From Gemmatimonadetes bacterium 2013_60CM_65_52 (GTDB lineage Bacteria > Gemmatimonadota > Gemmatimonadetes > Gemmatimonadales > Gemmatimonadaceae): a stretch of DNA of 64,000 bases. Below are positions 1-64,000 of the stretch, piece after piece. The stretch is from contig NGFI01000005.1 of the NCBI GenBank assembly GCA_002215645.1, positions 550,678 to 614,677 of the forward strand, written 5' to 3'. The notes beneath the pieces were generated by a model. The model did no database searches. It worked only from the letters and a program-made list of their open reading frames with translations, and had not been told where the DNA came from. Within the stretch, counting starts at the first letter, position 1; every line of letters starts with the position of its first letter. The translations under genes were made by a program, and so were the position numbers.

Positions 1-2661
1 CGGGAAGAACAGCGCGCGGCGAACTGCGGGGTACGGTGTCTGCCACCCCTTTGCATTGTGCCACAGCAGGCGATTCAGCTTGTCGCTCGGCGCGGCATCG
101 GGCTGATCGAAGCGCATGCGCGCCGAGGCGAGCGCGGCACGCCGTTCCGCGCCTGCATGCGGGCCGGTGAACGATGTGGCGCGGCGGTTCTTGTCGAGCA
201 GCGACTGGTTCGGCTCGAGCGCCCGATACTGTGTGAGATCCGCGACGTCCGTAAAGCTCGCGCGCATGTCGGTCGCCACGAGATCGAAGATCGACATTGC
301 CGGAAGGCCGAGCATGAGCTCGACGGTCTTCACCATGCTGGGCTGGACGTAGAACGTCGAGTCCACCGACCCGTGTCGCGAGTAGGGTGAGATGGCCAGT
401 GCGACCGTGCGGTGTCCGTCGATGTGATCGACTCCGTTCTGTGCGTCGTCCTCCACCACGAGGATCGCCATGTCCTTCCAGAAGGAGGACTTCGTGAGCC
501 CCTCGACGATCTTTCCAAGCGCGAAATCGTTGTCCGCCACGCACGCTCTCGGCGTGCACCATCCCGGAGTGGTTCCCTCCGTATGATCGTTGGGCAGGAT
601 GATCATCACGAGGTTCGGCATGTCGCTCGCGGATTCCCACTGCGCGAGATGGTAGAGGATGTCTCCCGCCTTGACGACGTCGGGCGCCTCCTGCGTCCAG
701 CCCGGATACTCCGGTACGAGCAGCCGATCGAGCGACGCGATCTGCGAGTGGGTGTTGTAACGCTCTCGGAGTAGCTCACGGTGATATGCGTAATCGCTCG
801 GCCGTGCGAGGTAGTGCCCCATCATCGAGTCGCGCTGCGATGCGAGGCTCGTGCGCGGAGACGGTGCATACTCGCCGAAGATGGTCACGCTCTTGTTGCG
901 GGCGACTGCCGATTCCCAGAGAAATCCACCAGCCGAATACGCGAGTGGATCCTCGCCTTCCGACGGGTAGCTCCGCCCGAAGTACAGCGGCCACATGGGA
1001 TAGTCCGTCTCGTTCGCCTGCGTCAGCCAGTTGTGCCCGTCCGCGGAATTTCCGCCGCTCGCGAAAAAGTGATCGAGTGTGACGAATTGCTCCGAGAGAG
1101 CGTGCGCATTGGGTGTCACGTCGCGGCCATACATCACGAGTGACGTGTCACTCGCACCGCGGCCGAGGTCGCCGAGTATCTGATCGTACGTCCGGTTCTC
1201 GCGGATGATGAAGACGACGTGATTGATCAGCGACGGATCTCCCGGGCGTTCCGGCACGGCCCGAGGCACATTACCGGCGACGATGACGTTCGTTCCGTTC
1301 GATGACGCAGGCGTCAGCCGATTGTTCGCTGCGACTGCCGTGGAGTACGCGGCCAGCTCGGCGGCAGATGGCACCGCGAGCACGTTCACCGATCCGCGCA
1401 CCGCGTGCACGTAACGGCCGACCTTTCCGCCCGATGTGCCCACTCCCGAGCCAGCACCGAGGAGCGCGCCTACCGCGAGAAAGCGTCCGTCGGGACTGAC
1501 GTCGAGACTCGCGGGATACCATGCGGTAGGGATGAGTCCAAGCAGTCGTGCCTTTGTTGGTCCCGCGCTTATGTCATACATCGCAACTGCATTCGCTCCG
1601 CCCAGGGCGACGTATAGCGTATCACCTCGTGGTGACAATGCGAGCGCTGTCGGAGCAAGCCCTGTCTGACGTTCGCGGAATGGTGCAATGGCAATCGTCG
1701 TCTCCACGACATCCCGCTTCGTGTCGATCACTCGCACGGAGTCGCTCACTCCCTCCGCGACGTACAGATGGCCGCCGCGGTCGTTCAGCACCAACCCGGT
1801 GGGATGCCGCCCGACGGGGATGTCCTTCACCACCGTACCTGCGTCGAGATCGACGACGCTGACGGAGCCGCCCATCGCCATGCCACGCTCGTCCACGCGA
1901 ACGGCTTCCGCTCGCGGATCGCAGCATTGGCGCGCCGAGGGTTGCCGCGCGGTCGGCTTTGCGCCACCGAGAATGGATACGTACGCGGTACGGCCGTCGC
2001 CGGCGATGACGGCCGCGATCGGCTCGACGCCAAGGTGCACGGTCCGAACGAGTGCTCCGGTTTCCGCGTCCAGGACGGCAAGGGCGTCGTTGGCCGGAAG
2101 GGGCAGCGCGGCCAGTCGGCGTCCATTGGGACCGGCCTTCGCGGCAATGGCCGGAGCGCCAGCCATGAAGTCGCCGAGTGCTGGAGAGCGCCATGCCGGT
2201 GCGGCGGAGTCACCGCTGACGTCGCCCGAAATGCCGCTCAGGTATGTGACGGCAGGTTCTCGCACCGGCTTCGCGCCAGGTGTGGACGACGTCGCATGAA
2301 GTCGCCCGACAGACGAAACGAAAATGCGTCTGCTCGCTGGATCCAGTGCGATGCCGTGCACGCCCGGCGTACCGTCCAGACGTACGCGAGCCGTGACGCC
2401 GTTGGCGCGCCAGTTCATCCGGTACGTCGATCCCGGCGTGGCCACCCAGACCTCATCCGAGCTCCGGCCGAAGCGCACACCCGCCACTCGGCCCGTGAAG
2501 ACGGACTGCACGCCGGCGGGCGTCACGCGCTGTCCCGTGGCGACCACACCCGGATCGTTCACCTCGCGGCGGGGCGGCTGCTGTTGCGCTTGAATCAGGG
2601 CGGCAAAGGCGAGATGAATCACTGCGAAGGCGGGAAGAGGTGAACGTCTTGTTTCATTCAT
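1..2661 (-). CDS. Secreted beta-propeller plus phosphoesterase fusion protein (3' end cut off)
   Basis: The reading frame stays open from an ATG at 2661 (minus strand) to the window edge, giving 887 residues with no stop. The start carries a signal-like hydrophobic stretch (PAFAVIHLAFAALIQA). Roughly residues 40-470 are beta-propeller-like, with recurring patterns such as GIALDPASRRIFVSS, HLYVAEGVSDSVRVID and ALALSPRGDTLYVAL. From about residue 478 the phosphoesterase (PF04185-type) domain begins with INHVVFIIRENRTYDQILGD and continues with SGGNSADGHNWLTQ, a stretch naming HTEGTTPGW, and VVEDDAQNGVDHIDGHR, which contains likely metal ligands. It is probably periplasmic or extracellular and hydrolyses a phosphoester; the substrate is unknown. 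It is transcribed divergently from the TldD gene 45 bp away. The C-terminus is missing from the window. Confidence 0.9.
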   Translation of the reverse strand, partial: MNETRRSPLPAFAVIHLAFAALIQAQQQPPRREVNDPGVVATGQRVTPAGVQSVFTGRVAGVRFGRSSDEVWVATPGSTYRMNWRANGVTARVRLDGTPGVHGIALDPASRRIFVSSVGRLHATSSTPGAKPVREPAVTYLSGISGDVSGDSAAPAWRSPALGDFMAGAPAIAAKAGPNGRRLAALPLPANDALAVLDAETGALVRTVHLGVEPIAAVIAGDGRTAYVSILGGAKPTARQPSARQCCDPRAEAVRVDERGMAMGGSVSVVDLDAGTVVKDIPVGRHPTGLVLNDRGGHLYVAEGVSDSVRVIDTKRDVVETTIAIAPFRERQTGLAPTALALSPRGDTLYVALGGANAVAMYDISAGPTKARLLGLIPTAWYPASLDVSPDGRFLAVGALLGAGSGVGTSGGKVGRYVHAVRGSVNVLAVPSAAELAAYSTAVAANNRLTPASSNGTNVIVAGNVPRAVPERPGDPSLINHVVFIIRENRTYDQILGDLGRGASDTSLVMYGRDVTPNAHALSEQFVTLDHFFASGGNSADGHNWLTQANETDYPMWPLYFGRSYPSEGEDPLAYSAGGFLWESAVARNKSVTIFGEYAPSPRTSLASQRDSMMGHYLARPSDYAYHRELLRERYNTHSQIASLDRLLVPEYPGWTQEAPDVVKAGDILYHLAQWESASDMPNLVMIILPNDHTEGTTPGWCTPRACVADNDFALGKIVEGLTKSSFWKDMAILVVEDDAQNGVDHIDGHRTVALAISPYSRHGSVDSTFYVQPSMVKTVELMLGLPAMSIFDLVATDMRASFTDVADLTQYRALEPNQSLLDKNRRATSFTGPHAGAERRAALASARMRFDQPDAAPSDKLNRLLWHNAKGWQTPYPAVRRALFFP

Positions 2662-2706
2662 CCGTATATTGATCGCTTTCCATCACTTCCACAAAGGACG
2701 CCGATA

Positions 2707-4326
2707 GTGCCCCAATCACGACGCGCCTTTCTGAAGACGTCCGCCGCCGCGGCCGCCACCGCGGCCATCGGCTCGCATCTGCTCGACGCCGGCGAAGCGC
2801 TCGCGGCGCGCGCGCCCTCTCCGGGCGATCCCGCCATCCGCGCGCTGATGGAGGTCGCCCTGGACGTTGCCAAGGCAGGTAAGGCCTCATACGCGGATGT
2901 GCGCGTCTCGGCGCGGCGGCAGCAGAACGTCAGCACTCGCGACAAGATCGTTACCGGAGTGGGCGATACCGATACCTACGGATTGGGCGTGCGCACGCTC
3001 GTGGATGGCGCGTGGGGCTTCGCCGCGACGAGCACGATGACGAAGGACGCCGTCGCCAACGTCACCCGGCTCGCCCTCGAGCAGTCGCGAGCGAATCGCG
3101 CCAGCCAGCTTCGTCCCGTGATTCTCGCGCCGACGCCCGGCAATCAGGTCGGCGAGTGGAAGAGTCCCATTCGCATCGACCCGTTCTCGGTGCCGATCCC
3201 GGAAAAGGTCACGCTGCTCCTCGCTGCGAACGAGGCCGCGTCCAAGGTGAAGGGCGTGCGCCAGGTCCAGTCGCAGATGTTCTTCCTGCGCGAGGAGAAG
3301 AGCCTCATGACGAGCGACAACTCGTTCGTCGTGCAGACCATTTACAGGACGCAGCCGTCGATCTCCATTACCGCGGTGGCGCCGGACTTCTCTGACTTCC
3401 AGACTCGCCAGAGTAACGACGTCGCTCCCATGGGCATCGGCTACGAGCACGTGCTCGACGCGAAGCTCGGTGAGAACGCGACCCGATGGGCCGAGGAGGC
3501 GGTGCAGAAGCTGTCGGCCAAGCCGGTGGAGCCCGGCCGCTACGACCTGTTGCTGCATCCGTCCAACCTGTGGCTCACCGTGCACGAGACCATCGCGCAC
3601 CCCACGGAGTTGGACCGCGCGCTCGGCTACGAGGCCAACTATGCGGGCACGAGCTTCGTCGCGCCGCCGGACAAGGTGCTCGGCAAGCTGAAGTTCGGCA
3701 GCGACATCCTGAACGTCGTCGGCGACCGTGATCAGCACGGCTCACTCGGCGCAATCGGTTGGGACGACGAGGCCGTGAAGCCCGTCAAGTTCGACATCAT
3801 CAAGAAGGGCGTGTTCGTGGATTACCAGACCACGCGCGAGCAGGCCACCATGCTCGCCGACTACTACCGGAAGATCGGCAAGCCCGTGCGCAGCTATGGA
3901 TGTTCGTATGCGCAGAGCTGGTCCGACGTGCAGTTCCAGCGCATGCCCAACGTCTCCATTCAGCCCGGCACCAGGGATTATGTCTGGGAGGACATGATCG
4001 CCCAGGTGGACAAGGGCATTGCCATCATCGGTGACGGTTCGTTCTCAATCGACCAGCAGCGCTACAACGGGCAGTTCGCGGGGCAGGTCTTCTACGAGAT
4101 CAAGGGAGGAAAGATCGTCGGCATGCTGAAGGACCTCGCCTATCAGTTCAAGACGCCGCAGTTCTGGGGCTCCATGAAGGTCATCGGCGGCCCCCGCAGC
4201 TACCACCTCGGCGGCGCATTCGGCGATGCCAAGGGACAGCCGGGTCAAAGCAATTCTGTAAGCCACGGATGTCCGCCCGCGCTGTTCTCGCAGGTCAACA
4301 TCATCAATACGGGACGCAGGTCATGA
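2707..4326 (+). CDS. TldD-family metallopeptidase with Tat signal
   Basis: This is a 539-residue TldD/PmbA-family protein. The N-terminus reads SRRAFLKTSAAAAATAA, a twin-arginine signal, so the product should be exported folded. The zinc motif HETIAH (H293, E294, H298) matches the HExxxH of TldD proteases. A cysteine near the end (SHGCPPA) sits where TldD has its third zinc ligand; that assignment is an inference. The GTG start follows AAGGA at 2694-2698. Its stop overlaps the start of the PmbA-like gene (ATGA), so the two are almost certainly co-translated and form a heteromeric protease. E. coli TldD/TldE is cytoplasmic and processes microcins and CcdA; an exported version must have another role. 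Confidence 0.9.
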   Translation: MPQSRRAFLKTSAAAAATAAIGSHLLDAGEALAARAPSPGDPAIRALMEVALDVAKAGKASYADVRVSARRQQNVSTRDKIVTGVGDTDTYGLGVRTLVDGAWGFAATSTMTKDAVANVTRLALEQSRANRASQLRPVILAPTPGNQVGEWKSPIRIDPFSVPIPEKVTLLLAANEAASKVKGVRQVQSQMFFLREEKSLMTSDNSFVVQTIYRTQPSISITAVAPDFSDFQTRQSNDVAPMGIGYEHVLDAKLGENATRWAEEAVQKLSAKPVEPGRYDLLLHPSNLWLTVHETIAHPTELDRALGYEANYAGTSFVAPPDKVLGKLKFGSDILNVVGDRDQHGSLGAIGWDDEAVKPVKFDIIKKGVFVDYQTTREQATMLADYYRKIGKPVRSYGCSYAQSWSDVQFQRMPNVSIQPGTRDYVWEDMIAQVDKGIAIIGDGSFSIDQQRYNGQFAGQVFYEIKGGKIVGMLKDLAYQFKTPQFWGSMKVIGGPRSYHLGGAFGDAKGQPGQSNSVSHGCPPALFSQVNIINTGRRS

Positions 4327-5732
4327 GCATGACTCCCCGGTCACTGTATTCGCCCGTCGAGATTCTTTCTCGCGCCGACGCCGAGGACATCGCGAAGCGT
4401 GCCCTCAAGGCATCGCCCGCCGAGGAGACGCGCGTCAGCATCAACAGCGCCGCGCGGGCGGACACCAGGTTCGCGCTCAATCAGGTGACCACGAGCGGCG
4501 AGAACCGCGACGTCACTGTCACCATCACCGCGCGCGTCGGCGAGCGTTCGGCCAGCGTGACGACCAATCGTCTCGACGATGCATCGCTCGCCGAGGCTGC
4601 GCGGCAGGCGACAGACATCGCGAAGCTGGTGCCGCCGAATCCCGAGAGGATGCCCGAGCTCGGGCCGCAGGAGTATCCGTCGCCCAGGTCGCGCGTGATC
4701 TCGCTGCCGACTCCCGCCGAGCGTGCGCAGGCTGCCAAGAAGGTCACCGACCAGGCGAGGGCGAAGGGGTTGGTGGCCACTGGATTCATCGAGTGCCGCG
4801 CGGGCGCCACGGCGTTCGCCAATACGAAGGGGTTGTTCGCGTATGATTCGACGGCTGTCGTCACCATGACCGCCACCGTTCGTACCGCCGACGGAACTGG
4901 AAGCGGTTGGGCGTGCAGTGACGGCGACACCTTTGCGGACATCGACGCGCAGCGTGTTGGTGCGGTGGCGTCCGACAAGGCGCTGAATTCAAGGAGCCCG
5001 GTGGCCATCGAGCCTGGGCGGTATGTCACGATTCTCGAGCCGACGGCTGCGGGAAATCTCGTGCAGCTCATCCTCGGCTCCATGCAGGCGCGTGGTGCAG
5101 ACGAGGGGCGTTCCTTCTTCTCGAAGCCGGGCGGCGGCAACAAGATCGGGATGAAGGTCGTGGACGAGCGCGTCACGCTGCTCACCGATCCGGAGGACAG
5201 CCCCAGCACCAATGGCGGCTTCGACGCCGACGGCTTTCCGCTCGAGAAGGTGGTGTGGATCGAGAACGGCGTCGTGAAGAATCTGAACTACGATCGATTC
5301 TGGGCGCAGAAGCAGGGCAAGGCCCCGACGCGGGCGGGCATTGGTGGTGGCTTCGGCGGCGGGTTTGGCGGAGGCGGGCGCGCGCTTCGTATGATCGGCG
5401 GCACCGCGACGACGGCGGAGATGATCAGGAGTACGGAGCGCGGAATTCTGGTGACGCGCTTCTGGTATATCCGGCCTGTCGATCCTCGTACGTTACTGTA
5501 CACGGCGCTCACGCGGGACGGGACGTTTCTCATCGAGAACGGCGCGGTGTCGCACCCGATCAAGAATTTCCGCATCAACGAATCGCCGATCTTCTTCCTG
5601 AACAACCTGGAGTCGCTCGGCCCGACGATTCGGGTGAACGCATCGGAGGCGCTCGGGGCAGGTGGGGCGACCTACATGCCGACGATCAAGGTGAAGGAGT
5701 TCACGTTCAGCTCGTTGTCAGACGCCGTCTAA
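4323..5732 (+). CDS. PmbA/TldE-like partner of TldD
   Basis: This 469-residue protein of the TldD/PmbA superfamily lacks the HExxxH motif, as expected for the non-catalytic TldE/PmbA subunit. The start at 4323 overlaps the upstream stop (ATGA); a GTG at 4269 in the same frame would extend it into the TldD coding region and is less likely. It has no recognisable signal peptide, although its partner has a Tat signal. A glycine-rich insert (GGGFGGGFGGGG, about residues 340-355) interrupts the C-terminal half. Late motifs such as TRFWYIRPVDPRTLLYTALT and GTFLIENGAV are typical of the family. It probably completes the TldD protease and may be carried out with it. Confidence 0.88.
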   Translation: MSMTPRSLYSPVEILSRADAEDIAKRALKASPAEETRVSINSAARADTRFALNQVTTSGENRDVTVTITARVGERSASVTTNRLDDASLAEAARQATDIAKLVPPNPERMPELGPQEYPSPRSRVISLPTPAERAQAAKKVTDQARAKGLVATGFIECRAGATAFANTKGLFAYDSTAVVTMTATVRTADGTGSGWACSDGDTFADIDAQRVGAVASDKALNSRSPVAIEPGRYVTILEPTAAGNLVQLILGSMQARGADEGRSFFSKPGGGNKIGMKVVDERVTLLTDPEDSPSTNGGFDADGFPLEKVVWIENGVVKNLNYDRFWAQKQGKAPTRAGIGGGFGGGFGGGGRALRMIGGTATTAEMIRSTERGILVTRFWYIRPVDPRTLLYTALTRDGTFLIENGAVSHPIKNFRINESPIFFLNNLESLGPTIRVNASEALGAGGATYMPTIKVKEFTFSSLSDAV

Positions 5733-5771
5733 CGTCGTTGTTTTTGCCGTATTCGTACCGGATGCGGCGTT

Positions 5772-5867
5772 TTACCGAGTGCCGGATACCGGGTACTGGT
5801 CTTCACTACTGTTGTTGAAAGTCTGGTGCCGGATACCGGGTACTGTTCTTCACTACTGCTGTTGAAG
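5772..5867 (+). repeat. Tandem pair of a ~40-bp interspersed repeat
   Basis: Two copies lie 47 bp apart. The first (5772-5819) and second (5826-5867) share GCCGGATACCGGGTACT followed by TTCACTACTG and TTGAA. Related copies occur at 56450-56490 (inverted) and 56600-56646, about 50 kb away. The second copy here ends 63 bp before the TonB-receptor start. A shorter partial unit (GTACCGGATGC) precedes the first copy at about 5756. This pair fills most of the gap between the PmbA and TonB-receptor genes; no other feature was seen in it. Confidence 0.8.
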
Positions 5868-5929
5868 CGGTTGAAACTCTGGTATTGGTTGCCCGTAGTT
5901 AGGCGTGCATCCTCCCCGGAGCTCGTTCG

Positions 5930-8392
5930 ATGATACGCCACTCGTGTCGGACACTCGGTTTCCTCTTTGTGCTCGGGAATACCGCGTACGCGCAGGCCGG
6001 ACGCCCGGCCGCTCCTCCTGCCGGCAATGGTGAAGCGCGCGGCACTGTAATCGACGGAAAGGACACCGTTCCGTTGAACCGCGCGTCCATCGCCGTTCGG
6101 CGGAAGCGTGACTCGTCTCTCGTGGCCGGTGCGATCACCGGCGTCAACGGTGCCTTCCGGATCCAGGGGCTGCGGTCCGGCGCGTACACCCTGCGCGCGA
6201 CGGCCATCGGCTACACGCCGAAGACTCTCGACATCGCTGTCACCGACTCTGCGCCCGTCGTGAGCGTGGGCGCCGTTCGTCTCCTGCGCTTCGCGGTTGC
6301 GCTCAAGGGCGTCGAAGTCACCGAAGATCGCGCGGTGGTGGCCATCGAGCCCGATCGCAACTCCTACCAGGCCAAGGACGTAGCGCCTGCCGCGGGCAAC
6401 GCGAGCGACGTTCTGGAGCACGTGCCTTCGGTCGCCATCGATGCCGATGGGAAGGTGAGTCTCCGCGGCAACGAGAACGTCGTCGTCCAGATCAACGGAC
6501 GTCCCACGCCCATCACCGGCACCCAGCTCGGTGCGTATCTCAAGAGTCTGCCGGCCAGCGTGCTCGATCGTGTCGAGGTCGTGCCGAATCCTTCGGCCAA
6601 GTACGATCCCGAGGGTATGGCCGGCATCATCAACATCGTCCTGAAGCAGAACACCGACCTCGGCTTCAGCGGCGGGTTGAATGCCAACGTCGCCAACCGG
6701 CAGCGCTTCGGTGGTTCCGGCAATCTCGGATATCAGGCTGGGAATCTCACTACGTTCACCAACTACGGGTACAACTCCGATGACCGCTCCGTCATCGGGC
6801 TCAACGATCGCGAGCGGATCGACGCGCTGCGCGCCCCGCTCTCGTACACCGAGCAGGATATCGCGACGGCCAACGGCTTTGGGGGACACAATCTCAACGT
6901 GAACGTCGACTACAAGCTCACGCCGCGCGACGTGCTGTCCAATGCGCTGTCGGTCAACCGTCGCGTGAATTCCGATGCGACCTTGAGCGCATACTCCGAG
7001 CTCACCGGCGGACGGACGCTGCTGGACAGCTATGACCGCCTGCGCCGCTCCGATGGCAGCGGGACGATGTTCGACTACAATCTCGCGCTCAAGCGCACGT
7101 TGGAGCCGCGCAAGCACGAGCTGTCCGGTGAGGTGCGCTTCAATCATCTCGACGAATCCGACAGGACCAATCTGGGGCGACAGGCGCTTGGGTCGCCCAC
7201 CGTGTCACAGGTCGAGCGGGAGATCGATAACACCAGCGCGCTCACGAAGCAGCTCGTCGCGCAGACCGACTACGTGCGTACGCTTGCCGAGCGAACCAAG
7301 CTCGAGACCGGCGCCAAGAGCACCACGCGCTGGCTCGATCGCGACTACGCCGTGAGCAAGGACTCACTCGGCACCGGCGCGTGGGTGCCGAGCAATCTCA
7401 GTAACGCGTTGTCGTTCAGGGAAACCGTCAACGCCGCGTATGCCGTGCTGAGTCAGGGAGCGGGGCCGCTCGACCTTCAGGCTGGTCTGCGGGCGGAGCA
7501 GGCCGATCGCGACTTCCGTCTCGCCGGTTCGGCGACCACGTATCCGTATCGGTATGCCAGCATCTTCCCGAGCGGTGTGGTGCTCTGGAACGCGTCGGAG
7601 GCGTACCAGGCGAAGGTCAGTTATTCGCGCCGCATCCGCCGTCCGGGGACGCAGGAGCTCAACCCGTTCCCCTCGTTCTTCGACATCCAGAACGTTTTCA
7701 TCGGCAATCCGAATCTCAGCCCCGAGTATACCGACGCTTTCGAGCTCGGGCTCACGCGGACCGGACAGCGTGGCAGCTTACAGTTGTCGCCCTTCTATCG
7801 CCACACGTCGAACATCATTCGTGTGAAGATCAACACCGCCGATCACATCGACGGTCGGGAGGTTACGACGATCACGTTCAACAATCTGGCGACGAGCAAC
7901 TCGTGGGGGACGGACCTGAACGGTTCGTTGCGCCTCGGTCCGAAGCTGAGCGGCTTCGCGGGCTTCAATCTGTTCAAGATGGTGACGGACGGCGGCTCGC
8001 AGAGCGTCGTTGGATCGGACGCGGTCACTTGGTCAGCACGGTTCAACGCCACGACGCAGATCACGCCGACGTTCCTGCTTCAGGCGAACTACTTCTATCG
8101 CGCGCCGATGAAGATCGAGGGTGGCGAGTTCTACGCGATGCAGAACGTGAACTTCACGGTGCGCAAGAAGCTGGATGGCGACAACGCGTCGATCGCACTG
8201 CGCTTCGTGGATCCGTTCAATACGTCGCGGTTCCGGGTGAAGGTTGGCGACGACAACGTCATCCAGCGCACGGAGCGGACGCAGGGCGTTCGCGGGGTGT
8301 TCGTGGTCTATCAGTACACGTTCGGGCAGGTGCCGCGTGTGCGGCAGGCGCGGCCGGATGAGAATCAGGGAGGCTCGGCACCGTTTCCCTGA
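5930..8392 (+). CDS. TonB-dependent outer-membrane receptor with carboxypeptidase-like regulatory domain
   Basis: An 820-residue outer-membrane protein. A signal peptide (LGFLFVLGNTAYAQA) is followed by a carboxypeptidase-regulatory-like domain at about residues 35-120 (GTVIDGKDTVPLNRASIAV, YTLRATAIGYTPKTLDI). The plug domain follows, with DVLEHVPSVAIDADGKVSLRG and VVPNPSAKYDPEGMAGIINI. The rest is an outer-membrane beta-barrel of the OMP_b-brl_3 type, ending in a Tyr/Phe-rich strand (VYQYTFG) and a short Pro-rich tail. It probably imports a siderophore, glycan or peptide using TonB energy; the ligand cannot be read from sequence. It stands alone, preceded by the repeat pair and followed by a hairpin. 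Confidence 0.9.
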   Translation: MIRHSCRTLGFLFVLGNTAYAQAGRPAAPPAGNGEARGTVIDGKDTVPLNRASIAVRRKRDSSLVAGAITGVNGAFRIQGLRSGAYTLRATAIGYTPKTLDIAVTDSAPVVSVGAVRLLRFAVALKGVEVTEDRAVVAIEPDRNSYQAKDVAPAAGNASDVLEHVPSVAIDADGKVSLRGNENVVVQINGRPTPITGTQLGAYLKSLPASVLDRVEVVPNPSAKYDPEGMAGIINIVLKQNTDLGFSGGLNANVANRQRFGGSGNLGYQAGNLTTFTNYGYNSDDRSVIGLNDRERIDALRAPLSYTEQDIATANGFGGHNLNVNVDYKLTPRDVLSNALSVNRRVNSDATLSAYSELTGGRTLLDSYDRLRRSDGSGTMFDYNLALKRTLEPRKHELSGEVRFNHLDESDRTNLGRQALGSPTVSQVEREIDNTSALTKQLVAQTDYVRTLAERTKLETGAKSTTRWLDRDYAVSKDSLGTGAWVPSNLSNALSFRETVNAAYAVLSQGAGPLDLQAGLRAEQADRDFRLAGSATTYPYRYASIFPSGVVLWNASEAYQAKVSYSRRIRRPGTQELNPFPSFFDIQNVFIGNPNLSPEYTDAFELGLTRTGQRGSLQLSPFYRHTSNIIRVKINTADHIDGREVTTITFNNLATSNSWGTDLNGSLRLGPKLSGFAGFNLFKMVTDGGSQSVVGSDAVTWSARFNATTQITPTFLLQANYFYRAPMKIEGGEFYAMQNVNFTVRKKLDGDNASIALRFVDPFNTSRFRVKVGDDNVIQRTERTQGVRGVFVVYQYTFGQVPRVRQARPDENQGGSAPFP

Positions 8393-8470
8393 GCGATTAG
8401 CTGCGAAGCCGCGAGGTTGATGGTCTTCGAGCAACTGGGTCGGCCAAATGGCAGCATCGGCGGTTTTACA

Positions 8471-8500
8471 AGCGCCTCGCAGCTTATGCAGCGGGGCGCT
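8471..8500. terminator. Hairpin downstream of TonB receptor
   Basis: AGCGCCTCGC (8471-8480) pairs with GCGGGGCGCT (8491-8500) over ten positions including one G-T pair, around a ten-base loop. It lies 79 bp after the receptor stop. There is no T-run, so it is a possible transcription end or RNA stabiliser and not a textbook intrinsic terminator. The surrounding gap (8393-8686) also has a short palindrome GCTACGCCGCGTAGC near 8621; no gene was seen there. Confidence 0.45.
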
Positions 8501-8686
8501 GTTGCGTCGCATTCCTGACATGGCAAGCGCGGTGCGCAGACGCGCGCGCGACAAACAGATACTGGACGGGACTCGCGAGTAGCGCAGATTACGCAGCGTA
8601 CGGACGCCAGAAATGACGGGCTACGCCGCGTAGCGTGGCGGTACAATCAGCGTTAGATCACTTACAACCAATGCGATGGCAATAGC

Positions 8687-9499
8687 ATGACGATGGCCAG
8701 CATCACCCTGGGAGACTGGAAGGAGCTACACGATCTCGCGAGGCATGGTTGGCTATATCGCGGTCAGCGCTCCGCCGGATCGCCACTTCAGACGTCGCTA
8801 GAGAGGTGCTGCGATCGAGGGCGAATCGACCTGGCGCGCCGCTCCCATATCGAGAGTGAGTTCATTCGGGAGTTTCGCAGATCATATCACCAATATGAAC
8901 CTCAACAGCCTCTTCCCGGCTCGCCTCTCGAGTGGCTTTCGATCATGCAGCACCATGGCGCGCCAACGCGGCTGCTTGACTTTACATATTCCATCTATAT
9001 AGCTGCATACTTTGCCATCGAGAACGCCGACGATGACTGTGCTATTTGGGCAGTTAACGGTCCGTGGGCTCTACGACAGAGCCATGAGTTGCTTTTGGCG
9101 ACCGAGAAGGACCAGAGCGATATCGACCGCATACTGGAATTGTTCACCGAGGAAGATGAAGCGGTAATTCGGCGCCTTTTCTTCGAGCCTCCCTTTGCCA
9201 CACTAGCCTGTCCCATCAATCCTTTTCGGCTCAATGAGCGTCTCCGAGTACAGAAGGGGGTGTTCCTCGCCCCTGGAACCGTGCAAGCAACATTCATGGA
9301 GAATCTTCAGACGCTCGCGGGGTGCGATGACTCGGATAATCTCATAAAAATCATTGTCCCTGTCACGATGCGCCATGAAGGTATCCGCCTTCTGAACGCC
9401 ATGAACGTGAATAGCACGAGTCTTTTCCCTGGCTTAGATGGCTTTGCGAGGTCACTGGCGATATATCACACATCGTTTAACCCCGTAAAGTGGCAGTAG
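8687..9499 (+). CDS. FRG-domain protein
   Basis: A 270-residue protein with a full FRG domain. WLYRGQRSAGSPLQTSLERC carries the name-giving aromatic-Arg-Gly motif near residue 22, and QHHGAPTRLLDFTYSIYIAAYFAIEN follows around residues 85-110. FRG domains are found alone or in phage-defence and toxin-like proteins; their activity is unsettled, and no enzyme is assigned here. The gene is visibly richer in A+T (stretches such as tttacatattccatctatat) than its neighbours, which suggests transfer from elsewhere. ATG codons at 8687 and 8693 are both possible starts and neither has a clear ribosome-binding site. Two unknown genes follow on the same strand. Confidence 0.85.
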   Translation: MTMASITLGDWKELHDLARHGWLYRGQRSAGSPLQTSLERCCDRGRIDLARRSHIESEFIREFRRSYHQYEPQQPLPGSPLEWLSIMQHHGAPTRLLDFTYSIYIAAYFAIENADDDCAIWAVNGPWALRQSHELLLATEKDQSDIDRILELFTEEDEAVIRRLFFEPPFATLACPINPFRLNERLRVQKGVFLAPGTVQATFMENLQTLAGCDDSDNLIKIIVPVTMRHEGIRLLNAMNVNSTSLFPGLDGFARSLAIYHTSFNPVKWQ

Positions 9500-9646
9500 A
9501 GGGATAGGTACCTTGGGAGTCATCGCGCTAATGATGTAAGGTGCGCGGCACCATACTGGGCGTTGAGGTGGCAGCGGCTCCCGGCTGCGTCTTAGTGATG
9601 CCGTGCAGGTGAGCTTGGGCGTTGGGCCGTCAACCGATAGCCACTC

Positions 9647-10114
9647 ATGGACGGTAGTATCGTTGTCGCAATCATCTCCGCCGGTGCCGCGGTCACAGTC
9701 GCGGCGCTTAGCTACGCGTTCACAAAGCGGCGGGAAAGTGACGCAGATTGGCGCAAGTTCAAGCTCGACCATTATAAGGAGTACATCCTCGCGCTATCCG
9801 GAGTCGTCGGAGAACGATCGACGGCCCTGGCGCAAGTGCGATACTCGGATGCTGTCAACTTCATGACACTCGTGGCGCCTCCCGCCGTCTTGCGCGCGCT
9901 CTACGGTTTCCAGGACGAGATTCGCGCGAGCAATCAAGACAAGTCGCAGGTCCGGCACGACCAGACATTGGCACGACTCCTTCGAGCCATCCGAGTAGAC
10001 GTCCACCCGTCGGCGCCCGAAGATGACGACCTCGTGTTTCGTCTCATGGACGCTCCTGGGCCAACCAGTCGAACCAACGAGCGCGGCCTTCCCGACCGCG
10101 AACAGCCGGGCTGA
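9647..10114 (+). CDS. Single-pass membrane protein of unknown function
   Basis: A 155-residue protein not assigned to a family. The N-terminus forms one transmembrane helix (IVVAIISAGAAVTVAALSYAF, about residues 5-25) followed by basic KRR, so the remaining soluble part is predicted to be cytoplasmic. The soluble part is mainly helical (RKFKLDHYKEYILALSGVV, DKSQVRHDQTLARLLRAIRVD), a pattern seen in many small membrane-anchored helical proteins. It lies 147 bp after the FRG gene and 23 bp before another unknown gene, so the three may be transcribed together. No function is proposed. Confidence 0.65.
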   Translation: MDGSIVVAIISAGAAVTVAALSYAFTKRRESDADWRKFKLDHYKEYILALSGVVGERSTALAQVRYSDAVNFMTLVAPPAVLRALYGFQDEIRASNQDKSQVRHDQTLARLLRAIRVDVHPSAPEDDDLVFRLMDAPGPTSRTNERGLPDREQPG

Positions 10115-10137
10115 CGTTCCTTTGCAACTGTACGCGG

Positions 10138-10752
10138 GTGTCAATCAGTCACAGGGTAGAGCTTCAGACAATGGTCGAACTAATTCCTCGCGAACTCCCA
10201 GATGATGTCGAGTTCAGCGCTCCGCATCTGCAGTGCTACGCGGGCGCGCAGGCACTCCTACGAATACTGGAAGTCCAGACAGGGTGGGTTCAGATTCACG
10301 CCGAAGAACTCGGCGGAACTGACGACGCCATGGAACGAGTAGCCGCAGAGAACGCACTTGAACGGCAAGCAATCGCCGAAGGAGTGCAGGTATTCTGTGC
10401 GATGACGGTCGAGAGTGCTCTCAACCTGCTTGGCATGATGGTGCTAGGCGAAGAGCAGTTCCTTCGAACGATCGAGTGCGAGGCGCCGCAAAGGAAGTTG
10501 AGGCAACTGGCACCATTGATTGGCCAACCGGTCAACGAGACGGATCACGGGATGCTGGCAATCTCGCGTCTGATGAACGCCAGGCATGGTTTTGTTCATC
10601 CGAAGCCCCAAGAGGGAGCACTGCGCCCATCGACCCGAATGAGGCACGGTGATGTTCAGAGTGCGAGGGCTGCGATGGATGACATCCACACGGTATTTGC
10701 GATGCTTCGAGCGTTGAGTCTTCGCTGCGTGCCCTTCTTCATGCTTCCGTAA
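10138..10752 (+). CDS. Hypothetical helical protein
   Basis: A 204-residue protein, mainly alpha-helical, with no motif I recognise. A GTG at 10138 gives MSISHRVELQTMVEL; an ATG at 10171 would remove eleven residues and may be the true start. No strong ribosome-binding site distinguishes them. The central part (VFCAMTVESALNLLGMMVLGEEQFL) is hydrophobic but interrupted by charges, so it is more likely a buried helix than a membrane span. A segment with SRLMNARHGFVHPKPQEG resembles HEPN-like or abortive-infection proteins in general style only. It follows the FRG and membrane-protein genes and may belong with them. Confidence 0.6.
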   Translation: MSISHRVELQTMVELIPRELPDDVEFSAPHLQCYAGAQALLRILEVQTGWVQIHAEELGGTDDAMERVAAENALERQAIAEGVQVFCAMTVESALNLLGMMVLGEEQFLRTIECEAPQRKLRQLAPLIGQPVNETDHGMLAISRLMNARHGFVHPKPQEGALRPSTRMRHGDVQSARAAMDDIHTVFAMLRALSLRCVPFFMLP

Positions 10753-10992
10753 GCGGCGGCCCTATAATTCCCGCATTGCACCAACCGGCACTAGAGAGCA
10801 TCCGGTCCCAGGCGCGATTACCATCGCGATCCGTCGACGGAGTCCGCATATTTGGGATGACGCCCGTAGGTAAACGTTGACGTTAGCCAGATCAGATGTG
10901 CCGCAGTATACTGGAACGCGCCGGCCCGGCCGCTCCTTGGCGCTTCTGCGCCGAGGCGTGTGCAGGTCGGTCGTATCTCACGAGACTTACCG

Positions 10993-11466
10993 ATGCCCAA
11001 TCGTCGACTCTACTCCGACCGTACTCTCCGCGCTACCTGCTCTTTCGTCCTTGCAGCAGGTCTGCACATTGCCGCACTCCCCTACGTGGCGCGTGCCCAG
11101 GATGCGACCCCATCGCTTTCCCAGGCGGCAGCGCAGATGCGCGCGCTCGGATACGATCCGGACAGCGTCTACTTCGTCTTCCAGGTGCAGCAGCCCGTGA
11201 AGCCTGTGCCCGGCGCCCACGGCCCCGTGTACCCGCCCTTGCTGAAGTCGGCAGGGACCGAGGGCGATGTTATCCTGGCGTTCGTGGTTGACACGGCTGG
11301 CCGTGTAGAGCCGAAATCCGTACGCGTGTTGCTCTCGCATCATGGGCTCTTCACCGAGGCGGCACGCGCGGCCGTTGACAGCACAACGTTCGTGCCGGCG
11401 CGGCTCCGCGGACAAGCCGTCAGGCAGCTCGTGCAGCAGCCCTTCCAGTTCCGTATCCCGAAGTGA
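10993..11466 (+). CDS. Secreted stand-alone TonB C-terminal domain protein
   Basis: A 157-residue protein. A signal peptide (FVLAAGLHIAALPYVARAQD) is followed by a TonB C-terminal-type domain (GDVILAFVVDTAGRVEPKSV, then FTEAARAAVDSTTFVPARLRG and VQQPFQFRIP). Unlike classical TonB it has no proline-rich spacer, and the signal looks cleavable, so it is probably a free periplasmic protein and not an inner-membrane energy transducer. The start at 10993 puts the signal peptide at the N-terminus; a GTG at 10960 is in frame but would add eleven residues ahead of it. A similar protein is encoded at 16015-16503. Confidence 0.75.
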   Translation: MPNRRLYSDRTLRATCSFVLAAGLHIAALPYVARAQDATPSLSQAAAQMRALGYDPDSVYFVFQVQQPVKPVPGAHGPVYPPLLKSAGTEGDVILAFVVDTAGRVEPKSVRVLLSHHGLFTEAARAAVDSTTFVPARLRGQAVRQLVQQPFQFRIPK

Positions 11467-11506
11467 CAGGGCGCGGCCCGCTAAGACGCGGAGTAGGACC
11501 CTGTTC

Positions 11507-11712
11507 GCGGTTCTGATGAGGTCGGCCCAGCTCTGGCAGATCCGTGAGTAGCGTGCGTGAGAGCAGGGCCCGACGCCGGGCACACTCTGCAGCAACTCGC
11601 CCCCCTCCTGCCACGCCGGAGTAACCTTCACCTTGTGCACAAAATCGGTGTCTGACATGGGCACCTCACGCTCGAGGAAGGTGATGGGTGCTCCGCGTCT
11701 TCTTCGAATGGG
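11507..11712 (-). mobile_element. IS110-family transposase remnant
   Basis: On the minus strand two frames together match the C-terminal half of IS110/IS116 transposases. From 11712 to about 11569 the frame reads ITFLEREV, KVTPAWQEGGELLQSVPGVG. From about 11569 to 11507 a second frame continues with LLSRTLLTDLPELGR. In intact members these motifs are contiguous, so one frameshift separates them. The start of the gene, its catalytic DEDD residues and the rest of the C-terminus are missing, and no element ends were seen. It is a dead scrap left between a TonB-like gene and an RCC1 lipoprotein. Confidence 0.75.
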
Positions 11713-11746
11713 CAGAGTGCTGCCTTGCTGGCACACATCTCTTGGG

Positions 11747-13819
11747 ATGCGGCTTCCCTTTCGAAGACAGACACTCGTCGCCACGTGCGCCCTTGTCGTT
11801 GCCGCGTGCGGTGCCGCGACCGGTACGGAGCCGGCTGCGACCATTGTCGGTACGTACGCCCTCAAGTCATTCGGCGGCGCGCTATTGCCGTTGCCTCCCC
11901 AACGACTTACCGATGGCAGCACGTCCACATTCTTGAGCGGTTCCCTCGTCTTCGGTGCGGACGGCACCTTCGCTCGTACCACGCTCTTTTCCAGTGAAAG
12001 GAACGGTGTGATCACCGCCTCGCCGACCGTCCAGACCGGCACATATACGGTGCGAGGCGACTCGATCGCCTACCAGCTTGCATCATTCGTGGCCCCTGCC
12101 GGCAATACGATCCATCCGATCTCCTCCGGCAAATGGTCGGGTGCCAGCGTGACATTCCTCTCGGGCGTAGAGGAGGTATATGTCCGCGCCGATACGGCGA
12201 CGCCGCGCGCCGCGACGCCTATCGTCACCAGCGTGTCCGTAAGCCCGGGCGCCGCGAGGCTTAACGTCGGCGACACGACCAGATTTACAGCTGCTGTTGT
12301 CAGTTCCGGTAATGCGAACACCGGCGTCGTGTGGTCGTCGTCAAATCCGGCCGTGGCGACGGTAGCGAGCACCGGACTCGCAACCAGTGTCGGCGTCGGC
12401 ACAGTTACGATTACCGCGACATCGGTGCAGGATTCCACCAGGAGTGGATCAGCCACGCTCGCGGTGACGCAGAACGTTGCCTCTCTGACGATCACGGCGC
12501 TGACGACGTCGATGCAGGTCAATTCGGTCAAGAAGCTCGAGGTGATTGCGCGCGACAGCATCGGTAGGACGGCGGCGTTGCCAGCGCTCACCTGGTCATC
12601 CAGCAACCCGGCCGTCGCGTCCATCAGCGGTACCGGGGTCCTCACTGGCATGTCGTTCGGCACCGCAGCGATCACTGTGACCAATGGCGTCGTGTCGACG
12701 ACGCTGTACGTCGCTGTCCTGCTGGCAAGTCCGTTGACCGCGAGCGTGGTGGGCGGCGATGTCTATTCCTGCAGCCTTGCGCTCAGTGGCAAAGCCTCCT
12801 GCTGGGGGCAAGGCGCGTATGGCAGTATGGGGGACGGAACGACGAGCAACCAGCACGGTTGGGGGCCGGTCGTGGGTAGTCAGTCGTTTGTCAGCATCAC
12901 GAGCGGTACGACTCACGCGTGCGGGTTGGCCATGGGGGGCGAAGCGTATTGCTGGGGATTCAACCGGTACGGACAGGTCGGTGACAGCACGACCATCGAT
13001 CGGACCTTCCCGGTGCGAGTCGCCAGCCCCGTTTCATTCACGATGATCACCGCCGGATCGCTGCATACGTGCGGCCTCGCGCCCGACGGCACGGCCTACT
13101 GCTGGGGCGACAGGGCGTCGGGCGACCTCGGCGACGGCGCGCCAATTGGGCAAGGCACAGCCGCTGAGGTCAGGGTACGCGCGGTCGCCGGCGGCCTTTC
13201 GTTCGTACGTCTTTCGGCCGGCGGCACCCACACCTGCGGCCTGACGGCATCGGGTGACGCGTACTGTTGGGGGGACAACGTCAGTGGTCAACTCGGCGAC
13301 TTGAACGCCAACGTCCCCCAGAACACACCCAAGCGGGTAGTTGGCGGCCTGAAATTCAAGGAGATCAGCGCCGGATTCTTGTTTACCTGCGCGTTGACGG
13401 CCACTGGGACGGCGTATTGCTGGGGAGAAAACGAGCTGGGTCAGCTCGGTATCGGAAGCACGTTGGCTGCCGCGTCCGAGCCGACTGCGGTCCGCGGCGG
13501 CCTGACGTTTTCAAGCCTGATGCTCGGATCGGCGTTCGCGTCGAATGCAGCGTGCGCGGTCCGCCCTAACGGCGCGGCCTATTGTTGGGGAGAGAATAGC
13601 GCCGGCCAACTTGGCGACGCTTCGACGACGAACAGATTGGCACCGGTCGCGGTAGCAACTTCGCTCACGTTTGTCAGCGTCGTGTTGAGCACGGCGCACA
13701 CATGCGGCGTCACCGTCAACGGCGATGTGTACTGCTGGGGCGACAATTCGTATGGTCAGCTCGGCGACGGAACCAGGGCCAGCCGCAGCATCCCCGTTCG
13801 CGTTAACGGTGCGCCCTAA
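11747..13819 (+). CDS. Lipoprotein with Ig-like (Big2) domains and seven RCC1-type repeats
   Basis: A 690-residue surface lipoprotein. The start at 11747 gives MRLPFRRQTLVATCALVVAACG, ending in a lipobox cysteine; a GTG at 11633 is in frame but would bury the signal. Residues about 25-130 form a small unknown domain. Two bacterial Ig-like domains follow, each with the signature WSSSNPAVA (VVWSSSNPAVATV and LTWSSSNPAVASI). The C-terminal half has seven RCC1-like repeats of the form C-[GA]-L...A/S-Y-CWG....GQLGDG. Each repeat carries two cysteines. It is probably an extracellular propeller that binds protein or sugar. A hairpin follows it. Confidence 0.85.
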   Translation: MRLPFRRQTLVATCALVVAACGAATGTEPAATIVGTYALKSFGGALLPLPPQRLTDGSTSTFLSGSLVFGADGTFARTTLFSSERNGVITASPTVQTGTYTVRGDSIAYQLASFVAPAGNTIHPISSGKWSGASVTFLSGVEEVYVRADTATPRAATPIVTSVSVSPGAARLNVGDTTRFTAAVVSSGNANTGVVWSSSNPAVATVASTGLATSVGVGTVTITATSVQDSTRSGSATLAVTQNVASLTITALTTSMQVNSVKKLEVIARDSIGRTAALPALTWSSSNPAVASISGTGVLTGMSFGTAAITVTNGVVSTTLYVAVLLASPLTASVVGGDVYSCSLALSGKASCWGQGAYGSMGDGTTSNQHGWGPVVGSQSFVSITSGTTHACGLAMGGEAYCWGFNRYGQVGDSTTIDRTFPVRVASPVSFTMITAGSLHTCGLAPDGTAYCWGDRASGDLGDGAPIGQGTAAEVRVRAVAGGLSFVRLSAGGTHTCGLTASGDAYCWGDNVSGQLGDLNANVPQNTPKRVVGGLKFKEISAGFLFTCALTATGTAYCWGENELGQLGIGSTLAAASEPTAVRGGLTFSSLMLGSAFASNAACAVRPNGAAYCWGENSAGQLGDASTTNRLAPVAVATSLTFVSVVLSTAHTCGVTVNGDVYCWGDNSYGQLGDGTRASRSIPVRVNGAP

Positions 13820-13841
13820 CAGAGGCTGGACATGGCGTTCG

Positions 13842-13860
13842 GGTTCGATGCGATCGAACC
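13842..13860. terminator. Short perfect hairpin after RCC1 lipoprotein gene
   Basis: GGTTCGAT pairs with ATCGAACC around a three-base GCG loop, starting 22 bp after the stop. No T-run follows, so it may end transcription weakly or protect the transcript. The rest of the gap up to 14015 holds nothing I can name. Confidence 0.45.
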
Positions 13861-14015
13861 GGCGCCGGGAAGTCAAATCCCTCGAGGGCGATCAGGGGGA
13901 TCAACTGCGCAAGCATATCGCAGATAACGAGATCCAGACACGACGTATTGAGTGGGAATCACCGAATCCGAGAAATGAGAAGTGTTGGCTCGGCCAGTGC
14001 CACTGGAGCGATCAC

Positions 14016-15425
14016 ATGATGCGTTCTTCCCGCCTCGTCGGCCTGGCGATGCTTGCCGGCCTCTCGTCGGCCAATGCCCAACGTTCGACTATCACACGCG
14101 ATGCGTTCCGTCCGCGCGCCGACTCGCTCGTCTTCACCTATCTCGCCGAATCACGCGCGCCGAGCGCGTCGTTCGCAGTGATTCGCGGGAACGATACGCT
14201 GGCGTATGGCGCGCACGGTCTCGCCAACGTGGATGCCTGGCGCGCGCCGACCGCTACCACGATCTACGAGATCGGATCGATCACGAAGCAGTTCACGGCC
14301 GCCGCGATCATGAAGCTCGTGGAGCAGGGGCGTGTGAAGCTGGACGATGACCTTTCGAAGTACGTGCCGCAGTTCCCGCTTCAGGGGAAGAAGGTTTCGA
14401 TCCGTCAGCTGTTGACGCATACGTCGGGCATCCACAGCTACACGTCGTCGCCGGCGTGGGCAAAGACGTGGAACGACGAGCTGTCGCCCGACGCGGTCAT
14501 CAGGTTCGTAGCGGCCGACACGTTCGACTTCGCCCCCGGCACGGCATACCGGTACAGCAACACCGGGTACGTGCTGCTCGGCATGGTAATCGAGAACGCG
14601 TCGGGACAGAAATACGCGAACTATCTCGACGCACGGTTCTTCAAGCCGCTCGGCCTGCGGCAGACGTCGTACTGTCCCTCGAAGACCTCCGATCCCGCAT
14701 TCGCGCTCGGGTACAGCAAGGGACCGAACGGCACGGTACGCGCGCAATATCTGCATCTGTCGCATCCATTCTCCGCCGGCGCGTTGTGCTCCACCGTTGG
14801 CGATCTCGTACAGTGGCAGCGCGCACTCGACGGCGGAATGGTGGTATCACCCGCGTCATACACGCTCATGTCGACCGCCGCCTCGCTCAACAACGGGGGC
14901 AAGATCAACTACGGCTTCGGCCTCGTGCCGGGGGTGTTCAACGGTCACAAGACGGTCTCGCATAGCGGCGGCATTCCTGGGTTCGCAACGGCGGCGACCT
15001 ACGTCCCCGATGACAGCCTGAGCGTCGTGGTATTCACGAACTTTGATGGCGAATCGCCCCAGGCGCTGGTGCAGAATCTCCTTCGCGTGGCGTACGGCGT
15101 AGCCCCTGTTGGCCGAGGAGCCGCCGTCACCCAGGCGGCTGTCCCGTCGCTCTCGACGGCCGATCGCGACGCGATCGTCGGCAACTACACGTTGCAGTTG
15201 CCCGGCGGGCAGCCGCTGCCGCTCAAGTTCTTCCTGGAGGGCACCCGTCTCATGGCGCAGGCGCAGGGCCAGGGAGCGAATGAGATTCGGTACCTCGGCA
15301 ACTACGTGTTTGGAGTCGCGTTCGATCCGGCGCTGCGGTTCACGTTCACGATCGACGCTGGCAAGGCGACCAAGGTGACCCTGCTGCAGGGTGGAGCCAC
15401 GATTGAAGGGCCGAGAGTCCCATAG
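14016..15425 (+). CDS. Secreted serine hydrolase (beta-lactamase/esterase superfamily)
   Basis: A 469-residue serine hydrolase of the class C beta-lactamase/penicillin-binding-protein-like fold. The nucleophile motif is SITK (S88, K91), the second motif is YSN within YRYSNTGYVLLG, and HSGG stands in for the KTG box. A signal peptide (LVGLAMLAGLSSANAQ) directs it to the periplasm. A C-terminal domain (about residues 380-465) matches the region found after many such hydrolases, possibly for substrate binding. The ATG at 14016 is chosen because the signal starts there; the frame stays open much further upstream. Family members are mostly esterases or D-amino-acid peptidases, so calling it an antibiotic-resistance enzyme would be unjustified. 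Confidence 0.88.
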   Translation: MMRSSRLVGLAMLAGLSSANAQRSTITRDAFRPRADSLVFTYLAESRAPSASFAVIRGNDTLAYGAHGLANVDAWRAPTATTIYEIGSITKQFTAAAIMKLVEQGRVKLDDDLSKYVPQFPLQGKKVSIRQLLTHTSGIHSYTSSPAWAKTWNDELSPDAVIRFVAADTFDFAPGTAYRYSNTGYVLLGMVIENASGQKYANYLDARFFKPLGLRQTSYCPSKTSDPAFALGYSKGPNGTVRAQYLHLSHPFSAGALCSTVGDLVQWQRALDGGMVVSPASYTLMSTAASLNNGGKINYGFGLVPGVFNGHKTVSHSGGIPGFATAATYVPDDSLSVVVFTNFDGESPQALVQNLLRVAYGVAPVGRGAAVTQAAVPSLSTADRDAIVGNYTLQLPGGQPLPLKFFLEGTRLMAQAQGQGANEIRYLGNYVFGVAFDPALRFTFTIDAGKATKVTLLQGGATIEGPRVP

Positions 15426-15449
15426 CTGGCAAGATGCCTCCACGATCCC

Positions 15450-16025
15450 ATGAGCCTTCATGACTCCGACGCCACCACGAAGGCTCGTTTACGCCATCAA
15501 CGCCGGTCTTGGTTGGTTGGAGTTCTGGTTCTTTGGGCCGGAATCCTGGGTCTCACACGTGTGCTGTCTGCAGGCGCAGCGTGGCGGGTGGCCTACTACC
15601 TCCTTCTGGGCGTTGTGGTGACCGTCTTCGGCGGCATATCCTACATGAGTACTCGAGGCGCAGCATGCGCTCTCCCGATCCGGCGGTGGAGAGGCCACGG
15701 CCCCATACTCGTGGCGGCCATGCTACTGACGGGCTGCGGCTGCAAAGCTGTGCTCATTACCGGCATTCGGCCTGGCGCAGACGTCACCATTCCGGTGAAT
15801 GGCAATACAAGGCTGGAATTTCTGCAGGGTGGGGCATGCGGCGATGGGCCTCAGCCAATCGACATGCGCTTTACGAGCACCGACTCCACGATTGCGGCGG
15901 TTGATTCGGTGTCCGGCAACGTATGGGGGAAGCGAGTCGGCGATGTGGCAATTTGGATCAACTATCCTGGCCAGAGCCGCTCGGCGACTGCCTACGCCAG
16001 CCGGGTGCTGGTGCATGTACGGTAG
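15450..16025 (+). CDS. Membrane protein or lipoprotein of unknown function
   Basis: A 191-residue frame with two possible readings. From the ATG at 15450 it begins with two transmembrane helices (WLVGVLVLWAGILGLTRVL and VAYYLLLGVVVTVFGGISY) followed by a third hydrophobic stretch. From the ATG at 15645 it is a 126-residue lipoprotein whose signal ends in LLTGC. The C-terminal part (RFTSTDSTIAAVDSVSGNVWGKRVGDVAIWI) resembles an Ig-like fold of the Big2 type, similar to the domains in the RCC1 lipoprotein nearby. Because both halves look coherent, this may be a fusion of a short membrane protein to a lipoprotein. It overlaps the next gene by eleven bases. Confidence 0.55.
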   Translation: MSLHDSDATTKARLRHQRRSWLVGVLVLWAGILGLTRVLSAGAAWRVAYYLLLGVVVTVFGGISYMSTRGAACALPIRRWRGHGPILVAAMLLTGCGCKAVLITGIRPGADVTIPVNGNTRLEFLQGGACGDGPQPIDMRFTSTDSTIAAVDSVSGNVWGKRVGDVAIWINYPGQSRSATAYASRVLVHVR

Positions 16026-16503
16026 GCTCGCGTCGTGCCATGCGAACGTGCTTTGCGCCAGCCGTCAAATGCTGCTCCTTCTTGGTTGTGCTTCGGCGCT
16101 GCGCGCACAAGCCGCGCAAACTGATTCAACCGTGCTTACGGGGTCTTGTCCCTCGCGTGCCGCCAATGCCGTGAATTGGGATGAGGTCGTGACGGCGCCC
16201 GACGTGCCTGCGCGGCCGACCCGGGAAAGCGTGGTGTCTCCGCCACCAAACATGCGTAAGCCGAGTAAAGAAGTCCTCGGGCGAGCCCTTATGGCGATGG
16301 TGATCGATGCAACGGGTCGGGTGGTGCCGGGAACCGTCTCCGTTCTCGAGTCAACGGAGCACGAACTGAGCGCGTGGATGTGCATGACGGTGCCGACGTT
16401 CCGCTTTGAGCCAGCGCGAGTGGCGGGCAAGCCGGTGATAAGTCTTTTCCAGCAGGCGTACAGCTTCGGCGGTCCACTTCCGTCTCAGAGAAAGGCTCCA
16501 TAG
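16015..16503 (+). CDS. Secreted TonB C-terminal-like protein
   Basis: A 162-residue protein with a signal-like start (MLLLLGCASALRAQAA) and a TonB C-terminal-like domain (LGRALMAMVIDATGRVVPG, then MTVPTFRFEPARVAGKPV). The ATG at 16015 lies inside the end of the preceding gene; the ATG at 16069 would leave a normal-length signal peptide and is a reasonable alternative. It has no transmembrane anchor beyond the signal and no Pro-rich linker. Its architecture parallels the gene at 10993-11466, and the truncated gene at 27515-27742 looks related. Confidence 0.6.
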   Translation: MYGRLASCHANVLCASRQMLLLLGCASALRAQAAQTDSTVLTGSCPSRAANAVNWDEVVTAPDVPARPTRESVVSPPPNMRKPSKEVLGRALMAMVIDATGRVVPGTVSVLESTEHELSAWMCMTVPTFRFEPARVAGKPVISLFQQAYSFGGPLPSQRKAP

Positions 16504-16532
16504 GTCCCAGACGTATGTGAGCGCGAGCGCGT

Positions 16533-17111
16533 TCAGTGGGCCAGCAACTTCTTGGCCATCCAACGAGCGTCGCTCGCACGCTGAGGCCCGTCAACCTCGG
16601 ACGCCGCGACGGCGCCGTCGAACAGCACGACAAGAGCGCGAGCCGTCGCTTTCGCGTCCTTTACTCCCGCCGCCGTCGTCCACTCGAGGAAACGCTCCGT
16701 GAACCACGCCCGCTGACGGTGAGCTATGGCGCGCGCCGGGTGTGCCGCATCGGTGAGCTCGCTCACCGTATGCTGCAACGGACAACCACGGAAGTCCTTC
16801 GACTCCGCCCACTCCACCACCCAGTCGAAAAACCTGAGCGCGCGTTGTGACGGCGGCGTGTCGGCGAGGTACGCCTCGATGTTCGCGCGGGAGTCTGCGG
16901 TTCGGCGCTCGAGGTACGACGCCACGAGCTCGTCCTTGCAACCGAAATGCTGATAGAGGGACGCCTTCGCCGCCTCGGCCTCCGCCAGGATGCGGTCGAT
17001 ACCCACGACCCTCACGCCCTCTCGGTAGAATAGGCGATCCGCGGCGTCGAGTAGGCGCTCACGGACGTCAGCTCTTGGAGCCTTCGCTCGTTTCCTGGTG
17101 TTCCGCGGCAT
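16533..17111 (-). CDS. TetR-family repressor
   Basis: A 192-residue TetR-type regulator. The N-terminal helix-turn-helix spans about residues 14-60 (RERLLDAADRLFYREGVRVV, AKASLYQHFGCKDELVASYL), followed by a C-terminal ligand-binding helical domain with FRGCPLQHTVSEL. The ATG at 17111 (MPRNTRKRAKAPRADVRE) fits the family length; the frame stays open upstream through the operator region, which cannot be coding. It is divergent from a short-chain dehydrogenase, and the space between carries two inverted half-site pairs. It most likely represses itself and the dehydrogenase and is released by a small organic ligand. Confidence 0.9.
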   Translation of the reverse strand: MPRNTRKRAKAPRADVRERLLDAADRLFYREGVRVVGIDRILAEAEAAKASLYQHFGCKDELVASYLERRTADSRANIEAYLADTPPSQRALRFFDWVVEWAESKDFRGCPLQHTVSELTDAAHPARAIAHRQRAWFTERFLEWTTAAGVKDAKATARALVVLFDGAVAASEVDGPQRASDARWMAKKLLAH

Positions 17112-17114
17112 GCC

Positions 17115-17175
17115 TTGACAATATAGACAGAGCTGTCTACAGTCAACGGCAAGGATAGACAGAACAGTCTGTCCA
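17115..17175 (+). promoter_or_regulatory. Promoter with two TetR-type operators
   Basis: On the plus strand TTGACA (17115-17120) and TACAGT (17138-17143) form a sigma-70-like promoter with a 17-bp spacer. Operator 1 (17124-17139) is TAGACAG-AG-CTGTCTA and sits inside that spacer. Operator 2 (17156-17175) is TAGACAG, six bases, CTGTCCA and lies just downstream. The half-site is the same in both but the spacing differs by four bases. The TAGACAG half-site also resembles many known TetR-family operators. Bound repressor should block RNA polymerase for the dehydrogenase and probably for the regulator too. Confidence 0.75.
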
Positions 17176-17238
17176 TAGTGTTGCTGCGGTTTGCTACTTT
17201 CAGTCTCGCGCGTTGCGAGGCCCTCAGGAGTCATCGAC

Positions 17239-17991
17239 ATGGGTTACGCACTTTCAGGCAAGACCGCACTGGTCACCGGCGCCAACCGTGGCATCGGCGA
17301 GGCCATCGTGGACGCGCTCATCGCCGCCGGCATAGGAAAGGTGTACGCTGCCGCCCGCGTCATCTCGGCCCTCGATCCGCTCGTGGCTCGCCACGGCTCT
17401 CGCGTCACGCCGTTGCAACTCGACGTTACGAACGCGGCGCAGGTCGCCGCTGCTGCCGTGACTGCGGCGGACGTGGACCTCCTGGTCAACAACGCGGGCA
17501 TCGTCGGCTTCTTCGGTGGCGAATTCACCGATCCCAAGTGGATCGAGGGCGGGCGACAGGAGATGGAAGTGAACTTCCTCGGCACCTTCGCGGTCACGCA
17601 GGCCTTCGCGCCAGTACTCGCGAAGAATGGCGGCGGCGCCATCGCGAACCTCAACTCAGTGGCCTCGTTCGTCAGCTTCCCGATTCTCGCTGCGTACAGC
17701 GCCTCGAAGGCGGCGACGCACTCGCTCACTCAGGTCACGCGCGCGATGCTGCGGGGGCAGAACACCCAGGTGTTTGGCGTGTATCCCGGCCCGATTGACA
17801 CCAGGATGGGCGAGGTGCTGACAATCGAGAAGGCCTCGCCCGCGGACGCGGCGCGGGCGATTGTCGCGGGCATCATCGCCGGCGACGAGGAAATCTTTCC
17901 CGACAGCATGAGTCAGGGCACGGGGCCGGCCTTCTTCGCGGATCCGAAGGGACTCGAGCGGCAGCTCACCGGAGTCGCGGCCGCTGCCTAA
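17239..17991 (+). CDS. Short-chain dehydrogenase/reductase
   Basis: A 250-residue classical SDR. It has TGANRGIG (about residues 13-20) for NAD(P) binding, NNAG in VDLLVNNAGIVGF, and the catalytic S plus YSASK (LNSVASFVSF, AAYSASKAATH). A PGPIDTRM motif ends the fold, as usual in this family. It reduces or oxidises an alcohol or carbonyl; the substrate is unknown. It faces a TetR regulator across the operator region and is almost certainly controlled by it. The start at 17239 is favoured because the frame upstream runs into the operators. Directly downstream is the debris of a medium-chain dehydrogenase, which often accompanies such SDR-TetR pairs. Confidence 0.9.
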   Translation: MGYALSGKTALVTGANRGIGEAIVDALIAAGIGKVYAAARVISALDPLVARHGSRVTPLQLDVTNAAQVAAAAVTAADVDLLVNNAGIVGFFGGEFTDPKWIEGGRQEMEVNFLGTFAVTQAFAPVLAKNGGGAIANLNSVASFVSFPILAAYSASKAATHSLTQVTRAMLRGQNTQVFGVYPGPIDTRMGEVLTIEKASPADAARAIVAGIIAGDEEIFPDSMSQGTGPAFFADPKGLERQLTGVAAAA

Positions 17992-18084
17992 GCTTCGCCG
18001 CCTGACCATGACGTATTGGTCCAGGTCAACGCCGCTGGTGTCAACCTGTTGGTTGCAAGATCAGACATGGGGCGCACACCGTCA
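17992..18084 (+). pseudogene. Remnant of zinc-type alcohol dehydrogenase/quinone oxidoreductase
   Basis: Right after the SDR stop, one frame reads PDHDVLVQVNAAGVNLLVARSDMG, shortened here to HDVLVQVNAAGVNLL, which matches the N-terminal strand of medium-chain (quinone-oxidoreductase-type) dehydrogenases. In those proteins it is followed by the catalytic core, which is absent; the frame ends at a stop near 18117. The gene has no ATG of its own in this frame. It is a decayed copy of a partner gene for the TetR-SDR pair. Confidence 0.6.
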
Positions 18085-18227
18085 TCTAAGGATGCTCGAA
18101 GCATCCGGTCTTCCACGTGATGACTATCGCTACCTGCCGAGAGTTTCCCCATATTGAGCCTGTCGCACGCTGGTGTATGTGGGCGTTAGGGAACTCCGGT
18201 CAGATCGCGGGTAGCGAGGCGTCAATC

Positions 18228-18650
18228 ATGCAGCCATTCGTGCGCCAAGTCGTGATTGTCACTCTCGCGGCGTCGACAGTTGGCGCTCAGTCACGTCGCA
18301 GTAGTGGCCCGTTGCTCTCCGCGGCGCGTGCTGCCGCAGTCCAATCGGACTCGCGCGCTGTGTCTACGGTGCCGCCACGACTCCCCCATTGGATCCGCAG
18401 CGACAGCGCGAGCGAGCATCGCCATTGGGACCCTGTTGTGGCCAGCGTACTCGGTGCCGTTGCGGGAGGTGTCGTCGGTGCTGTGTATGCAAACAGTGAA
18501 AGCGGCCCGTGCGTGGTCACGCCGGGTGGCGGGCCATGTCGCGTGCTCAGCAGTGACAATGGTCGGACATACACCATTCGTGGTGCGCTGGTAGGGGCGG
18601 TGAGTGGATACGTCGCGGCGTGGGTCGCGAATCGCACGTCCAGTCCGTGA
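18228..18650 (+). CDS. Secreted glycine-zipper protein of unknown function
   Basis: A 140-residue protein. The ATG at 18228 gives a signal-like N-terminus (VRQVVIVTLAASTVGAQS). An ATG at 18117 is in frame but would put 37 residues ahead of this signal. The C-terminal half has two glycine-rich hydrophobic helices, VVASVLGAVAGGVVGAVYA and IRGALVGAVSGYVAAWVA, which look like glycine-zipper helices, joined by a loop with two cysteines (GPCVVTPGGGPC) that could form a disulfide. It may be an envelope-associated or oligomeric membrane protein. It has no partner gene I recognise. Confidence 0.65.
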   Translation: MQPFVRQVVIVTLAASTVGAQSRRSSGPLLSAARAAAVQSDSRAVSTVPPRLPHWIRSDSASEHRHWDPVVASVLGAVAGGVVGAVYANSESGPCVVTPGGGPCRVLSSDNGRTYTIRGALVGAVSGYVAAWVANRTSSP

Positions 18651-18740
18651 CGTTCGCCGTCGATCGGCCTCGAACGAGCACATTGACGATTTCTGTCAAG
18701 CGACGAGCAAGATTCAGCATCAATTATAGGATCGCGGCAC

Positions 18741-19181
18741 GACGAATTCGGGCTTGAGGCGGCCCTGCGCTGGTACGTGGAGCGCGAGGCGAAACGCGCC
18801 GGGCTTGCCGCCCGCCTCGCGCTCGCGCCCCTCGAGAAGCGGCTCCCGATCACCGTGGAAACCACGGCCTTCCGCGTCACGCAGGAAGCGCTCACCAACG
18901 TTATTCGCCATGCACGGGCGCAGGTCGTCGACATCGAGCTCGGAACGAATGGTACATTGCAGCTCGTCGTGCGCGACGACGGGCAGGGCTTCGACGTCGG
19001 CGCCGCGCGCCGCCGCGCGGCGCTCGGAGCAAGTCTGGGCCTGATCAGCATGCAGGAGCGCGTCGCACTCGCCGGGGGAGACATGAAGATCGACTCGGCG
19101 CCCGGCCGCGGCACGTCGATTCGTGTGCGCCTCCCGCTCACGACCGGCACCGACGCGTCCTCGTCCGGAGACGGTTTCTGA
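18741..19181 (+). pseudogene. Truncated sensor histidine kinase, ATPase domain only
   Basis: The frame from GTG 18777 encodes 134 residues, and similarity starts slightly upstream (EFGLEAALRWYVEREAKRAG). It holds the HATPase domain of a NarL/DegS-type kinase: VTQEALTNVIRHARA (N box), VVRDDGQGFD (G1) and LGLISMQERVALAGG (G2). The sensor and dimerisation/phospho-accepting parts are missing, with a stop at 18684-18686, and no response regulator follows. It is therefore likely a dead fragment. If expressed from GTG 18777 it could only be an isolated ATP-binding domain. Confidence 0.7.
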
Positions 19182-19224
19182 GCAGTGCTGCCAGCCGACA
19201 CACTCGACATCAAGGCAAGACCCG

Positions 19225-19791
19225 ATGGCAAACGCCGATTCTCATGTCACGATCCACATGGCGGCGAGCCTTGACGGCTTCATCGCTCGAAAGGACGGCA
19301 GCGTCGACTGGCTCGAGACCTCCGACGAATTCGCGGAGGGTGCCACCATGGACCCAGGATTCGTCGAGGCATTCCTCAGGACGATCGACTGCTACGTGAT
19401 GGGTTCCCGAACATACGAGACCGCGTTGGGTTTTGAAGCCAAAGGGTTCGGGTGGCCGTACGGCGACAAACCCACCTTTGTTCTCACACATCGTGAGCTG
19501 CCCCGCACTCGGGATACCGTGGAGTTCCACTCAGGCGATCTCGCGCAGTTCGTGAATGGGCGTCTTCGGCAGACCTTCCGCACCATCTGGTTCGTTGGCG
19601 GAAGCGTACTCTCCGCAGAATGCCTTCGTCTCGGGCTCGCCGATGAAGTTCGGTATTCGATCCTGCCCATCCTGATTGGTGAGGGCATCCCGTTCTTCGA
19701 GAAGCTCGGCAGAGACATCGCGCTCCATCTGGCGGAGGTGAAAGCCTACCGGAGCGGCATGGTGGAGCTCCGTTACGAGGTGCGAAGATAG
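19225..19791 (+). CDS. Dihydrofolate reductase-fold protein (RibD C-terminal type)
   Basis: A 188-residue protein of the RibD-C/dihydrofolate-reductase-like family. Typical features are HMAASLDGFIARKDGSVDWL at the start, MGSRTYETALGF in the middle, IWFVGGSVLSAEC and YSILPILIGEGIPFFEKLG near the end. These proteins probably bind NADPH and reduce a small heterocycle; the substrate is unknown. The ATG at 19225 starts directly at the domain. Two relatives occur in this window (26447-26988, frameshifted, and 30278-30862, minus strand). Confidence 0.82.
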   Translation: MANADSHVTIHMAASLDGFIARKDGSVDWLETSDEFAEGATMDPGFVEAFLRTIDCYVMGSRTYETALGFEAKGFGWPYGDKPTFVLTHRELPRTRDTVEFHSGDLAQFVNGRLRQTFRTIWFVGGSVLSAECLRLGLADEVRYSILPILIGEGIPFFEKLGRDIALHLAEVKAYRSGMVELRYEVRR

Positions 19792-19908
19792 TGGCCCGTT
19801 AGGGAGTCAAGACCGGTGGGCGCGTCATCCGCACGCTGCTGTTACGCGGCCCTACGCTTCATCGGCAAACTTGCGTAACGCGCTCCGTCAGGCTATGTCA
19901 AGCTCCCC

Positions 19909-22491
19909 ATGTTACAGCCGCTGACGCTTTCGCCAACAGCCTCCGCGGGCCTCGCGGGCCAAGAGACGCGCATCGGCCCGTATCGCATCATCCGCCCGCT
20001 TGGCCAGGGCGGAATGGGCGTCGTATATCTGGCCGAGCAGACCGAGCCGGTGCGCCGCGAGGTGGCTATCAAGCTGCTGACCACCGGTGTCGATTCCGAC
20101 GTCATCGTCGCCCGATTCGAGACCGAACGGCAGGCGCTCGCCGTGATGGAGCACCCGAACATCACCAAGGTATTCGACGCCGGCGTGAGCGAGGCGGGCG
20201 TGCCCTACTTCGTGATGGAGCGCGTGTCGGGCGTGCCGCTCACCGAGTACGCCGATGCGCACCATCTGGGAAACGCGGAGCGTATCCGGTTGTTCACGCA
20301 GATCTGTCGCGCCGTGCAGCACGCGCATCAGAAAGGCATCATCCATCGCGATCTCAAGCCGTCGAACGTCCTGGTGACGGAAGAAGACGGCGCACCCGTG
20401 TGCAAGGTGATCGACTTCGGCATCGCGAAGGCGACGGCTGGAGCGGATACGGCGCGCCTTACGCAGACGGGAATCGCCATCGGTACTCCCGCCTACATGA
20501 GTCCCGAACAGATCACGGGATCCGGCCTCGACATCGACACACGCACCGACATCTACTCGATGGGCGTGATGTTGTACGAGTTGATGGCCGGCGTTCTGCC
20601 GTTCGATCCAGGCACATACCGCGGCCTTGCGCTTCTCGCCCAGCATACGGCGGTCGAGGCGCCGCCGGCGAGTGCGCGTGTCGCGGCGTTGCCCGCCGAG
20701 CAGCGGGCGACGCTGGCAGCCGCGCGCGGCACCGATGCCTCCGGTCTCGCGCGCGCCCTCCAGGGCGATCTCGACTGGATCACCCTGAAGACGCTCGAGA
20801 AGGAACGCGACCGGCGCTACGATAGCGCGATCGCGCTCGCAGAAGATCTCGAGCGCCACCTCGCCAACGAACCGGTGCAGGCGAGCCCGCCCAGCCGGTC
20901 GTACCGCGCGCGCAAATTCGTTCGTCGTCATCGAACGGGCGTCGCCTTCGTCGCGATCGTCGCTGCACTGCTTATCGGCTTCTCGGGCGCCGTGACGGTC
21001 CAGGCCCGACGGCTCGCGCGTGCGCGCACGGTTGCCGAGCAGCGTCAGGGCCAGGCCGAGGACCTGATCGGTTTCATGGTTGGAGACCTCCAATCGCGGC
21101 TCGTCACGCTCGGCCGACTCGATCTGCTCGACGCGGTGGCGGTGAAATCGCAGGCCTACTTCGCCGCAGTGCCGGAGGCCGAGCTCACGAGCGGCGAGCT
21201 GTTCAGGCGCTCGCAGGCGTTGCGGCAGCTCGGCGAAGTGCGCGTCAATCAGGGCAAGCTGGATTCCGCGATGCGTTCGTTTCGGCAGTCACTGGCGCTC
21301 GCCGCCCAGCTTGCTCCGCGCGACACCCTGAACGGCGACTGGCAGCTCGGCCTCGGAGCGAGTCATTTCTGGGTCGGCAGCGTCCACTACCAGCGCAACG
21401 ACCTCGACTCGGCACTGGCGCACTTCGTTCCGTATCTGCGTCTGACCGAGGCGCTCGTGCGCCGCTCGCCCGAGAACCGGACCTATCGCCTCGAGCTCGG
21501 GCTGGCGAACAGCAACATCGGATCGACGCGCGAAGCGAAGGGGGATCTGTCGGGCGCGTTGGAGGCGTTTCGCGCGAAGGTCGCCATCATCGAGGATCTC
21601 GTTCGTCGCGATTCGTCCAATCTCGCGTGGCTGGCCAATCTGGCAAACGGCTACAATACCGTCGCCGTGATACAACGGAAGCTTGGCGATCTACACGGCG
21701 CGGAGGTCAGTCACCGCCACGAGCTCGCCCTCAAGCAAGCGCTCGTTCGCCGCGACACCGCCAACAAACAGTATCCGCAGGCCGTGGCGTTCGCCGACGC
21801 GTTCCTCGGCGAGCTGCTCGTCAATGAAGGCAACGTGATTGGAGCGGACGAGCCATTGCACGCATCGCGTGACATCCTGGCGATGCTGGCCGCTCGCGAC
21901 ACGGCCAATCCCGATCGACGCCGGTTGTTGGCGAACGCCGATCGGCTGCTCGGGTTCTGGGCATTCGAGAGTGCTGACGCGCCACAGGCGAACCGTGCAC
22001 TCGAGTCCGGGCGCGCGCTGATCGCCCCTCTTGCCGCGCGGAAACCGGTCAATCGCGGCTGGCAGTACATGTTGGCTCGCGTGCAAACGTTGCAGGGCTC
22101 GGTACAGCTCGAGATGGGCCGCGCGGCGGATGCCGAAACGTCGGAGCGGTCAGCGCTGGCCGTCGTCGAGGCGGCGCTCAAGGCCAAGCCATCCGACCAG
22201 AACGCCCGCGTGGCCACGACTGAAGCAGCGCTCGTGTTGGGCGAGGTGCTCGCGCGCAGCGGCCGTCTCGTGGAGGCACGAGCGTCGTGGCAGCAAGCGT
22301 TCACCACGATCGACTCCGCTGCGAGCGCGTCGCGGCTCACCGACCATCTTGCGCTGCTCGCCACGGCGCTGATTCGGTTGGATCGCATCGATGACGCGCG
22401 GCCAGTCGCGGCCGAAGTGCTTCGGCGCGGGTACCGCCGGCCGCATTGGCTCGCGCTCGTTCGCCAGCGATTGGCGCTGCCGTCATCGTGA
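19909..22491 (+). CDS. Ser/Thr protein kinase with TPR-type C-terminus
   Basis: An 860-residue protein. The kinase domain (about residues 25-330) carries the glycine loop LGQGGMGVVYLAE, the lysine K55 in VAIKLL, the catalytic loop HRDLKPSNVLV (H146) and DFGIAK (D169), so it looks active. A single transmembrane helix (VAFVAIVAALLIGFSGAVTV, near residue 350) follows. About 480 residues of repeated helices come after it, of the tetratricopeptide kind (RSQALRQLGEVRVNQGKLDSAMRSF, SNIGSTREAKGDLSGALEAF). These should lie outside the cytoplasm and sense a partner. This architecture is common in soil bacteria. The small gene that follows is probably in the same transcript. Confidence 0.9.
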   Translation: MLQPLTLSPTASAGLAGQETRIGPYRIIRPLGQGGMGVVYLAEQTEPVRREVAIKLLTTGVDSDVIVARFETERQALAVMEHPNITKVFDAGVSEAGVPYFVMERVSGVPLTEYADAHHLGNAERIRLFTQICRAVQHAHQKGIIHRDLKPSNVLVTEEDGAPVCKVIDFGIAKATAGADTARLTQTGIAIGTPAYMSPEQITGSGLDIDTRTDIYSMGVMLYELMAGVLPFDPGTYRGLALLAQHTAVEAPPASARVAALPAEQRATLAAARGTDASGLARALQGDLDWITLKTLEKERDRRYDSAIALAEDLERHLANEPVQASPPSRSYRARKFVRRHRTGVAFVAIVAALLIGFSGAVTVQARRLARARTVAEQRQGQAEDLIGFMVGDLQSRLVTLGRLDLLDAVAVKSQAYFAAVPEAELTSGELFRRSQALRQLGEVRVNQGKLDSAMRSFRQSLALAAQLAPRDTLNGDWQLGLGASHFWVGSVHYQRNDLDSALAHFVPYLRLTEALVRRSPENRTYRLELGLANSNIGSTREAKGDLSGALEAFRAKVAIIEDLVRRDSSNLAWLANLANGYNTVAVIQRKLGDLHGAEVSHRHELALKQALVRRDTANKQYPQAVAFADAFLGELLVNEGNVIGADEPLHASRDILAMLAARDTANPDRRRLLANADRLLGFWAFESADAPQANRALESGRALIAPLAARKPVNRGWQYMLARVQTLQGSVQLEMGRAADAETSERSALAVVEAALKAKPSDQNARVATTEAALVLGEVLARSGRLVEARASWQQAFTTIDSAASASRLTDHLALLATALIRLDRIDDARPVAAEVLRRGYRRPHWLALVRQRLALPSS

Positions 22492-22564
22492 AATTGCAGG
22501 CCCGGGCGAGGGACGCCTGCCAGCAGTCACACCTCCGCCACCCTTCACGCTTTCCGGAGATCAC

Positions 22565-22975
22565 ATGCCAAACATCAAGGTAGGGTTCACGCCGACGGCC
22601 ACCCCCCAATTCACGTTCGATCCCGAACACCAGCACATGCAAGGCGTGGGGACGATTGTCTTCACTCAGGACGGGACGAGTCCGCAGTGGGTCTTCAAGT
22701 CGTGCAACATCGACAACAACTCCGGTGGTCAGCTCGTGGTTCAGCCGCTTCCGCCGAACGGCAAGACACTCAACGTGCAGGACAAGTTCTTGAACGTCAC
22801 TGCCAAGCAGACGTTCAAGTACACGATCACGGTCACGCAGGGCGGCACGGATTACACGAGTCCCGATCCGGACATCATCAACGATCCGCCATCTGGCGGC
22901 TCGGGCGGGTCGCATGGAGGATCGGGAAGCGGGTCGCAGGGAGGATCGCCCGCGCCGGCGCCGCAGAAGAACTAG
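22565..22975 (+). CDS. Small unknown protein with Gly/Ser-rich tail, linked to the kinase
   Basis: A 136-residue protein not matched to a family. The first 110 residues look like a beta-sandwich domain (IKVGFTPTATPQFTFDPEH, KQTFKYTITVTQGGTDY) and the end is a disordered Gly/Ser/Pro tail (SGGSHGGSGSGSQGGS). There is no signal peptide, so it should be cytoplasmic. It starts 73 bp after the kinase stop behind CCGGAGATCAC, a plausible ribosome-binding site, and a strong hairpin follows it, so kinase and tail protein probably share a transcript. It could be a kinase substrate or partner; this is inferred from position only. Confidence 0.6.
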   Translation: MPNIKVGFTPTATPQFTFDPEHQHMQGVGTIVFTQDGTSPQWVFKSCNIDNNSGGQLVVQPLPPNGKTLNVQDKFLNVTAKQTFKYTITVTQGGTDYTSPDPDIINDPPSGGSGGSHGGSGSGSQGGSPAPAPQKN

Positions 22976-23012
22976 AGCGCGACCGTTCTTCCAGAGGGTG
23001 CATGCGTGACTC

Positions 23013-23050
23013 GGGAAGCCAATCGAGCGATTATCGCTCGGTTGGCTCCC
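23013..23050. terminator. Bidirectional hairpin terminator
   Basis: GGGAAGCCAATCGAGCGAT (23013-23031) pairs with ATCGCTCGGTTGGCTCCC (23033-23050) with about two mismatches. It sits between the converging ends of the small unknown gene (22975) and the reductase-like gene (23062). No long T-run is present. Confidence 0.75.
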
Positions 23051-23061
23051 TTGGGCGGGCC

Positions 23062-24738
23062 CTACTCCGTAAGCACCTTGTGAATTGACGCGATCGCAAT
23101 CGATCCCTCGCCGACCGCAGAGGCGACGCGTTTCACGTTGCCGGCACGCACGTCGCCGACCGCGAAGATGCCCGGACGACTGGTCTCGAGGAGATAGGGC
23201 GCGCGCGTCAGCGGCCACCGCGCCGCTGCGAGATCCTCGGGAGAGAGGTCGGGACCCGTCTTGATGAAGCCGTGCGCGTCGAGGGCGATGCAGCCGTTCA
23301 GCCACCCGGTACTTGGGACGGCGCCTGTCATCATGAAGACATGCCTGACGTCGTGCAGCCGTGTGGTACCGTCCTCCGTGTTGCGGCATTGCACCCGCTC
23401 GAGATGGCGCTCACCCTCGAGCGACACCACCTCGGTGTGCGTTCGCACCTCGATCGCGGGATGTCCTTCGATGCGGCGGACGAGGTACCGCGACATGCTC
23501 TCCGCGAGCCCGCCGGAACGCACGAGCATGTGAACGCGCGCTGCCGACTGCGCAAGGAACACCGCCGCCTGGCCGGCGGCGTTCCCGCCGCCAACGACGA
23601 TGATGTCCTCGCCACGACAGAGCTGTGCCTCCATGAACGTGGCGCCGTAATAGATGCCGGCGCCCTCGAACGTCGAGAGATTGGGCAGCGGCAGCCGGCG
23701 ATATGACGCGCCGGTGGCTACGACGATCGCGCGCGCCGTCGTGCGTTGTCGCCCATCGATCTCCACGGTGCTGCGCATCGGGCCGCAACTGAGGCCGGAC
23801 GCCGCCTTTCCAATCATGATCTCCGCGCCGAACTTCTCTGCCTGGCCAAACGCGCGCGCCGCGAGATCCTGCCCGGAGATGCCGGTCGGGAAGCCCATGT
23901 AGTTCTCGATGCGCGAGCTCGCACCAGCTTGACCGCCGGGCGCCTCGCCCTCGATCACGAGCACGTCGAGTCCCTCCGACGCGGCGTAGACCGCGGCGGA
24001 GAGTCCCGATGGCCCGGCGCCGATGACGATGACGTCGCGCGCTTTCGTCTGGTCGATGGACTCGTTGAAGCCGAGGCAATCGGCGATCTGACTGTTCGTC
24101 GGGTTGCGGAGCACGACCGTTCCGCGGCAGATGAGCACCGGGACGTCGTCCGTCGAGACGTGGAACCGGTCCAGCAGCGCCTGTACGTCGGCGTCGGTCT
24201 CGAGATCGATGTTCGCGTACGGATGTCCATTGCGCGTCAGGAACTCCTTGATGCGCAGTGTGCCCGCACAGTGAACCGAGCCGATGAGCACGACGTCGCC
24301 ATAGCCTCGGGCGATCAGCTCGAGACGGCGCAGCAGGAAGGCGCGCATCAGAATCTCGCTGAGCTCGCTGTCCGTCTGAATGAGCGACAACAACGTCGCC
24401 CGATCGAGCTCGATGACCTCGCCAGGCTCGGCGGCGCGGATCTGCACCACGACGGGACGCCCTGTGAGCATCGCTCCCTCACCGGAGAACATGCCTGGAC
24501 CGAAGGTCACGACGAGCTGTTCCATGCCGTCCAGCATCCGCAGAATCTCGATGGATCCCGTGATGACGACGAACATGCGCACCGACGGCTGGCCGGGCTC
24601 GATGAGTATCTCGCCGCGGACGATGGGACGCACTCGTCCCCGCGCAGCAATCCGCGCCATTTGCGCCGCGGTCAGCGTCGGATACACGTGCTCGACGCGG
24701 GACGAGACCAATGGGGTGGGAGGAGCTTGAGTCGTCAC
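23062..24738 (-). CDS. Cyclic-nucleotide-binding/thioredoxin-reductase-like fusion
   Basis: A 558-residue three-part protein. Residues about 20-140 form a cyclic-nucleotide-binding domain (RGEILIEPGQPSVRMFVVITG, GEGAMLTGRPVVVQIRA). Residues about 148-225 look like a glutaredoxin/thioredoxin-fold module with one cysteine (SVHCAGTLRIKEFLTRNGHPY). Residues 235-558 form the FAD/NAD(P)H reductase (VIVIGAGPSGLSAAVYAASE, DIIVVGGGNAAGQAAVFL, PGIFAVGDVRAGNVKRVASAVGEG). The reductase lacks the CATC dithiol of TrxB: the equivalent place reads YYGATFMEAQLC. It therefore cannot reduce thioredoxin in the usual way. Fusions of this kind occur elsewhere, but their substrate is not known to me. The gene stands alone and converges on the kinase pair. 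Confidence 0.88.
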   Translation of the reverse strand: MTTQAPPTPLVSSRVEHVYPTLTAAQMARIAARGRVRPIVRGEILIEPGQPSVRMFVVITGSIEILRMLDGMEQLVVTFGPGMFSGEGAMLTGRPVVVQIRAAEPGEVIELDRATLLSLIQTDSELSEILMRAFLLRRLELIARGYGDVVLIGSVHCAGTLRIKEFLTRNGHPYANIDLETDADVQALLDRFHVSTDDVPVLICRGTVVLRNPTNSQIADCLGFNESIDQTKARDVIVIGAGPSGLSAAVYAASEGLDVLVIEGEAPGGQAGASSRIENYMGFPTGISGQDLAARAFGQAEKFGAEIMIGKAASGLSCGPMRSTVEIDGRQRTTARAIVVATGASYRRLPLPNLSTFEGAGIYYGATFMEAQLCRGEDIIVVGGGNAAGQAAVFLAQSAARVHMLVRSGGLAESMSRYLVRRIEGHPAIEVRTHTEVVSLEGERHLERVQCRNTEDGTTRLHDVRHVFMMTGAVPSTGWLNGCIALDAHGFIKTGPDLSPEDLAAARWPLTRAPYLLETSRPGIFAVGDVRAGNVKRVASAVGEGSIAIASIHKVLTE

Positions 24739-24915
24739 GCGGGCCTCCAGCGATTCTATAGTAGGCTTGAAGAGGAACGTTACGTCGGGCGCGCCCTATC
24801 ACATAGTACCCGCCCGAATGCAGGGACGCACTCTAGCTTTTGTGGTACCTTCGGCTTCAATACAGGGACCCCGTCGCGTGCAGCAGCGAACGACGACATC
24901 CACAAGGAGCGGAAC

Positions 24916-25245
24916 ATGACGACCGGCCCGCTGGACCCCGCAACGCGTCGCGTGACTGACGAGATCATCGGCCGCCTGCACGCACTCGGCGTGGAGGCAT
25001 CGCAGCGCGATACGCCGGAACAATTGGCGCGGCTGCTCGATGCCGTCGAGCAGTTCGAGCGCACGGTGGAGAGGAGAGGGGGCGACCTCATGGTTGACGA
25101 GCCAATCGGTACGAAGCGGCCGACGAGTCCGGACGATCAGCACTTTGTGCTTCCCGCTCGTGCGGACGGCGAAGCGGCCGACGCATACATCCTGCGCGTC
25201 ACCGAGGCGAGGGACAGGGTGGCGCGTCACCGGAGAATCAAGTAG
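24916..25245 (+). CDS. Small hypothetical protein
   Basis: A 109-residue, highly charged and mostly helical protein without motifs I recognise. A strong AAGGAG (24904-24909) eight bases before the ATG at 24916 sets the start. The N-terminal part (LDPATRRVTDEIIGRLHALGVE) and middle (ARLLDAVEQFERTVERRGGD) look like amphipathic helices. It lies divergent from the reductase fusion across a 177-bp gap and 79 bp upstream of a cupin gene. No function is proposed. Confidence 0.65.
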   Translation: MTTGPLDPATRRVTDEIIGRLHALGVEASQRDTPEQLARLLDAVEQFERTVERRGGDLMVDEPIGTKRPTSPDDQHFVLPARADGEAADAYILRVTEARDRVARHRRIK

Positions 25246-25324
25246 CGTCCACGCCTTCCGCGATTGACAGTCTCTCCGCGCGCCCGCCGCTGATTCGCAC
25301 TACCGTTGATCGAGGAACCTACCA

Positions 25325-25723
25325 ATGGCTGAAGGCGTCACCGTCATCGTTCCGTCCGCCACCGCCCCCAAGTTGGCTGACGGTGTCATCGCCTATGAGA
25401 GCCTCAGGGCAGAAGGCGACGCACCCGGCGTCGCGGCCTACGTTCACTACAACGGTCCGACGGATCAGCTGAGGACGATGTGTACCGGCATGGTCGTGCT
25501 CGAACCGGGCGCGTCACCGCACCCGCCGCACCAGCATCCGGAAGAAGAGTTCATGATCGTGGCCAGCGGTACGGGCGTCATCGAAGTCGGTGGAAAGCCC
25601 ACCGCTGTTGGCCCAGGTGCCATCATGTACAGCGGGGCAAATGTTCTTCACGGCATCACCAACACCGGGGCCACGCCCATGACTTTTTACTGGTCCAAGT
25701 GGATCGCGAAGGGCGTCGAATAG
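25325..25723 (+). CDS. Cupin-domain protein
   Basis: A 132-residue single-domain cupin. The first conserved box is PHPPHQHPEEEFMIVASGTG (metal-binding HxH and Glu) and the second is YSGANVLHGITNTG with a histidine at the expected place. The small beta-barrel probably binds a metal and acts as an isomerase, dioxygenase or sugar-binding protein; none can be chosen from sequence. No signal peptide is evident. It is followed 14 bp later by a VOC-family gene, so the two may be co-expressed. Confidence 0.85.
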   Translation: MAEGVTVIVPSATAPKLADGVIAYESLRAEGDAPGVAAYVHYNGPTDQLRTMCTGMVVLEPGASPHPPHQHPEEEFMIVASGTGVIEVGGKPTAVGPGAIMYSGANVLHGITNTGATPMTFYWSKWIAKGVE

Positions 25724-25737
25724 ATCGGGAGGAGAGC

Positions 25738-26115
25738 ATGTTCGCTCACGTGACACTTCCGACCCAACACGTAGAAGAAACGACGCGTTTTCTCGAGAGG
25801 ACGCTTGGCCATCCACGTAAGCCCGTACCGGCCAACTCGCCGGTCGACGTGCGCTGGATCGACATCGGCCACGGCCAGGAGCTTCATGTCCTCTTCGTCG
25901 AGGGCTTCGTGGTCTCGCCGTTCGAAGCGGAGTTCGGCCGCCATGTCGCCCTGTTCCATCCGCTCGACGACTTTCCTGCGGTGCGCCGCCGCGTCACCGA
26001 AGCTGGTGGCGAGCTGGTGGAACCGTTGCGTGCGACGCCGTTCGAGCGGTTGTTTTTCCGCGAACCGGTGAATGGATACCTGTTCGAGCTGATCGACAAC
26101 GATCGGCACCGTTAG
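25738..26115 (+). CDS. VOC-family (glyoxalase/dioxygenase fold) protein
   Basis: A 125-residue single-module VOC protein. It has FAHVTLPTQHVEETTRFLERTLG at the start, a metal-ligand-like H in ELHVLFVEGFVV and GRHVALFHPLDDF, and a C-terminal Glu in GYLFELIDN. GGGAGGAGAG just upstream of the ATG at 25738 is a strong ribosome-binding site. Proteins of this size act as glyoxalase-like enzymes or antibiotic-binding proteins; the substrate is unknown. It sits behind a cupin and ahead of an Ada-type zinc-motif protein. Confidence 0.8.
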   Translation: MFAHVTLPTQHVEETTRFLERTLGHPRKPVPANSPVDVRWIDIGHGQELHVLFVEGFVVSPFEAEFGRHVALFHPLDDFPAVRRRVTEAGGELVEPLRATPFERLFFREPVNGYLFELIDNDRHR

Positions 26116-26134
26116 CTGCGACGGAGATCCTCAA

Positions 26135-26413
26135 GTGACCGACCGCTCTACGAAGACCTATCGCTTGCTCGAGCGCGATGGAGCGGTGCGTCACAGCACG
26201 GCGCCTGGTACCTTTGGTGGCAACCGCCGTCTGAAGATCTACGGACGCCTCGAGTGCACGAGCGCTCTGCGGGCGTTGCCGCGAGGCTACGCCAAGCACC
26301 GCGTGTTCTTCGCGGATCGGGAATCTGCGATCAAGGCGGGCTACCGACCATGCGGAGTGTGCCTCCGTGCTGAATACGATACTTGGAAGAAGGCGCAAGC
26401 TGGCGTGTCGTAG
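26135..26413 (+). CDS. Small protein resembling the Ada metal-binding domain
   Basis: A 92-residue protein that looks like an isolated Ada-type zinc domain. It contains GRLECTSALRALPRG and the end motif ADRESAIKAGYRPCGVC, both characteristic of the Ada N-terminal module. Only three of the usual four cysteines are present, so another residue may complete the metal site. The start is a GTG at 26135 (MTDRSTKTYRLLERDG). Known Ada domains sense methyl phosphotriesters in DNA; a stand-alone version would need a partner. It lies 19 bp after the VOC gene. Confidence 0.7.
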   Translation: MTDRSTKTYRLLERDGAVRHSTAPGTFGGNRRLKIYGRLECTSALRALPRGYAKHRVFFADRESAIKAGYRPCGVCLRAEYDTWKKAQAGVS

Positions 26414-26446
26414 GAATGAGGCGCGTATCGCAGAGGCATTGGTGTC

Positions 26447-26988
26447 ATGACGAAACGTCGAAACGTTATCGTGCACATCGCAACCAGCGCAGACGGCTAC
26501 ATCGCGCGTCCGGACGGTGACCTCGAGTGGCTGACGTCCCGCCCCGCGCCCGAGGGCTTCTATGGCATGGAGGCCTTCATGAAGTCGATCGACACGAAGC
26601 TGATCGGCCGGAAGACGTACGAGGTGAGCCTGCAAATGGGCGCGAAGTTCGACTCGAGGGATCGGACTGTGGTCTTCTCGCGTCATGCGCCGCCAGCCGA
26701 CGCCCCGTCAGGCGTGGAGTTCGTGAATGGTGCAATCGGCCAATTCGTGAGCGGTCTTCGCGAGCAGCCTGGGAAGGATATCTGGTTGATGGGCGGTGGC
26801 GACCTCATTGCCTCCTTTCTCGACGAGCACGCGATCGACGACTTCGTCGTCAGCGTGGTCCCGGTATTCATTGGGGATGGCATCCCACTGATAGCGCGAC
26901 GTCATCGACACGTGCCCCGGATTTGCAGTCCGTCGAGCGGTTCAGCGATGGTGTGGTTCAACTGCGTTATCGCGTTGTGAACCCTTAG
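26447..26988 (+). pseudogene. Dihydrofolate reductase-fold gene with a one-base frameshift
   Basis: The frame from ATG 26447 encodes a good RibD-C/dihydrofolate-reductase-type protein (HIATSADGYIARPDGDLEWL, LIGRKTYEVSLQMG, IWLMGGGDLIASFLDEHAI, VPVFIGDGIPLIA) but then turns into unrelated sequence and stops at 26980. The proper ending (DLQSVERFSDGVVQLRYRV) is encoded in a different forward frame and stops at 26988. One base seems to be missing in the GTGCCCCGG stretch near 26912-26920. This is either a sequencing error or genuine loss; if real, the protein loses its last strand. Confidence 0.8.
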
Positions 26989-27173
26989 GCGCTCGCCTAT
27001 GAGAATGGCATCAAGCTGGTGCCGGTTTCGCCGCTAACGGACGTGCGGCGCTTATCGTGATATGGGCCACAATGCTGCGTGGCAACCTGGCCGATCCGTG
27101 TACGGTGTTACTATTATCCTATTGATCGTTTCCGTGTTCCTCTCACACGCCGGTACGCGAAGGGAGGTCGTCA

Positions 27174-27428
27174 ATGAGTTCGAAAGCGTCCGGTATGCCG
27201 GAGACCACATCTGAAAGTCTCTTGATGGGAGCCGCGGGTGGTGCGGCCATCGGCTCTGTCGTAGCGCTCGGATTTGATAACGGAAGCGTCATCCTTCCGC
27301 TCTTTGGTGGCGTCGTCGGTGCCGGTGGAGGTGCGCTCCTCGGCTACTTGTTGCATCGCGGGTCCGACAAGGACACAAGGCCTGGCGTGGCGAACGATCC
27401 ACTGAGAAGTCCTCGAGCTGGCGCCTAG
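27174..27428 (+). CDS. Small glycine-zipper membrane protein
   Basis: An 84-residue protein with two closely spaced hydrophobic glycine-rich segments (LLMGAAGGAAIGSVVALGF and ILPLFGGVVGAGGGALLGYLL) and charged ends. It probably inserts in the inner membrane as a helical hairpin. GGGAGG near 27161 gives a good ribosome-binding site for the ATG at 27174. Such small proteins are frequent and their role is unknown. The gap before it (26989-27173) shows nothing else. Confidence 0.6.
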   Translation: MSSKASGMPETTSESLLMGAAGGAAIGSVVALGFDNGSVILPLFGGVVGAGGGALLGYLLHRGSDKDTRPGVANDPLRSPRAGA

Positions 27429-27514
27429 CGTCCGCGCAATCCACGGAACGCCGAGGGTTGGCTCGCGCTAAGCGCGCTGGCGTTCCCGGTGGCTTCCACA
27501 CACCGATCGCACGT

Positions 27515-27742
27515 ATGGACTCGAGACTGCGCGTTCCTCTCACCGTCGCGGTACTTGCCGTCGTATCGATGCCGTCAGCTATCGGCGCACAGACCTGTGC
27601 CCCGCCGGAGCACCCGGCGTTCGAATTCCAGGTGACTCAGCCAGCCGAATATCGTGGCGACACGGTTCGTGTGCCGCGCCCGGCGCCGGCGCGCTTCGTC
27701 TCGATCCGCGAGCAACTCCTCCAGACCGCAGTCGTCCACTGA
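27515..27742 (+). CDS. Truncated secreted protein, possibly TonB-like
   Basis: A 75-residue protein with a signal peptide (VPLTVAVLAVVSMPSAIGAQ) and a short mature part (CAPPEHPAFEFQVTQPAEYRGD, then VPRPAP). Its opening resembles secreted TonB C-terminal-domain proteins of related bacteria, and two such genes occur in this window. Here the frame ends before any domain develops, so it may be the stub of a broken gene. The minus-strand fucosidase ends 23 bp further on. Confidence 0.45.
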   Translation: MDSRLRVPLTVAVLAVVSMPSAIGAQTCAPPEHPAFEFQVTQPAEYRGDTVRVPRPAPARFVSIREQLLQTAVVH

Positions 27743-27765
27743 GGCGCCATCGCCCAAGAAAATCC

Positions 27766-29232
27766 CTACTGTCGAACCGGCTCGTCGTAAACGCCGATCT
27801 CCGAGATGTGCGGCGTGTCGTGACGCGCTACGAGAGAGAGTCGCATGCGCTGCGACGTCACACGCGGAATTTGGTGGATCTGAACGCGTGCTGGGATCTG
27901 ACCAGCAGCGACCTCCACCCACCTGCCTCCCGACCAGCACTCGAACCGATAGCTCGCGATCCGGCTTTCGGCGTAATCCTTCCATCGGCCCACCGGCTCG
28001 ACGAGCACCAGCGTATTGAATGCTCGCTCGCGCTCGAACGTCACTTCGATCCAGCCGCTCCGCTGCCCGGACGGGAGATAGAACGACGACGTGAATGAGC
28101 CATCGTTGGCCTGATCGGGACCGACGGTGTCCGGAGAGTCGCTCGCCGTGATGTGTCGACCTGTCGCGAGATTCGGTGTGGTGATGACGACGTTGCGATC
28201 GAGCGGCGACGTTGGTCCGGCGTGGCGCCACGCCTGGCCGATCTCTGCGAGCCGCAGCACGACATTCGGCGCAAGCTTCCCTTCGCGCGTCGGTGGCGCG
28301 TTGAGGATCACGTTGACGTGAAGCTTGTTCTCCGGCACCAGCCACTCGTCGACCACCTGCGTCACCGATTTGAGCGGACGATCCGCGTCGGCCGTCTTCC
28401 AGAACCAGCCATCGGTGAGCGTGACGGTGGCGACCGCCGGGATCGCGCTCTCGCCGGGCACCTTCTGGCCGGCGTTCTGCTCGAACCCCTTGATGTCGCT
28501 GTAGTAGAGCGCGGATGAGGGATAGTTGCTCGCATTGAGGTCGGCGACGAGGCAATTCGGTTGGAGCCGCTTCACCAGCGCGTAGATCTCGTGGAATGGC
28601 ACTTCGTCGTACGTGATCCGGCTCCACGGCGCATCCCAGCCGTCGCACATGAGCATCGTGATCTCACCGTACTGCGTCAGCAGCTCGGTGAGTTGTCGCT
28701 TGACGAGATCGACCTTGGCGCGCGTGACATTGAAGTGCCGGATGTCGTTGCGCAGGTCCAGGATCGAAAAGTGAAACGCCACCTTGAGCCCTTCGCGACG
28801 AAACGAATCCACGTACGACCGCACGACGTCGACGCGATCGTGCGTGTGCTTGACGCTGGCCACCGGCGTGGCAGTCGGCCACAGACAGAAGCCGTCGTGG
28901 TGCTTCGGCGTGAGGCACCCCCAGGTCATCCCCGCCGACTTCGCCGCGCGTGCCCATTGATCGGTGTCGAGCGCGGTCGGAGCAAAGACGGTCGGTGGGT
29001 CGTGCGGGTCGCCCCATTCGCGGTCCTGAAAGGTGGCAAGGTTGAAATGGTTGAACATGCCAAACCGGAGGTCCACGAAGTCCTGCTGCAGCTCGAGGAG
29101 CGGCTTGGTCTGTTGAAAGTGGATCGGTCCTTCAACCGGCTGCGCGAGCGTCCATACCGGCCGTACAGCACCGAGCGCCGCGGCGCCCGCGGTGGCCAGG
29201 AGGAATTCTCTTCGGGTGGATGTCGGCATCAT
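27766..29232 (-). CDS. Secreted alpha-L-fucosidase-like glycoside hydrolase (GH29) with discoidin-type domain
   Basis: A 488-residue glycosidase. The N-terminus has a Tat-type signal (TRREFLLATAGAAALGAVRP). The catalytic TIM-barrel region shows GH29 features: LRFGMFNHFNLATFQDREWG, GMTWGCLTPKHHDGFCLW, and LMCDGWDAPW where the nucleophilic aspartate is expected. About residues 350-485 form a galactose-binding/discoidin-like module (SGWIEVTFERERAFNTLVLVE, YRFECWSGGRWVEVAAG). It likely releases fucose from glycans in the periplasm or outside. The ATG at 29232 is used; the frame continues open upstream without a signal. Confidence 0.85.
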   Translation of the reverse strand: MMPTSTRREFLLATAGAAALGAVRPVWTLAQPVEGPIHFQQTKPLLELQQDFVDLRFGMFNHFNLATFQDREWGDPHDPPTVFAPTALDTDQWARAAKSAGMTWGCLTPKHHDGFCLWPTATPVASVKHTHDRVDVVRSYVDSFRREGLKVAFHFSILDLRNDIRHFNVTRAKVDLVKRQLTELLTQYGEITMLMCDGWDAPWSRITYDEVPFHEIYALVKRLQPNCLVADLNASNYPSSALYYSDIKGFEQNAGQKVPGESAIPAVATVTLTDGWFWKTADADRPLKSVTQVVDEWLVPENKLHVNVILNAPPTREGKLAPNVVLRLAEIGQAWRHAGPTSPLDRNVVITTPNLATGRHITASDSPDTVGPDQANDGSFTSSFYLPSGQRSGWIEVTFERERAFNTLVLVEPVGRWKDYAESRIASYRFECWSGGRWVEVAAGQIPARVQIHQIPRVTSQRMRLSLVARHDTPHISEIGVYDEPVRQ

Positions 29233-29406
29233 CGAATTGCGGTGTGGGAAGACGAGATTGAATATTGGAGCTATGAAGGAAGATGGCCACGATGGTTTGA
29301 CAGGCTCGCGGACACTGCTTGCAGCGCTTGACTGGCTCCCGACGAGCATGGCAAACTATTCGCATCAATCAGCAGTATCGTCTTTGTTTCCGATGGGAGG
29401 ACGGCA

Positions 29407-29601
29407 ATGCCGACGAAGTCGAAGTCACGGACTACCACTAGGCGGCCGCGGACCGGGACGCAGCGGTCACGGCTTCGCGTCGAACGCACGAGCGCGGACT
29501 TGTGGCTCGGGCTTCAGTTGGACTGGGATCTGTGGCACGTGCTGCGATCCGATGGCGCAAAGGTGATCGCCAAGCTGTCGCCGCTCCCGCGCGCGAGCTG
29601 A
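29407..29601 (+). CDS. Small basic protein, first of a chain of overlapping genes
   Basis: A 64-residue protein, very basic in its first half (MPTKSKSRTTTRRPRTGTQRS), then LWLGLQLDWDLWHVLRSDG. A strong GGGAGG (29395-29400) stands seven bases before the ATG. Its stop shares bases with the next start (TGATG). It might bind nucleic acid because of its charge, but this is only an inference from composition. Confidence 0.55.
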   Translation: MPTKSKSRTTTRRPRTGTQRSRLRVERTSADLWLGLQLDWDLWHVLRSDGAKVIAKLSPLPRAS

Positions 29602-29756
29602 TGCGAGCAGTTCGGCAGAGCGCAACTTCTTTCGCAGTCGCCAACATGGATCGAGTTGTTACGGTTGCTACCAGTTGGGTGCGGGTCAAGGCCGGTACCG
29701 ACGATTATCTAGAGTCAGTCGTTGCCGAGTACCTTGGCTTCAGCAGGCAGCCGTGA
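29601..29756 (+). CDS. Small hypothetical protein, second of the chain
   Basis: A 51-residue protein beginning at the ATG that overlaps the previous stop (TGATG). It reads MRAVRQSATSFAVANMDRVV and ends in ESVVAEYLGFSRQP. Its own stop overlaps the next start (GTGA). No domain is recognised. It is believable mainly because of the unbroken coupling with neighbours. Confidence 0.45.
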   Translation: MRAVRQSATSFAVANMDRVVTVATSWVRVKAGTDDYLESVVAEYLGFSRQP

Positions 29757-30001
29757 TTGATCCCCTCATACTCTTCTTGGCCATCATCGCCGCGGGCGCA
29801 GGAGCAGGAGCATATGGCCTGACGATACGCGATCTCCTGCGGCGCGGCCGGTTGCATCGGCGCACCGAAGAATTGGTACGGCGTGGCGATCTCGCGCAGT
29901 TACCTGAAGGCCGCGTGCCATGCCCAGAGTGTGCGGAAGCTGTACTTCCCGCCGCTCGGCGGTGTCCGTACTGCCGGTCGCCTATCCTCCCGCGCGCTTG
30001 A
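29753..30001 (+). CDS. Membrane-anchored zinc-ribbon protein
   Basis: An 82-residue protein. The first 25 residues form a transmembrane helix (LILFLAIIAAGAGAGAYGL). The C-terminus has a four-cysteine zinc ribbon (CPECAEAVLPAARRCPYC). The GTG start overlaps the previous stop (GTGA). Zinc-ribbon membrane proteins of this kind are common and poorly understood. Its stop overlaps the likely start of the next gene. Confidence 0.7.
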   Translation: MIDPLILFLAIIAAGAGAGAYGLTIRDLLRRGRLHRRTEELVRRGDLAQLPEGRVPCPECAEAVLPAARRCPYCRSPILPRA

Positions 30002-30213
30002 GGGCATTCCTACGCCCGATAGTCGCTTTCCATAGAGACGACGAAGATCATTGGGTGGCAGATCTCGAATGTGGACATGGGCAGCATGTGCGTCACGAGC
30101 CGCCATTGATCTCGCGGCCCTGGGTTCTGACCCCGGAGGGACGGCGCGCGATGCTTGGGACCGAGCTGACATGCAGGCGTTGCGTGGAAGACGTGGCACC
30201 CGAGAACCCGTAG
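29998..30213 (+). CDS. DUF3565-family protein
   Basis: About 71 residues matching the uncharacterised DUF3565 family: PIVAFHRDDEDHWVADLECG, HGQHVRHEPPL, SRPWVLTPEGR and the closing cysteine pair in LTCRRC. The likely start is TTG 29998, overlapping the previous stop (TTGA), because the domain begins a few codons later; an ATG at 29920 in the same frame would overlap the preceding gene heavily. The three cysteines and several histidines suggest metal binding. Confidence 0.75.
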   Translation: MRAFLRPIVAFHRDDEDHWVADLECGHGQHVRHEPPLISRPWVLTPEGRRAMLGTELTCRRCVEDVAPENP

Positions 30214-30277
30214 AACTCGCGGGAGATCGCCGGGCTAGCCAGCCACGACTTCACATCGTTTCCATCAAAAACCGCCA

Positions 30278-30862
30278 TCAACTCCGCTGCTGCTCGTAGT
30301 GAAGGCCCACCACACCGCTCGGATACGGTGTTGCGGACATCAGGCGGAACGTCGCATGCACGCCCTCCGGCAGCAGTCGCTTGCCGTTCCCCAGCATCAG
30401 CGGATAGAGCAGCAGATGCAGCTCGTCCACCAGGTCGTGCGCAAGGAGGGCGTGCACGAGTTGGCTGCTGCCGTCCGTCATGATGTTCTTTCCCGGCTCC
30501 GCCTTCAGCGCACGCACCGACTCGATCACGTCGTCACGAATGATCGTGGTATTGCGCCACGTCGGTTCCTTCAACGTGCGCGACACCACGTACTTCTTCG
30601 GCGCGTTCATCAAATCTCCGAACTGATCACCCGGAGGCATCGGCTCGAAGGCCGCGGCGTGCGTTACATACGTGCGACGACCGAGGAGCAGGGCATCGAC
30701 GTCCTGCATCAGCGCCCCGAAGCTCTTCCCGATGTCGTCGTGCCAGTAGGGCCATGTCCAGCCACCGTGCTCGAAGTCTCCGTCCCGGTCCTCGTCCTTC
30801 CCGCCTGGCGCCTGCATCACGCCATCCAACGACACGAACTCGGACACGATGAGCTTTCTCAT
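30278..30862 (-). CDS. Dihydrofolate reductase-fold protein (RibD C-terminal type)
   Basis: A 194-residue RibD-C/dihydrofolate-reductase-like protein: MRKLIVSEFVSLDGVMQAPG, LLLGRRTYVTHAAAF, IMTDGSSQLVHALLAHDLVD and LLLYPLMLGNGKRLL. The ATG at 30862 is the natural start of this fold. It is the third such protein in the window and the only one on the minus strand; it looks intact, while the one at 26447 is frameshifted. Its substrate is unknown. A lipoprotein gene starts on the other strand 163 bp away. Confidence 0.85.
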   Translation of the reverse strand: MRKLIVSEFVSLDGVMQAPGGKDEDRDGDFEHGGWTWPYWHDDIGKSFGALMQDVDALLLGRRTYVTHAAAFEPMPPGDQFGDLMNAPKKYVVSRTLKEPTWRNTTIIRDDVIESVRALKAEPGKNIMTDGSSQLVHALLAHDLVDELHLLLYPLMLGNGKRLLPEGVHATFRLMSATPYPSGVVGLHYEQQRS

Positions 30863-31025
30863 GTCAATTTCTCCATGTTGGGTCTGAATCGATGAGCCGG
30901 CCCGTTGTGTGAACTGTAACCGGCCTCGCTTGCATATAGACGTCGAACGAACATGGCCCGGATCGACACGGCTCGATGTGGCAATGGGCGCTGGCCGTGG
31001 CGACCGCCCCTTCGCAGATTCGGGT

Positions 31026-31568
31026 ATGCGTTCGACGACAACACTCATCCAATCGAGCATGCGACTCCTGGCTACCGTGACTGTTGGCGTTCTGCTCGCG
31101 TGCTCCGCCGAGCGAAAGGCATCGCGGGTCGCCCACGCGCCGCATGGACCTCTGGCCGCGCTCATGACGCAGCACAGCACGGCCACCTGCGGCGTCTCCG
31201 GCCGCACCTACGCGACGAAGTTCTGGCAACCGCCCTATCAGACATGTCAGTCCACGAATGCGGACTCGACGGAGAGTGCCGAGATCGACGCGGATAGCGT
31301 GGTCGTCGAGCTTTACAACTCCTGGACGGTGACGCCAGCCGTTCAGGCGGGCGCTTTCTCCCAGGCAGCCGATGAGCTCACGAGCCGATTCGGGACTCCG
31401 CAATCGTGCAGCCCGACCAGGATGCAGTGGCGCAGCGGGGACTCGCTGCACATTGCACTGCAGATCGCGCCAGTCTCTCAGGTTGGTACGGAGACCGACG
31501 AAGGCCCGTACCGACTGACGCGCATGGCGCGCCTCGGCCCGCTCGATCCGGCTGAGTGGGGATGCTGA
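31026..31568 (+). CDS. Small lipoprotein of unknown function
   Basis: About 180 residues. The signal ends in LATVTVGVLLAC, a lipobox-like motif, so the product is probably lipid-anchored. The ATG at 31026 is used; one at 31059 would start the signal directly and is equally possible. The mature part has several cysteines (STATCGVSG, PPYQTCQSTN, TPQSCSPTRM) and no recognised domain. It is transcribed divergently from the third dihydrofolate-reductase-like gene. Confidence 0.6.
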   Translation: MRSTTTLIQSSMRLLATVTVGVLLACSAERKASRVAHAPHGPLAALMTQHSTATCGVSGRTYATKFWQPPYQTCQSTNADSTESAEIDADSVVVELYNSWTVTPAVQAGAFSQAADELTSRFGTPQSCSPTRMQWRSGDSLHIALQIAPVSQVGTETDEGPYRLTRMARLGPLDPAEWGC

Positions 31569-31657
31569 GCCACGCAGGCCACCACGGTCGCCATTAGGGC
31601 GTGACCGCTGACGTATTGGGAGGGTTCAGCAGCTAGACCATCCAGGAGTCTGCGCGC

Positions 31658-32131
31658 ATGTCCCGTCGCCTGTGGCTGACCTCTGCTCTCACCGCACTCG
31701 TCGCGTGCGCCGCGTCGGACGCCATCGCGCCGCTGCCGCCCGACGAGCTACGCGCCGCGCCGCTGGTCATCACCATCGCGGGACAGACCCTTAGCCTCGA
31801 GCCATCGCTCTGGCGGGACTTCCAACCATCATCGCCACCAAACGGGAGGCCTCTCGTCGCTTTCCTGCGGGTGCGATCGACCGACAGCACCGCCTTGAAA
31901 GCAACCATCCATGTGGATGCGGTCTGGATAGCGAACGGATCTGAGACGTGGAGCAGCGCCGCGGGTGAGGAGTATGTGGCGCCCGGGCGCGCGTTCTATC
32001 AAGCCGTGGCGCGGGACGGCCCGAAATGGAGTCCTGGCGATCGCGTCGATGTCGTCGTCCGGCTCCGCGAAGCGCCGAGCGCTCCACAACTGTTGCGGGC
32101 GGCAGGGCAGCTCATTCTGCGGACTGACTAA
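31658..32131 (+). CDS. Lipoprotein of unknown function
   Basis: A 157-residue protein with a lipoprotein signal ending LTALVACAASD. The mature part (LVITIAGQTLSLEPSLWRDF, PLVAFLRVRSTDSTALKATI, VDVVVRLREA) looks like a single beta-sandwich domain. It ends 151 bp before the ArsR-type module, and its neighbour on the left is another lipoprotein. No family was recognised. Confidence 0.65.
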   Translation: MSRRLWLTSALTALVACAASDAIAPLPPDELRAAPLVITIAGQTLSLEPSLWRDFQPSSPPNGRPLVAFLRVRSTDSTALKATIHVDAVWIANGSETWSSAAGEEYVAPGRAFYQAVARDGPKWSPGDRVDVVVRLREAPSAPQLLRAAGQLILRTD

Positions 32132-32209
32132 CCGCGGGGCTTCTCCTCACCGCGGCTGGACGGGCTGGCGGCAATACCGGACGTCGTACAGTCCGGTTTT
32201 TCGTGCCCC

Positions 32210-32239
32210 TTGACATGCAGGTAAATACCTGCATATCTT
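32210..32239 (+). promoter_or_regulatory. Promoter overlapped by a 20-bp palindromic operator
   Basis: TTGACA (32210-32215) and a weaker TATCTT (32234-32239) form a possible promoter with an 18-bp spacer. A palindrome, ATGCAGGTAAATACCTGCAT (32215-32234), is perfect except for its central two bases, overlaps the -35 and fills the spacer. It is ideally placed to control the SRPBCC-ArsR-SRPBCC genes and is a strong candidate for the ArsR-type binding site. Confidence 0.7.
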
Positions 32240-32282
32240 CCGCAAGGATATTGGGCAGTTCTTTCGAACGACGAGCGAGGAG

Positions 32283-32747
32283 ATGGCGCACATGCCGGAC
32301 ATACTGCAGAGAGTCGGAATCAAAGGATCCCTTGATGACGTCTACCAGGCCCTGGCCACGCGAGATGGCGTTGCCGGCTGGTGGTCGAGTGAAACGACAG
32401 GGGACAGCAAAGTCGGCGGAGTGCTCAAGTTCCGCTTCACCGCCGCCGGCGCCGAAATCGGCGTCATCGACATGAAGGTGCTTGAGCTCCATCCCGCCAA
32501 CCGTGTGCTGTGGCAAGTGGTCGGTGGGCCCGACGAATGGATCGGGACGAAAGTCAGTTTTGACCTCAAGCAGGACGGCGACTACTGCATCGTCCTCTTC
32601 AAGCACCAGGGCTGGAAGGAGGCGGTGGAATTCATGCACCACTGCACCACCAAGTGGGCGATTTTCATGATGAGCCTCAAGTCCCTCGTTGAAACTGGGA
32701 AGGGCGCGCCCAGCCCCGACGACGTCAAGATCGACAACTGGAACTGA
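32283..32747 (+). CDS. SRPBCC/AHSA1-type protein
   Basis: A 154-residue START/SRPBCC-fold protein. It has the family pattern ATRDGVAGWWSSETTGDSKVGG and WIGTKVSFDLKQDGDYCIVLF, followed by a helix (KWAIFMMSLKSLVETG). These domains form a deep hydrophobic pocket, so it probably binds or modifies a hydrophobic small molecule. It is the first gene after the palindromic operator and stops eight bases before an ArsR-type regulator gene. ATG 32283 (MAHM) and 32292 are both possible starts. Confidence 0.8.
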   Translation: MAHMPDILQRVGIKGSLDDVYQALATRDGVAGWWSSETTGDSKVGGVLKFRFTAAGAEIGVIDMKVLELHPANRVLWQVVGGPDEWIGTKVSFDLKQDGDYCIVLFKHQGWKEAVEFMHHCTTKWAIFMMSLKSLVETGKGAPSPDDVKIDNWN

Positions 32748-32754
32748 GAGGCGT

Positions 32755-33084
32755 TTGGACATCGACAAGGTGTTCAAGGCGCTCGCTGACCCGAGCCGCA
32801 GGCGGCTCCTCGACCTGCTGCATCGGGAGAACGGGCAGACACTCACGGCACTCTGTGCCCACCTGGACATGACACGCCAGGCGGTGACGCAGCACCTGCA
32901 ACTGCTTCAGGATGCGAATCTCGTCGCCATCGTGTGGCATGGCCGGGAAAAACTCCACTATCTGAATCCTGTTCCGCTGTTCGCGATCTACGAGCGGTGG
33001 ATCGAAAAGTTCGAGCGCAATCGGCTCGGCGTATTACGCGACCTCAAGAGGACACTGGAGAATGACGACGATGACAAAGCCTAG
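32755..33084 (+). CDS. ArsR-family transcription regulator
   Basis: A 109-residue winged-helix protein: VFKALADPSRRRLLDLLHREN, then the recognition region LDMTRQAVTQHLQLLQDANLV and the wing WHGREKLHYLN. There are no cysteine metal sites of the ArsR/SmtB type, so it probably senses something other than metal or relies on a partner. The likely start is TTG 32755 behind AGAGG. Its end overlaps the next gene by 23 bases. It probably binds the palindrome at 32215-32234 and controls its own operon. Confidence 0.85.
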   Translation: MDIDKVFKALADPSRRRLLDLLHRENGQTLTALCAHLDMTRQAVTQHLQLLQDANLVAIVWHGREKLHYLNPVPLFAIYERWIEKFERNRLGVLRDLKRTLENDDDDKA

Positions 33085-33547
33085 CTTCGTGTACGTGACC
33101 TACATCGCAACCACGCCGGAGAAACTGTGGCAGGCGTTGGTCGACACCGACGTGGCGCGCAGGTATTGGGTTGGCGCGAAGGGTCCTGCGCACGTGAACG
33201 TCTCGGACTGGAAGCCCGGTTCTCGATGGGAGCACCAACGGGTGGATGACGCACGGACGGTCGACATCGTCGGCACCGTCGTCGAGAGCACCCCTCCGCG
33301 CCGCTTGATTCTCACGTGGGCCAGGCCGAAGGACGCCGACGACGACTCGAAGCATTCGCGCGTGACCTTCGACATCGAGCCGCAGGACGATGGGGTGATT
33401 CGTCTCACGGTCACACATGCGGACCTCGAGGGCGATGCGCCGATGCTCGCCGGCATCTCGAGTGGCTGGCCGATGATTCTCTCGAATCTCAAGACGTTCC
33501 TCGAGACCGGCCGCGCCTTCCCACAATCACCTTCGGAAACAAAATGA
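33062..33547 (+). CDS. SRPBCC/AHSA1-type protein, second copy
   Basis: A 161-residue SRPBCC protein: YIATTPEKLWQALVDTDVARRYW, VTFDIEPQDDGVIRLTVTHAD and a final helix (SSGWPMILSNLKTFLETG). It overlaps the end of the ArsR gene by 23 bases, so the two are coupled. ArsR genes with adjacent SRPBCC genes are frequent in bacteria; the pair may bind and then act on a hydrophobic compound. The gene starts at ATG 33062. Confidence 0.82.
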   Translation: MTTMTKPSFVYVTYIATTPEKLWQALVDTDVARRYWVGAKGPAHVNVSDWKPGSRWEHQRVDDARTVDIVGTVVESTPPRRLILTWARPKDADDDSKHSRVTFDIEPQDDGVIRLTVTHADLEGDAPMLAGISSGWPMILSNLKTFLETGRAFPQSPSETK

Positions 33548-33563
33548 GAAAGATTCAGACAAT

Positions 33564-33716
33564 TGGAGCATTCAGCTCGCATGGAGCGCGCTGCCGCCGC
33601 ACCGCAGGGATAGTGCCACCGTGTACGTCCTGAATCCGGCAAAGGGCTTCGAGGTGGCTCGCAAGGGGGCCAACGGCTTCCGCGCGCTAAGGCTCACGAC
33701 CCGACGGCCTCCGTAA
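33564..33716 (+). pseudogene. Short remnant of an unidentified gene
   Basis: Just after the second SRPBCC gene, one frame without its own start reads LAWSALPPHRRDSATVYVLN and then FEVARKGANGFRAL. This resembles the N-terminal part of a family of uncharacterised secreted proteins that I cannot name with certainty. It ends at a TAA at 33714-33716, and the usual continuation is gone. The following 33717-33895 shows no gene. Confidence 0.45.
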
Positions 33717-33895
33717 TCTTGGCAAGGTACCAGCCGGTGACGGCGGCTCGCCCCGGCGGCCGTACGACGAACTGATGGAGGCCCAGGCTAAGAATCCTTT
33801 AAGCCAATTGTTGCAGTGTTGCCAGGACTCGCATACATATTCGCGGTGCAAAGAGGTCCAACACTCTCTCCCGTACGCGGGGCATCGGAGGCAGC

Positions 33896-35695
33896 ATGCG
33901 TTCCATTCGAGTCATGGCACTCACAGCCACGCTCATCGCAGTTGCTGGATCTGTGCCGGCGGTCGCTCAGCACTGCTACACGAGTTACGGCGGCACAAAG
34001 CCGAACAAGCTCTATCTCTATTTTCCTGCCGCGAGTGACGCCACGTATCCTGAGTTCGGAACGGCCATTGGCGTGCCGGCAACGTCACCCGCGCACGCGT
34101 TTAGCATCGCCGATCTGACGAACTACGCCGCAATAGGCGGAGCGGCAACGGCGCCGGCGTTGCGGGACGGCATCTTCAACGTTGTCGCCGACTCCTACTG
34201 TGAATTCAACGTCGAAGTGATTCAAACCACCGCGGCACCGCCGTCGACATTTGCCCTTCGCAATACGGTTGCCGTGACCACGGACAACGCATCCGGGATG
34301 GGCCTCTTCGGGCTTGCGCAGAACGTCGATACGGGAGATCCGACGGCCGTGGATTTCGCATATGTGTGGGGCGCAACGTATCAGGGGCTCTACGGCGGAG
34401 CAGGCGGCGCGCTCAATGGCGCCAACTCGACATTGGATCGCTGGGCGAAGGCCATTGGCGGTACGGCCGCGCATGAGGCCGGTCACAACTACGGCCTGTC
34501 ACACAACGACGGTCTTCCTCTGGCGGCAGGAGAAGATCCGCTGGTGCATCACATCATGGCCTCTGGCAGTCACTATAGCGGCGAGGATCGCGCAGGCTAC
34601 AGACGCCATTTCAGCGATCACGAATATTCCGTGCTCGCTGCAAACGTGGGCTTGAGTGTCCAGACGATCTGGAATTGGGATTTCGTGAATCCGAACGCCC
34701 AGACCGCCGCGAAGTTGCAGATCGATATCCTCGGCACCCAGGCCTCGCTCACCGTCTCAGGCCCATACAACGGCAATGAGTCGCCCTGGATCAATCCGAC
34801 GATTAGCGCGGCGCTTGGAACGCAAGTGTTTAAAGGCGTAACCTACAATCGCTTCCAGGTCACCTGGTCAGCGGGTCATGCGTGGGATGGGCATGTGCCT
34901 GGCGGACCGGGACCGGCTTCCGGCACACCGGGTCAGGTGGCGGGCGGCGCATCGTTTCACATCGGCACGGGATTCTCGGGCGTAAACTATGCTCTGCCCA
35001 ATCCCATTATCATCACAAATGTCACGCTATTCGACGCCTCGAACGCTGCGCTTGCGCTTCATCCTCGCGCGGTGGCGTTTGATGCCGGTGCGGCAGACGC
35101 AGCTGACGGGAGCTTCAGCGTGCAGGCGATGAACGTCGGCGGAGCGCCCATGCGGATTGACAACGTTCGCGTGCAACTCTTGCCGCGGCTGCTCGCGATC
35201 GAAGCCATGATACCAACCGCCGAACGTCTCCTCGATGTCCGCAGCCATCCTTTTACGGCGTGGGGTGCGGCGAAGGCGATCAAGTTGAGTCGAGTGCTTG
35301 AAAAGGGTCAAACATTGAAAATCCCCATCGCGCGTCTCGCCGATCGGCGCCAGGTCGTGGAGCGAATTACGGCGGCAAATTGCAATCCTGACGACCGTCT
35401 GAGAGGCCCGGATGTGGCCGGCTGCAAGACTGGAATCAACGTTTCTCTCTTTCCTTCGACGACCACATATTTGAGGGCGACGATCGTCGATCCGAGCGCC
35501 AAGTACTGGAACGCGAAAGCGGCGAAATACGTTACGGGACCGCTCACGTCGCACGCTTTCCTGCAATTCGTTGGACGCCACCCAGATTTGAACAAGAATG
35601 GTGTGGATGACTATATTGACATACTCATTGGGCGCTCGAAGGACAGCAGGCGCGATGGCATACCGGATGAAGCTCGTATTCCACGACGGCCGTAA
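33896..35695 (+). CDS. Secreted metzincin-type zinc metalloprotease
   Basis: A 599-residue secreted protein. After a signal peptide (MALTATLIAVAGSVPAVAQ) the metalloprotease domain contains HEAGHNYGLSH (H193, E194, H197, H203), the extended HExxHxxGxxH motif of metzincins. IMASG about 25 residues later is a good Met-turn. The C-terminal 350 residues have beta-rich modules (LTVSGPYNGNESPW, GTGFSGVNYALPNPIIITNVT) and end with a calcium-binding-like motif near HPDLNKNGVDDYIDILIG. It probably degrades proteins outside the cell. The start at 33896 coincides with the signal peptide. Confidence 0.85.
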   Translation: MRSIRVMALTATLIAVAGSVPAVAQHCYTSYGGTKPNKLYLYFPAASDATYPEFGTAIGVPATSPAHAFSIADLTNYAAIGGAATAPALRDGIFNVVADSYCEFNVEVIQTTAAPPSTFALRNTVAVTTDNASGMGLFGLAQNVDTGDPTAVDFAYVWGATYQGLYGGAGGALNGANSTLDRWAKAIGGTAAHEAGHNYGLSHNDGLPLAAGEDPLVHHIMASGSHYSGEDRAGYRRHFSDHEYSVLAANVGLSVQTIWNWDFVNPNAQTAAKLQIDILGTQASLTVSGPYNGNESPWINPTISAALGTQVFKGVTYNRFQVTWSAGHAWDGHVPGGPGPASGTPGQVAGGASFHIGTGFSGVNYALPNPIIITNVTLFDASNAALALHPRAVAFDAGAADAADGSFSVQAMNVGGAPMRIDNVRVQLLPRLLAIEAMIPTAERLLDVRSHPFTAWGAAKAIKLSRVLEKGQTLKIPIARLADRRQVVERITAANCNPDDRLRGPDVAGCKTGINVSLFPSTTTYLRATIVDPSAKYWNAKAAKYVTGPLTSHAFLQFVGRHPDLNKNGVDDYIDILIGRSKDSRRDGIPDEARIPRRP

Positions 35696-35750
35696 GCTTG
35701 GCGGGCAGGCGTCGCGGCTCGTCCGCGATTTCAGAGGGCGGTGGGCATCA

Positions 35751-36245
35751 ATGCGGCTCACCTCGGTAAGTGCGAGCATGGGCTTGTCCCTTCTCGCGAG
35801 TGCGGCGTGCGCGCAGGCGGCACCTCCACCGGACGGAAGCTTGGAACACTCCTTTCCGCACGCATTTGCCATGCGCGGCTGCACGCAGGAGGATGCACCT
35901 GCACTGGAGATCTATTTCACTCAAACTCCGTTCGCTGGAGTTGGTGATCCATCGCCCTCGTATATCCGCGTCGAGATTAGCTCCTCTCCCGCCGAACGAA
36001 TGGAGCCTGCTTCGTACAGCCTTACTCCGGTCCGTCGGGATCCGACAAAGCCTGGACGTGTCGTGCGCGCTGAGCTTGTGGAGTCACCACATACGTCCAA
36101 GTGGCTTACGGGCACTCTCACCTTGACGGAAGTGAAACCCGGACAACGGGTGTCAGGGCACTACGCGTTCACCACCCAGGAAGGGCGACGGCTGGACAGC
36201 AGTTTTACTGCCGAGTTCTCGAACCGAAGCGCGGTGTGTGGGTGA
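35751..36245 (+). CDS. Secreted protein of unknown function
   Basis: A 164-residue protein with a signal peptide (VSASMGLSLLASAACAQA) beginning at ATG 35751; a GTG at 35598 is in frame but overlaps the protease gene. The mature part (LEIYFTQTPFAGVGDPSPSY, VEISSSPAERMEPASYSLTP, KVKPGQRVSGHYAF shortened) looks like one beta-sandwich domain with two or three cysteines. It lies 55 bp after the metzincin gene and could share its transcript. Confidence 0.65.
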   Translation: MRLTSVSASMGLSLLASAACAQAAPPPDGSLEHSFPHAFAMRGCTQEDAPALEIYFTQTPFAGVGDPSPSYIRVEISSSPAERMEPASYSLTPVRRDPTKPGRVVRAELVESPHTSKWLTGTLTLTEVKPGQRVSGHYAFTTQEGRRLDSSFTAEFSNRSAVCG

Positions 36246-36449
36246 ACCCTACGGTGCCGCGTGAGACTTGAAAACGTGCGCGGCTAACGTCACACGAGCG
36301 CGCGTAGGTTATCGCCAAGCGCACGCGTCGCATCATGTGCACAGCGGCGGCTGAAGTGCCTCTCGAGAACCATGTGACGCAAGCGACATCGATACTCCGG
36401 CTTCGCCAACTCGTTGGCCTCAGGGGCAACCGCCCGAACGTCTCCGTGA

Positions 36450-38021
36450 CTACTGCGGCGCGACCGCTGCCGAGCCGCCGCGCAGCACGAACTTCTGGAT
36501 CTTTCCAGTGGCCGTCTTGGGAAGTTCGGCAAGGACCGTTACGCCCCGCGGCACCTTGAACCCCGCTAGCCGTTCGCGCGCGAAGCGGCGCACCTCCGCC
36601 TCATCGATCGACATGCCCGGCTTGAGGACCACGAACGCCTGGGGCGACTCGCCCCACGTTGCGTGTGGCAGGCCGACCACCGCCACCTCGAGCACGGCGG
36701 GGTGCCGGAGCAGCACGCCTTCCACCTCGATGGATGAGATGTTCTCGCCACCACTGATGATGATGTCCTTCATCCGGTCGCGAATCTCGGCATAGCCGTC
36801 GGGATGAACGACAGCCGCGTCACCCGAGTGAAACCACCCGCCGTGAAATGCTCGCGCCGTCGCTTCGGGATCCCGGAAATACCCCTCCATCACCACGTTG
36901 CCGCGAACGACGATCTCGCCGACGGTCCCACCGTCTCGGGGTACGTCGTTCCCGTGCTCGTCGATCACGCGGAGCTCGCCCGACGTGATGAGCTCCACGC
37001 CTTGCCGCGCCTTGATGCGTGCACGCCCTGCGGCATCGAGTGACGCATGCTCCGCGCGCGGCTCGCAGACCGTGATGAAGGGTGCGGTCTCCGTGAGTCC
37101 GTAGACCTGCGTGATCGTCCAGCCGATCTCCTCTTCCACACGCTCGATCGTCGTGGCCGCCGGCGGAGCGCCGGCCGTCATGATGTGCACACCGGGAGGC
37201 ACGCCGGATCGCATGTCCTGAGGCGCATTGGCCAGGCCGATCAGTACCGTGGGCGCTGCGCATAGCATGGTGATGCGCTCGCGCCGTGCGTTGTCGAACA
37301 CGGCAGCCGCATCCACCTTGCGCAAGCACACGTGTGTGCCGCCCACCGCGGTGACGATCCAGACGAAGGTCCAGCCATTGGCGTGAAACATCGGCAGCGT
37401 CCACAGATATCGCTCGGCGCTCGTCATGTGATGATGAACGAGCGTGCCGATGGCGTTCATCCACGCGTTCCGATGCGTGATCATCACACCCTTCGGCCGC
37501 GCGGTGGTGCCGCTGGTATAGTTGATGGTCAGCAGGTCACCTTCGCGAATGTCCGGCTTGATGTACTCCGGACTTCCTTCGCTGAGGAGCGCCTCGTAGT
37601 CGAGCCAGTCCTTGCCGCCGCCTTCGAGCGCGACAAAGTGTTCCACCGTGGGCATTTCGTGGCGCACCGTGTCGACGAGGTCGAGATAGTCGGCATGCAC
37701 ACACAGGACTCGGCTGCCGCTGTGATTGACCATGTATGCCCAGTCGCTCGCGAGCAGCCGATAGTTGAGCGGCACGAGGACGGCGCCGAGTTGCGGCACG
37801 GCGTAGAACGCCTCGAGCTGCGCGTGGGTGTTCGGCGCGATGTACGCCACGCGGTCGCCTTGCGCGACGCCGAGCTGCGAGAGAGCGCCCGACCACCGAT
37901 CGCAACGATCGAAGAACTCGGCGTATGTCCACCGCAGGTTGCCGTCCACAACTGCTTCGCGGTCGGCGTACAGCGAGCGAGCGCGGCGCGCAAAGTCGAG
38001 GGGGGTGAGCGCGGTCTGCAT
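36450..38021 (-). CDS. Acyl-CoA synthetase/AMP-forming ligase
   Basis: A 523-residue adenylate-forming enzyme. It has YTSGTTARPKGVMITHRN (P-loop-like motif), YGLTETAPFITVC, the hinge SGDAAVVHPDGYAEIRDRMKD and the C-terminal lysine motif LPKTATGKIQKF. It activates a carboxylic acid with ATP and transfers it to CoA; medium-chain or fatty acids are likely from overall length, but the chain is unknown. The start at ATG 38021 is favoured; the frame remains open upstream without similarity. The gene is divergent from the antitoxin-like gene 100 bp away. Confidence 0.9.
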   Translation of the reverse strand: MQTALTPLDFARRARSLYADREAVVDGNLRWTYAEFFDRCDRWSGALSQLGVAQGDRVAYIAPNTHAQLEAFYAVPQLGAVLVPLNYRLLASDWAYMVNHSGSRVLCVHADYLDLVDTVRHEMPTVEHFVALEGGGKDWLDYEALLSEGSPEYIKPDIREGDLLTINYTSGTTARPKGVMITHRNAWMNAIGTLVHHHMTSAERYLWTLPMFHANGWTFVWIVTAVGGTHVCLRKVDAAAVFDNARRERITMLCAAPTVLIGLANAPQDMRSGVPPGVHIMTAGAPPAATTIERVEEEIGWTITQVYGLTETAPFITVCEPRAEHASLDAAGRARIKARQGVELITSGELRVIDEHGNDVPRDGGTVGEIVVRGNVVMEGYFRDPEATARAFHGGWFHSGDAAVVHPDGYAEIRDRMKDIIISGGENISSIEVEGVLLRHPAVLEVAVVGLPHATWGESPQAFVVLKPGMSIDEAEVRRFARERLAGFKVPRGVTVLAELPKTATGKIQKFVLRGGSAAVAPQ

Positions 38022-38121
38022 CGTGGACCTCGCGGCTGGAGGGGCATAACGTACAGGCAACCGTGGTCCCCGATCAAGCAGGCCAATAAACTCTTTCGGC
38101 AGGTTGTCAGAGGAGAACCCC

Positions 38122-38436
38122 ATGAGTATCCCCAACACGCGCGCCATGACTCGGCGTCCTGCGCATCCCGGTGAGATGCTCCGCGAGGACTTTCTGCCGG
38201 ACTACGGTCTGACCGTTGCCGGTCTCGGGGAGGCCGCCGGCGTATCGCGGCAGTCCGTTAACGAACTCCTTCGCGGGCGGCGCGCGGTCAGCCCGGCGAT
38301 GGCTCTCCGCCTCTCGCGCCTCTTTGGCAATACGGCGGAGTTCTGGATGAATGCGCAGCGAGCCGTTGATCTGTGGGACGCGAGGCAGGCACTCAAGAGC
38401 GAGGTAGCCCGGATCAAGCCGCTCCGTGTCGCTTAA
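38122..38436 (+). CDS. higA: HigA-family antitoxin
   Basis: A 104-residue HigA-type antitoxin. RRPAHPGEMLREDFLPDYGLT is the classical opening, then a helix-turn-helix (LGEAAGVSRQSVNELLRGRRAV) and FGNTAEFWMNAQRAVDLWD. In complete modules HigB, an mRNA endonuclease, is encoded directly upstream. Here the upstream gene is a divergent acyl-CoA synthetase, so no HigB is present. AGAGGAGA before the ATG at 38122 is a good ribosome-binding site. It could be a leftover or now act only as a regulator. Confidence 0.85.
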   Translation: MSIPNTRAMTRRPAHPGEMLREDFLPDYGLTVAGLGEAAGVSRQSVNELLRGRRAVSPAMALRLSRLFGNTAEFWMNAQRAVDLWDARQALKSEVARIKPLRVA

Positions 38437-38499
38437 CAATCACTTCGGCTTGTGCGCGACGCGCTCTGAGCGCGGCAAGAATGCCACGCGGTGGAACAG

Positions 38500-38730
38500 A
38501 TGAGGAAGGAATACAATTTCTCGAAGGGGACGAAGAATTCCTACTCAAAGCAGCTCAAGCAATCAGTCACGATGCGGGTCGACCGCGCTATCGTGGAGTA
38601 TTTCAAGGCGCTGGCGAGTGAGCTCGATGTGCCGTACCAGACGCTGATCAATCTGTATCTGCGCGATGGCGTGCTGAGCGGGCGTCGGCCCGCCATGACC
38701 TGGCGCCCATCGTGGTCCGAATCGTCGTAG
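38500..38730 (+). CDS. BrnA-type antitoxin-like protein
   Basis: A 76-residue protein matching BrnA-type antitoxins: MRKEYNFSKGTKNSYSKQLK, then a ribbon-helix-helix segment VTMRVDRAIVEYFKALASEL and VPYQTLINLYLRDG. BrnA normally pairs with an upstream BrnT toxin. No BrnT is present here; the gene before it encodes HigA. GTG 38491 is an alternative start. Two antitoxins in tandem without toxins is unusual. Confidence 0.7.
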   Translation: MRKEYNFSKGTKNSYSKQLKQSVTMRVDRAIVEYFKALASELDVPYQTLINLYLRDGVLSGRRPAMTWRPSWSESS

Positions 38731-39122
38731 CGTGGAGTGGAATCGACGCCACAGACGTTGGTACTGGCTCTGTCTCCTCGTGTATAAGCGATTGACTCGC
38801 TTGCAACCGATGGTGTGTTGAGGCTCTCTATCGTGCAATGCGCGCTGTCAATCGGCCCCCCCATCCCCCCGACTGCTCTAAAACGGCGACGCGCATTGCG
38901 CGCACGCGATGGGACACGATGCATCGCTACGCGCGTTTGGCCAGATCGCGAGCAACGGCTTAAGGAATTCTAAGCGAACACTTGACGCGGCTGCCGGCGG
39001 AACGTATTGACGAGTGGGAACGGACTTGGAACCTGCCCGTAGACGTCGCGGCGAGCATCGCAGTCGAGTCCGAAGCAGACCGCGCGTCGAGTGGAAGCGT
39101 CTCTCAACGGAGGCCTCTGATG
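38731..39122. other. Gene-free stretch
   Basis: I see no gene in these 392 bases. There are two cytosine runs (seven at 38856-38862 and six at 38865-38870) and an AT-richer segment before 38985. A TTG-started frame from 38982 joins the next gene without a stop, but it lacks protein-like features before its signal. Confidence 0.5.
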
Positions 39123-39515
39123 ATGCACCGCCCGCGCAATCTCGCTGTAGTGTCCCTCATCGCCGGAGGAGTGCTGCTGTCGGCAGTGGCGCTCGCAAGA
39201 GCCGCAGTTGTGATCACCGGAACAGTCGGCCCGAGCGGAAAGTACCTCGTGACTGGCGCGCCGATCGTCGGTGCGTCCCCGGCTGTGCTGAAGTTCGCAT
39301 TCCAGAACCTCACCGCGGGGACCAACCTCTCGCTCTGCGCGGGCTCTGATGCGGACTTCACTGCGGGAAACTGCTCGACCATTCTAGCGACATCGGGTGG
39401 CCCGGGATTCGCCTTTATCACCATCATGAACTCGCTCTCGCTGTCGGGGAAAGTGTTGTTCGTCAAGCGCAACGTTGGCGCGTTGCCGGCAAAGTTCAGC
39501 CTGGCAGTCGAATAG
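39123..39515 (+). CDS. Small secreted protein of unknown function
   Basis: About 130 residues with a signal peptide (NLAVVSLIAGGVLLSAVALARA). The mature part looks like one beta-rich domain (VVITGTVGPSGKYLVTGAP, LSLCAGSDADFTAGNCSTI, two cysteines likely paired). ATG codons at 39120 and 39123 are adjacent candidate starts. It stands alone, and a hairpin follows about 170 bp later. Confidence 0.6.
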   Translation: MHRPRNLAVVSLIAGGVLLSAVALARAAVVITGTVGPSGKYLVTGAPIVGASPAVLKFAFQNLTAGTNLSLCAGSDADFTAGNCSTILATSGGPGFAFITIMNSLSLSGKVLFVKRNVGALPAKFSLAVE

Positions 39516-39683
39516 CGAGTTGCCCCTGGAGCGACATTCTTGCCATGCAGCTGCAATAAGGTTGGCCATCAACAGGTGGGCGAGGCGCAGCCTTGCTGAC
39601 CGCATCGCGCCATTGAGAAGAGCGTGCAATCAAGTACATCAGTTCCTATGTTGGAGCGAAGTGACTCGCTTGTCCGCGCGCGA

Positions 39684-39708
39684 AACGGCGCCTTGTTCCG
39701 GCGCCGTT
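39684..39708. terminator. Hairpin between converging genes
   Basis: AACGGCGCC (39684-39692) pairs perfectly with GGCGCCGTT (39700-39708) around a seven-base loop. It lies 24 bp beyond the M14 peptidase stop (minus strand) and 168 bp beyond the small secreted-protein stop. It may end transcription from both sides. Confidence 0.6.
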
Positions 39709-39731
39709 CCGTGTTTCAAGTTCCGGGAAGG

Positions 39732-42680
39732 CTACTGCTGCGCCCCCACCGGCCGCTGTGCCGGCGCAGGCGGTGCCTTCCCCGCGTCGAGATCATTCCA
39801 GTTCATGATCGCATTGAAACCGAGCATGTACGTCCCTTGAGTCTGCCACCGCCAGAATGGACGGATACCGAACATCACCACGTGTCCCTTGCCGACCGTC
39901 GCATCCACGAGCTGCGCACGCCCCGATAGCGCCTGTCCTCCTGCGAGCGTGCCGGAGAGCAGCATCTCCGCTGGGTTCGTCGGGAACTGAAGCACTACGC
40001 GCGGACGCACCACCTCGACGTTCGTGCCAAACAGCCCGCCGCCAAAACCGCCGCCGCCCGCTGCACCGGCGCCACCTCGGCGACCACCACGCCCACCAGC
40101 CGATTCCATCGTCAGTTCGGAGTTGGGCGCCGTCGAATCGAACGGCGACAGCGCAAGCCGCGTCGCATTCGGCGTAACGTTCTGACTCAGTCCCGCCGCG
40201 CCGCGCCCCGCTGCAAATGCAGCTGATGGGGCACTCGCGTTCAGCACCGGAGACTGATTGAAGTACACAGGTAGCTGAGTTCCCTCATACCCGTACGCCA
40301 GAGGACTCTTCTTGTCCGCAATGATGCCACGCAGGATCGTACCACGCGCAAACAGCTCGCTCGGATTCTCGACCGTGATTCCCGTCGTGAGATTGTACTC
40401 TGGGAAGATCGTCGCCGTGGAACCCTCGGTAATGAGCGTCCCACCTTCTTCAACGAAGTGATACAAGTTCATCAACCCCTCGACCCCCATGCCGCCACGA
40501 ATGTCGTCGCTCTGATCGAGCGCGCCGAGATTCGGCGTATCGGCCGACTTGTGATAGGGCAGGGCCAGGGTGCCCGTCTTCGGCATGCCCGCCACCTGGC
40601 TCTGCGCCGTGCCGCCAACATGCGGAAAGATGATGACGTCATACTTTGCGCGGAGATTGCCGTCGCGGAGCTTCTGGTCCGCGAAGTAGGTGTACGGAAC
40701 CCCGTACGTGTCCAGCGCGGCGCGCACCCAGCCTTCGTCCTGTGTCCGGGTCCAGCTGTGCACATAACCGATGCGCGGGACGTCGAGATTGTGCGTCTTC
40801 ACGGCCGGCGCCGACCCGACGGCCCACGCCGACAGTCCGAGCTCGCGCAGCTGCGCCTCGAGTCGCCCACGGTCAGAATTCGCGATGATGAACGAGCCCG
40901 CCGCGAACTTATGGCCGCCGGCCTCGAAGTCCTCTTCGGCTGCGGCCATGGCCACGCCCCCATTCCGGAAGCGAAAGGTCACGAGCGCGTTGTCGCCGGC
41001 GTGCTCCACAATCACGACCGATCCGCTGCCCTGAATGCCGCCAGGCGCTTTCGCATCTGCCGTGAGCGGCGTCATGGGCTGCGACTGAATCGATTTGTCG
41101 CCGACAGGCACGATGCTGATGTTGCGCATCAACTGAAAGGTCCAGCCGGTGTCGTCGTACGGCGCAGGATTGCCGGTGGCGAAGTTCTGCAACGCGAAAT
41201 ACATGTCCGCGAGCGTACGATAGGGCTGATCCGCTCGGACGATGTAGTCGCCCGGCTTCACTTCCAGACCGCCGGCCTTGAACGCAGACGTCGCCGTGTG
41301 GATCTCGAGCCCCTGCCGCCGCAGCTCGTTTACAGCATCGACTGCATCAGCCTTACGATGCTGCCCGGCGGGAATCACCCAACCATACGTCGGCCCATTC
41401 TTCCCCTTGTCCACGGACCGCTTGTTCTTCAGCCAGTAGTTCTCGAGGAAGGTCTCCTTGTTCGTTGCGACGTAGTTGAGCGTAATGAGGAGCGCGGACT
41501 CCTGAATGTTGGTGTTGTTGCGCGGACCCCACTTGATGCTCGGCAGCGGCGGATTCGGCCGAAACCACTCCCGGCTCGTCGTCGTGGCGGGCAGCGTGAG
41601 ATTGGCGTTGTTATCCGGACCGTAGCTCTGTACCTCGTAAAATCGCCCGGTGGCGTTGTGCGAGTGCGCGATGAAGAACATGTAGTTCGGCACCCACCCA
41701 TCATAGAACCCATACGTGAACACGCCGGGCACGCCGCGCTTGGTCATCTCGTTCACGTCGTTGAGCGCGGTCTGCCACCATTCATTGATGGTGATGGGGT
41801 CGAGCGCCTCGTTGTAAGGACCGGTGCCGGTGCTCGAATACAGATATGATTGCGCCTCGTGCAGGTCGTGCAGGAAGGTCGGCGTCCACTCGAGGAAGGT
41901 TTTCGTCGTCGCGCGCGTCAGCGCGAGGAACTGGCCCATGCCGTCGCGATTATTGTCATGCTGCACATATTTGCCCCAGTACATGGCGGGCAGACGAACC
42001 TCACCCGTTGGGCGCTTCTTGTTGAAGTAGTAGGTGTCCACCACCTTCTCGCGGCCGTCCACCTCGAGCACGGGCGTGATGAAGGTGATGACGTTGTTGC
42101 GGATCTTCTGGACGTACGGCGTCTCTTCCACGGCGAGCCGATAGCCGAGCTCCATGAGCATCTCCGGTCCGCCCAGCTCCGGTGAGTGCATGCCGCTGGT
42201 CAGCCAATAGATGGGTTTCGCCGTCTTGATGATGGCGCGCGCCTGCTCCTCGGTCGTCCGGCGTGGGTCGGTGAGCTGCTTGAGCTGTGCCTTGTACTGA
42301 TCGAGGTTCTTCAGCGTCTCCTCGTCGGCGATGACGGCGACGATCATGTCGCGGCCCTCCTCGCTCTTGCCCATCCGCCACACTTTCACGCGCGGCGACG
42401 TCCGAGCCAGCTCGTCGAAGTATCTATGGATGTCCTTCGCATACGTCAGCTCGCCGGGCGTGCCGACGATGCGGCCGAGGAACTTGAGTGGCGTCGGGAC
42501 GGTGGCGGATGCGGGAAGATGGTCCACCAGCTCGGTGGTGATCCGGGGATCCTGGAGATACTCCTTGATCTTGGCCGTGTACGCAGAATCGTTCGGCTGC
42601 TGGGCGAGCATCGGCGCCGCGGCGACAAAAGCCAGGGCGGCGGTCGCAACGCAGCGGGGAAGTGCACGCGGATCGAACAT
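39732..42680 (-). CDS. Large secreted M14-family carboxypeptidase-like protein
   Basis: A 982-residue secreted protein. A signal peptide (ATAALAFVAAAPMLAQ) is followed by an M14-type zinc carboxypeptidase domain: MHSPELGGPEM (H165, E168) as the first zinc motif, and a later segment naming DLHEAQSYLY with a further histidine. Beyond residue 450 the protein holds large extra modules (VKPGDYIVRADQPYRTLADM, VVIVEHAGDNALVTF) of unknown function, and it ends in a proline-rich tail. It is far longer than standard carboxypeptidases (about 300-400 residues). It probably degrades peptides outside the inner membrane. Confidence 0.85.
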   Translation of the reverse strand: MFDPRALPRCVATAALAFVAAAPMLAQQPNDSAYTAKIKEYLQDPRITTELVDHLPASATVPTPLKFLGRIVGTPGELTYAKDIHRYFDELARTSPRVKVWRMGKSEEGRDMIVAVIADEETLKNLDQYKAQLKQLTDPRRTTEEQARAIIKTAKPIYWLTSGMHSPELGGPEMLMELGYRLAVEETPYVQKIRNNVITFITPVLEVDGREKVVDTYYFNKKRPTGEVRLPAMYWGKYVQHDNNRDGMGQFLALTRATTKTFLEWTPTFLHDLHEAQSYLYSSTGTGPYNEALDPITINEWWQTALNDVNEMTKRGVPGVFTYGFYDGWVPNYMFFIAHSHNATGRFYEVQSYGPDNNANLTLPATTTSREWFRPNPPLPSIKWGPRNNTNIQESALLITLNYVATNKETFLENYWLKNKRSVDKGKNGPTYGWVIPAGQHRKADAVDAVNELRRQGLEIHTATSAFKAGGLEVKPGDYIVRADQPYRTLADMYFALQNFATGNPAPYDDTGWTFQLMRNISIVPVGDKSIQSQPMTPLTADAKAPGGIQGSGSVVIVEHAGDNALVTFRFRNGGVAMAAAEEDFEAGGHKFAAGSFIIANSDRGRLEAQLRELGLSAWAVGSAPAVKTHNLDVPRIGYVHSWTRTQDEGWVRAALDTYGVPYTYFADQKLRDGNLRAKYDVIIFPHVGGTAQSQVAGMPKTGTLALPYHKSADTPNLGALDQSDDIRGGMGVEGLMNLYHFVEEGGTLITEGSTATIFPEYNLTTGITVENPSELFARGTILRGIIADKKSPLAYGYEGTQLPVYFNQSPVLNASAPSAAFAAGRGAAGLSQNVTPNATRLALSPFDSTAPNSELTMESAGGRGGRRGGAGAAGGGGFGGGLFGTNVEVVRPRVVLQFPTNPAEMLLSGTLAGGQALSGRAQLVDATVGKGHVVMFGIRPFWRWQTQGTYMLGFNAIMNWNDLDAGKAPPAPAQRPVGAQQ

Positions 42681-42711
42681 CGGTCCTCCGAGGGGGCGGG
42701 CATGAGGGCGG

Positions 42712-42736
42712 GCTGGCTCACGAGTTACGAGCCAGC
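42712..42736. promoter_or_regulatory. Hairpin/palindrome in divergent control region
   Basis: GCTGGCTC (42712-42719) and GAGCCAGC (42729-42736) are perfect inverted repeats around a nine-base loop, placed between the M14 peptidase start (42680) and the ftsY start (42794). It could be an operator or an RNA hairpin in either leader. No promoter box near it was clear enough to list. Confidence 0.5.
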
Positions 42737-42793
42737 AGCGTCCGGCGTTGGCCGAACGCGGTCGGGCCCAACATCAGCTACTTACCTTTCAGA

Positions 42794-43726
42794 ATGCGCA
42801 TTCTCAAGAAGCAGGGCGACGTGCCTCGCCGGTCGCTCTGGCAACGGATCAAGGACGTCGCGCTCACCGACGTGGCGGTGCTCGCGCGCGGCGGCGTCTC
42901 CTCGGGGTCGCTCGAGAAACTCGAGGAGCTGCTACTCGAGGCGGACTTCGGCGTCCCGACGACGCTCAAGCTCGTCAGTGAGGTCGAACGACGCGCGACG
43001 CGCGGCACCGTGAAGACGCAGTCGGAATTCCTGGATGCGCTCGAGGAAGGCATTACCACGGCGCTCACCGCAGGCAACAGCGACCCCGCGCTCCACCTGG
43101 CGGCGACGTCGCCCACAGTCATTCTGGTCGTCGGCGTCAATGGGGCAGGCAAGACGACCTTCATCGGCAAGCTGGCCTCGCGGCTCTTCGGCGAAGGCAA
43201 GCGCGTCATGGTGGCCGCAGGGGACACGTTTCGCGCCGGCGCCATCGATCAGCTTCGCGTCTGGGCCGAGCGCACGGACTCGGAGTTCATTTCAGCGACA
43301 GCTGGCGCTGATCCGGCGGCCGTTGCGTTCGACGCCATCGATGCCGCCATCGCCCGAGACATGGACGTCCTCATCGTGGACACCGCCGGCCGCCTGCACA
43401 CGAGTGAAGGCCTGATGACGGAGCTGAAGAAGGTCGCGCGTGTGATCGCGAAGCGCCTGCCCGACGCGCCGCACGAAACCCTGCTTGTGCTCGACGGCAC
43501 CATCGGACAGAACGCAGTCCAACAGGCGAAGACCTTCGCGGCGGCGGTGAATGTCACGGGACTCGTCGTGACGAAACTCGACGGCACGGCGCGCGGCGGC
43601 GTCGTGGTGGCCGTGCACGAGGCCATCGACGTCCCGGTGAAATTCCTCGGCACCGGTGAGACGCGCGAGGATCTCACACCATTCGTCGCGTCCGAGTTCG
43701 CACGGGAGCTGCTGGGCGACGAGTGA
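42794..43726 (+). CDS. ftsY: Signal recognition particle receptor FtsY
   Basis: A 310-residue SRP-receptor GTPase. The NG domain shows VVGVNGAGKTTFIGKLA (G1), AAGDTFRAGAIDQLRVW (G2/insertion region), DVLIVDTAGRLH (G3) and VTKLDGTARGG (G4). It docks ribosome-SRP complexes at the membrane. The long acidic A-domain of E. coli FtsY is absent, as in many bacteria. The ATG at 42794 starts the protein at MRILKKQGD, just before the N-domain helix. Its stop overlaps the recG start (GTGA), so they are co-translated. Confidence 0.95.
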   Translation: MRILKKQGDVPRRSLWQRIKDVALTDVAVLARGGVSSGSLEKLEELLLEADFGVPTTLKLVSEVERRATRGTVKTQSEFLDALEEGITTALTAGNSDPALHLAATSPTVILVVGVNGAGKTTFIGKLASRLFGEGKRVMVAAGDTFRAGAIDQLRVWAERTDSEFISATAGADPAAVAFDAIDAAIARDMDVLIVDTAGRLHTSEGLMTELKKVARVIAKRLPDAPHETLLVLDGTIGQNAVQQAKTFAAAVNVTGLVVTKLDGTARGGVVVAVHEAIDVPVKFLGTGETREDLTPFVASEFARELLGDE

Positions 43727-45804
43727 CTCCCGTCGCCAGTCGTCTCCGGTTGGACATGCCGGTCACGTACCTCAAGGGCGTCGGACCGGCGCGCGCCGAG
43801 GCGCTCCGGCGACTCGGCGTCACCACGGCGGGCGATCTCCTCTACCACATCCCGCACCGCTACGAGGACGCGAGCACCATCTCGCCCATCGCCCGGCTCG
43901 AGGTCGGCATGCAGGGCACGGTCATCGGACGCGTCATATCCAAAGGAGTTCTGCCCACGCGGAAGGGACTTCGTGTCTTCCAGGCGGTGCTCAAGGATGA
44001 CTCGGGCATGATCGAGGTCGGCTGGCCCGGACAACCCTATCTCGACCGCACCATCGAGAAGGGCGACGTCCTGCTGGTGAGCGGAGCTGTCCGATTCTTT
44101 CACGGACGCCAACTTCAGCCGCGCGAATTCGTCAACCTCGGTGACGACGATACGGGCACCGCGCAGGGCCGAGTGCTCGCGGTGTATCCCGCGACCGAAG
44201 GGCTTTCGTTCAAGGTCATTCGCGGCATCATCGACGCGCATCTCGAAGGGCTGCTGCCCCTCGTCACGGAGTATCTCCCCGCGGACGTGCTGCGCTCGGC
44301 GCGCGTTCCGGCCATTCGCGACGCGCTGCGGATGGTGCATCGGCCGACGTCGATGGCCGAGGCAATGGAGGGTCGGTCGCGGCTCGCGTACGAGGAGCTG
44401 CTGTTCGTGCAACTCTTGCAGCAGCGCGCAAAATCACTCGCGCGCACGGGACGGCTCGGCATCCGCTTCGAGAATCGACGCGATCTTACGACCAAGCTCC
44501 GCGAGGCGCTTCCGTTCACGCTCACGGGCGCACAGGTCCGCGTGCTGCGCGAGATCTTTGGCGACATGTGCGGCGAGCAGCGCATGCAGCGGCTGCTTCA
44601 GGGCGACGTCGGCAGCGGCAAGACGATCGTCGCGGTCTTCGCCGCGCTCCTCGCGATGGAGAACGGATATCAGGCGGCCATCATGGCGCCCACGGAGCTG
44701 CTCGCGGAGCAGCACTTCCAGTCCATTTCACGGTTGCTCGCGCCGCTGGCCATCGAGCCCATTCTGCTCACCGGCAGCATCAAACCCAAGGCGCGTCGGG
44801 AAATCGCATCGCGTCTCGCGGAGGCGAGACCGTCGCTGGTCGTGGGGACGCACGCGCTGGTGCAGGAGTCCTCGCAATTCTCGAGGCTGGGCCTCGCGGT
44901 GGTGGACGAGCAGCATCGGTTCGGCGTGGAGCAGCGCAAGGCGCTGAGCGCCAAGGGCGAGTCGCCGGACGTGCTGCTCATGTCGGCGACGCCCATTCCG
45001 CGGTCGCTTGCGCTCACCCTCTACGGCGATCTCGATCTGTCGCTGCTCGACGAACGGCCTCCGGGACGACAGCCGATCACCACAGCGCTCAGGCCGGAGT
45101 CGACGCGCGATCGCGTGTTGGAGTTCGTCGTCCGTGAAGTTGCCAAGGGACGACAGGCCTACGTCGTCTATCCCGTCATCGAGGAATCCGAGAAGACCGA
45201 CCTCAAGGCGGCCACCACGATGTTCGAGCTGCTCTCGGCAGGCGCTTTCCGCGAGCTCCGCACCGCGCTCCTGCACGGGCGTCTCCCGTCGGACGAGAAG
45301 GACGCGCTCATGCGCCGATTCCGCGACGGAGACATCGACGTCCTCATAGCGACCACGGTCATCGAGGTCGGCATCGATGTTCCGAACGCGACGGTCATGC
45401 TGGTCGAACATCCGGAGCGGTTCGGTCTCTCGCAGCTCCATCAGCTGCGCGGACGCGTGGGCCGCGGCGGCGAGCAGTCGTGGTGCGTTCTGCTCGGCGA
45501 CGTCAGCCCCATCACGCGGCAGCGGCTCGAGATCTTTGCCGGCACGGAGGATGGCTTCGAGATCGCGCGCGCGGATCTCGATCTCCGCGGCATGGGCGAT
45601 CTCTTCGGTGAGCGGCAGAGTGGCGTACCAACGTTCCGTGTGGCCGATCCGCTACGCGATGAACAGTTGAACGTGCTCGCGCGCGATGCCGCCGTTCGCA
45701 TGCTGGAGAAGGATCCGGATCTCGAGGCGCCGGAGCATGCACCGCTCAAGCGCGTGATGGGCGAACGCTATGCGAGGTCGCTGGAGCTATTCCGCGTCGG
45801 CTAG
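43723..45804 (+). CDS. recG: ATP-dependent DNA helicase RecG
   Basis: A 693-residue RecG. The wedge/OB region (KGVGPARAEALRRLGVTTAGDLL, YHIPHRYED) precedes the helicase core with LLQGDVGSGKTIVA (motif I), VVDEQHRFGVEQRKA (motif II), LLMSATPIPRSLALTLYGD and the motif V-VI region VIEVGIDVPNATVMLVEHPERFG, QLRGRVGRGG. RecG reverses stalled forks and processes branched DNA. The GTG start overlaps the ftsY stop. Its stop shares the CTAG with the opposite-strand gene. Confidence 0.96.
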   Translation: MTPVASRLRLDMPVTYLKGVGPARAEALRRLGVTTAGDLLYHIPHRYEDASTISPIARLEVGMQGTVIGRVISKGVLPTRKGLRVFQAVLKDDSGMIEVGWPGQPYLDRTIEKGDVLLVSGAVRFFHGRQLQPREFVNLGDDDTGTAQGRVLAVYPATEGLSFKVIRGIIDAHLEGLLPLVTEYLPADVLRSARVPAIRDALRMVHRPTSMAEAMEGRSRLAYEELLFVQLLQQRAKSLARTGRLGIRFENRRDLTTKLREALPFTLTGAQVRVLREIFGDMCGEQRMQRLLQGDVGSGKTIVAVFAALLAMENGYQAAIMAPTELLAEQHFQSISRLLAPLAIEPILLTGSIKPKARREIASRLAEARPSLVVGTHALVQESSQFSRLGLAVVDEQHRFGVEQRKALSAKGESPDVLLMSATPIPRSLALTLYGDLDLSLLDERPPGRQPITTALRPESTRDRVLEFVVREVAKGRQAYVVYPVIEESEKTDLKAATTMFELLSAGAFRELRTALLHGRLPSDEKDALMRRFRDGDIDVLIATTVIEVGIDVPNATVMLVEHPERFGLSQLHQLRGRVGRGGEQSWCVLLGDVSPITRQRLEIFAGTEDGFEIARADLDLRGMGDLFGERQSGVPTFRVADPLRDEQLNVLARDAAVRMLEKDPDLEAPEHAPLKRVMGERYARSLELFRVG

Positions 45805-46313
45805 GGCTTCGTCGGCTGTGCCAGTCGTCGCTTGATGCGTTCCAGCTCGGCGTTCGCCTTTGCCAGCTCGTCCTTGAGACGCGTTAGCTCGTCGGTGGTC
45901 GCCTGATCCGTTTTCGGCGGCACCGCCGCGGCGGCCTGTCTGACCTCGAGCGCGGCCGCCACGCGTCGGAGCAGCGCGGCCTCCGTGCGCCGAGGCGCGT
46001 TCGGCGTCGCGAGGTATCCGTCGAGTAGAGCGGCGGCATCGTGTGGCGATCCGGTCTGGTTGGCCGGGTCGAGCTTGTAGAGCGCGCGCCAGTACATCGC
46101 GTCCACAGCTTCAGGGCTCGCGGGGTACTTGGTTGCGAACTCGGCAAGGAGCTTGTCGGCGACACCGTAACGCCCGGCGCCTGTCTCCTGCGCCACTTGG
46201 AGCTGATACGCAGTCCAGTCGGCGCGCGATGCCTGCGACGGTACCGTGGCCGGACTGGCGCTATGACACGCCGTGAGCAGGACCGAGGCGGCGAGCAGTC
46301 TGCGCATCGTCAT
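45801..46313 (-). CDS. Small lipoprotein with helical repeat and coiled coil
   Basis: A 170-residue protein. The signal ends in LLAASVLLTAC, a lipobox. The middle (YGVADKLLAEFATKYPASPEAVDAMYWRALYKL) resembles tetratricopeptide helices of envelope assembly factors. The C-terminus is a coiled coil (LTRLKDELAKANAELERIKRRL). The start overlaps the stop of the sensor kinase upstream (ATGA), so they are translated together. It converges on recG; the two stop codons use the same CTAG. Confidence 0.7.
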   Translation of the reverse strand: MTMRRLLAASVLLTACHSASPATVPSQASRADWTAYQLQVAQETGAGRYGVADKLLAEFATKYPASPEAVDAMYWRALYKLDPANQTGSPHDAAALLDGYLATPNAPRRTEAALLRRVAAALEVRQAAAAVPPKTDQATTDELTRLKDELAKANAELERIKRRLAQPTKP

Positions 46314-47818
46314 TTCGGCGCCGGAGCGTCTGCCGGGGCGAGGAGCCTGAAGCCGCCCGTCCGCCGCCGATTCAGCACGCGCAAGGGCAGCAGCAGCGTG
46401 AAGGTCGTCCCCTTTCCCAGCTCGCTCGTGCAGGTAATGCGTCCCTGATGCGCTTCCACGATCTCCTTGGCGATAGCGAGGCCGAGTCCGGTGCCCTTGG
46501 AGGACGCGGACTTCTGGTTGTCGGCCTGATAGAACTTCTCGAACACGTGCTTGAGCTGCTCGGGCGGAATTCCCGCACCCGTATCGGACACACGGATGCA
46601 CACTCCGTTCTCGGCGGGTTCGGCAACGAGCTCCACCTTGCCGCCCGCCTTGGTGAACTTGAACGCATTGGACAGGAGATTTCCAGTCACCTCATTGATG
46701 CGCTCGGGGTCCCACAGCACCTCTTCGGGCAGGCCACCCTTGCGTACGACGGTGAACTGGATGTCTCGCTGCACCGCGAGCACGTGAAACGTGCGCTCGA
46801 GGTCGTCGAGCATGGACGAGAAGCGGACTGGCCTGGGTTCGATGCGCCCGCCTCCCGCCTCGAACCGGCTCACGTCCAGGAGCTGCGCCGCGAGTCGCGC
46901 GAGCGTGTTGGCCTGCGCCTCGATGGTCTTGATGACCGGTGCCTGCTTCTCGGGAACCGGGCCATAGATGCCTTCCTCGATCAGCGCGATATAGCCCAGG
47001 ATGACGTTGATCGGCGTCTTCAGCTCGTGTGACGCGATCGACACGAACTCGGCCTTGAGCTTGTCCAACTCCCGGAGTTGGCGCGTCATCTCGCGAAAGC
47101 TCGCGGCCAACTGGCCAAATTCGTCGGCGCGCGACGCGTTCAGTCTCAACTTGTGGTCGAGCTCGCCTTCTGCCACGGCCTGCATGCCCTGTCTCAGCGC
47201 CCGCACGGGACCGTTGATCGATCTCGTCAGCCACAGCGAGATCGCCGCAACGAGCACGAGCGCAATGGCGAGCGCGGCAAGGAGTACGACTTCAGCGTTG
47301 GACAGGGACGCTTCCGCCGCGGTGACGCGTTGTTCCGTCTGGACACGCAGCTCATGCTCCATCGAGCTGAGGGCGTTGTCCGCGTCGCGCAGCGCGGGCG
47401 CAATCCGGCCCTCGGACAGCGTGTCCGCGCGTCCCACCGCGCCGGCCCTTACGGCCGCAAACTCGCTGTCCGCCGCCGGACCGATGACCGCCAGGTCGCT
47501 GGTGATCCGTCTTGCGGCGGAATAGAGGACGAAGTGATTGAGCGAGTCCGCAAGAAGGCGGGCACGCACGAGGGACGCGATCAGTTGCGCCTGGACGGTG
47601 TCGCTCCTGACGACGGACAGCGCGACCTCGCGGGCGCGCACGTCGCCCATTGCGTCGCGAAGGCGACCAAGCACCAGGGATGCCTGAAACTCACGCTCGC
47701 GGAGCCCGCGGATGTCCTCGTGCAGACGCCGCATGGACGTGCGCGCGACGAACAGAGGGACCAGGAGCACGGCGGCGATGATGACGAGGCTGAGAGCAAG
47801 CCTCGCGCGCAGGGTCAT
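46310..47818 (-). CDS. Membrane sensor histidine kinase
   Basis: A 502-residue kinase. Two transmembrane helices (near residues 8-25 and 175-195) flank a helical periplasmic sensor region. A HAMP domain (SLWLTRSINGPVRALRQGMQ) follows, then HisKA with SIASHELKTPINVILGY carrying the phosphorylated histidine, and an ATPase domain with NLLSNAFKFTKAGG, RVSDTGAGIPPEQLKHVFEK and GTGLGLAIAKEIVE. No response regulator is adjacent; its partner must be elsewhere. It is followed by a lipoprotein through an ATGA overlap. Confidence 0.92.
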   Translation of the reverse strand: MTLRARLALSLVIIAAVLLVPLFVARTSMRRLHEDIRGLREREFQASLVLGRLRDAMGDVRAREVALSVVRSDTVQAQLIASLVRARLLADSLNHFVLYSAARRITSDLAVIGPAADSEFAAVRAGAVGRADTLSEGRIAPALRDADNALSSMEHELRVQTEQRVTAAEASLSNAEVVLLAALAIALVLVAAISLWLTRSINGPVRALRQGMQAVAEGELDHKLRLNASRADEFGQLAASFREMTRQLRELDKLKAEFVSIASHELKTPINVILGYIALIEEGIYGPVPEKQAPVIKTIEAQANTLARLAAQLLDVSRFEAGGGRIEPRPVRFSSMLDDLERTFHVLAVQRDIQFTVVRKGGLPEEVLWDPERINEVTGNLLSNAFKFTKAGGKVELVAEPAENGVCIRVSDTGAGIPPEQLKHVFEKFYQADNQKSASSKGTGLGLAIAKEIVEAHQGRITCTSELGKGTTFTLLLPLRVLNRRRTGGFRLLAPADAPAPK

Positions 47819-48005
47819 GTGCGGTGCGAGAGGGTGGTACGGCGCGCGGATGCAAGGACCTCGCCGACGCGGCCCTTTGCGACGCTACGGCGCCCGAGTA
47901 GCATTGATGGTCCGGCCCCGCAGGGCGCGCGCATCGCTGCCGCCGAGCCTTTGCGGGATTCTAGGCGCAGCGTAGTCCGCGCGCCACTGACATGCCTCCC
48001 ACACG

Positions 48006-49310
48006 ATGTCCGACCCTCTGTTCGTTCGCATCGCCGATCTGCCGGCGCATGCCGGTGAAACCGTCACGATTCGCGGATGGGTCACCCACGTCCGCTCCTC
48101 GGGCAAGGTGGCCTTTGCCGTCATTCGCGACGGCACCGGTGTCTGCCAGACCGTCTTCGTCAAGAATCAGCTTCCGCCCGACGTCTGGGAGCGATTTGCC
48201 GCCCTGACGACGGAGGCGTCCGTCTCCATCGTGGGCGCCGTACGTGCCGAGCCAAGGTCGCCTGGTGGGGTCGAGCTGGGCGTCGCCGACCTGGTGATCG
48301 TCGGCCCGAGTCCCGCCGATTACCCGATTCAGCCAAAGGAGCATGGGATCGACTTCCTGCTCGACAACCGGCACCTCTGGCTGCGCTCTCCGCGTCAGCG
48401 GGCGATCGCCATCATCCGAAACGAGATCGAGCAGGCCATTCACGACTTCTTTTACGAGCGTGGCTTTCTCCGTGTGGATACACCGATCCTCACGGCGGCC
48501 ATCGGAGAGCGTTCGGGGCTGTTCGCGACGGAATACTTCGACGAGGGGAATGCCTACCTCGCGCAGACGGGCCAGTTGTACGGCGAGGCCGCGGCCGCGG
48601 CGTTCGGCAAGATCTACACGTTCGGCCCGACGTTCCGTGCGGAGAAGTCGAAGACCCGGCGACATCTCACCGAATTCTGGATGATCGAGCCCGAAGTGGC
48701 ATGGAACGACTCGGAGGCCAACATGCTGCTCCAGGAAGAGCTCGTTTCGTATCTCGTACAGCGGGTGTTGGAACGCCGGCGCGCGGAGCTGTCGGAGCTC
48801 GAGCGCGACGTCACGAAGCTCGAGAGCGTCAAGGCACCCTTCGACCGGCTGAACTACACCGACGCCATCGCGCTCGTCCAGGCACGCGGAAGCACGACCC
48901 AGTGGGGCGAGGACCTCGGCGCTGAAGACGAAGCGCTGATCGTGCGGGATGCGACGCGCCCGGTGTTCGTCTTCAACTATCCTAAGACGGCCAAGGCCTT
49001 CTACATGAAGGAGAACCCCGACGACCCTCGCACCGTGCTCTGCGACGATCTGCTCGCGCCGGAGGGGTTCGGGGAGATGATCGGCGGCTCGCAGCGCGAG
49101 GACGATTACGACAAGCTGGTCGCGCGCATCAAGGAAGAGGGGCTGCCGATGGATGCCTACGGCTGGTACCTCGATTTACGCAGGTACGGCACGTTCCCGC
49201 ATGCGGGGTTTGGGCTTGGTCTGGAGCGGACGGTGGCGTGGATTTGTGGGTTGCAGCACATCCGCGAGGTGATCGCGTTCCCAAGGATGATGAACCGCTT
49301 AAGACCGTGA
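48006..49310 (+). CDS. asnS: Asparaginyl-tRNA synthetase
   Basis: A 434-residue class II aminoacyl-tRNA synthetase of the Asn type. The N-terminal OB fold (VTIRGWVTHVRSSGKVAFAVI) reads the anticodon. The catalytic core has FGPTFRAEKSKTRRHLTEFW, GFGEMIGGSQREDDYDKL and motif 3 GFGLGLERTVAWICGLQ. It charges tRNA-Asn. The C-terminal end overlaps the converging mazG gene by twelve bases. The upstream gap (47819-48005) holds no clear promoter. Confidence 0.95.
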   Translation: MSDPLFVRIADLPAHAGETVTIRGWVTHVRSSGKVAFAVIRDGTGVCQTVFVKNQLPPDVWERFAALTTEASVSIVGAVRAEPRSPGGVELGVADLVIVGPSPADYPIQPKEHGIDFLLDNRHLWLRSPRQRAIAIIRNEIEQAIHDFFYERGFLRVDTPILTAAIGERSGLFATEYFDEGNAYLAQTGQLYGEAAAAAFGKIYTFGPTFRAEKSKTRRHLTEFWMIEPEVAWNDSEANMLLQEELVSYLVQRVLERRRAELSELERDVTKLESVKAPFDRLNYTDAIALVQARGSTTQWGEDLGAEDEALIVRDATRPVFVFNYPKTAKAFYMKENPDDPRTVLCDDLLAPEGFGEMIGGSQREDDYDKLVARIKEEGLPMDAYGWYLDLRRYGTFPHAGFGLGLERTVAWICGLQHIREVIAFPRMMNRLRP

Positions 49311-50075
49311 TCCGTCCGCCTTCTTCACTTCGTTCCACATCCCGTCCAGCACTTCCAGACCTGCCGAGTGAACGTCCATGCCGCGTTCCCGCGCCAGCGC
49401 CTCGATCCGGCTGAACCGCTCGGCAAACTTGACGTTCGCCTTGTCCAGGGCGAGCGACGGATGGACGCCGAGTTTGCGGCACAGATTGACGACCGAGAAC
49501 AACAAGTCGCCCAGCTCGTCCTCGAGTTTGGGGTCCGGCACGCCATAGCCCGCGGCATGCGCGCCTGACGCAACCTCGGCACGAACTTCGGCCAGCTCCT
49601 CTTCGACCTTCTGGGCCGGCCCGCTCGCATCGGGCCAGTCGAAGCCCACGCCCGCCGCGCGATCCTGTAGTCGAAACGCCCGGTGCAGCGCGGGCAGACC
49701 GGCGGGGAGGCCGTCCACGATGCTCTCGCGCTTCCGCGCCTTCATTCCCTCCCAGCTCTGCCGTTCGCCGCCCTCATACAGATGCGGATGCCGGGCTTTC
49801 ATCTTGGAGAGGAAACCTTCCGCCACGTCCGAGAGGTCGAATGCACCACGCTCTTCCGCGACGACGCTGTGAAAGAGGACCTGGAGCAGCAGATCGCCCA
49901 GCTCTTCCTTCAACTGGCGGTCGTTTCCCGCGCGGATGGCATCGTCCACCTCGTACGCTTCCTCGATGAGATACGGCCGCAGCGACTCGTGTGTCTGCGC
50001 CGCATCCCACTCGCAGCGCTGGCGGAGATCCTTCATCAGCGCGAGCGTTTCTTCGAGTCCCGGCTTCCGTTGCAT
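49299..50075 (-). CDS. mazG: Nucleoside triphosphate pyrophosphohydrolase MazG
   Basis: A 258-residue MazG. It has the two tandem MazG modules: CEWDAAQTHESLRPYLIEEAYEVDDAIRAGN with EELGDLLLQVLFHSVVAEE, and a second with VEEELAEVRAEV and LEDELGDLLFSVVNLCRKLG. The acidic EExxxD-type metal motifs are intact. It hydrolyses non-canonical or excess NTPs and may help in stress control. The gene overlaps asnS tail-to-tail by twelve bases and is divergent from alr across 59 bases. Confidence 0.92.
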   Translation of the reverse strand: MQRKPGLEETLALMKDLRQRCEWDAAQTHESLRPYLIEEAYEVDDAIRAGNDRQLKEELGDLLLQVLFHSVVAEERGAFDLSDVAEGFLSKMKARHPHLYEGGERQSWEGMKARKRESIVDGLPAGLPALHRAFRLQDRAAGVGFDWPDASGPAQKVEEELAEVRAEVASGAHAAGYGVPDPKLEDELGDLLFSVVNLCRKLGVHPSLALDKANVKFAERFSRIEALARERGMDVHSAGLEVLDGMWNEVKKADGSRS

Positions 50076-50134
50076 GGCTCCTTACAGTCCCGTATCTTGT
50101 TCAGTCTGCACATGATAGCGCATCGCGTCGTCCG

Positions 50135-51214
50135 ATGACACGCGCCTGGGTCGAGGTCGATCTGGGCGCGTTGTGCCGCAACGGCGCCGCCATTGCGGCT
50201 CGCGCGGGCGTGCCCCTGCTGCCCATGGTCAAGGCGGATGGATACGGCGTTGGCGGTCTGCGTGCGGCGCTCGCTCTGGACGCGCTCGACCCCTGGGGCT
50301 TTGGCGTCTCCTCCGCGGCGGAAGGCCAGGAGCTGCGACGCGCCGGCATTACGCGGCCCATCATCGTGTTCACGCCGATTCTGCGGACGGAAATCGATTC
50401 GCTCCGTCGGGCAGATCTGACGCCCGCACTCGGCGATCCGGCGGTCATCGAATCGTGGGGACGCACGGGTCGGCCGTGGCACCTTCAGATCGACACCGGC
50501 ATGTCGCGCGCGGGCATGCCGTGGCACGAGGTCGGGACGCATCGTGCGCTGCTCGAACGCACCGCGCCACAGGGCGTCTTCACGCACCTCCACTCTGCGG
50601 AGCGACGCGACGATTCGCGCGACCAGCAGGAGAAGCGCTTCGCGGCGGCACTGAAGGAGCTGCCGGAGATTCCTTCGATCGTGCACGTGGAGAACGGAGC
50701 CGCAGTGGAATCGCGCGCGCCCTCGCCATGGACTCTCTGTCGCCCGGGCATCTTCCTCTATGGCGTGTCCACGGTGGAGGGGTCACCGTTGGTGCCTGAG
50801 CCCGTTGCGAGCATTCGCGGGCGCATCGTGGAGCTCCGCACCATCGCCGCGGGCGAGGCGGTGAGCTACGAAGCGACCTGGCGCGCGCCTTCCGCGCGAC
50901 GGATCGCCACGGTGCCCATCGGCTACGCCGACGGCTATCGGCGCGCGCTCAGCAATCGCGGCATTGCGCTCGTTCGTGGCTTGCGTGTAAAGGTCGTTGG
51001 CATCGTCACGATGGACATGACCATGCTCGACGTCACCGATGTCGAGGCCTCTCTGGGCGACGTCGTGACCCTGCTCGGCGCCGATGGTGACGACGTCATC
51101 ACCGTGAGTGAGCTGGCACAGCTCTCCGGGCTCTCGCCGTACGAGCTGCTCACCGGTCTCGCTCGCCGACTCCCTCGTCAGTACGTGGACTCCACGGCGG
51201 AGGCGGCGGCGTGA
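50135..51214 (+). CDS. alr: Alanine racemase
   Basis: A 359-residue PLP-dependent racemase. The cofactor lysine is in PMVKADGYGVG (about residue 34). The other catalytic tyrosine lies in the SYEATWRAPSARRIATVPIGYADG region, and the lower barrel has QIDTGMSRAGMP and FTHLHSAE. It makes D-alanine for peptidoglycan. The ATG at 50135 starts MTRAWVEVDLGAL, the family opening. The stop overlaps the deoB start (GTGA). Confidence 0.93.
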   Translation: MTRAWVEVDLGALCRNGAAIAARAGVPLLPMVKADGYGVGGLRAALALDALDPWGFGVSSAAEGQELRRAGITRPIIVFTPILRTEIDSLRRADLTPALGDPAVIESWGRTGRPWHLQIDTGMSRAGMPWHEVGTHRALLERTAPQGVFTHLHSAERRDDSRDQQEKRFAAALKELPEIPSIVHVENGAAVESRAPSPWTLCRPGIFLYGVSTVEGSPLVPEPVASIRGRIVELRTIAAGEAVSYEATWRAPSARRIATVPIGYADGYRRALSNRGIALVRGLRVKVVGIVTMDMTMLDVTDVEASLGDVVTLLGADGDDVITVSELAQLSGLSPYELLTGLARRLPRQYVDSTAEAAA

Positions 51215-52380
51215 GACGCCGAGCGGCGGTGATCGTGCTCGATGGTGTCGGCGTCGGCGAGGCGCCCGACGCGGCGGCCTACGGAGACGCGGGAAGCAAC
51301 ACGCTCGGCAACCTTGCGCGCGCTGCCGGAGGGCTCGCGCTGCCCAATCTCGCCGCCCTCGGCCTTGGCAACATCACTCCGCTCGACGGCGTTCCGGACA
51401 CCGAAGCGCCGGAAGGGGCGTGGGGAAAGATGCAGCCGGCGTCCGCGGGGAAGGACAGCACGAGCGGACATTGGGAGCTCGCGGGTCTCCATCTCGCGAA
51501 GCCCTTTCCGACCTATCCTCACGGTTTCCCCGCCGAGGTGGTCGATCCGTTCGTGAGTGCCACGGGGCGCGGTGTGCTCGGCAACGTGGCCGCGAGCGGC
51601 ACCGACATCATCGATCAGCTTGGGGCCGAGCACGAAGCCTCCGGAAAATGGATCCTGTATACCTCGGCGGATTCGGTCTTTCAGGTTGCGGCGCACGAGA
51701 ACGTCGTACCGCTCGAGGAGCTCTATCGCGCCTGTGCGACCGCGCGTGAGCAGCTCGTGCCGCCGCACAACCTGTCTCGCGTCATCGCGCGCCCGTTCAT
51801 CGGAAGCGAAGGGAAGTACGAGCGCACGAAAAACCGGCGGGACTACTCGCTCGCGCCGCCGGGCGAAACCCTGCTCGACGCGCTTGCCGGCGCGGGGATC
51901 GCGCGCGCCGGCGTGGGCAAGGTGGACGACCTCTTTGCCGGCCACTCGCTGAGCTCGCGTCACACTGCGGACAACGAGCAGGGCATCCAGGCAATTCTCA
52001 CGTGGCTCGAGCAATCGGAGGGTGGGTTGCTGTTTGCCAACCTTGTAGATTTCGACACGCTGTATGGCCACCGGGGTGACGTGGCCGGTTTTGCGCGTGC
52101 GCTGCGCGAGTTCGACGATGCGCTGCCGCTGCTGCGCGCCGCCCTGAACGAGGACGATCTGCTGTTCATTACCGCCGACCACGGAAACGACCCCACCACG
52201 GGCTCCACCGATCACGCGCGCGAGTGTGTTCCGCTGCTCGTCACCGGTGCGCAGGTGCATCCCGTTGCCCTCGGCACGCGGTCCACCTTCTCGGATCTCG
52301 GCGCCACCGTGGCGGAGTGGCTCAACGTGGGATTTCGCGGGCAGGGAACGTCGTTCCTTTCGCTCCTGGAGCGCTCGTGA
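51211..52380 (+). CDS. deoB: Phosphopentomutase
   Basis: A 389-residue alkaline-phosphatase-superfamily mutase. [21 protein letters not shown] holds the first metal Asp, [13 protein letters not shown] carries the phosphorylated residue, and [18 protein letters not shown] supplies the distal metal ligands. It interconverts ribose/deoxyribose 1- and 5-phosphates in nucleoside salvage. It is translated from GTG 51211, overlapping alr, and its stop overlaps the cytidine deaminase start, which fits a nucleoside-salvage pair. Confidence 0.94.
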
Positions 52381-52808
52381 GCGCGGAGCCGGAGAAGCGT
52401 GTGAACAGTGCGGACTGGACGATGCTCCTCGAGCGTGCCCGCGGTGCGATGGGACGTGCCTACGCCCCGTACTCGGGGTTTCGCGTAGGCGCGGCGCTCC
52501 TGGCCACGGATGGCTCCGTCCACGAAGGGTGCAACGTCGAGAACGCGTCATATCCCGCGGGGATCTGCGCCGAGCGGTCGGCGGTGAGCGCGGCGGTTGC
52601 GGCAGGTGTGCGGTCGTTCGCTGCCCTGTCCATTGCAACGGAGGCGGAAACACCTACGCCTCCGTGTGGTATCTGTCGGCAGGTGTTGATGGAATTCGCG
52701 CCCGGCCTGGCGGTGCTCAGCGTCACGAGCATCGGACAGGAGGCGCGATGGTCGCTGAGTGATCTACTTCCCGAAGCCTTTACACCCACGTCGCTGCGCC
52801 ATCGGTAG
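52377..52808 (+). CDS. cdd: Cytidine deaminase
   Basis: A 143-residue cytidine deaminase. The zinc motif is GICAERSAV together with [12 protein letters not shown], both with the expected cysteines and catalytic Glu; [14 protein letters not shown] precedes them. It converts cytidine and deoxycytidine to uridine forms. The GTG at 52377 overlaps the deoB stop (GTGA), so mutase and deaminase share a salvage operon. The start is slightly further upstream than in short family members. Confidence 0.93.
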
Positions 52809-52834
52809 GCGTCGCGACGACGGACGGAGTTTAC

Positions 52835-54109
52835 GTGGCATCTGATCGGATTGTCCGGAGCGCGCTGGCCGCGCTCCTCATCGTTGGAGCGTTGGAGGCG
52901 TGCTCGGAGCAGGTGAGCACGTCCCTCGGCTGTCCTGAGCTCTGCACGGACCAGAGCGCGCCGTTGCGCGACACGACGCTGGTCGGCGGCGTGGTGGTGG
53001 ACTCGTCGCTCCTGGGTTTTGCCGGACTCGGCGACACCCACGACATCACGCTCCTGAATCAGGGCGACACGGCCGACGTCCGGCTCGTGGCGCGGTTCGA
53101 TACCCTGCCGCAGACGTACAGGCCGACGGGTGCCGCGGCGGACAGCGCGATCACGCGCGTGGACAGCGCGTCACTGATCTTCTTCATCGACACGCTCACG
53201 GTGAAGGCGACGTCGCCCATCACGGTGGATGCCTTCGACGTGGATACCACAGCGGCGGACACGGCGACGTCAGTGCTGGTGCCGCTCTTCCGCGCCAACC
53301 GGCTCATCGGCAGCAAGACCTTTGAGACCGCGGACATCAAGGACACGCTGCGCATGCCGATCGACAACGGCGTGGTGTTCGCGAAGATCCGCGACACGAC
53401 ACGCCTGCGCATCGGACTGCGTGTGCGCGGCTCGTCCACGGCAAGGATGCGTATACTCGCGTCTCAGGTCACGCCGCGTGTGCGCTTCCGCGTCTCCGCG
53501 GATACGACGGTTCGTCCGGACACCGTCTTCCTCAGGTCGAGGACGCCCTCCGGCGACGCGTTTCTCGCATCGGTGTTCACCGTGTTTCCGCTCGTCGCCA
53601 AAGGCGCGCTGCCGCCTCCGCCAAAGGACAGGTTTGTCATCGGCGGGCTGGCGGGGGCCCGGACGTATCTCAAGTTCGACATTCCCGGCACCGTCATCGA
53701 CTCGGTGCAGGTCATTCGTGCCTCACTGCTGCTGACGCAGACGCCGGCGCGATCCACGGCGCGCGTGAAGGACACGCTCATCGTGCGCACGCATCCGGTT
53801 CTTGCCTCGCCCGCCGTAACGGACATTGCAACGGCCATGGGATTCCTCGGTGGTTCCGCCAGCTACGGTGTGGACTCCGTTCTCTTTGTGCCGGCGGACA
53901 GCGGCGGGAAGAGCATCGAGCTCGTGAACCTCTTCCGCTTCTGGCGCGCCATCGGTTCGGCGAATTCGTCGCGCGCCATCGTCCTTCGCTCGTCGTCCGA
54001 AGGAGCGAATCCCGGTGAGGTCACATTCTTCTCGCTCCTGGGTCCACCGGCACTTCGGCCGAAACTCCGCATCACCTACGTGCCGCGTCGCGGCTTCGGC
54101 CTCCCGTGA
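52835..54109 (+). CDS. Large lipoprotein of unknown function
   Basis: A 424-residue protein with a lipoprotein-like signal (LAALLIVGALEACSE). The mature part has several beta-strand-rich sections (DTTLVGGVVVDSSLLGFAG, TYLKFDIPGTVIDSVQVIRA, LLLTQTPARSTARV) that resemble DNRLRE/DUF4270-like beta-sandwich modules. Its start is GTG 52835. The stop overlaps the start of an outer-membrane protein gene (GTGA). The pair probably builds or decorates the outer membrane. Confidence 0.75.
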   Translation: MASDRIVRSALAALLIVGALEACSEQVSTSLGCPELCTDQSAPLRDTTLVGGVVVDSSLLGFAGLGDTHDITLLNQGDTADVRLVARFDTLPQTYRPTGAAADSAITRVDSASLIFFIDTLTVKATSPITVDAFDVDTTAADTATSVLVPLFRANRLIGSKTFETADIKDTLRMPIDNGVVFAKIRDTTRLRIGLRVRGSSTARMRILASQVTPRVRFRVSADTTVRPDTVFLRSRTPSGDAFLASVFTVFPLVAKGALPPPPKDRFVIGGLAGARTYLKFDIPGTVIDSVQVIRASLLLTQTPARSTARVKDTLIVRTHPVLASPAVTDIATAMGFLGGSASYGVDSVLFVPADSGGKSIELVNLFRFWRAIGSANSSRAIVLRSSSEGANPGEVTFFSLLGPPALRPKLRITYVPRRGFGLP

Positions 54110-55248
54110 CCATGAGCATGCGCATTTTCCCCGTCGTCGCCGTCCTCGCACTGCTGCCCGCAACCGGGGTCGCACAGGGATCGCTTGGGACGCTGGGATT
54201 CGGATATCCCACTGGGCAGTTGAGCACCCGCGCACTTGGCGCCGGCGGCGCAATGGGCGAGATGGATCCGCTGTCGGCCACGAACCCGGCCGTGCTCAGC
54301 TACTTCGGCGGCACCATACTCTACTTCCAGGCGGAGCCCGAGTATCGCACGCTGACGTCCGGTGGAAGCTCGGAAAACTCGAGCGTCGCGCGCTATCCGC
54401 TCATCGCTGCCGCGTTTCCCGTGTCGTCCACGTGGACGCTCGGGATTTCGGCGTCGAATTTCCTGGACCGCACATTCCGGACGCAAACGCGCGGAACCAT
54501 CATGGTCTCCGACACCGCCCTCGGCGTCACGAACCAGTTCCAGAGCGACGGAGCCGTCGCGGATCTGCGGCTGGCCGTGGCGTGGAATCCCGTCCGGTGG
54601 CTCAAGCTCGGGGCGGCGGCGCACGCCATCGCGGGCGACAATCGTGTGCGAAACAGCGAGCGCTTCGACGACAGTACGCGGTTTGCCGCGCTGGTCGATA
54701 CGGCCACCATCGGCTACACGGGCAACGCGCTGTCCGCCGGCGCCGAGGTACTGCTCGGAACTGAAGTGAGTCTCGCGAGCTCCTATCGTCGCGGCGGAAG
54801 TCTTTCGCTCAAGCGTGGGGACACCACCATTGCCATGGCGCATGTGCCCGACCGCCTCGCGCTGAGCGCGGCCTACATCGGCATTCGCGGGACGGCGCTT
54901 TCTGTGCGGACCGCGCACGAAACGTGGACGCGCATGGCGTCGCTCGGATCGTCGTCGCTGCGCGTCAGCGACACCTGGGACACGAGCGTCGGTGCCGACG
55001 TGCTCGGCCCTCGGTTTGGCGAGCACGCGGTCAGTGTGCGCACCGGTATGCGCTGGCGCACCTTGCCCTTCGGCATCTCGACGGCGAGTGTGAATGAGAA
55101 GACGTTTTCCGTGGGCGCCGGCACGCTGATTGGCCGAGGTGGCCGGGCGGCGCTCGACTTGGCGCTCCTGCATGCCAACCGCACGGCGACGCCGACGCTG
55201 TCTGAAACCGCATGGACCCTCAGCGTAGGACTCACAGTACGCCCCTGA
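54106..55248 (+). CDS. Outer-membrane beta-barrel protein
   Basis: A 380-residue protein with a signal peptide (FPVVAVLALLPATGVAQG) followed by a porin-like or PorV/PorQ-type barrel: GYPTGQLSTRALGAGGAMGEM, LSATNPAVLSYFGG and many alternating strands ending WTLSVGLTVRP. The GTG at 54106 overlaps the preceding lipoprotein stop; ATG 54112 is an alternative. It is probably an outer-membrane transporter or assembly component that works with the lipoprotein. Confidence 0.78.
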   Translation: MTMSMRIFPVVAVLALLPATGVAQGSLGTLGFGYPTGQLSTRALGAGGAMGEMDPLSATNPAVLSYFGGTILYFQAEPEYRTLTSGGSSENSSVARYPLIAAAFPVSSTWTLGISASNFLDRTFRTQTRGTIMVSDTALGVTNQFQSDGAVADLRLAVAWNPVRWLKLGAAAHAIAGDNRVRNSERFDDSTRFAALVDTATIGYTGNALSAGAEVLLGTEVSLASSYRRGGSLSLKRGDTTIAMAHVPDRLALSAAYIGIRGTALSVRTAHETWTRMASLGSSSLRVSDTWDTSVGADVLGPRFGEHAVSVRTGMRWRTLPFGISTASVNEKTFSVGAGTLIGRGGRAALDLALLHANRTATPTLSETAWTLSVGLTVRP

Positions 55249-55252
55249 TCGC

Positions 55253-56437
55253 ATGACGGGACTCGTCCCGCCGCCGGCCGACGCGCCGGTCATCCTCGTG
55301 GCCGACGACGTGCCGGCCAACGTGGAGCTGCTCTTCGACCAGCTCCACGTTCTTGGATTTCGCGCGATCGCGGCGTCCGACGGACCGTCCGCGCTCAAGA
55401 CGTGCTTCGAGGAGATGCCGGACCTCTGCATCCTCGACGTCTCCATGCCGGCGGGCGACCTCGGTGTGGACGACCGCTCGGCCGGCTTCGAGGTGTGCCG
55501 TCGCATCAAACGCGATCCGCGCACCGCGCGCATTCCGGTCATCTTCGTCACGGCGCTCAACGACACGACCGATCGCGTCAAGGCCATCGAGGCGGGGGGG
55601 GACGACTTCCTCACGAAGCCGCATAACCGTCTCGTGCTTGGCGCGCGCGTGCGCTCGTTGCTCAAACTCAAGGCCGCCACGGACGCCCTCGAGGAAAGTC
55701 TGCGCAAGCAGAAGGAGCTCGAGAAGGTGCGCGACGATCTCATGAAGATGATCGTGCACGATCTCAAGTCGCCGCTCACGTCCATCATTGGAGCGATGGA
55801 GATGTTGATGGATGGCGACTTCGGCGTGCTGGCCACCAATCAGCGCACCGCGCTCGGCGAGGCGGAAGCACGCGCCGAGGATCTGCTTGCGCTCATCGAG
55901 GATCTGTTGGAGGTGGCGCGTCTCGAGAACACGAGCATGTCGTTGCACCTCGCGCCAACGGCACCCGGGGCGCTGCTCACCGAGGTGCGGCACGAGTGGG
56001 AGATCCGGTCACAGCAGGAGGGCGCGCGCGTGACTGTAGAAGTGACGGACGACGCGCCGGTCATCAACGCCGACCAGCCGCTATTGAAGCGCGTTTTTGG
56101 GAATCTCGTGCAGAACGCGCTGACGCACTCGTCGCGCGCGGTGACGATCACGCTCGGCGCGAGGAAGGAGAACGACGGGACGCTCTTTACCGTCGCCGAC
56201 GACGGCGTGGGCATTCCGCCGGAGTATCACGACATCATCTTCCGGAAGTTCGAGCAGGTGAAGACGCCGCACATTCCGCGCGTGCGCAGCTCGGGGCTCG
56301 GCCTCGCGTTCTGCAAGCTCGTCGTCGAGGCGCATGGTGGCCGGATCTGGGTGAAGAGCGGCAGGGACATGGTCGGCAGTGCGTTCCACTTCTGGTTGCC
56401 AGTAAAGCCGCCGTCGACGACAGTCGCGCTCAGCTAA
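55253..56437 (+). CDS. Hybrid protein: response-regulator receiver fused to histidine kinase
   Basis: A 394-residue cytosolic protein. The N-terminal receiver domain has the acidic pair in VILVADDVPANVELL, the phospho-Asp in LCILDVSMPAG and the lysine in DDFLTKPHNR. It is followed by HisKA with MIVHDLKSPLTSIIGAME and an ATPase domain with VQNALTHSSRAV, VADDGVGIPPEYHDIIFRKF and SSGLGLAFCKLVVEAHGG. No transmembrane segment is evident. Receiver-first kinases often act as relays in stress or light signalling. A repeat copy starts 13 bases after its stop. Confidence 0.9.
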   Translation: MTGLVPPPADAPVILVADDVPANVELLFDQLHVLGFRAIAASDGPSALKTCFEEMPDLCILDVSMPAGDLGVDDRSAGFEVCRRIKRDPRTARIPVIFVTALNDTTDRVKAIEAGGDDFLTKPHNRLVLGARVRSLLKLKAATDALEESLRKQKELEKVRDDLMKMIVHDLKSPLTSIIGAMEMLMDGDFGVLATNQRTALGEAEARAEDLLALIEDLLEVARLENTSMSLHLAPTAPGALLTEVRHEWEIRSQQEGARVTVEVTDDAPVINADQPLLKRVFGNLVQNALTHSSRAVTITLGARKENDGTLFTVADDGVGIPPEYHDIIFRKFEQVKTPHIPRVRSSGLGLAFCKLVVEAHGGRIWVKSGRDMVGSAFHFWLPVKPPSTTVALS

Positions 56438-56449
56438 AGGACAGCGAGA

Positions 56450-56490
56450 CCAGTAGTGAAGATCAGAACTCGGTATCCGGCACTCGGTAA
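56450..56490 (-). repeat. Inverted copy of the ~40-bp interspersed repeat
   Basis: The reverse complement matches the first 5.8-kb copy (5772-5811) with only about three differences across the shared TTACCGAGTGCCGGATACCG and TCTTCACTACTG. It starts 13 bases after the hybrid kinase stop and faces the plus-strand copy at 56600-56646. Confidence 0.8.
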
Positions 56491-56599
56491 GACAACGTAG
56501 CCGGTAGACACGCGGCTCTTAAGCGGGGACACACACGGCCACGCACTGCGGCGGACGAGCACCGCCCAACGAGGACCGCTCGTACTGAATACGCCCCTG

Positions 56600-56646
56600 T
56601 ACCGGATGCCGGATACCGAGTACTCGAGTTCCCTACTATCTTTGAA
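56600..56646 (+). repeat. Fourth copy of the ~40-bp interspersed repeat, next to miaB
   Basis: GTACCGGATGCCGGATACCG followed by AGTACTCGAGTTC and CTACTATCTTTGAAGG. It ends at the miaB ATG (56649), so it overlaps the ribosome-binding region. It is less similar than copies 1 to 3. Confidence 0.75.
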
Positions 56647-56648
56647 GG

Positions 56649-58028
56649 ATGGATCGTCCCACCGTCTATATCGAGACCTACGGCTGCCAGATGAACGTCA
56701 GCGACTCCGAGCTCATGCTCGGCGCGCTCGCGTCCGCCGGCTATGAGCACGTGGAGAAGCCCGACGGCGCGGACGTCATCCTCGTGAATACTTGCGCCAT
56801 TCGCGACCACGCCGAGCAGCGCGTGGTGGGCCGGCTCGGTGAGTTGAAGCGCCACATGAAGCGCGACTCCATCATGGGTGTCACCGGATGCATGGCGCAG
56901 CGCCTTGGCCCTCAGCTCCTCGACAAGGCCAAGCACGTCTCGCTCGTGATCGGTCCCGACGGATATCGGGCGCTGCCGGCTCTTGTTGATGGCGCCCGGC
57001 GCGGCGAGCGCGCCATTGCCACGACGTTCGACCTCGAGGAGCACTACGAGGATTTTTCGCCGCGGCGCTTCGACAAGGTCAAGGCGTGGATCCCCGTGCA
57101 GCGCGGCTGCGACTATCGCTGCACGTACTGTATCGTGCCCACCACGCGCGGGTCGGAGCGGAGCCGGCGCCTCGATGACGTCGTGCGCGAGACGCGAACC
57201 GTTGTCGCCGAGGGCATGAGCGAGGTGGTTCTGCTTGGGCAGACGGTCAACTCGTACAACGACGGCACGCACGACTTCGCCGATCTCCTTCGCGCGGTGG
57301 GCGACGTACCAGGAGTTCGCCGAGTCAGGTTTACGAGTCCGCATCCCAACGACTTCACCGATCGCGTTATCGGCGCGATGGCTGACGTCGGCGCGGTCTG
57401 TGAGCACGTGCATCTCCCGATGCAGAGCGGCTCGTCGCGTGTGCTCAAGCGGATGCTGCGGCGTTATAGTCGCGAAGGCTACATGGAGTGCGTCGAGCGC
57501 ATTCGCGCCGCGATTCCCGGCGTCTCGTTGACGACCGACATCATCGTCGGCTTCCCGGGCGAGACCGACGAGGAATTCGAGGAGACGCTGAGCGCCGTGC
57601 GCGAAGTCGGCTTCGCCGACGCGTACACGTTCATCTTTTCTCCACGCGACGGCACGCCCGCCACGCGCCTGCCCGCGGAATGGACGGTGCCCGAGTCGGT
57701 GGCGGGTGAACGCCTCCAGTCGCTCGTGGAGACTGTGCGCGGTATCGCGCGCCGGAGTAACCTCGGATTGCTCGGCACGCGCCACGAGGTGCTGGTAGAG
57801 CGGCAAGCCAGGCGCGGCGACGCGATGCTCATGACGCGCACGCGGGACTTCAAGACCGTTCTCGTCCCGGGCGACGCGTCGATGTTGGGCCGATACCTCA
57901 CCGTCGAGCTCACGGGCACCACCGGCTCGACGTTTACCGGAAGCGTCGTGCACGAGCGACAGCCGCTTCCGATGGCCGGTCACGACGCGGCGCACGAAGC
58001 CGCCGTCGCTTCTCTGGTAACGCGCTAG
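56649..58028 (+). CDS. miaB: tRNA-i6A37 methylthiotransferase MiaB
   Basis: A 459-residue radical-SAM enzyme. YIETYGCQMNVSDSELM and VNTCAIRDHAEQ hold the first [4Fe-4S] cysteines, CDYRCTYCIVPTTRGSERSR the radical-SAM CxxxCxxC. LPMQSGSSRVLKRMLRRY and TDIIVGFPGETDEEFEETL are typical later blocks, and a TRAM domain closes the protein. It adds methylthio to i6A37 of tRNAs reading UNN codons. It starts at ATG 56649, directly behind the repeat copy. Confidence 0.95.
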   Translation: MDRPTVYIETYGCQMNVSDSELMLGALASAGYEHVEKPDGADVILVNTCAIRDHAEQRVVGRLGELKRHMKRDSIMGVTGCMAQRLGPQLLDKAKHVSLVIGPDGYRALPALVDGARRGERAIATTFDLEEHYEDFSPRRFDKVKAWIPVQRGCDYRCTYCIVPTTRGSERSRRLDDVVRETRTVVAEGMSEVVLLGQTVNSYNDGTHDFADLLRAVGDVPGVRRVRFTSPHPNDFTDRVIGAMADVGAVCEHVHLPMQSGSSRVLKRMLRRYSREGYMECVERIRAAIPGVSLTTDIIVGFPGETDEEFEETLSAVREVGFADAYTFIFSPRDGTPATRLPAEWTVPESVAGERLQSLVETVRGIARRSNLGLLGTRHEVLVERQARRGDAMLMTRTRDFKTVLVPGDASMLGRYLTVELTGTTGSTFTGSVVHERQPLPMAGHDAAHEAAVASLVTR

Positions 58029-58089
58029 AACGATCCACCGGGCGGCATCACGATGCCGCCCAACTCGGCGCCGCAGCAATTGTTGTCGC

Positions 58090-60312
58090 GTGCCTCTCGT
58101 TGCGCGATCCGTGCTCGCCTATGCGCTGTCTCTCATCCTGGCGCTGAACGCCGAAGAGAACGGGCGCGCCGCACTCGGTGCGACCGCTCTGGTTGGTGCA
58201 GTCGCATTCAGTCTTGCCCTGCGTCCCGTGAACGCCCTCGTGAGCGGAGTGGTGGCCGCCGGCGCGCTGGTGGGCTCGGCGACGATTGCTTCGGACGCAC
58301 GATGCGCTCGCGTGCTCGCCAGTGATTCGTCGTGGCGTGCGGCATTCGAGGGCGACGCCGCGCCTGGTGGTGTCGTGCATGCCAGCGTATCCGGGCGCGG
58401 ATGTACTGCACGCGCGACAATTCTTGTTGGCCGTGGCACCGCACGTGAAGGCGAGGTCGCCACTGTCTCGGGCGAAGGGAGCTCGGGCGCTCGCGGGCTC
58501 TTCATCCGTGACGGCATCGTGGGGCCATCCTCTCGCGGGCCACTTGCTCGCACGTTGCGCGCGAGCACGTCCCGCCGCATCGATCGAATCTTCGGCTCGG
58601 ACTCGGCGATGGCACGCGCCCTCGTGATGGGCGACATGACCGCCATTCCGCCGGAGGTGCGCGAGCGATACGCGCGCGCCGGGCTGGTCCACATGTTGAG
58701 CGTCTCCGGGTTGCATGTGGGGATCATCGCGCTCGCGCTCGAGCTACTCGCGTCCGTGCTGCGCCTCCCACCGCGCCCCGCGAGGATCGCGACTCTGATT
58801 CTTGTCGGGACATACGTCGCCGGCATCGGCGCTCCCTCCCCGGCGGTCCGCGCTGCCGTCATGCTCGGTGCGCTGTTGCTTACACGCCTTCTGCAGCGGC
58901 CAACGTCACCTTGGGCAATTCTTGCGCTTGGCGCCGGCGCTCCTCTGCTCGACCCACATGTTGCGATCGATCTCGGCTGGCAGTTGAGCGTGGTCGGTAC
59001 AGCGGCGCTGATCTCCGGAGCGGCGTTGGCGCGACGGGCCGTTCCTCGTACGTGGAGCGGGCTGCGCCGGTCGCTTGCGACAGCAACGATCATCAGCGTG
59101 GTGGCGACCATCGCCACCACGCCACTCGTCGCGTGGACGTTCGGCCGCGTGGCGGTCCTGGGACCGCTGACGAACCTGGTGGCGGATCCCATCATGGGCA
59201 TACTGCAACCCGTGCTGTTTGTCGGCGTTGCCATTCCAGTGCATGCCGTCGAGCACGCGGCGGCCGACGCCGCGCATGCGCTGCTCTTCCTTTTCGACGC
59301 GGTCGCCGTTGCCGCGGATCACGTTCCGTTCGCCGCGCCGGCTGTGATGACGACTGTGCCGGCAGCGATCGCCGCCGGCATCGGCTGCGCGGCCGTTCTC
59401 GTCGCATGTGTAGCGAGACACCCGGCACGTCCGGCGCTGACCGCCTTGTGCGCGCTGGCCTTCCTCACGCTCGAACCGTTCCGTCCAATGCGGCGAGGCG
59501 CGCCTGAGCTTCATATGCTCGACGTCGGGCAGGGTGACGCACTCGCGGTGCGCACGTCCCGTGGACGGTGGATCGTGATCGATGCGGGGCGCGAATGGAC
59601 CGGCGGCGACGCAGGCCGAAGCGTAGTGGCGCCATACGTGTCGCACCGAGGCGGTGACGTCGCGCTGTTCATCCTGTCGCATCCGCACGCCGATCATGTG
59701 GGCGGGGCCGCGTCGCTGCTCTCGCTCGTGCATCCAGCCGGCTTCATCGATCCCGGATACGTGGGCACGGCGGAATCCTACGCGGCGACGCTACGGGAAG
59801 CGATGCGTGATGGCATTCCATGGCGGCGCGTTCGCCCCGGCGACTCCCTGTCGGTCGACGATGTCTCGTTTACCCTGCTGGCCCCGGATTCAGCGTGGGC
59901 GTCGTCGCTGGCCGACGCGAATCTCGCGAGCACCGTCCTCATCATGCGTGCGGGCGGCGCGCGGATTCTCTTCATGGGCGACGCGGAGGCGCCAGAGGAA
60001 CAATGGTTGCTGCGGCATGCGCGCGATTCGCTGCGGGCGGACGTCCTCAAGGTGGGGCATCACGGCAGCTCGACGAGTACGACGGCCGACTTTCTTGACG
60101 CGGTTCATCCACGCGTTGCGCTCGTCAGCGTCGGCGCGCACAACATGTACGGTCATCCGAATCTCGAGGTGCTCGATGCACTGCACGATGCCGGCGCGCT
60201 GACGTTGCGCACCGACCGCGTCGGCACGGTCGTCCTTAGATTCCTTGGCGACGGCATCGACGTCAGCGCGCGCGACGTCCACTGGAGCATTCCTCGGCAA
60301 GTCACCAGATGA
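58090..60312 (+). CDS. comEC: DNA-uptake channel protein ComEC
   Basis: A 740-residue ComEC/Rec2. An N-terminal membrane part with an OB-like domain is followed by the Competence domain (VHMLSVSGLHVGIIALALEL, AIDLGWQLSVVGTAALI) and many helices. The C-terminal metallo-beta-lactamase-like domain has LDVGQGDALAVRTSRGRWIV and SHPHADHVGGAASLL with likely metal ligands. It transports single-stranded DNA across the inner membrane in transformation. The start is GTG 58090. Its stop overlaps the ATG at 60309, but fbp most likely starts later. Confidence 0.92.
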   Translation: MPLVARSVLAYALSLILALNAEENGRAALGATALVGAVAFSLALRPVNALVSGVVAAGALVGSATIASDARCARVLASDSSWRAAFEGDAAPGGVVHASVSGRGCTARATILVGRGTAREGEVATVSGEGSSGARGLFIRDGIVGPSSRGPLARTLRASTSRRIDRIFGSDSAMARALVMGDMTAIPPEVRERYARAGLVHMLSVSGLHVGIIALALELLASVLRLPPRPARIATLILVGTYVAGIGAPSPAVRAAVMLGALLLTRLLQRPTSPWAILALGAGAPLLDPHVAIDLGWQLSVVGTAALISGAALARRAVPRTWSGLRRSLATATIISVVATIATTPLVAWTFGRVAVLGPLTNLVADPIMGILQPVLFVGVAIPVHAVEHAAADAAHALLFLFDAVAVAADHVPFAAPAVMTTVPAAIAAGIGCAAVLVACVARHPARPALTALCALAFLTLEPFRPMRRGAPELHMLDVGQGDALAVRTSRGRWIVIDAGREWTGGDAGRSVVAPYVSHRGGDVALFILSHPHADHVGGAASLLSLVHPAGFIDPGYVGTAESYAATLREAMRDGIPWRRVRPGDSLSVDDVSFTLLAPDSAWASSLADANLASTVLIMRAGGARILFMGDAEAPEEQWLLRHARDSLRADVLKVGHHGSSTSTTADFLDAVHPRVALVSVGAHNMYGHPNLEVLDALHDAGALTLRTDRVGTVVLRFLGDGIDVSARDVHWSIPRQVTR

Positions 60313-60404
60313 GTGGCCTCGGTCGGAACTGCTCTTGCACGAACTCCGGCACATCCATCAGTTTGAGGCCGACCCACTGTTCCCGCTTCGCGCAGAGGTT
60401 GCCC

Positions 60405-61433
60405 GTGGTTCAACATACCGCGACGTCGGTCGTCACGATCGAGCGATTCATCATCGAGCAGGAGCGCCTGCATCCGGAGGCCACTGGCGAGCTCTCCGGC
60501 ATTCTGTACGACATGGCGCTCGCGGCGAAGATGATTGCCAACAAGGTGCGTCTCTCGGGTCTCGCGGACATCCTCGGCGCCACCGAGAACGCGAACGTGC
60601 AGGGCGAAATCCAGCAGAAGCTCGACGTGTTCGCCAACAACGCCATCATCAAGGCCATGGACCACGGCGGCCGGCTCTGCGCGATGGCGTCCGAGGAGGA
60701 GCCCGGGATCATTCCCATACCCGAGGGGTTTCGCTGCGGGAAGTACTGCCTGTTGTTCGATCCGCTCGACGGCTCCTCCAACATCGACGTCAACGTCCCG
60801 GTGGGCACCATTTTCAGCGTCGTGCAGAAGATCACGCGCGGGCGTGCCGGCGAAATGGAGGACATGTTGCAGCCCGGCCGGCGACAGGTGGCGTCCGGCT
60901 ACGTGATCTACGGCTCCAGCACCATGTTGGTGTACACCACGGGGCAGGGCGTGCATGGCTTCACGCTCGATCCGTCCATCGGCGAGTTCCTGCTGTCGCA
61001 TCCGAACATCCGTATCCCTGACGAGGGCAGATATCTCTCGGTCAACGACTCGTACGAAGCCAACTGGGACGAGCCGACCAAGCTCCTCATGCGCAAGTAT
61101 CGCGGGCTCGAGGGCGAACGGAAGCCGCTGAGCGTACGCTACGTCGGGTCGCTCGTCGCCGACTTTCATCGCAATCTTCTTGGCGGCGGTGTGTTCTGCT
61201 ATCCGTGGAACCGCAAGATGCCCATCGGCAAACTGCGGCTTCTCTACGAGGCGAATCCCCTCGCGTTCGTCTGCGAGCAGGCCGGAGGAGGGGCAAGCGA
61301 CGGCACGCATCGGATGCTCGACATCATGCCCACCGAGCTGCATCAGCGCGTGCCCCTCTTTATCGGCAGCAAGCGCGACGTGGATCTCGCGATACAGACG
61401 TACGCCGGGCATTCGGAGCTCGTCGGTGCCTGA
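60405..61433 (+). CDS. fbp: Fructose-1,6-bisphosphatase class I
   Basis: A 342-residue class I enzyme. The substrate and metal site is in [20 protein letters not shown], with [16 protein letters not shown] and the late block [19 protein letters not shown]. It makes fructose-6-phosphate in gluconeogenesis. GAGG (60395-60398) before GTG 60405 and the family start ([10 protein letters not shown]) support this start. An ATG at 60309, overlapping the comEC stop, would add 32 residues that do not look like this family. The end overlaps the next gene. Confidence 0.92.
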
Positions 61434-63021
61434 TGAAGCACGCCGGCTGAGCCCCTCCGGCATCCCGATCGCGCCCGTCTATCGTCCCGAACCAGTCGAC
61501 TACGAGCACGATCTCGGCGACCCGGGCGAGTTTCCCTACACGCGCGGCGTCCAGCCGACCATGTACCGCGGACGCCTGTGGACGATGCGGCAGTACGCAG
61601 GCTTCGGCACGGCGCAGCAGACCAACGCGCGCTTTCGGCTGTTGCTCGACAAGGGGCAGACCGGACTCTCCGTCGCCTTCGATCTGCCCACGCAGATGGG
61701 CATCGACTCGGACTCGCCGCGTGCAACAGGAGAAGTCGGTCGCGTCGGAGTGGCCATCGACACCGTTGAGGACATGCATGCGCTGCTCGACGGCATTCCG
61801 CTCGCCGACGTCTCCACGAGCATGACCATCAACGCGACGGCCGCGACGCTGCTCGCCATGTACATCGTCGTGGCCGAGGAGCGCGCCATTTCGCGCGCGT
61901 CGCTGAGCGGCACGATTCAGAACGACATCCTGAAGGAGTACATCGCGCGGGGGACGTACATCTATCCGCCGGTTCCATCACTGAATCTCATCGCGGAGAC
62001 GTTTCGCTTCTGTGCGGCGGAGGTACCAAGCTGGAATCCCATCTCCATCTCCGGCTACCATATCCGTGAGGCCGGCGCCACCGCGGTGCAGGAGCTCGCG
62101 TTCACGTTCGCGAACGCCATGGAATACGTGGGAAGCGCAATCGGAGCCGGACTCCCCATCGATGGATTCGCGCCGCGGATCTCGTTCTTCTTCGCGGCGC
62201 ACAACGACCTGTTCGAGGAAGTCGCGAAGTTCCGCGCCGCGCGCCGGCTTTACGCGCGCCTCATGCGCGAACGGTTCTCCGCGAGCGATGCGTCCTGCCG
62301 ACTGCGATTCCACTCGCAAACGGGCGGCGTGACGCTCCAGGCGCAGCAGCCACTCAACAATGTCGTGCGCGTTACCGTCCAGGCCTTGGCTGCCGTCCTC
62401 GGTGGCACGCAGTCGCTGCACACGAATGGGTTCGATGAGGCGCTCGCCTTGCCGTCGGCGGAGGCGGCGACGCTCGCGCTCCGCACGCAGCAGATCATCG
62501 GCTACGAGAGCGGCGCGGCGGCCACGGCCGATCCCCTTGCTGGCAGCTACTACGTCGAGGAGCTCACCAACACGCTCGAGCGCCAGGCGCTGGAACTGCT
62601 CGAGCGCGTGGACGCACTCGGCGGTTCCGCCGCGGCGATTCAAGCGGGGTTCTTTCAGGAGGAGATCGCCCGTTCCGCGTACGAGTTTCAACTGCGCGCG
62701 GAACGCGGTGAGGCCACCATCGTCGGCGTCAACAGGTTTGCCGATTCCGCCGAACCGCCCATCATCCCAGCGCCCGATTACTCGGCGCTCGAGCGCGATC
62801 AGGTGTCGCGCCTCGCACACCTCCGAGCGACCCGCGACAACGCGGAGGTGCAGCGCACGCTCGTGGCCTTGCGCTCCGCGGCGCCGGCGTACGCTGTTCA
62901 ATCGGGCGACCGGCCGCCCCTCATGCCCGTGATCATCGACGCGGTACGCGCCCGGGCGAGCGTTGGTGAGATCAGCGATGCGCTCAGCGCGAGTTGGGGG
63001 ACGTACCGTCCGGGCACCTGA
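61426..63021 (+). CDS. Methylmalonyl-CoA mutase-type catalytic subunit without cobalamin domain
   Basis: A 531-residue acyl-CoA mutase catalytic part. [58 protein letters not shown] and [19 protein letters not shown] are family blocks. The usual B12-binding domain (DxHxxG) is missing, as in mutases whose cobalamin domain is a separate small subunit. It probably isomerises an acyl-CoA such as methylmalonyl-CoA, ethylmalonyl-CoA or isobutyryl-CoA. The GTG at 61426 lies in the fbp end (eight-base overlap), so both are co-translated. Confidence 0.88.
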
Positions 63022-63087
63022 CATCGTTCGCGCGCGCCTGTTCCGCTGCGTCGATGTCACATTTATGGGCTTGTTCGGGACAGTAGC

Positions 63088-63120
63088 GGCGGCTACGTTT
63101 CACGGCTGGATGTAACCGCC
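63088..63120. promoter_or_regulatory. Imperfect hairpin before fmdB
   Basis: GGCGGCTAC (63088-63096) pairs with GTAACCGCC (63112-63120) with one mismatch and a fifteen-base loop. It lies 14 bp before the fmdB start and could be a leader structure or a weak terminator of the preceding operon. Confidence 0.35.
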
Positions 63121-63134
63121 TAAGTCCCCTATTC

Positions 63135-63518
63135 ATGCCAACTTACGAATTTCGTTGCCCAGAGGGGCACGACTTCGAAAAGTTCTACCGCACCATCAGC
63201 GGCGCCGAGTCGACGGCTACGTGTCCCGTGTGCGGTCGCGTTGCCGAACGCCGTATGTCGGCCACCGGCTTCGCGTTCAAGGGTTCGGGCTTCTATCTGA
63301 CCGACTACGGCAAGAACGCGCATCGCGGCACCGCGCCCGAATCGAAATCGGAATCGAAGTCGGAAGGAACGGCGGAAAAGGGGGAGAAGGCGGAGAAGTC
63401 CACAGGGGAGCCCAAGTCGACGCCGAGTGCTGAGTCATCCGCGCCGGCCGCGAGCAAGGCAGACGCGACGCCCGCCACCAAACCCGCATCCACCAGCAAG
63501 CCGAGCACGTCCGAGTGA
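63135..63518 (+). CDS. FmdB-type zinc-ribbon protein with long Ser/Lys/Ala tail
   Basis: A 127-residue protein. The N-terminal zinc ribbon is MPTYEFRCPEGHDFEKFYRT with CPVCGR, and the motif GFAFKGSGFYLTDYG follows, as in the FmdB regulatory family. The last 60 residues are a low-complexity tail of Lys, Ser, Glu, Ala and Pro, longer than in typical members. FmdB-type proteins are small and their role is unsettled. The stop overlaps the argS start (GTGA), a coupling common in some bacteria. Confidence 0.85.
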   Translation: MPTYEFRCPEGHDFEKFYRTISGAESTATCPVCGRVAERRMSATGFAFKGSGFYLTDYGKNAHRGTAPESKSESKSEGTAEKGEKAEKSTGEPKSTPSAESSAPAASKADATPATKPASTSKPSTSE

Positions 63519-64000
63519 GCGCGGGCACCGACGCGCTTCGTCGTGAGCTCCAGCGCGCGGCGGCTGCGCTCGGCGCGTCCGGCGACATCGAGCCTCTGCT
63601 CGAGCGCCCGCGCGATCCCGCGTTCGGCGATTGGGCCACGAATCTCGCGATGGTGCTGTCGAAGCCCCTCGCGCGGAAGCCACGCGATCTCGCGCTCCAG
63701 TTGATCGACCGCATCGATCGCTCGGCGGCAGGCATCGCGGCCGCCGAAGTGGCCGGTCCGGGATTCATCAACTTCCGCATGGATGCGGGGATAGTCGCGA
63801 GGGGCATCGCGTCGCTCGTCGAGGCGGGGGAGACGTACGGCCGCTCGAACACAGGGGCAGCGCGTCCCGTGAACGTGGAGTTCGTGAGCGCCAATCCCAC
63901 CGGCCCTCTGCACGTCGGACACGGCCGCCAGGCCGCCCTCGGCGACGCCATCGCCGCGCTGCTCGAGTGGACCGGGTGGACGGTGTCTCGCGAGTTCTAC
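63515..64000 (+). CDS. argS: Arginyl-tRNA synthetase (3' end cut off)
   Basis: The first 162 residues are visible. The N-terminal Add-1 domain (RRELQRAAAALGASGDIEPLLERPRDPAFGDWATNLAM, here shortened in reading to its core) is followed by NVEFVSANPTGPLHVGHGRQ, which holds the class I HIGH signature. It charges tRNA-Arg. The GTG start overlaps the fmdB stop. The rest of the gene lies beyond the window. Confidence 0.93.
   Translation, partial: MSAGTDALRRELQRAAAALGASGDIEPLLERPRDPAFGDWATNLAMVLSKPLARKPRDLALQLIDRIDRSAAGIAAAEVAGPGFINFRMDAGIVARGIASLVEAGETYGRSNTGAARPVNVEFVSANPTGPLHVGHGRQAALGDAIAALLEWTGWTVSREFY

Follow-up and report, generated by a model that had tools for sequence, protein, structure and literature searches.

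A TrxR-like flavoenzyme family without the CxxC dithiol: exchangeable N-terminal modules and association with zf-UBP genes

Described flavoenzymes and the window enzyme

The low-molecular-weight thioredoxin reductases (TrxR; TrxB, TIGR01292) combine FAD and NAD(P)H domains in a two-domain fold. The TrxR-fold enzymes grouped here with YpdA (the bacillithiol disulfide reductase, Bdr) are not known to have the CxxC dithiol. In AhpF, a thioredoxin-fold piece stands before the TrxR-like piece, and cysteine pairs are kept in both parts (PMC8945050). Among the open-licence PMC papers searched, the only one recognised as dealing with the architecture studied here was the report on ATII-TrxR (PMC6544261). 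That report describes a dimeric, FAD-binding protein of 552 aa with Crp-like and TrxR-like domains, which shares 87% identity with a protein of C. metallidurans. Its own thioredoxin was reduced with a Km of 1.03 μM and a kcat of 28.4 per s, DTNB was also reduced, and NADPH was better than NADH by kcat (PMC6544261). Two redox centres, Cys206-Cys223 and Cys376-Cys467, were named by its authors on a predicted model.

The window (the whole stretch of 64,000 nucleotides that was analysed, from Gemmatimonadetes bacterium 2013_60CM_65_52) carries the gene for a flavoenzyme of 558 aa, with cyclic nucleotide-binding (CNB), glutaredoxin-like (Grx-like) and TrxR-like parts, at 23062-24738 on the minus strand. 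The gene is a single open frame with a GTG start, and stops are present on the plus strand of the same interval. The architecture and conserved columns (C374 among them) of an NCBI-named CNB TrxR-like family were found in the window enzyme, which its sequence thus assigns to a widespread family that already has a name. Because that family is named and common, neither the fusion nor the lack of CxxC is new in itself; the oddity belongs to the whole family, and the new leads are a probable zf-UBP partner and a swap of the putative input modules.

Like the low-molecular-weight TrxRs, the window enzyme has FAD and NAD(P)H domains in a two-domain fold (Z 33). It differs from them in the missing CxxC, in two additional N-terminal domains, in an insert around residues 495-517 and in a TIGR01292 score of 209.4 bits against a cut-off of 343.45 bits. 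With AhpF it shares the thioredoxin-fold piece before the TrxR-like piece, but this is one Grx-like domain and not a tandem pair, and its TIGR03140 score was 132.7 bits (cut-off 502.9 bits). It is likewise distinct from YpdA/Bdr (TIGR04018 score of 59.7 bits, cut-off 339.9 bits), and the structures 8c16 (Z 27.9) and 6gar (Z 25.5), with the TrxR fold in common, were weaker structural matches than the TrxRs. ATII-TrxR and the NCBI-named family resemble it in length (about 550 aa), in the joining of a Crp-like or CNB domain to a TrxR-like part and in equivalents of C204, C221 and C374, whereas their sequence is less than half identical; ATII-TrxR was placed here, unaligned, from its published description and by spacing, its Cys206, Cys223 and Cys376 matching C204, C221 and C374.

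The three modules in one chain proposed by the first-pass annotation are real: Pfam recognised the CNB and reductase parts, and an AF2 fold match the middle Grx module. The CNB-like domain (residues 15-123; 24370-24696, minus strand) was delimited with Pfam PF00027 and an alignment to MloK1; the cNMP_binding (PF00027) match covered residues 39-123 (E 4.1e-16; 59.2 bits, cut-off 27.5). The glutaredoxin-fold domain without conserved CxxC (residues 147-224; 24067-24300, minus strand) matched Pfam Glutaredoxin weakly at residues 150-209 (E 0.054), and a separate AF2 model of residues 124-232 (pLDDT 78.7) matched Grx/NrdH structures with a best Z of 12.6 (1.3 Å over 73 residues). It has the Grx fold, but the cysteine where Grx has its catalytic one is not conserved across the family. 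The TrxR-like FAD/NAD(P)H domains (residues 233-558; 23065-24042, minus strand) were identified by fold match and by Pfam Pyr_redox_2 (PF07992) at residues 235-545 (E 2.6e-35).

The full-chain AF2 model was a single prediction built from 33 sequences, with a mean pLDDT of 82.8 and values below 50 in loop 266-287 of the FAD domain. Its top Foldseek match was AhpF. The fold list contained no CNB structure because the reductase part fills the list, which is not evidence on the CNB fold. When compared with L. lactis TrxR (5mh4 and 5mjk), the reductase part matched the FR state with Z 33.4 (2.1 Å over 299 residues) and the FO state with 6.7 Å over 295 residues. The predicted FR-like pose suits an NAD(P)H at the flavin with no dithiol swinging in.

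A search for related loci gave 40 loci, 33 of them with relatives scoring above 600 bits. Relatives of 53-66% identity, full length and in many genomes, place the protein far beyond chance; a chance or frameshift origin was excluded, as the 33 relatives align along the chain (one of them, L044, with an internal gap). The source records of the relatives included Nitrososphaeria and related archaea, Acidobacteria, Gemmatimonadetes, Eremiobacterota, Proteobacteria and others. In the phylum of the window, the spread was patchy: 63 of 298 genomes had a match at E 1e-60 or better. At E 1e-50, 129 plasmid records had a match, and plasmid NZ_CP007129.1 of Gemmatirosa kalamazoonensis carries one; most of the annotated plasmid matches bear the name 'FAD-dependent oxidoreductase' or the name 'cyclic nucleotide-binding domain-containing thioredoxin-disulfide reductase'. 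The relative in Cupriavidus metallidurans (L071) is 46.7% identical to the window enzyme over 99% and is without CxxC. Only 3 of 50,697 phage records matched at E 1e-30, no match spanning over 60% of the query, and a distant blastn search of E. coli genomes gave no match. A promoter scan of 22950-25000 found none.

The redox site and its cysteines

The family alignment (n=109, including the window protein) comprised 84 members of the CNB type and 25 with another or no N-terminal domain. The window locus itself (L001), own-genome matches to parts of the query (L003-L008), fragments (L040, L042, L043 and L048), the zf-UBP locus L084 and canonical TrxRs (L002 and L045-L047) were left out. At the position where TrxR has CATC, alignment with the relatives placed G365-A-T-F368 (23635-23646, minus strand) of the window enzyme. 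The loss of the CATC dithiol described in the first-pass annotation was therefore borne out; homologues retaining CxxC at this site were looked for as evidence against it and the claim stands, with 0/109. As a positive control, CATC or CAIC appeared in the corresponding region of the four TrxRs (L002, L045-L047). Of the residues in the NAD(P)H half, R407 and S416 were present in 109/109 members. A CATC enzyme that decayed only recently in this genome was ruled out as the origin, because CxxC is missing family-wide. The same genome has a separate TrxR-like gene with CAIC (L002), so that the window enzyme need not serve thioredoxin.

The window enzyme has seven cysteines: C157, C204 and C221 in the middle module, and C318, C374, C451 and C483 in the reductase. 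The statement that the reductase keeps one cysteine was thus wrong, and the middle module has three and not one, although C157 (24268-24270, minus strand) does lie at the Grx motif position. Of the two cysteines singled out by that annotation, C374 (23617-23619, minus strand) proved near-invariant in the CNB type (79/84) and C157 poorly kept. The latter is the least conserved of the three middle-module cysteines (7/34 in the close set; 25/84 in the CNB type, with Ser in 43/84). C374 was ruled out as the surviving cysteine of CATC, since its place is six residues beyond F368, in a family-wide column within the motif EAQLC. In members of the other type it was present in 8/25, the rest having V, Y or M, and three relatives (L066, L069 and L070) have none of C157, C204, C221, C318, C374 and C483; to judge by these sequences, even C374 is dispensable in the wider family.

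C204 (24127-24129, minus strand) and C221 (24076-24078, minus strand; matching Cys223 of ATII-TrxR by spacing) were found in 56/84 and 55/84 CNB-type members, and tend to be present or absent together: both in 50, neither in 23, one only in 11. C318 and C483 were found in 58/84 and 67/84. By simple count in 60 sequences, co-presence gave a Fisher p of 4e-9 for C204-C221 and the same for C318-C483. On the tree, these reduced to 6 and 4 independent pairs, respectively, with sign tests that were not significant; for the co-loss of C204 and C221, the 6 independent pairs gave a mean of 2.2 changes in the same direction and 0.2 in the opposite one. These patterns suggest C204-C221 and C318-C483 as candidate disulfides.

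As the dithiol is absent across the family, the textbook TrxR route for electrons out of FAD is unavailable, and an exit other than the dithiol may fairly be inferred from the alignment. The proposal of a different electron acceptor stands to that extent; against it, ATII-TrxR, of the same architecture, is reported to reduce thioredoxin (PMC6544261).

A true thioredoxin reductase of unusual chemistry, passing electrons from FAD to C374 and C204/C221 and on to thioredoxin by an AhpF-like routing, would account for the ATII-TrxR kinetics and for the paired presence and absence of C204 and C221. The first three of the redox cysteines named for ATII-TrxR correspond by spacing to C204, C221 and C374, a trxA gene lies near the enzyme gene in three actinobacterial loci, and the leading place of AhpF in the Foldseek list points the same way. 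Yet C204 and C221 are both absent from 23/84 CNB-type members, their co-loss is not significant on the tree, and the trxA-adjacent actinobacterial enzymes have W and I or L at these two positions. ATII-TrxR was produced in E. coli BL21(DE3) and purified by affinity chromatography, and neither a cysteine mutant nor a trxB-null control was found in the accessible text (PMC6544261), so that co-purified host TrxR could explain its activity. On balance we consider a thioredoxin reductase unlikely.

Proposed input modules and gene neighbourhood

Relatives that match the window enzyme only from about residue 145-162 include forms with a receiver domain (3/3 scanned: L069, L078 and L082). These sister enzymes share the Grx-like and reductase modules (Pfam Glutaredoxin matched 2/3 of them, with E 1.6e-5 and 1.2e-7) and are also without CxxC, but a receiver replaces the CNB domain, which is found instead on a neighbouring kinase. 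In the same three loci, the neighbour of the enzyme is a histidine kinase that itself carries a CNB domain, and phmmer found this kinase in 7/7 such loci with enough flank (L066-L070, L078 and L082). Enzyme and CNB domain thus remain together, in cis or, via a presumed phosphorelay, in trans; the phosphorelay would run from the CNB kinase to the receiver-type enzyme. Enzyme and kinase appear to form a two-component system with a flavoenzyme output, and the swap of CNB domain and receiver is the best evidence for the N-terminal part as a signal input.

The commonest neighbour of the enzyme gene was a small gene for a zf-UBP zinc finger (PF02148), found in 22/72 enzyme loci, many of which have short flanks. 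Its position is downstream of the enzyme gene in Gemmatimonadota and some other groups, and upstream of it in groups such as Rhizobium and Actinobacteria. In the distance check, which used 65 enzyme places (second copies in some genomes were left out) and 34 zf-UBP places, 15 zf-UBP genes were 300 bp or less from the enzyme gene and 4 more were on the same contig, 1.5-3.3 kb away. On plasmids, a zf-UBP gene was within 1 kb in at least 22 of the 64 enzyme records used (out of 129), with 34 of the 60 zf-UBP matches listed (87 records in all) used for the distances.

Co-occurrence was also counted by genome, regardless of kinship. In the phylum of the window, zf-UBP was present in 40/43 genomes with the CNB type, in 4/20 with only other types and in 20/235 with neither (Fisher p 3e-29 for the CNB type against the rest, a count that ignores kinship); one genome (G261) was taken as CNB type by hand, from a match 68% identical that begins at residue 137. 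In the phylum of Acidobacterium sp. S8 (L035), the counts, again ignoring kinship, were 12/13, 8/15 and 8/121; here G464 was assigned manually to the CNB type, on a match starting at residue 237 and an adjacent zf-UBP gene, and one zf-UBP match under the cut-off (G399) was left out. The link is weaker for the receiver-type sisters than for the CNB type, falling within the groups at 4/20 and 8/15, which also hold standalone forms. Of the genomes behind the related-locus matches, 18/19 had zf-UBP, the exception being a 0.8-Mb assembly, and six plasmid records that were searched without their chromosomes had none. Two phyla and the further genomes agree on the association, in counts that ignore kinship, and the enzyme most likely has the zf-UBP protein as its partner in function. 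We found nothing on this link in the open-licence PMC papers searched.

Within the window, phmmer with four zf-UBP queries (E 1e-4) found no zf-UBP gene. The sole zf-UBP gene of this genome is on another contig, beside a DUF5996 gene (L084, G000:C2 near 94700); an ORF resembling that DUF5996 gene (a Pfam match in L084) was also seen near zf-UBP in L024. A 109-aa protein without Pfam or NCBIfam match is encoded divergently from the enzyme gene (24916-25245, plus strand). Its relatives are near the same enzyme in five other loci (L049, L051, L056, L057 and L062; phmmer E 8.5e-18 to 2.7e-21), which makes the window locus look like a rearrangement of the common layout. On the other side of the enzyme gene, the window encodes a serine/threonine protein kinase (PF00069) with TPR-like repeats (19909-22491, plus strand), beside a DP-EP-like protein (22391-22975).

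In three plasmids of Rhodococcus, Streptomyces and Nocardia (L075, L076 and L081), the gene order is J-domain protein-CbpM-clpB-trxA-zf-UBP-enzyme, with trxA two genes upstream of the enzyme; the encoded TrxA proteins have N-terminal CxxC pairs and WCxPC. This run looks like a portable heat/redox stress island. In the Deinococcus plasmids NZ_CP092191.1 and NZ_CP021083.1, a zf-UBP-like sequence lies inside genes annotated as cation:proton antiporter, where the finger seems to be fused to a transporter. To our knowledge, no ligand has been described for the zf-UBP finger in bacteria and soil archaea.

These arrangements bear on the possibility that the protein works as an NAD(P)H oxidase, or reduces quinones or metals, and that its N-terminal modules are structural only. 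Reaction with oxygen or quinones would be expected of a flavin that has no disulfide partner, and Cupriavidus metallidurans has a relative; however, the exchange of CNB domain for receiver plus kinase points to regulation and the zf-UBP link is left unexplained, which makes such an enzyme quite improbable in our view.

For the CNB domain, the closest solved relatives were the CNB domains of MloK1 (E 2.1e-9 and weaker). The alignment to MloK1 (1vp6) was ungapped around the phosphate-binding cassette, and the arginine of GEPRSAT, which we take to be the phosphate-binding residue, falls on V96; in the same alignment output, two deposited MloK1 variants differ at this position. None of the 83 CNB-type members with a residue there has Arg: the column (n=84) contained A 25, S 22, G 12, T 11, F 7, V 2, C 2, P 1, W 1 and one gap. 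Nearby, G86 was present in 82/84, an acidic residue at 87 in 83/84 and Arg at 94 in 61/84. By the PF00027 cut-off, the domain is a CNB domain, without the cassette arginine. As this arginine is never present, the domain is unlikely, by sequence, to bind cAMP or cGMP in the canonical manner, although G86 and the acidic residue at 87 are kept; it probably senses something else or makes a protein contact. Gating of the enzyme through cAMP or cGMP binding at its N-terminal domain, the proposal of the first-pass annotation, was not borne out and is very improbable: the PF00027 score is far above its cut-off and true cAMP binders are among the sequence relatives of the domain, but the cassette position lacks Arg in 83/83 and the conserved Arg 94 nearby might bind something other than a cyclic nucleotide.

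A proposed regulated flavoenzyme and its significance

By sequence, the family combines a TrxR fold that carries FAD and NAD(P)H motifs, a redox site lacking CxxC in all members examined, a Grx-fold domain whose CxxC is not conserved, and exchangeable N-terminal modules that can be read as inputs. We consider that there is about an even chance that the window enzyme is a regulated NAD(P)H flavoenzyme, derived from TrxR, with a non-dithiol electron exit and a zf-UBP partner. NAD(P)H would reduce FAD in a geometry like the FR state of TrxR, and the reduced FAD would pass electrons to a partner protein or a small acceptor, in the CNB type perhaps via C374 or C204/C221, with the Grx-like domain as a docking or relay piece. 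The CNB-like domain, or the phosphorylated receiver in the sister enzymes, would set the activity, probably under stress.

The regulated, non-dithiol flavoenzyme is favoured because CxxC is found in 0/109 members while R407 and S416 are found in 109/109, and by the TIGR01292 score under the cut-off, the fit of the model to the FR state, the exchange of the CNB domain for a receiver and CNB kinase, and the zf-UBP co-occurrence. Against it stand the reported reduction of thioredoxin by ATII-TrxR and the position of trxA two genes upstream in the three actinobacterial plasmids. The zf-UBP gene of this genome is not adjacent to the enzyme gene, and the FR-like pose comes from one AF2 prediction with a weak 266-287 segment; both also count against it.

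More broadly, and tentatively, the dithiol-less flavoenzyme derived from TrxR could be the output of a signal pathway, with a CNB-like sensor that would have given up cAMP binding in cis or a CNB kinase and receiver in trans, the CNB form acting together with zf-UBP in bacteria and soil archaea. Such a redox-signalling system was not described in the open-licence PMC papers searched.

Many CxxC-less proteins are labelled 'thioredoxin-disulfide reductase' in databases, apparently by overall similarity, and the correction matters, as the only biochemical report found, that on ATII-TrxR (PMC6544261), does not discuss the missing motif, and its text never uses the term CxxC. The tie to zf-UBP and the split layout of receiver and CNB kinase offer testable handles on the role of the family, and the same handles bear on the role of the ubiquitin-type zinc finger in prokaryotes.
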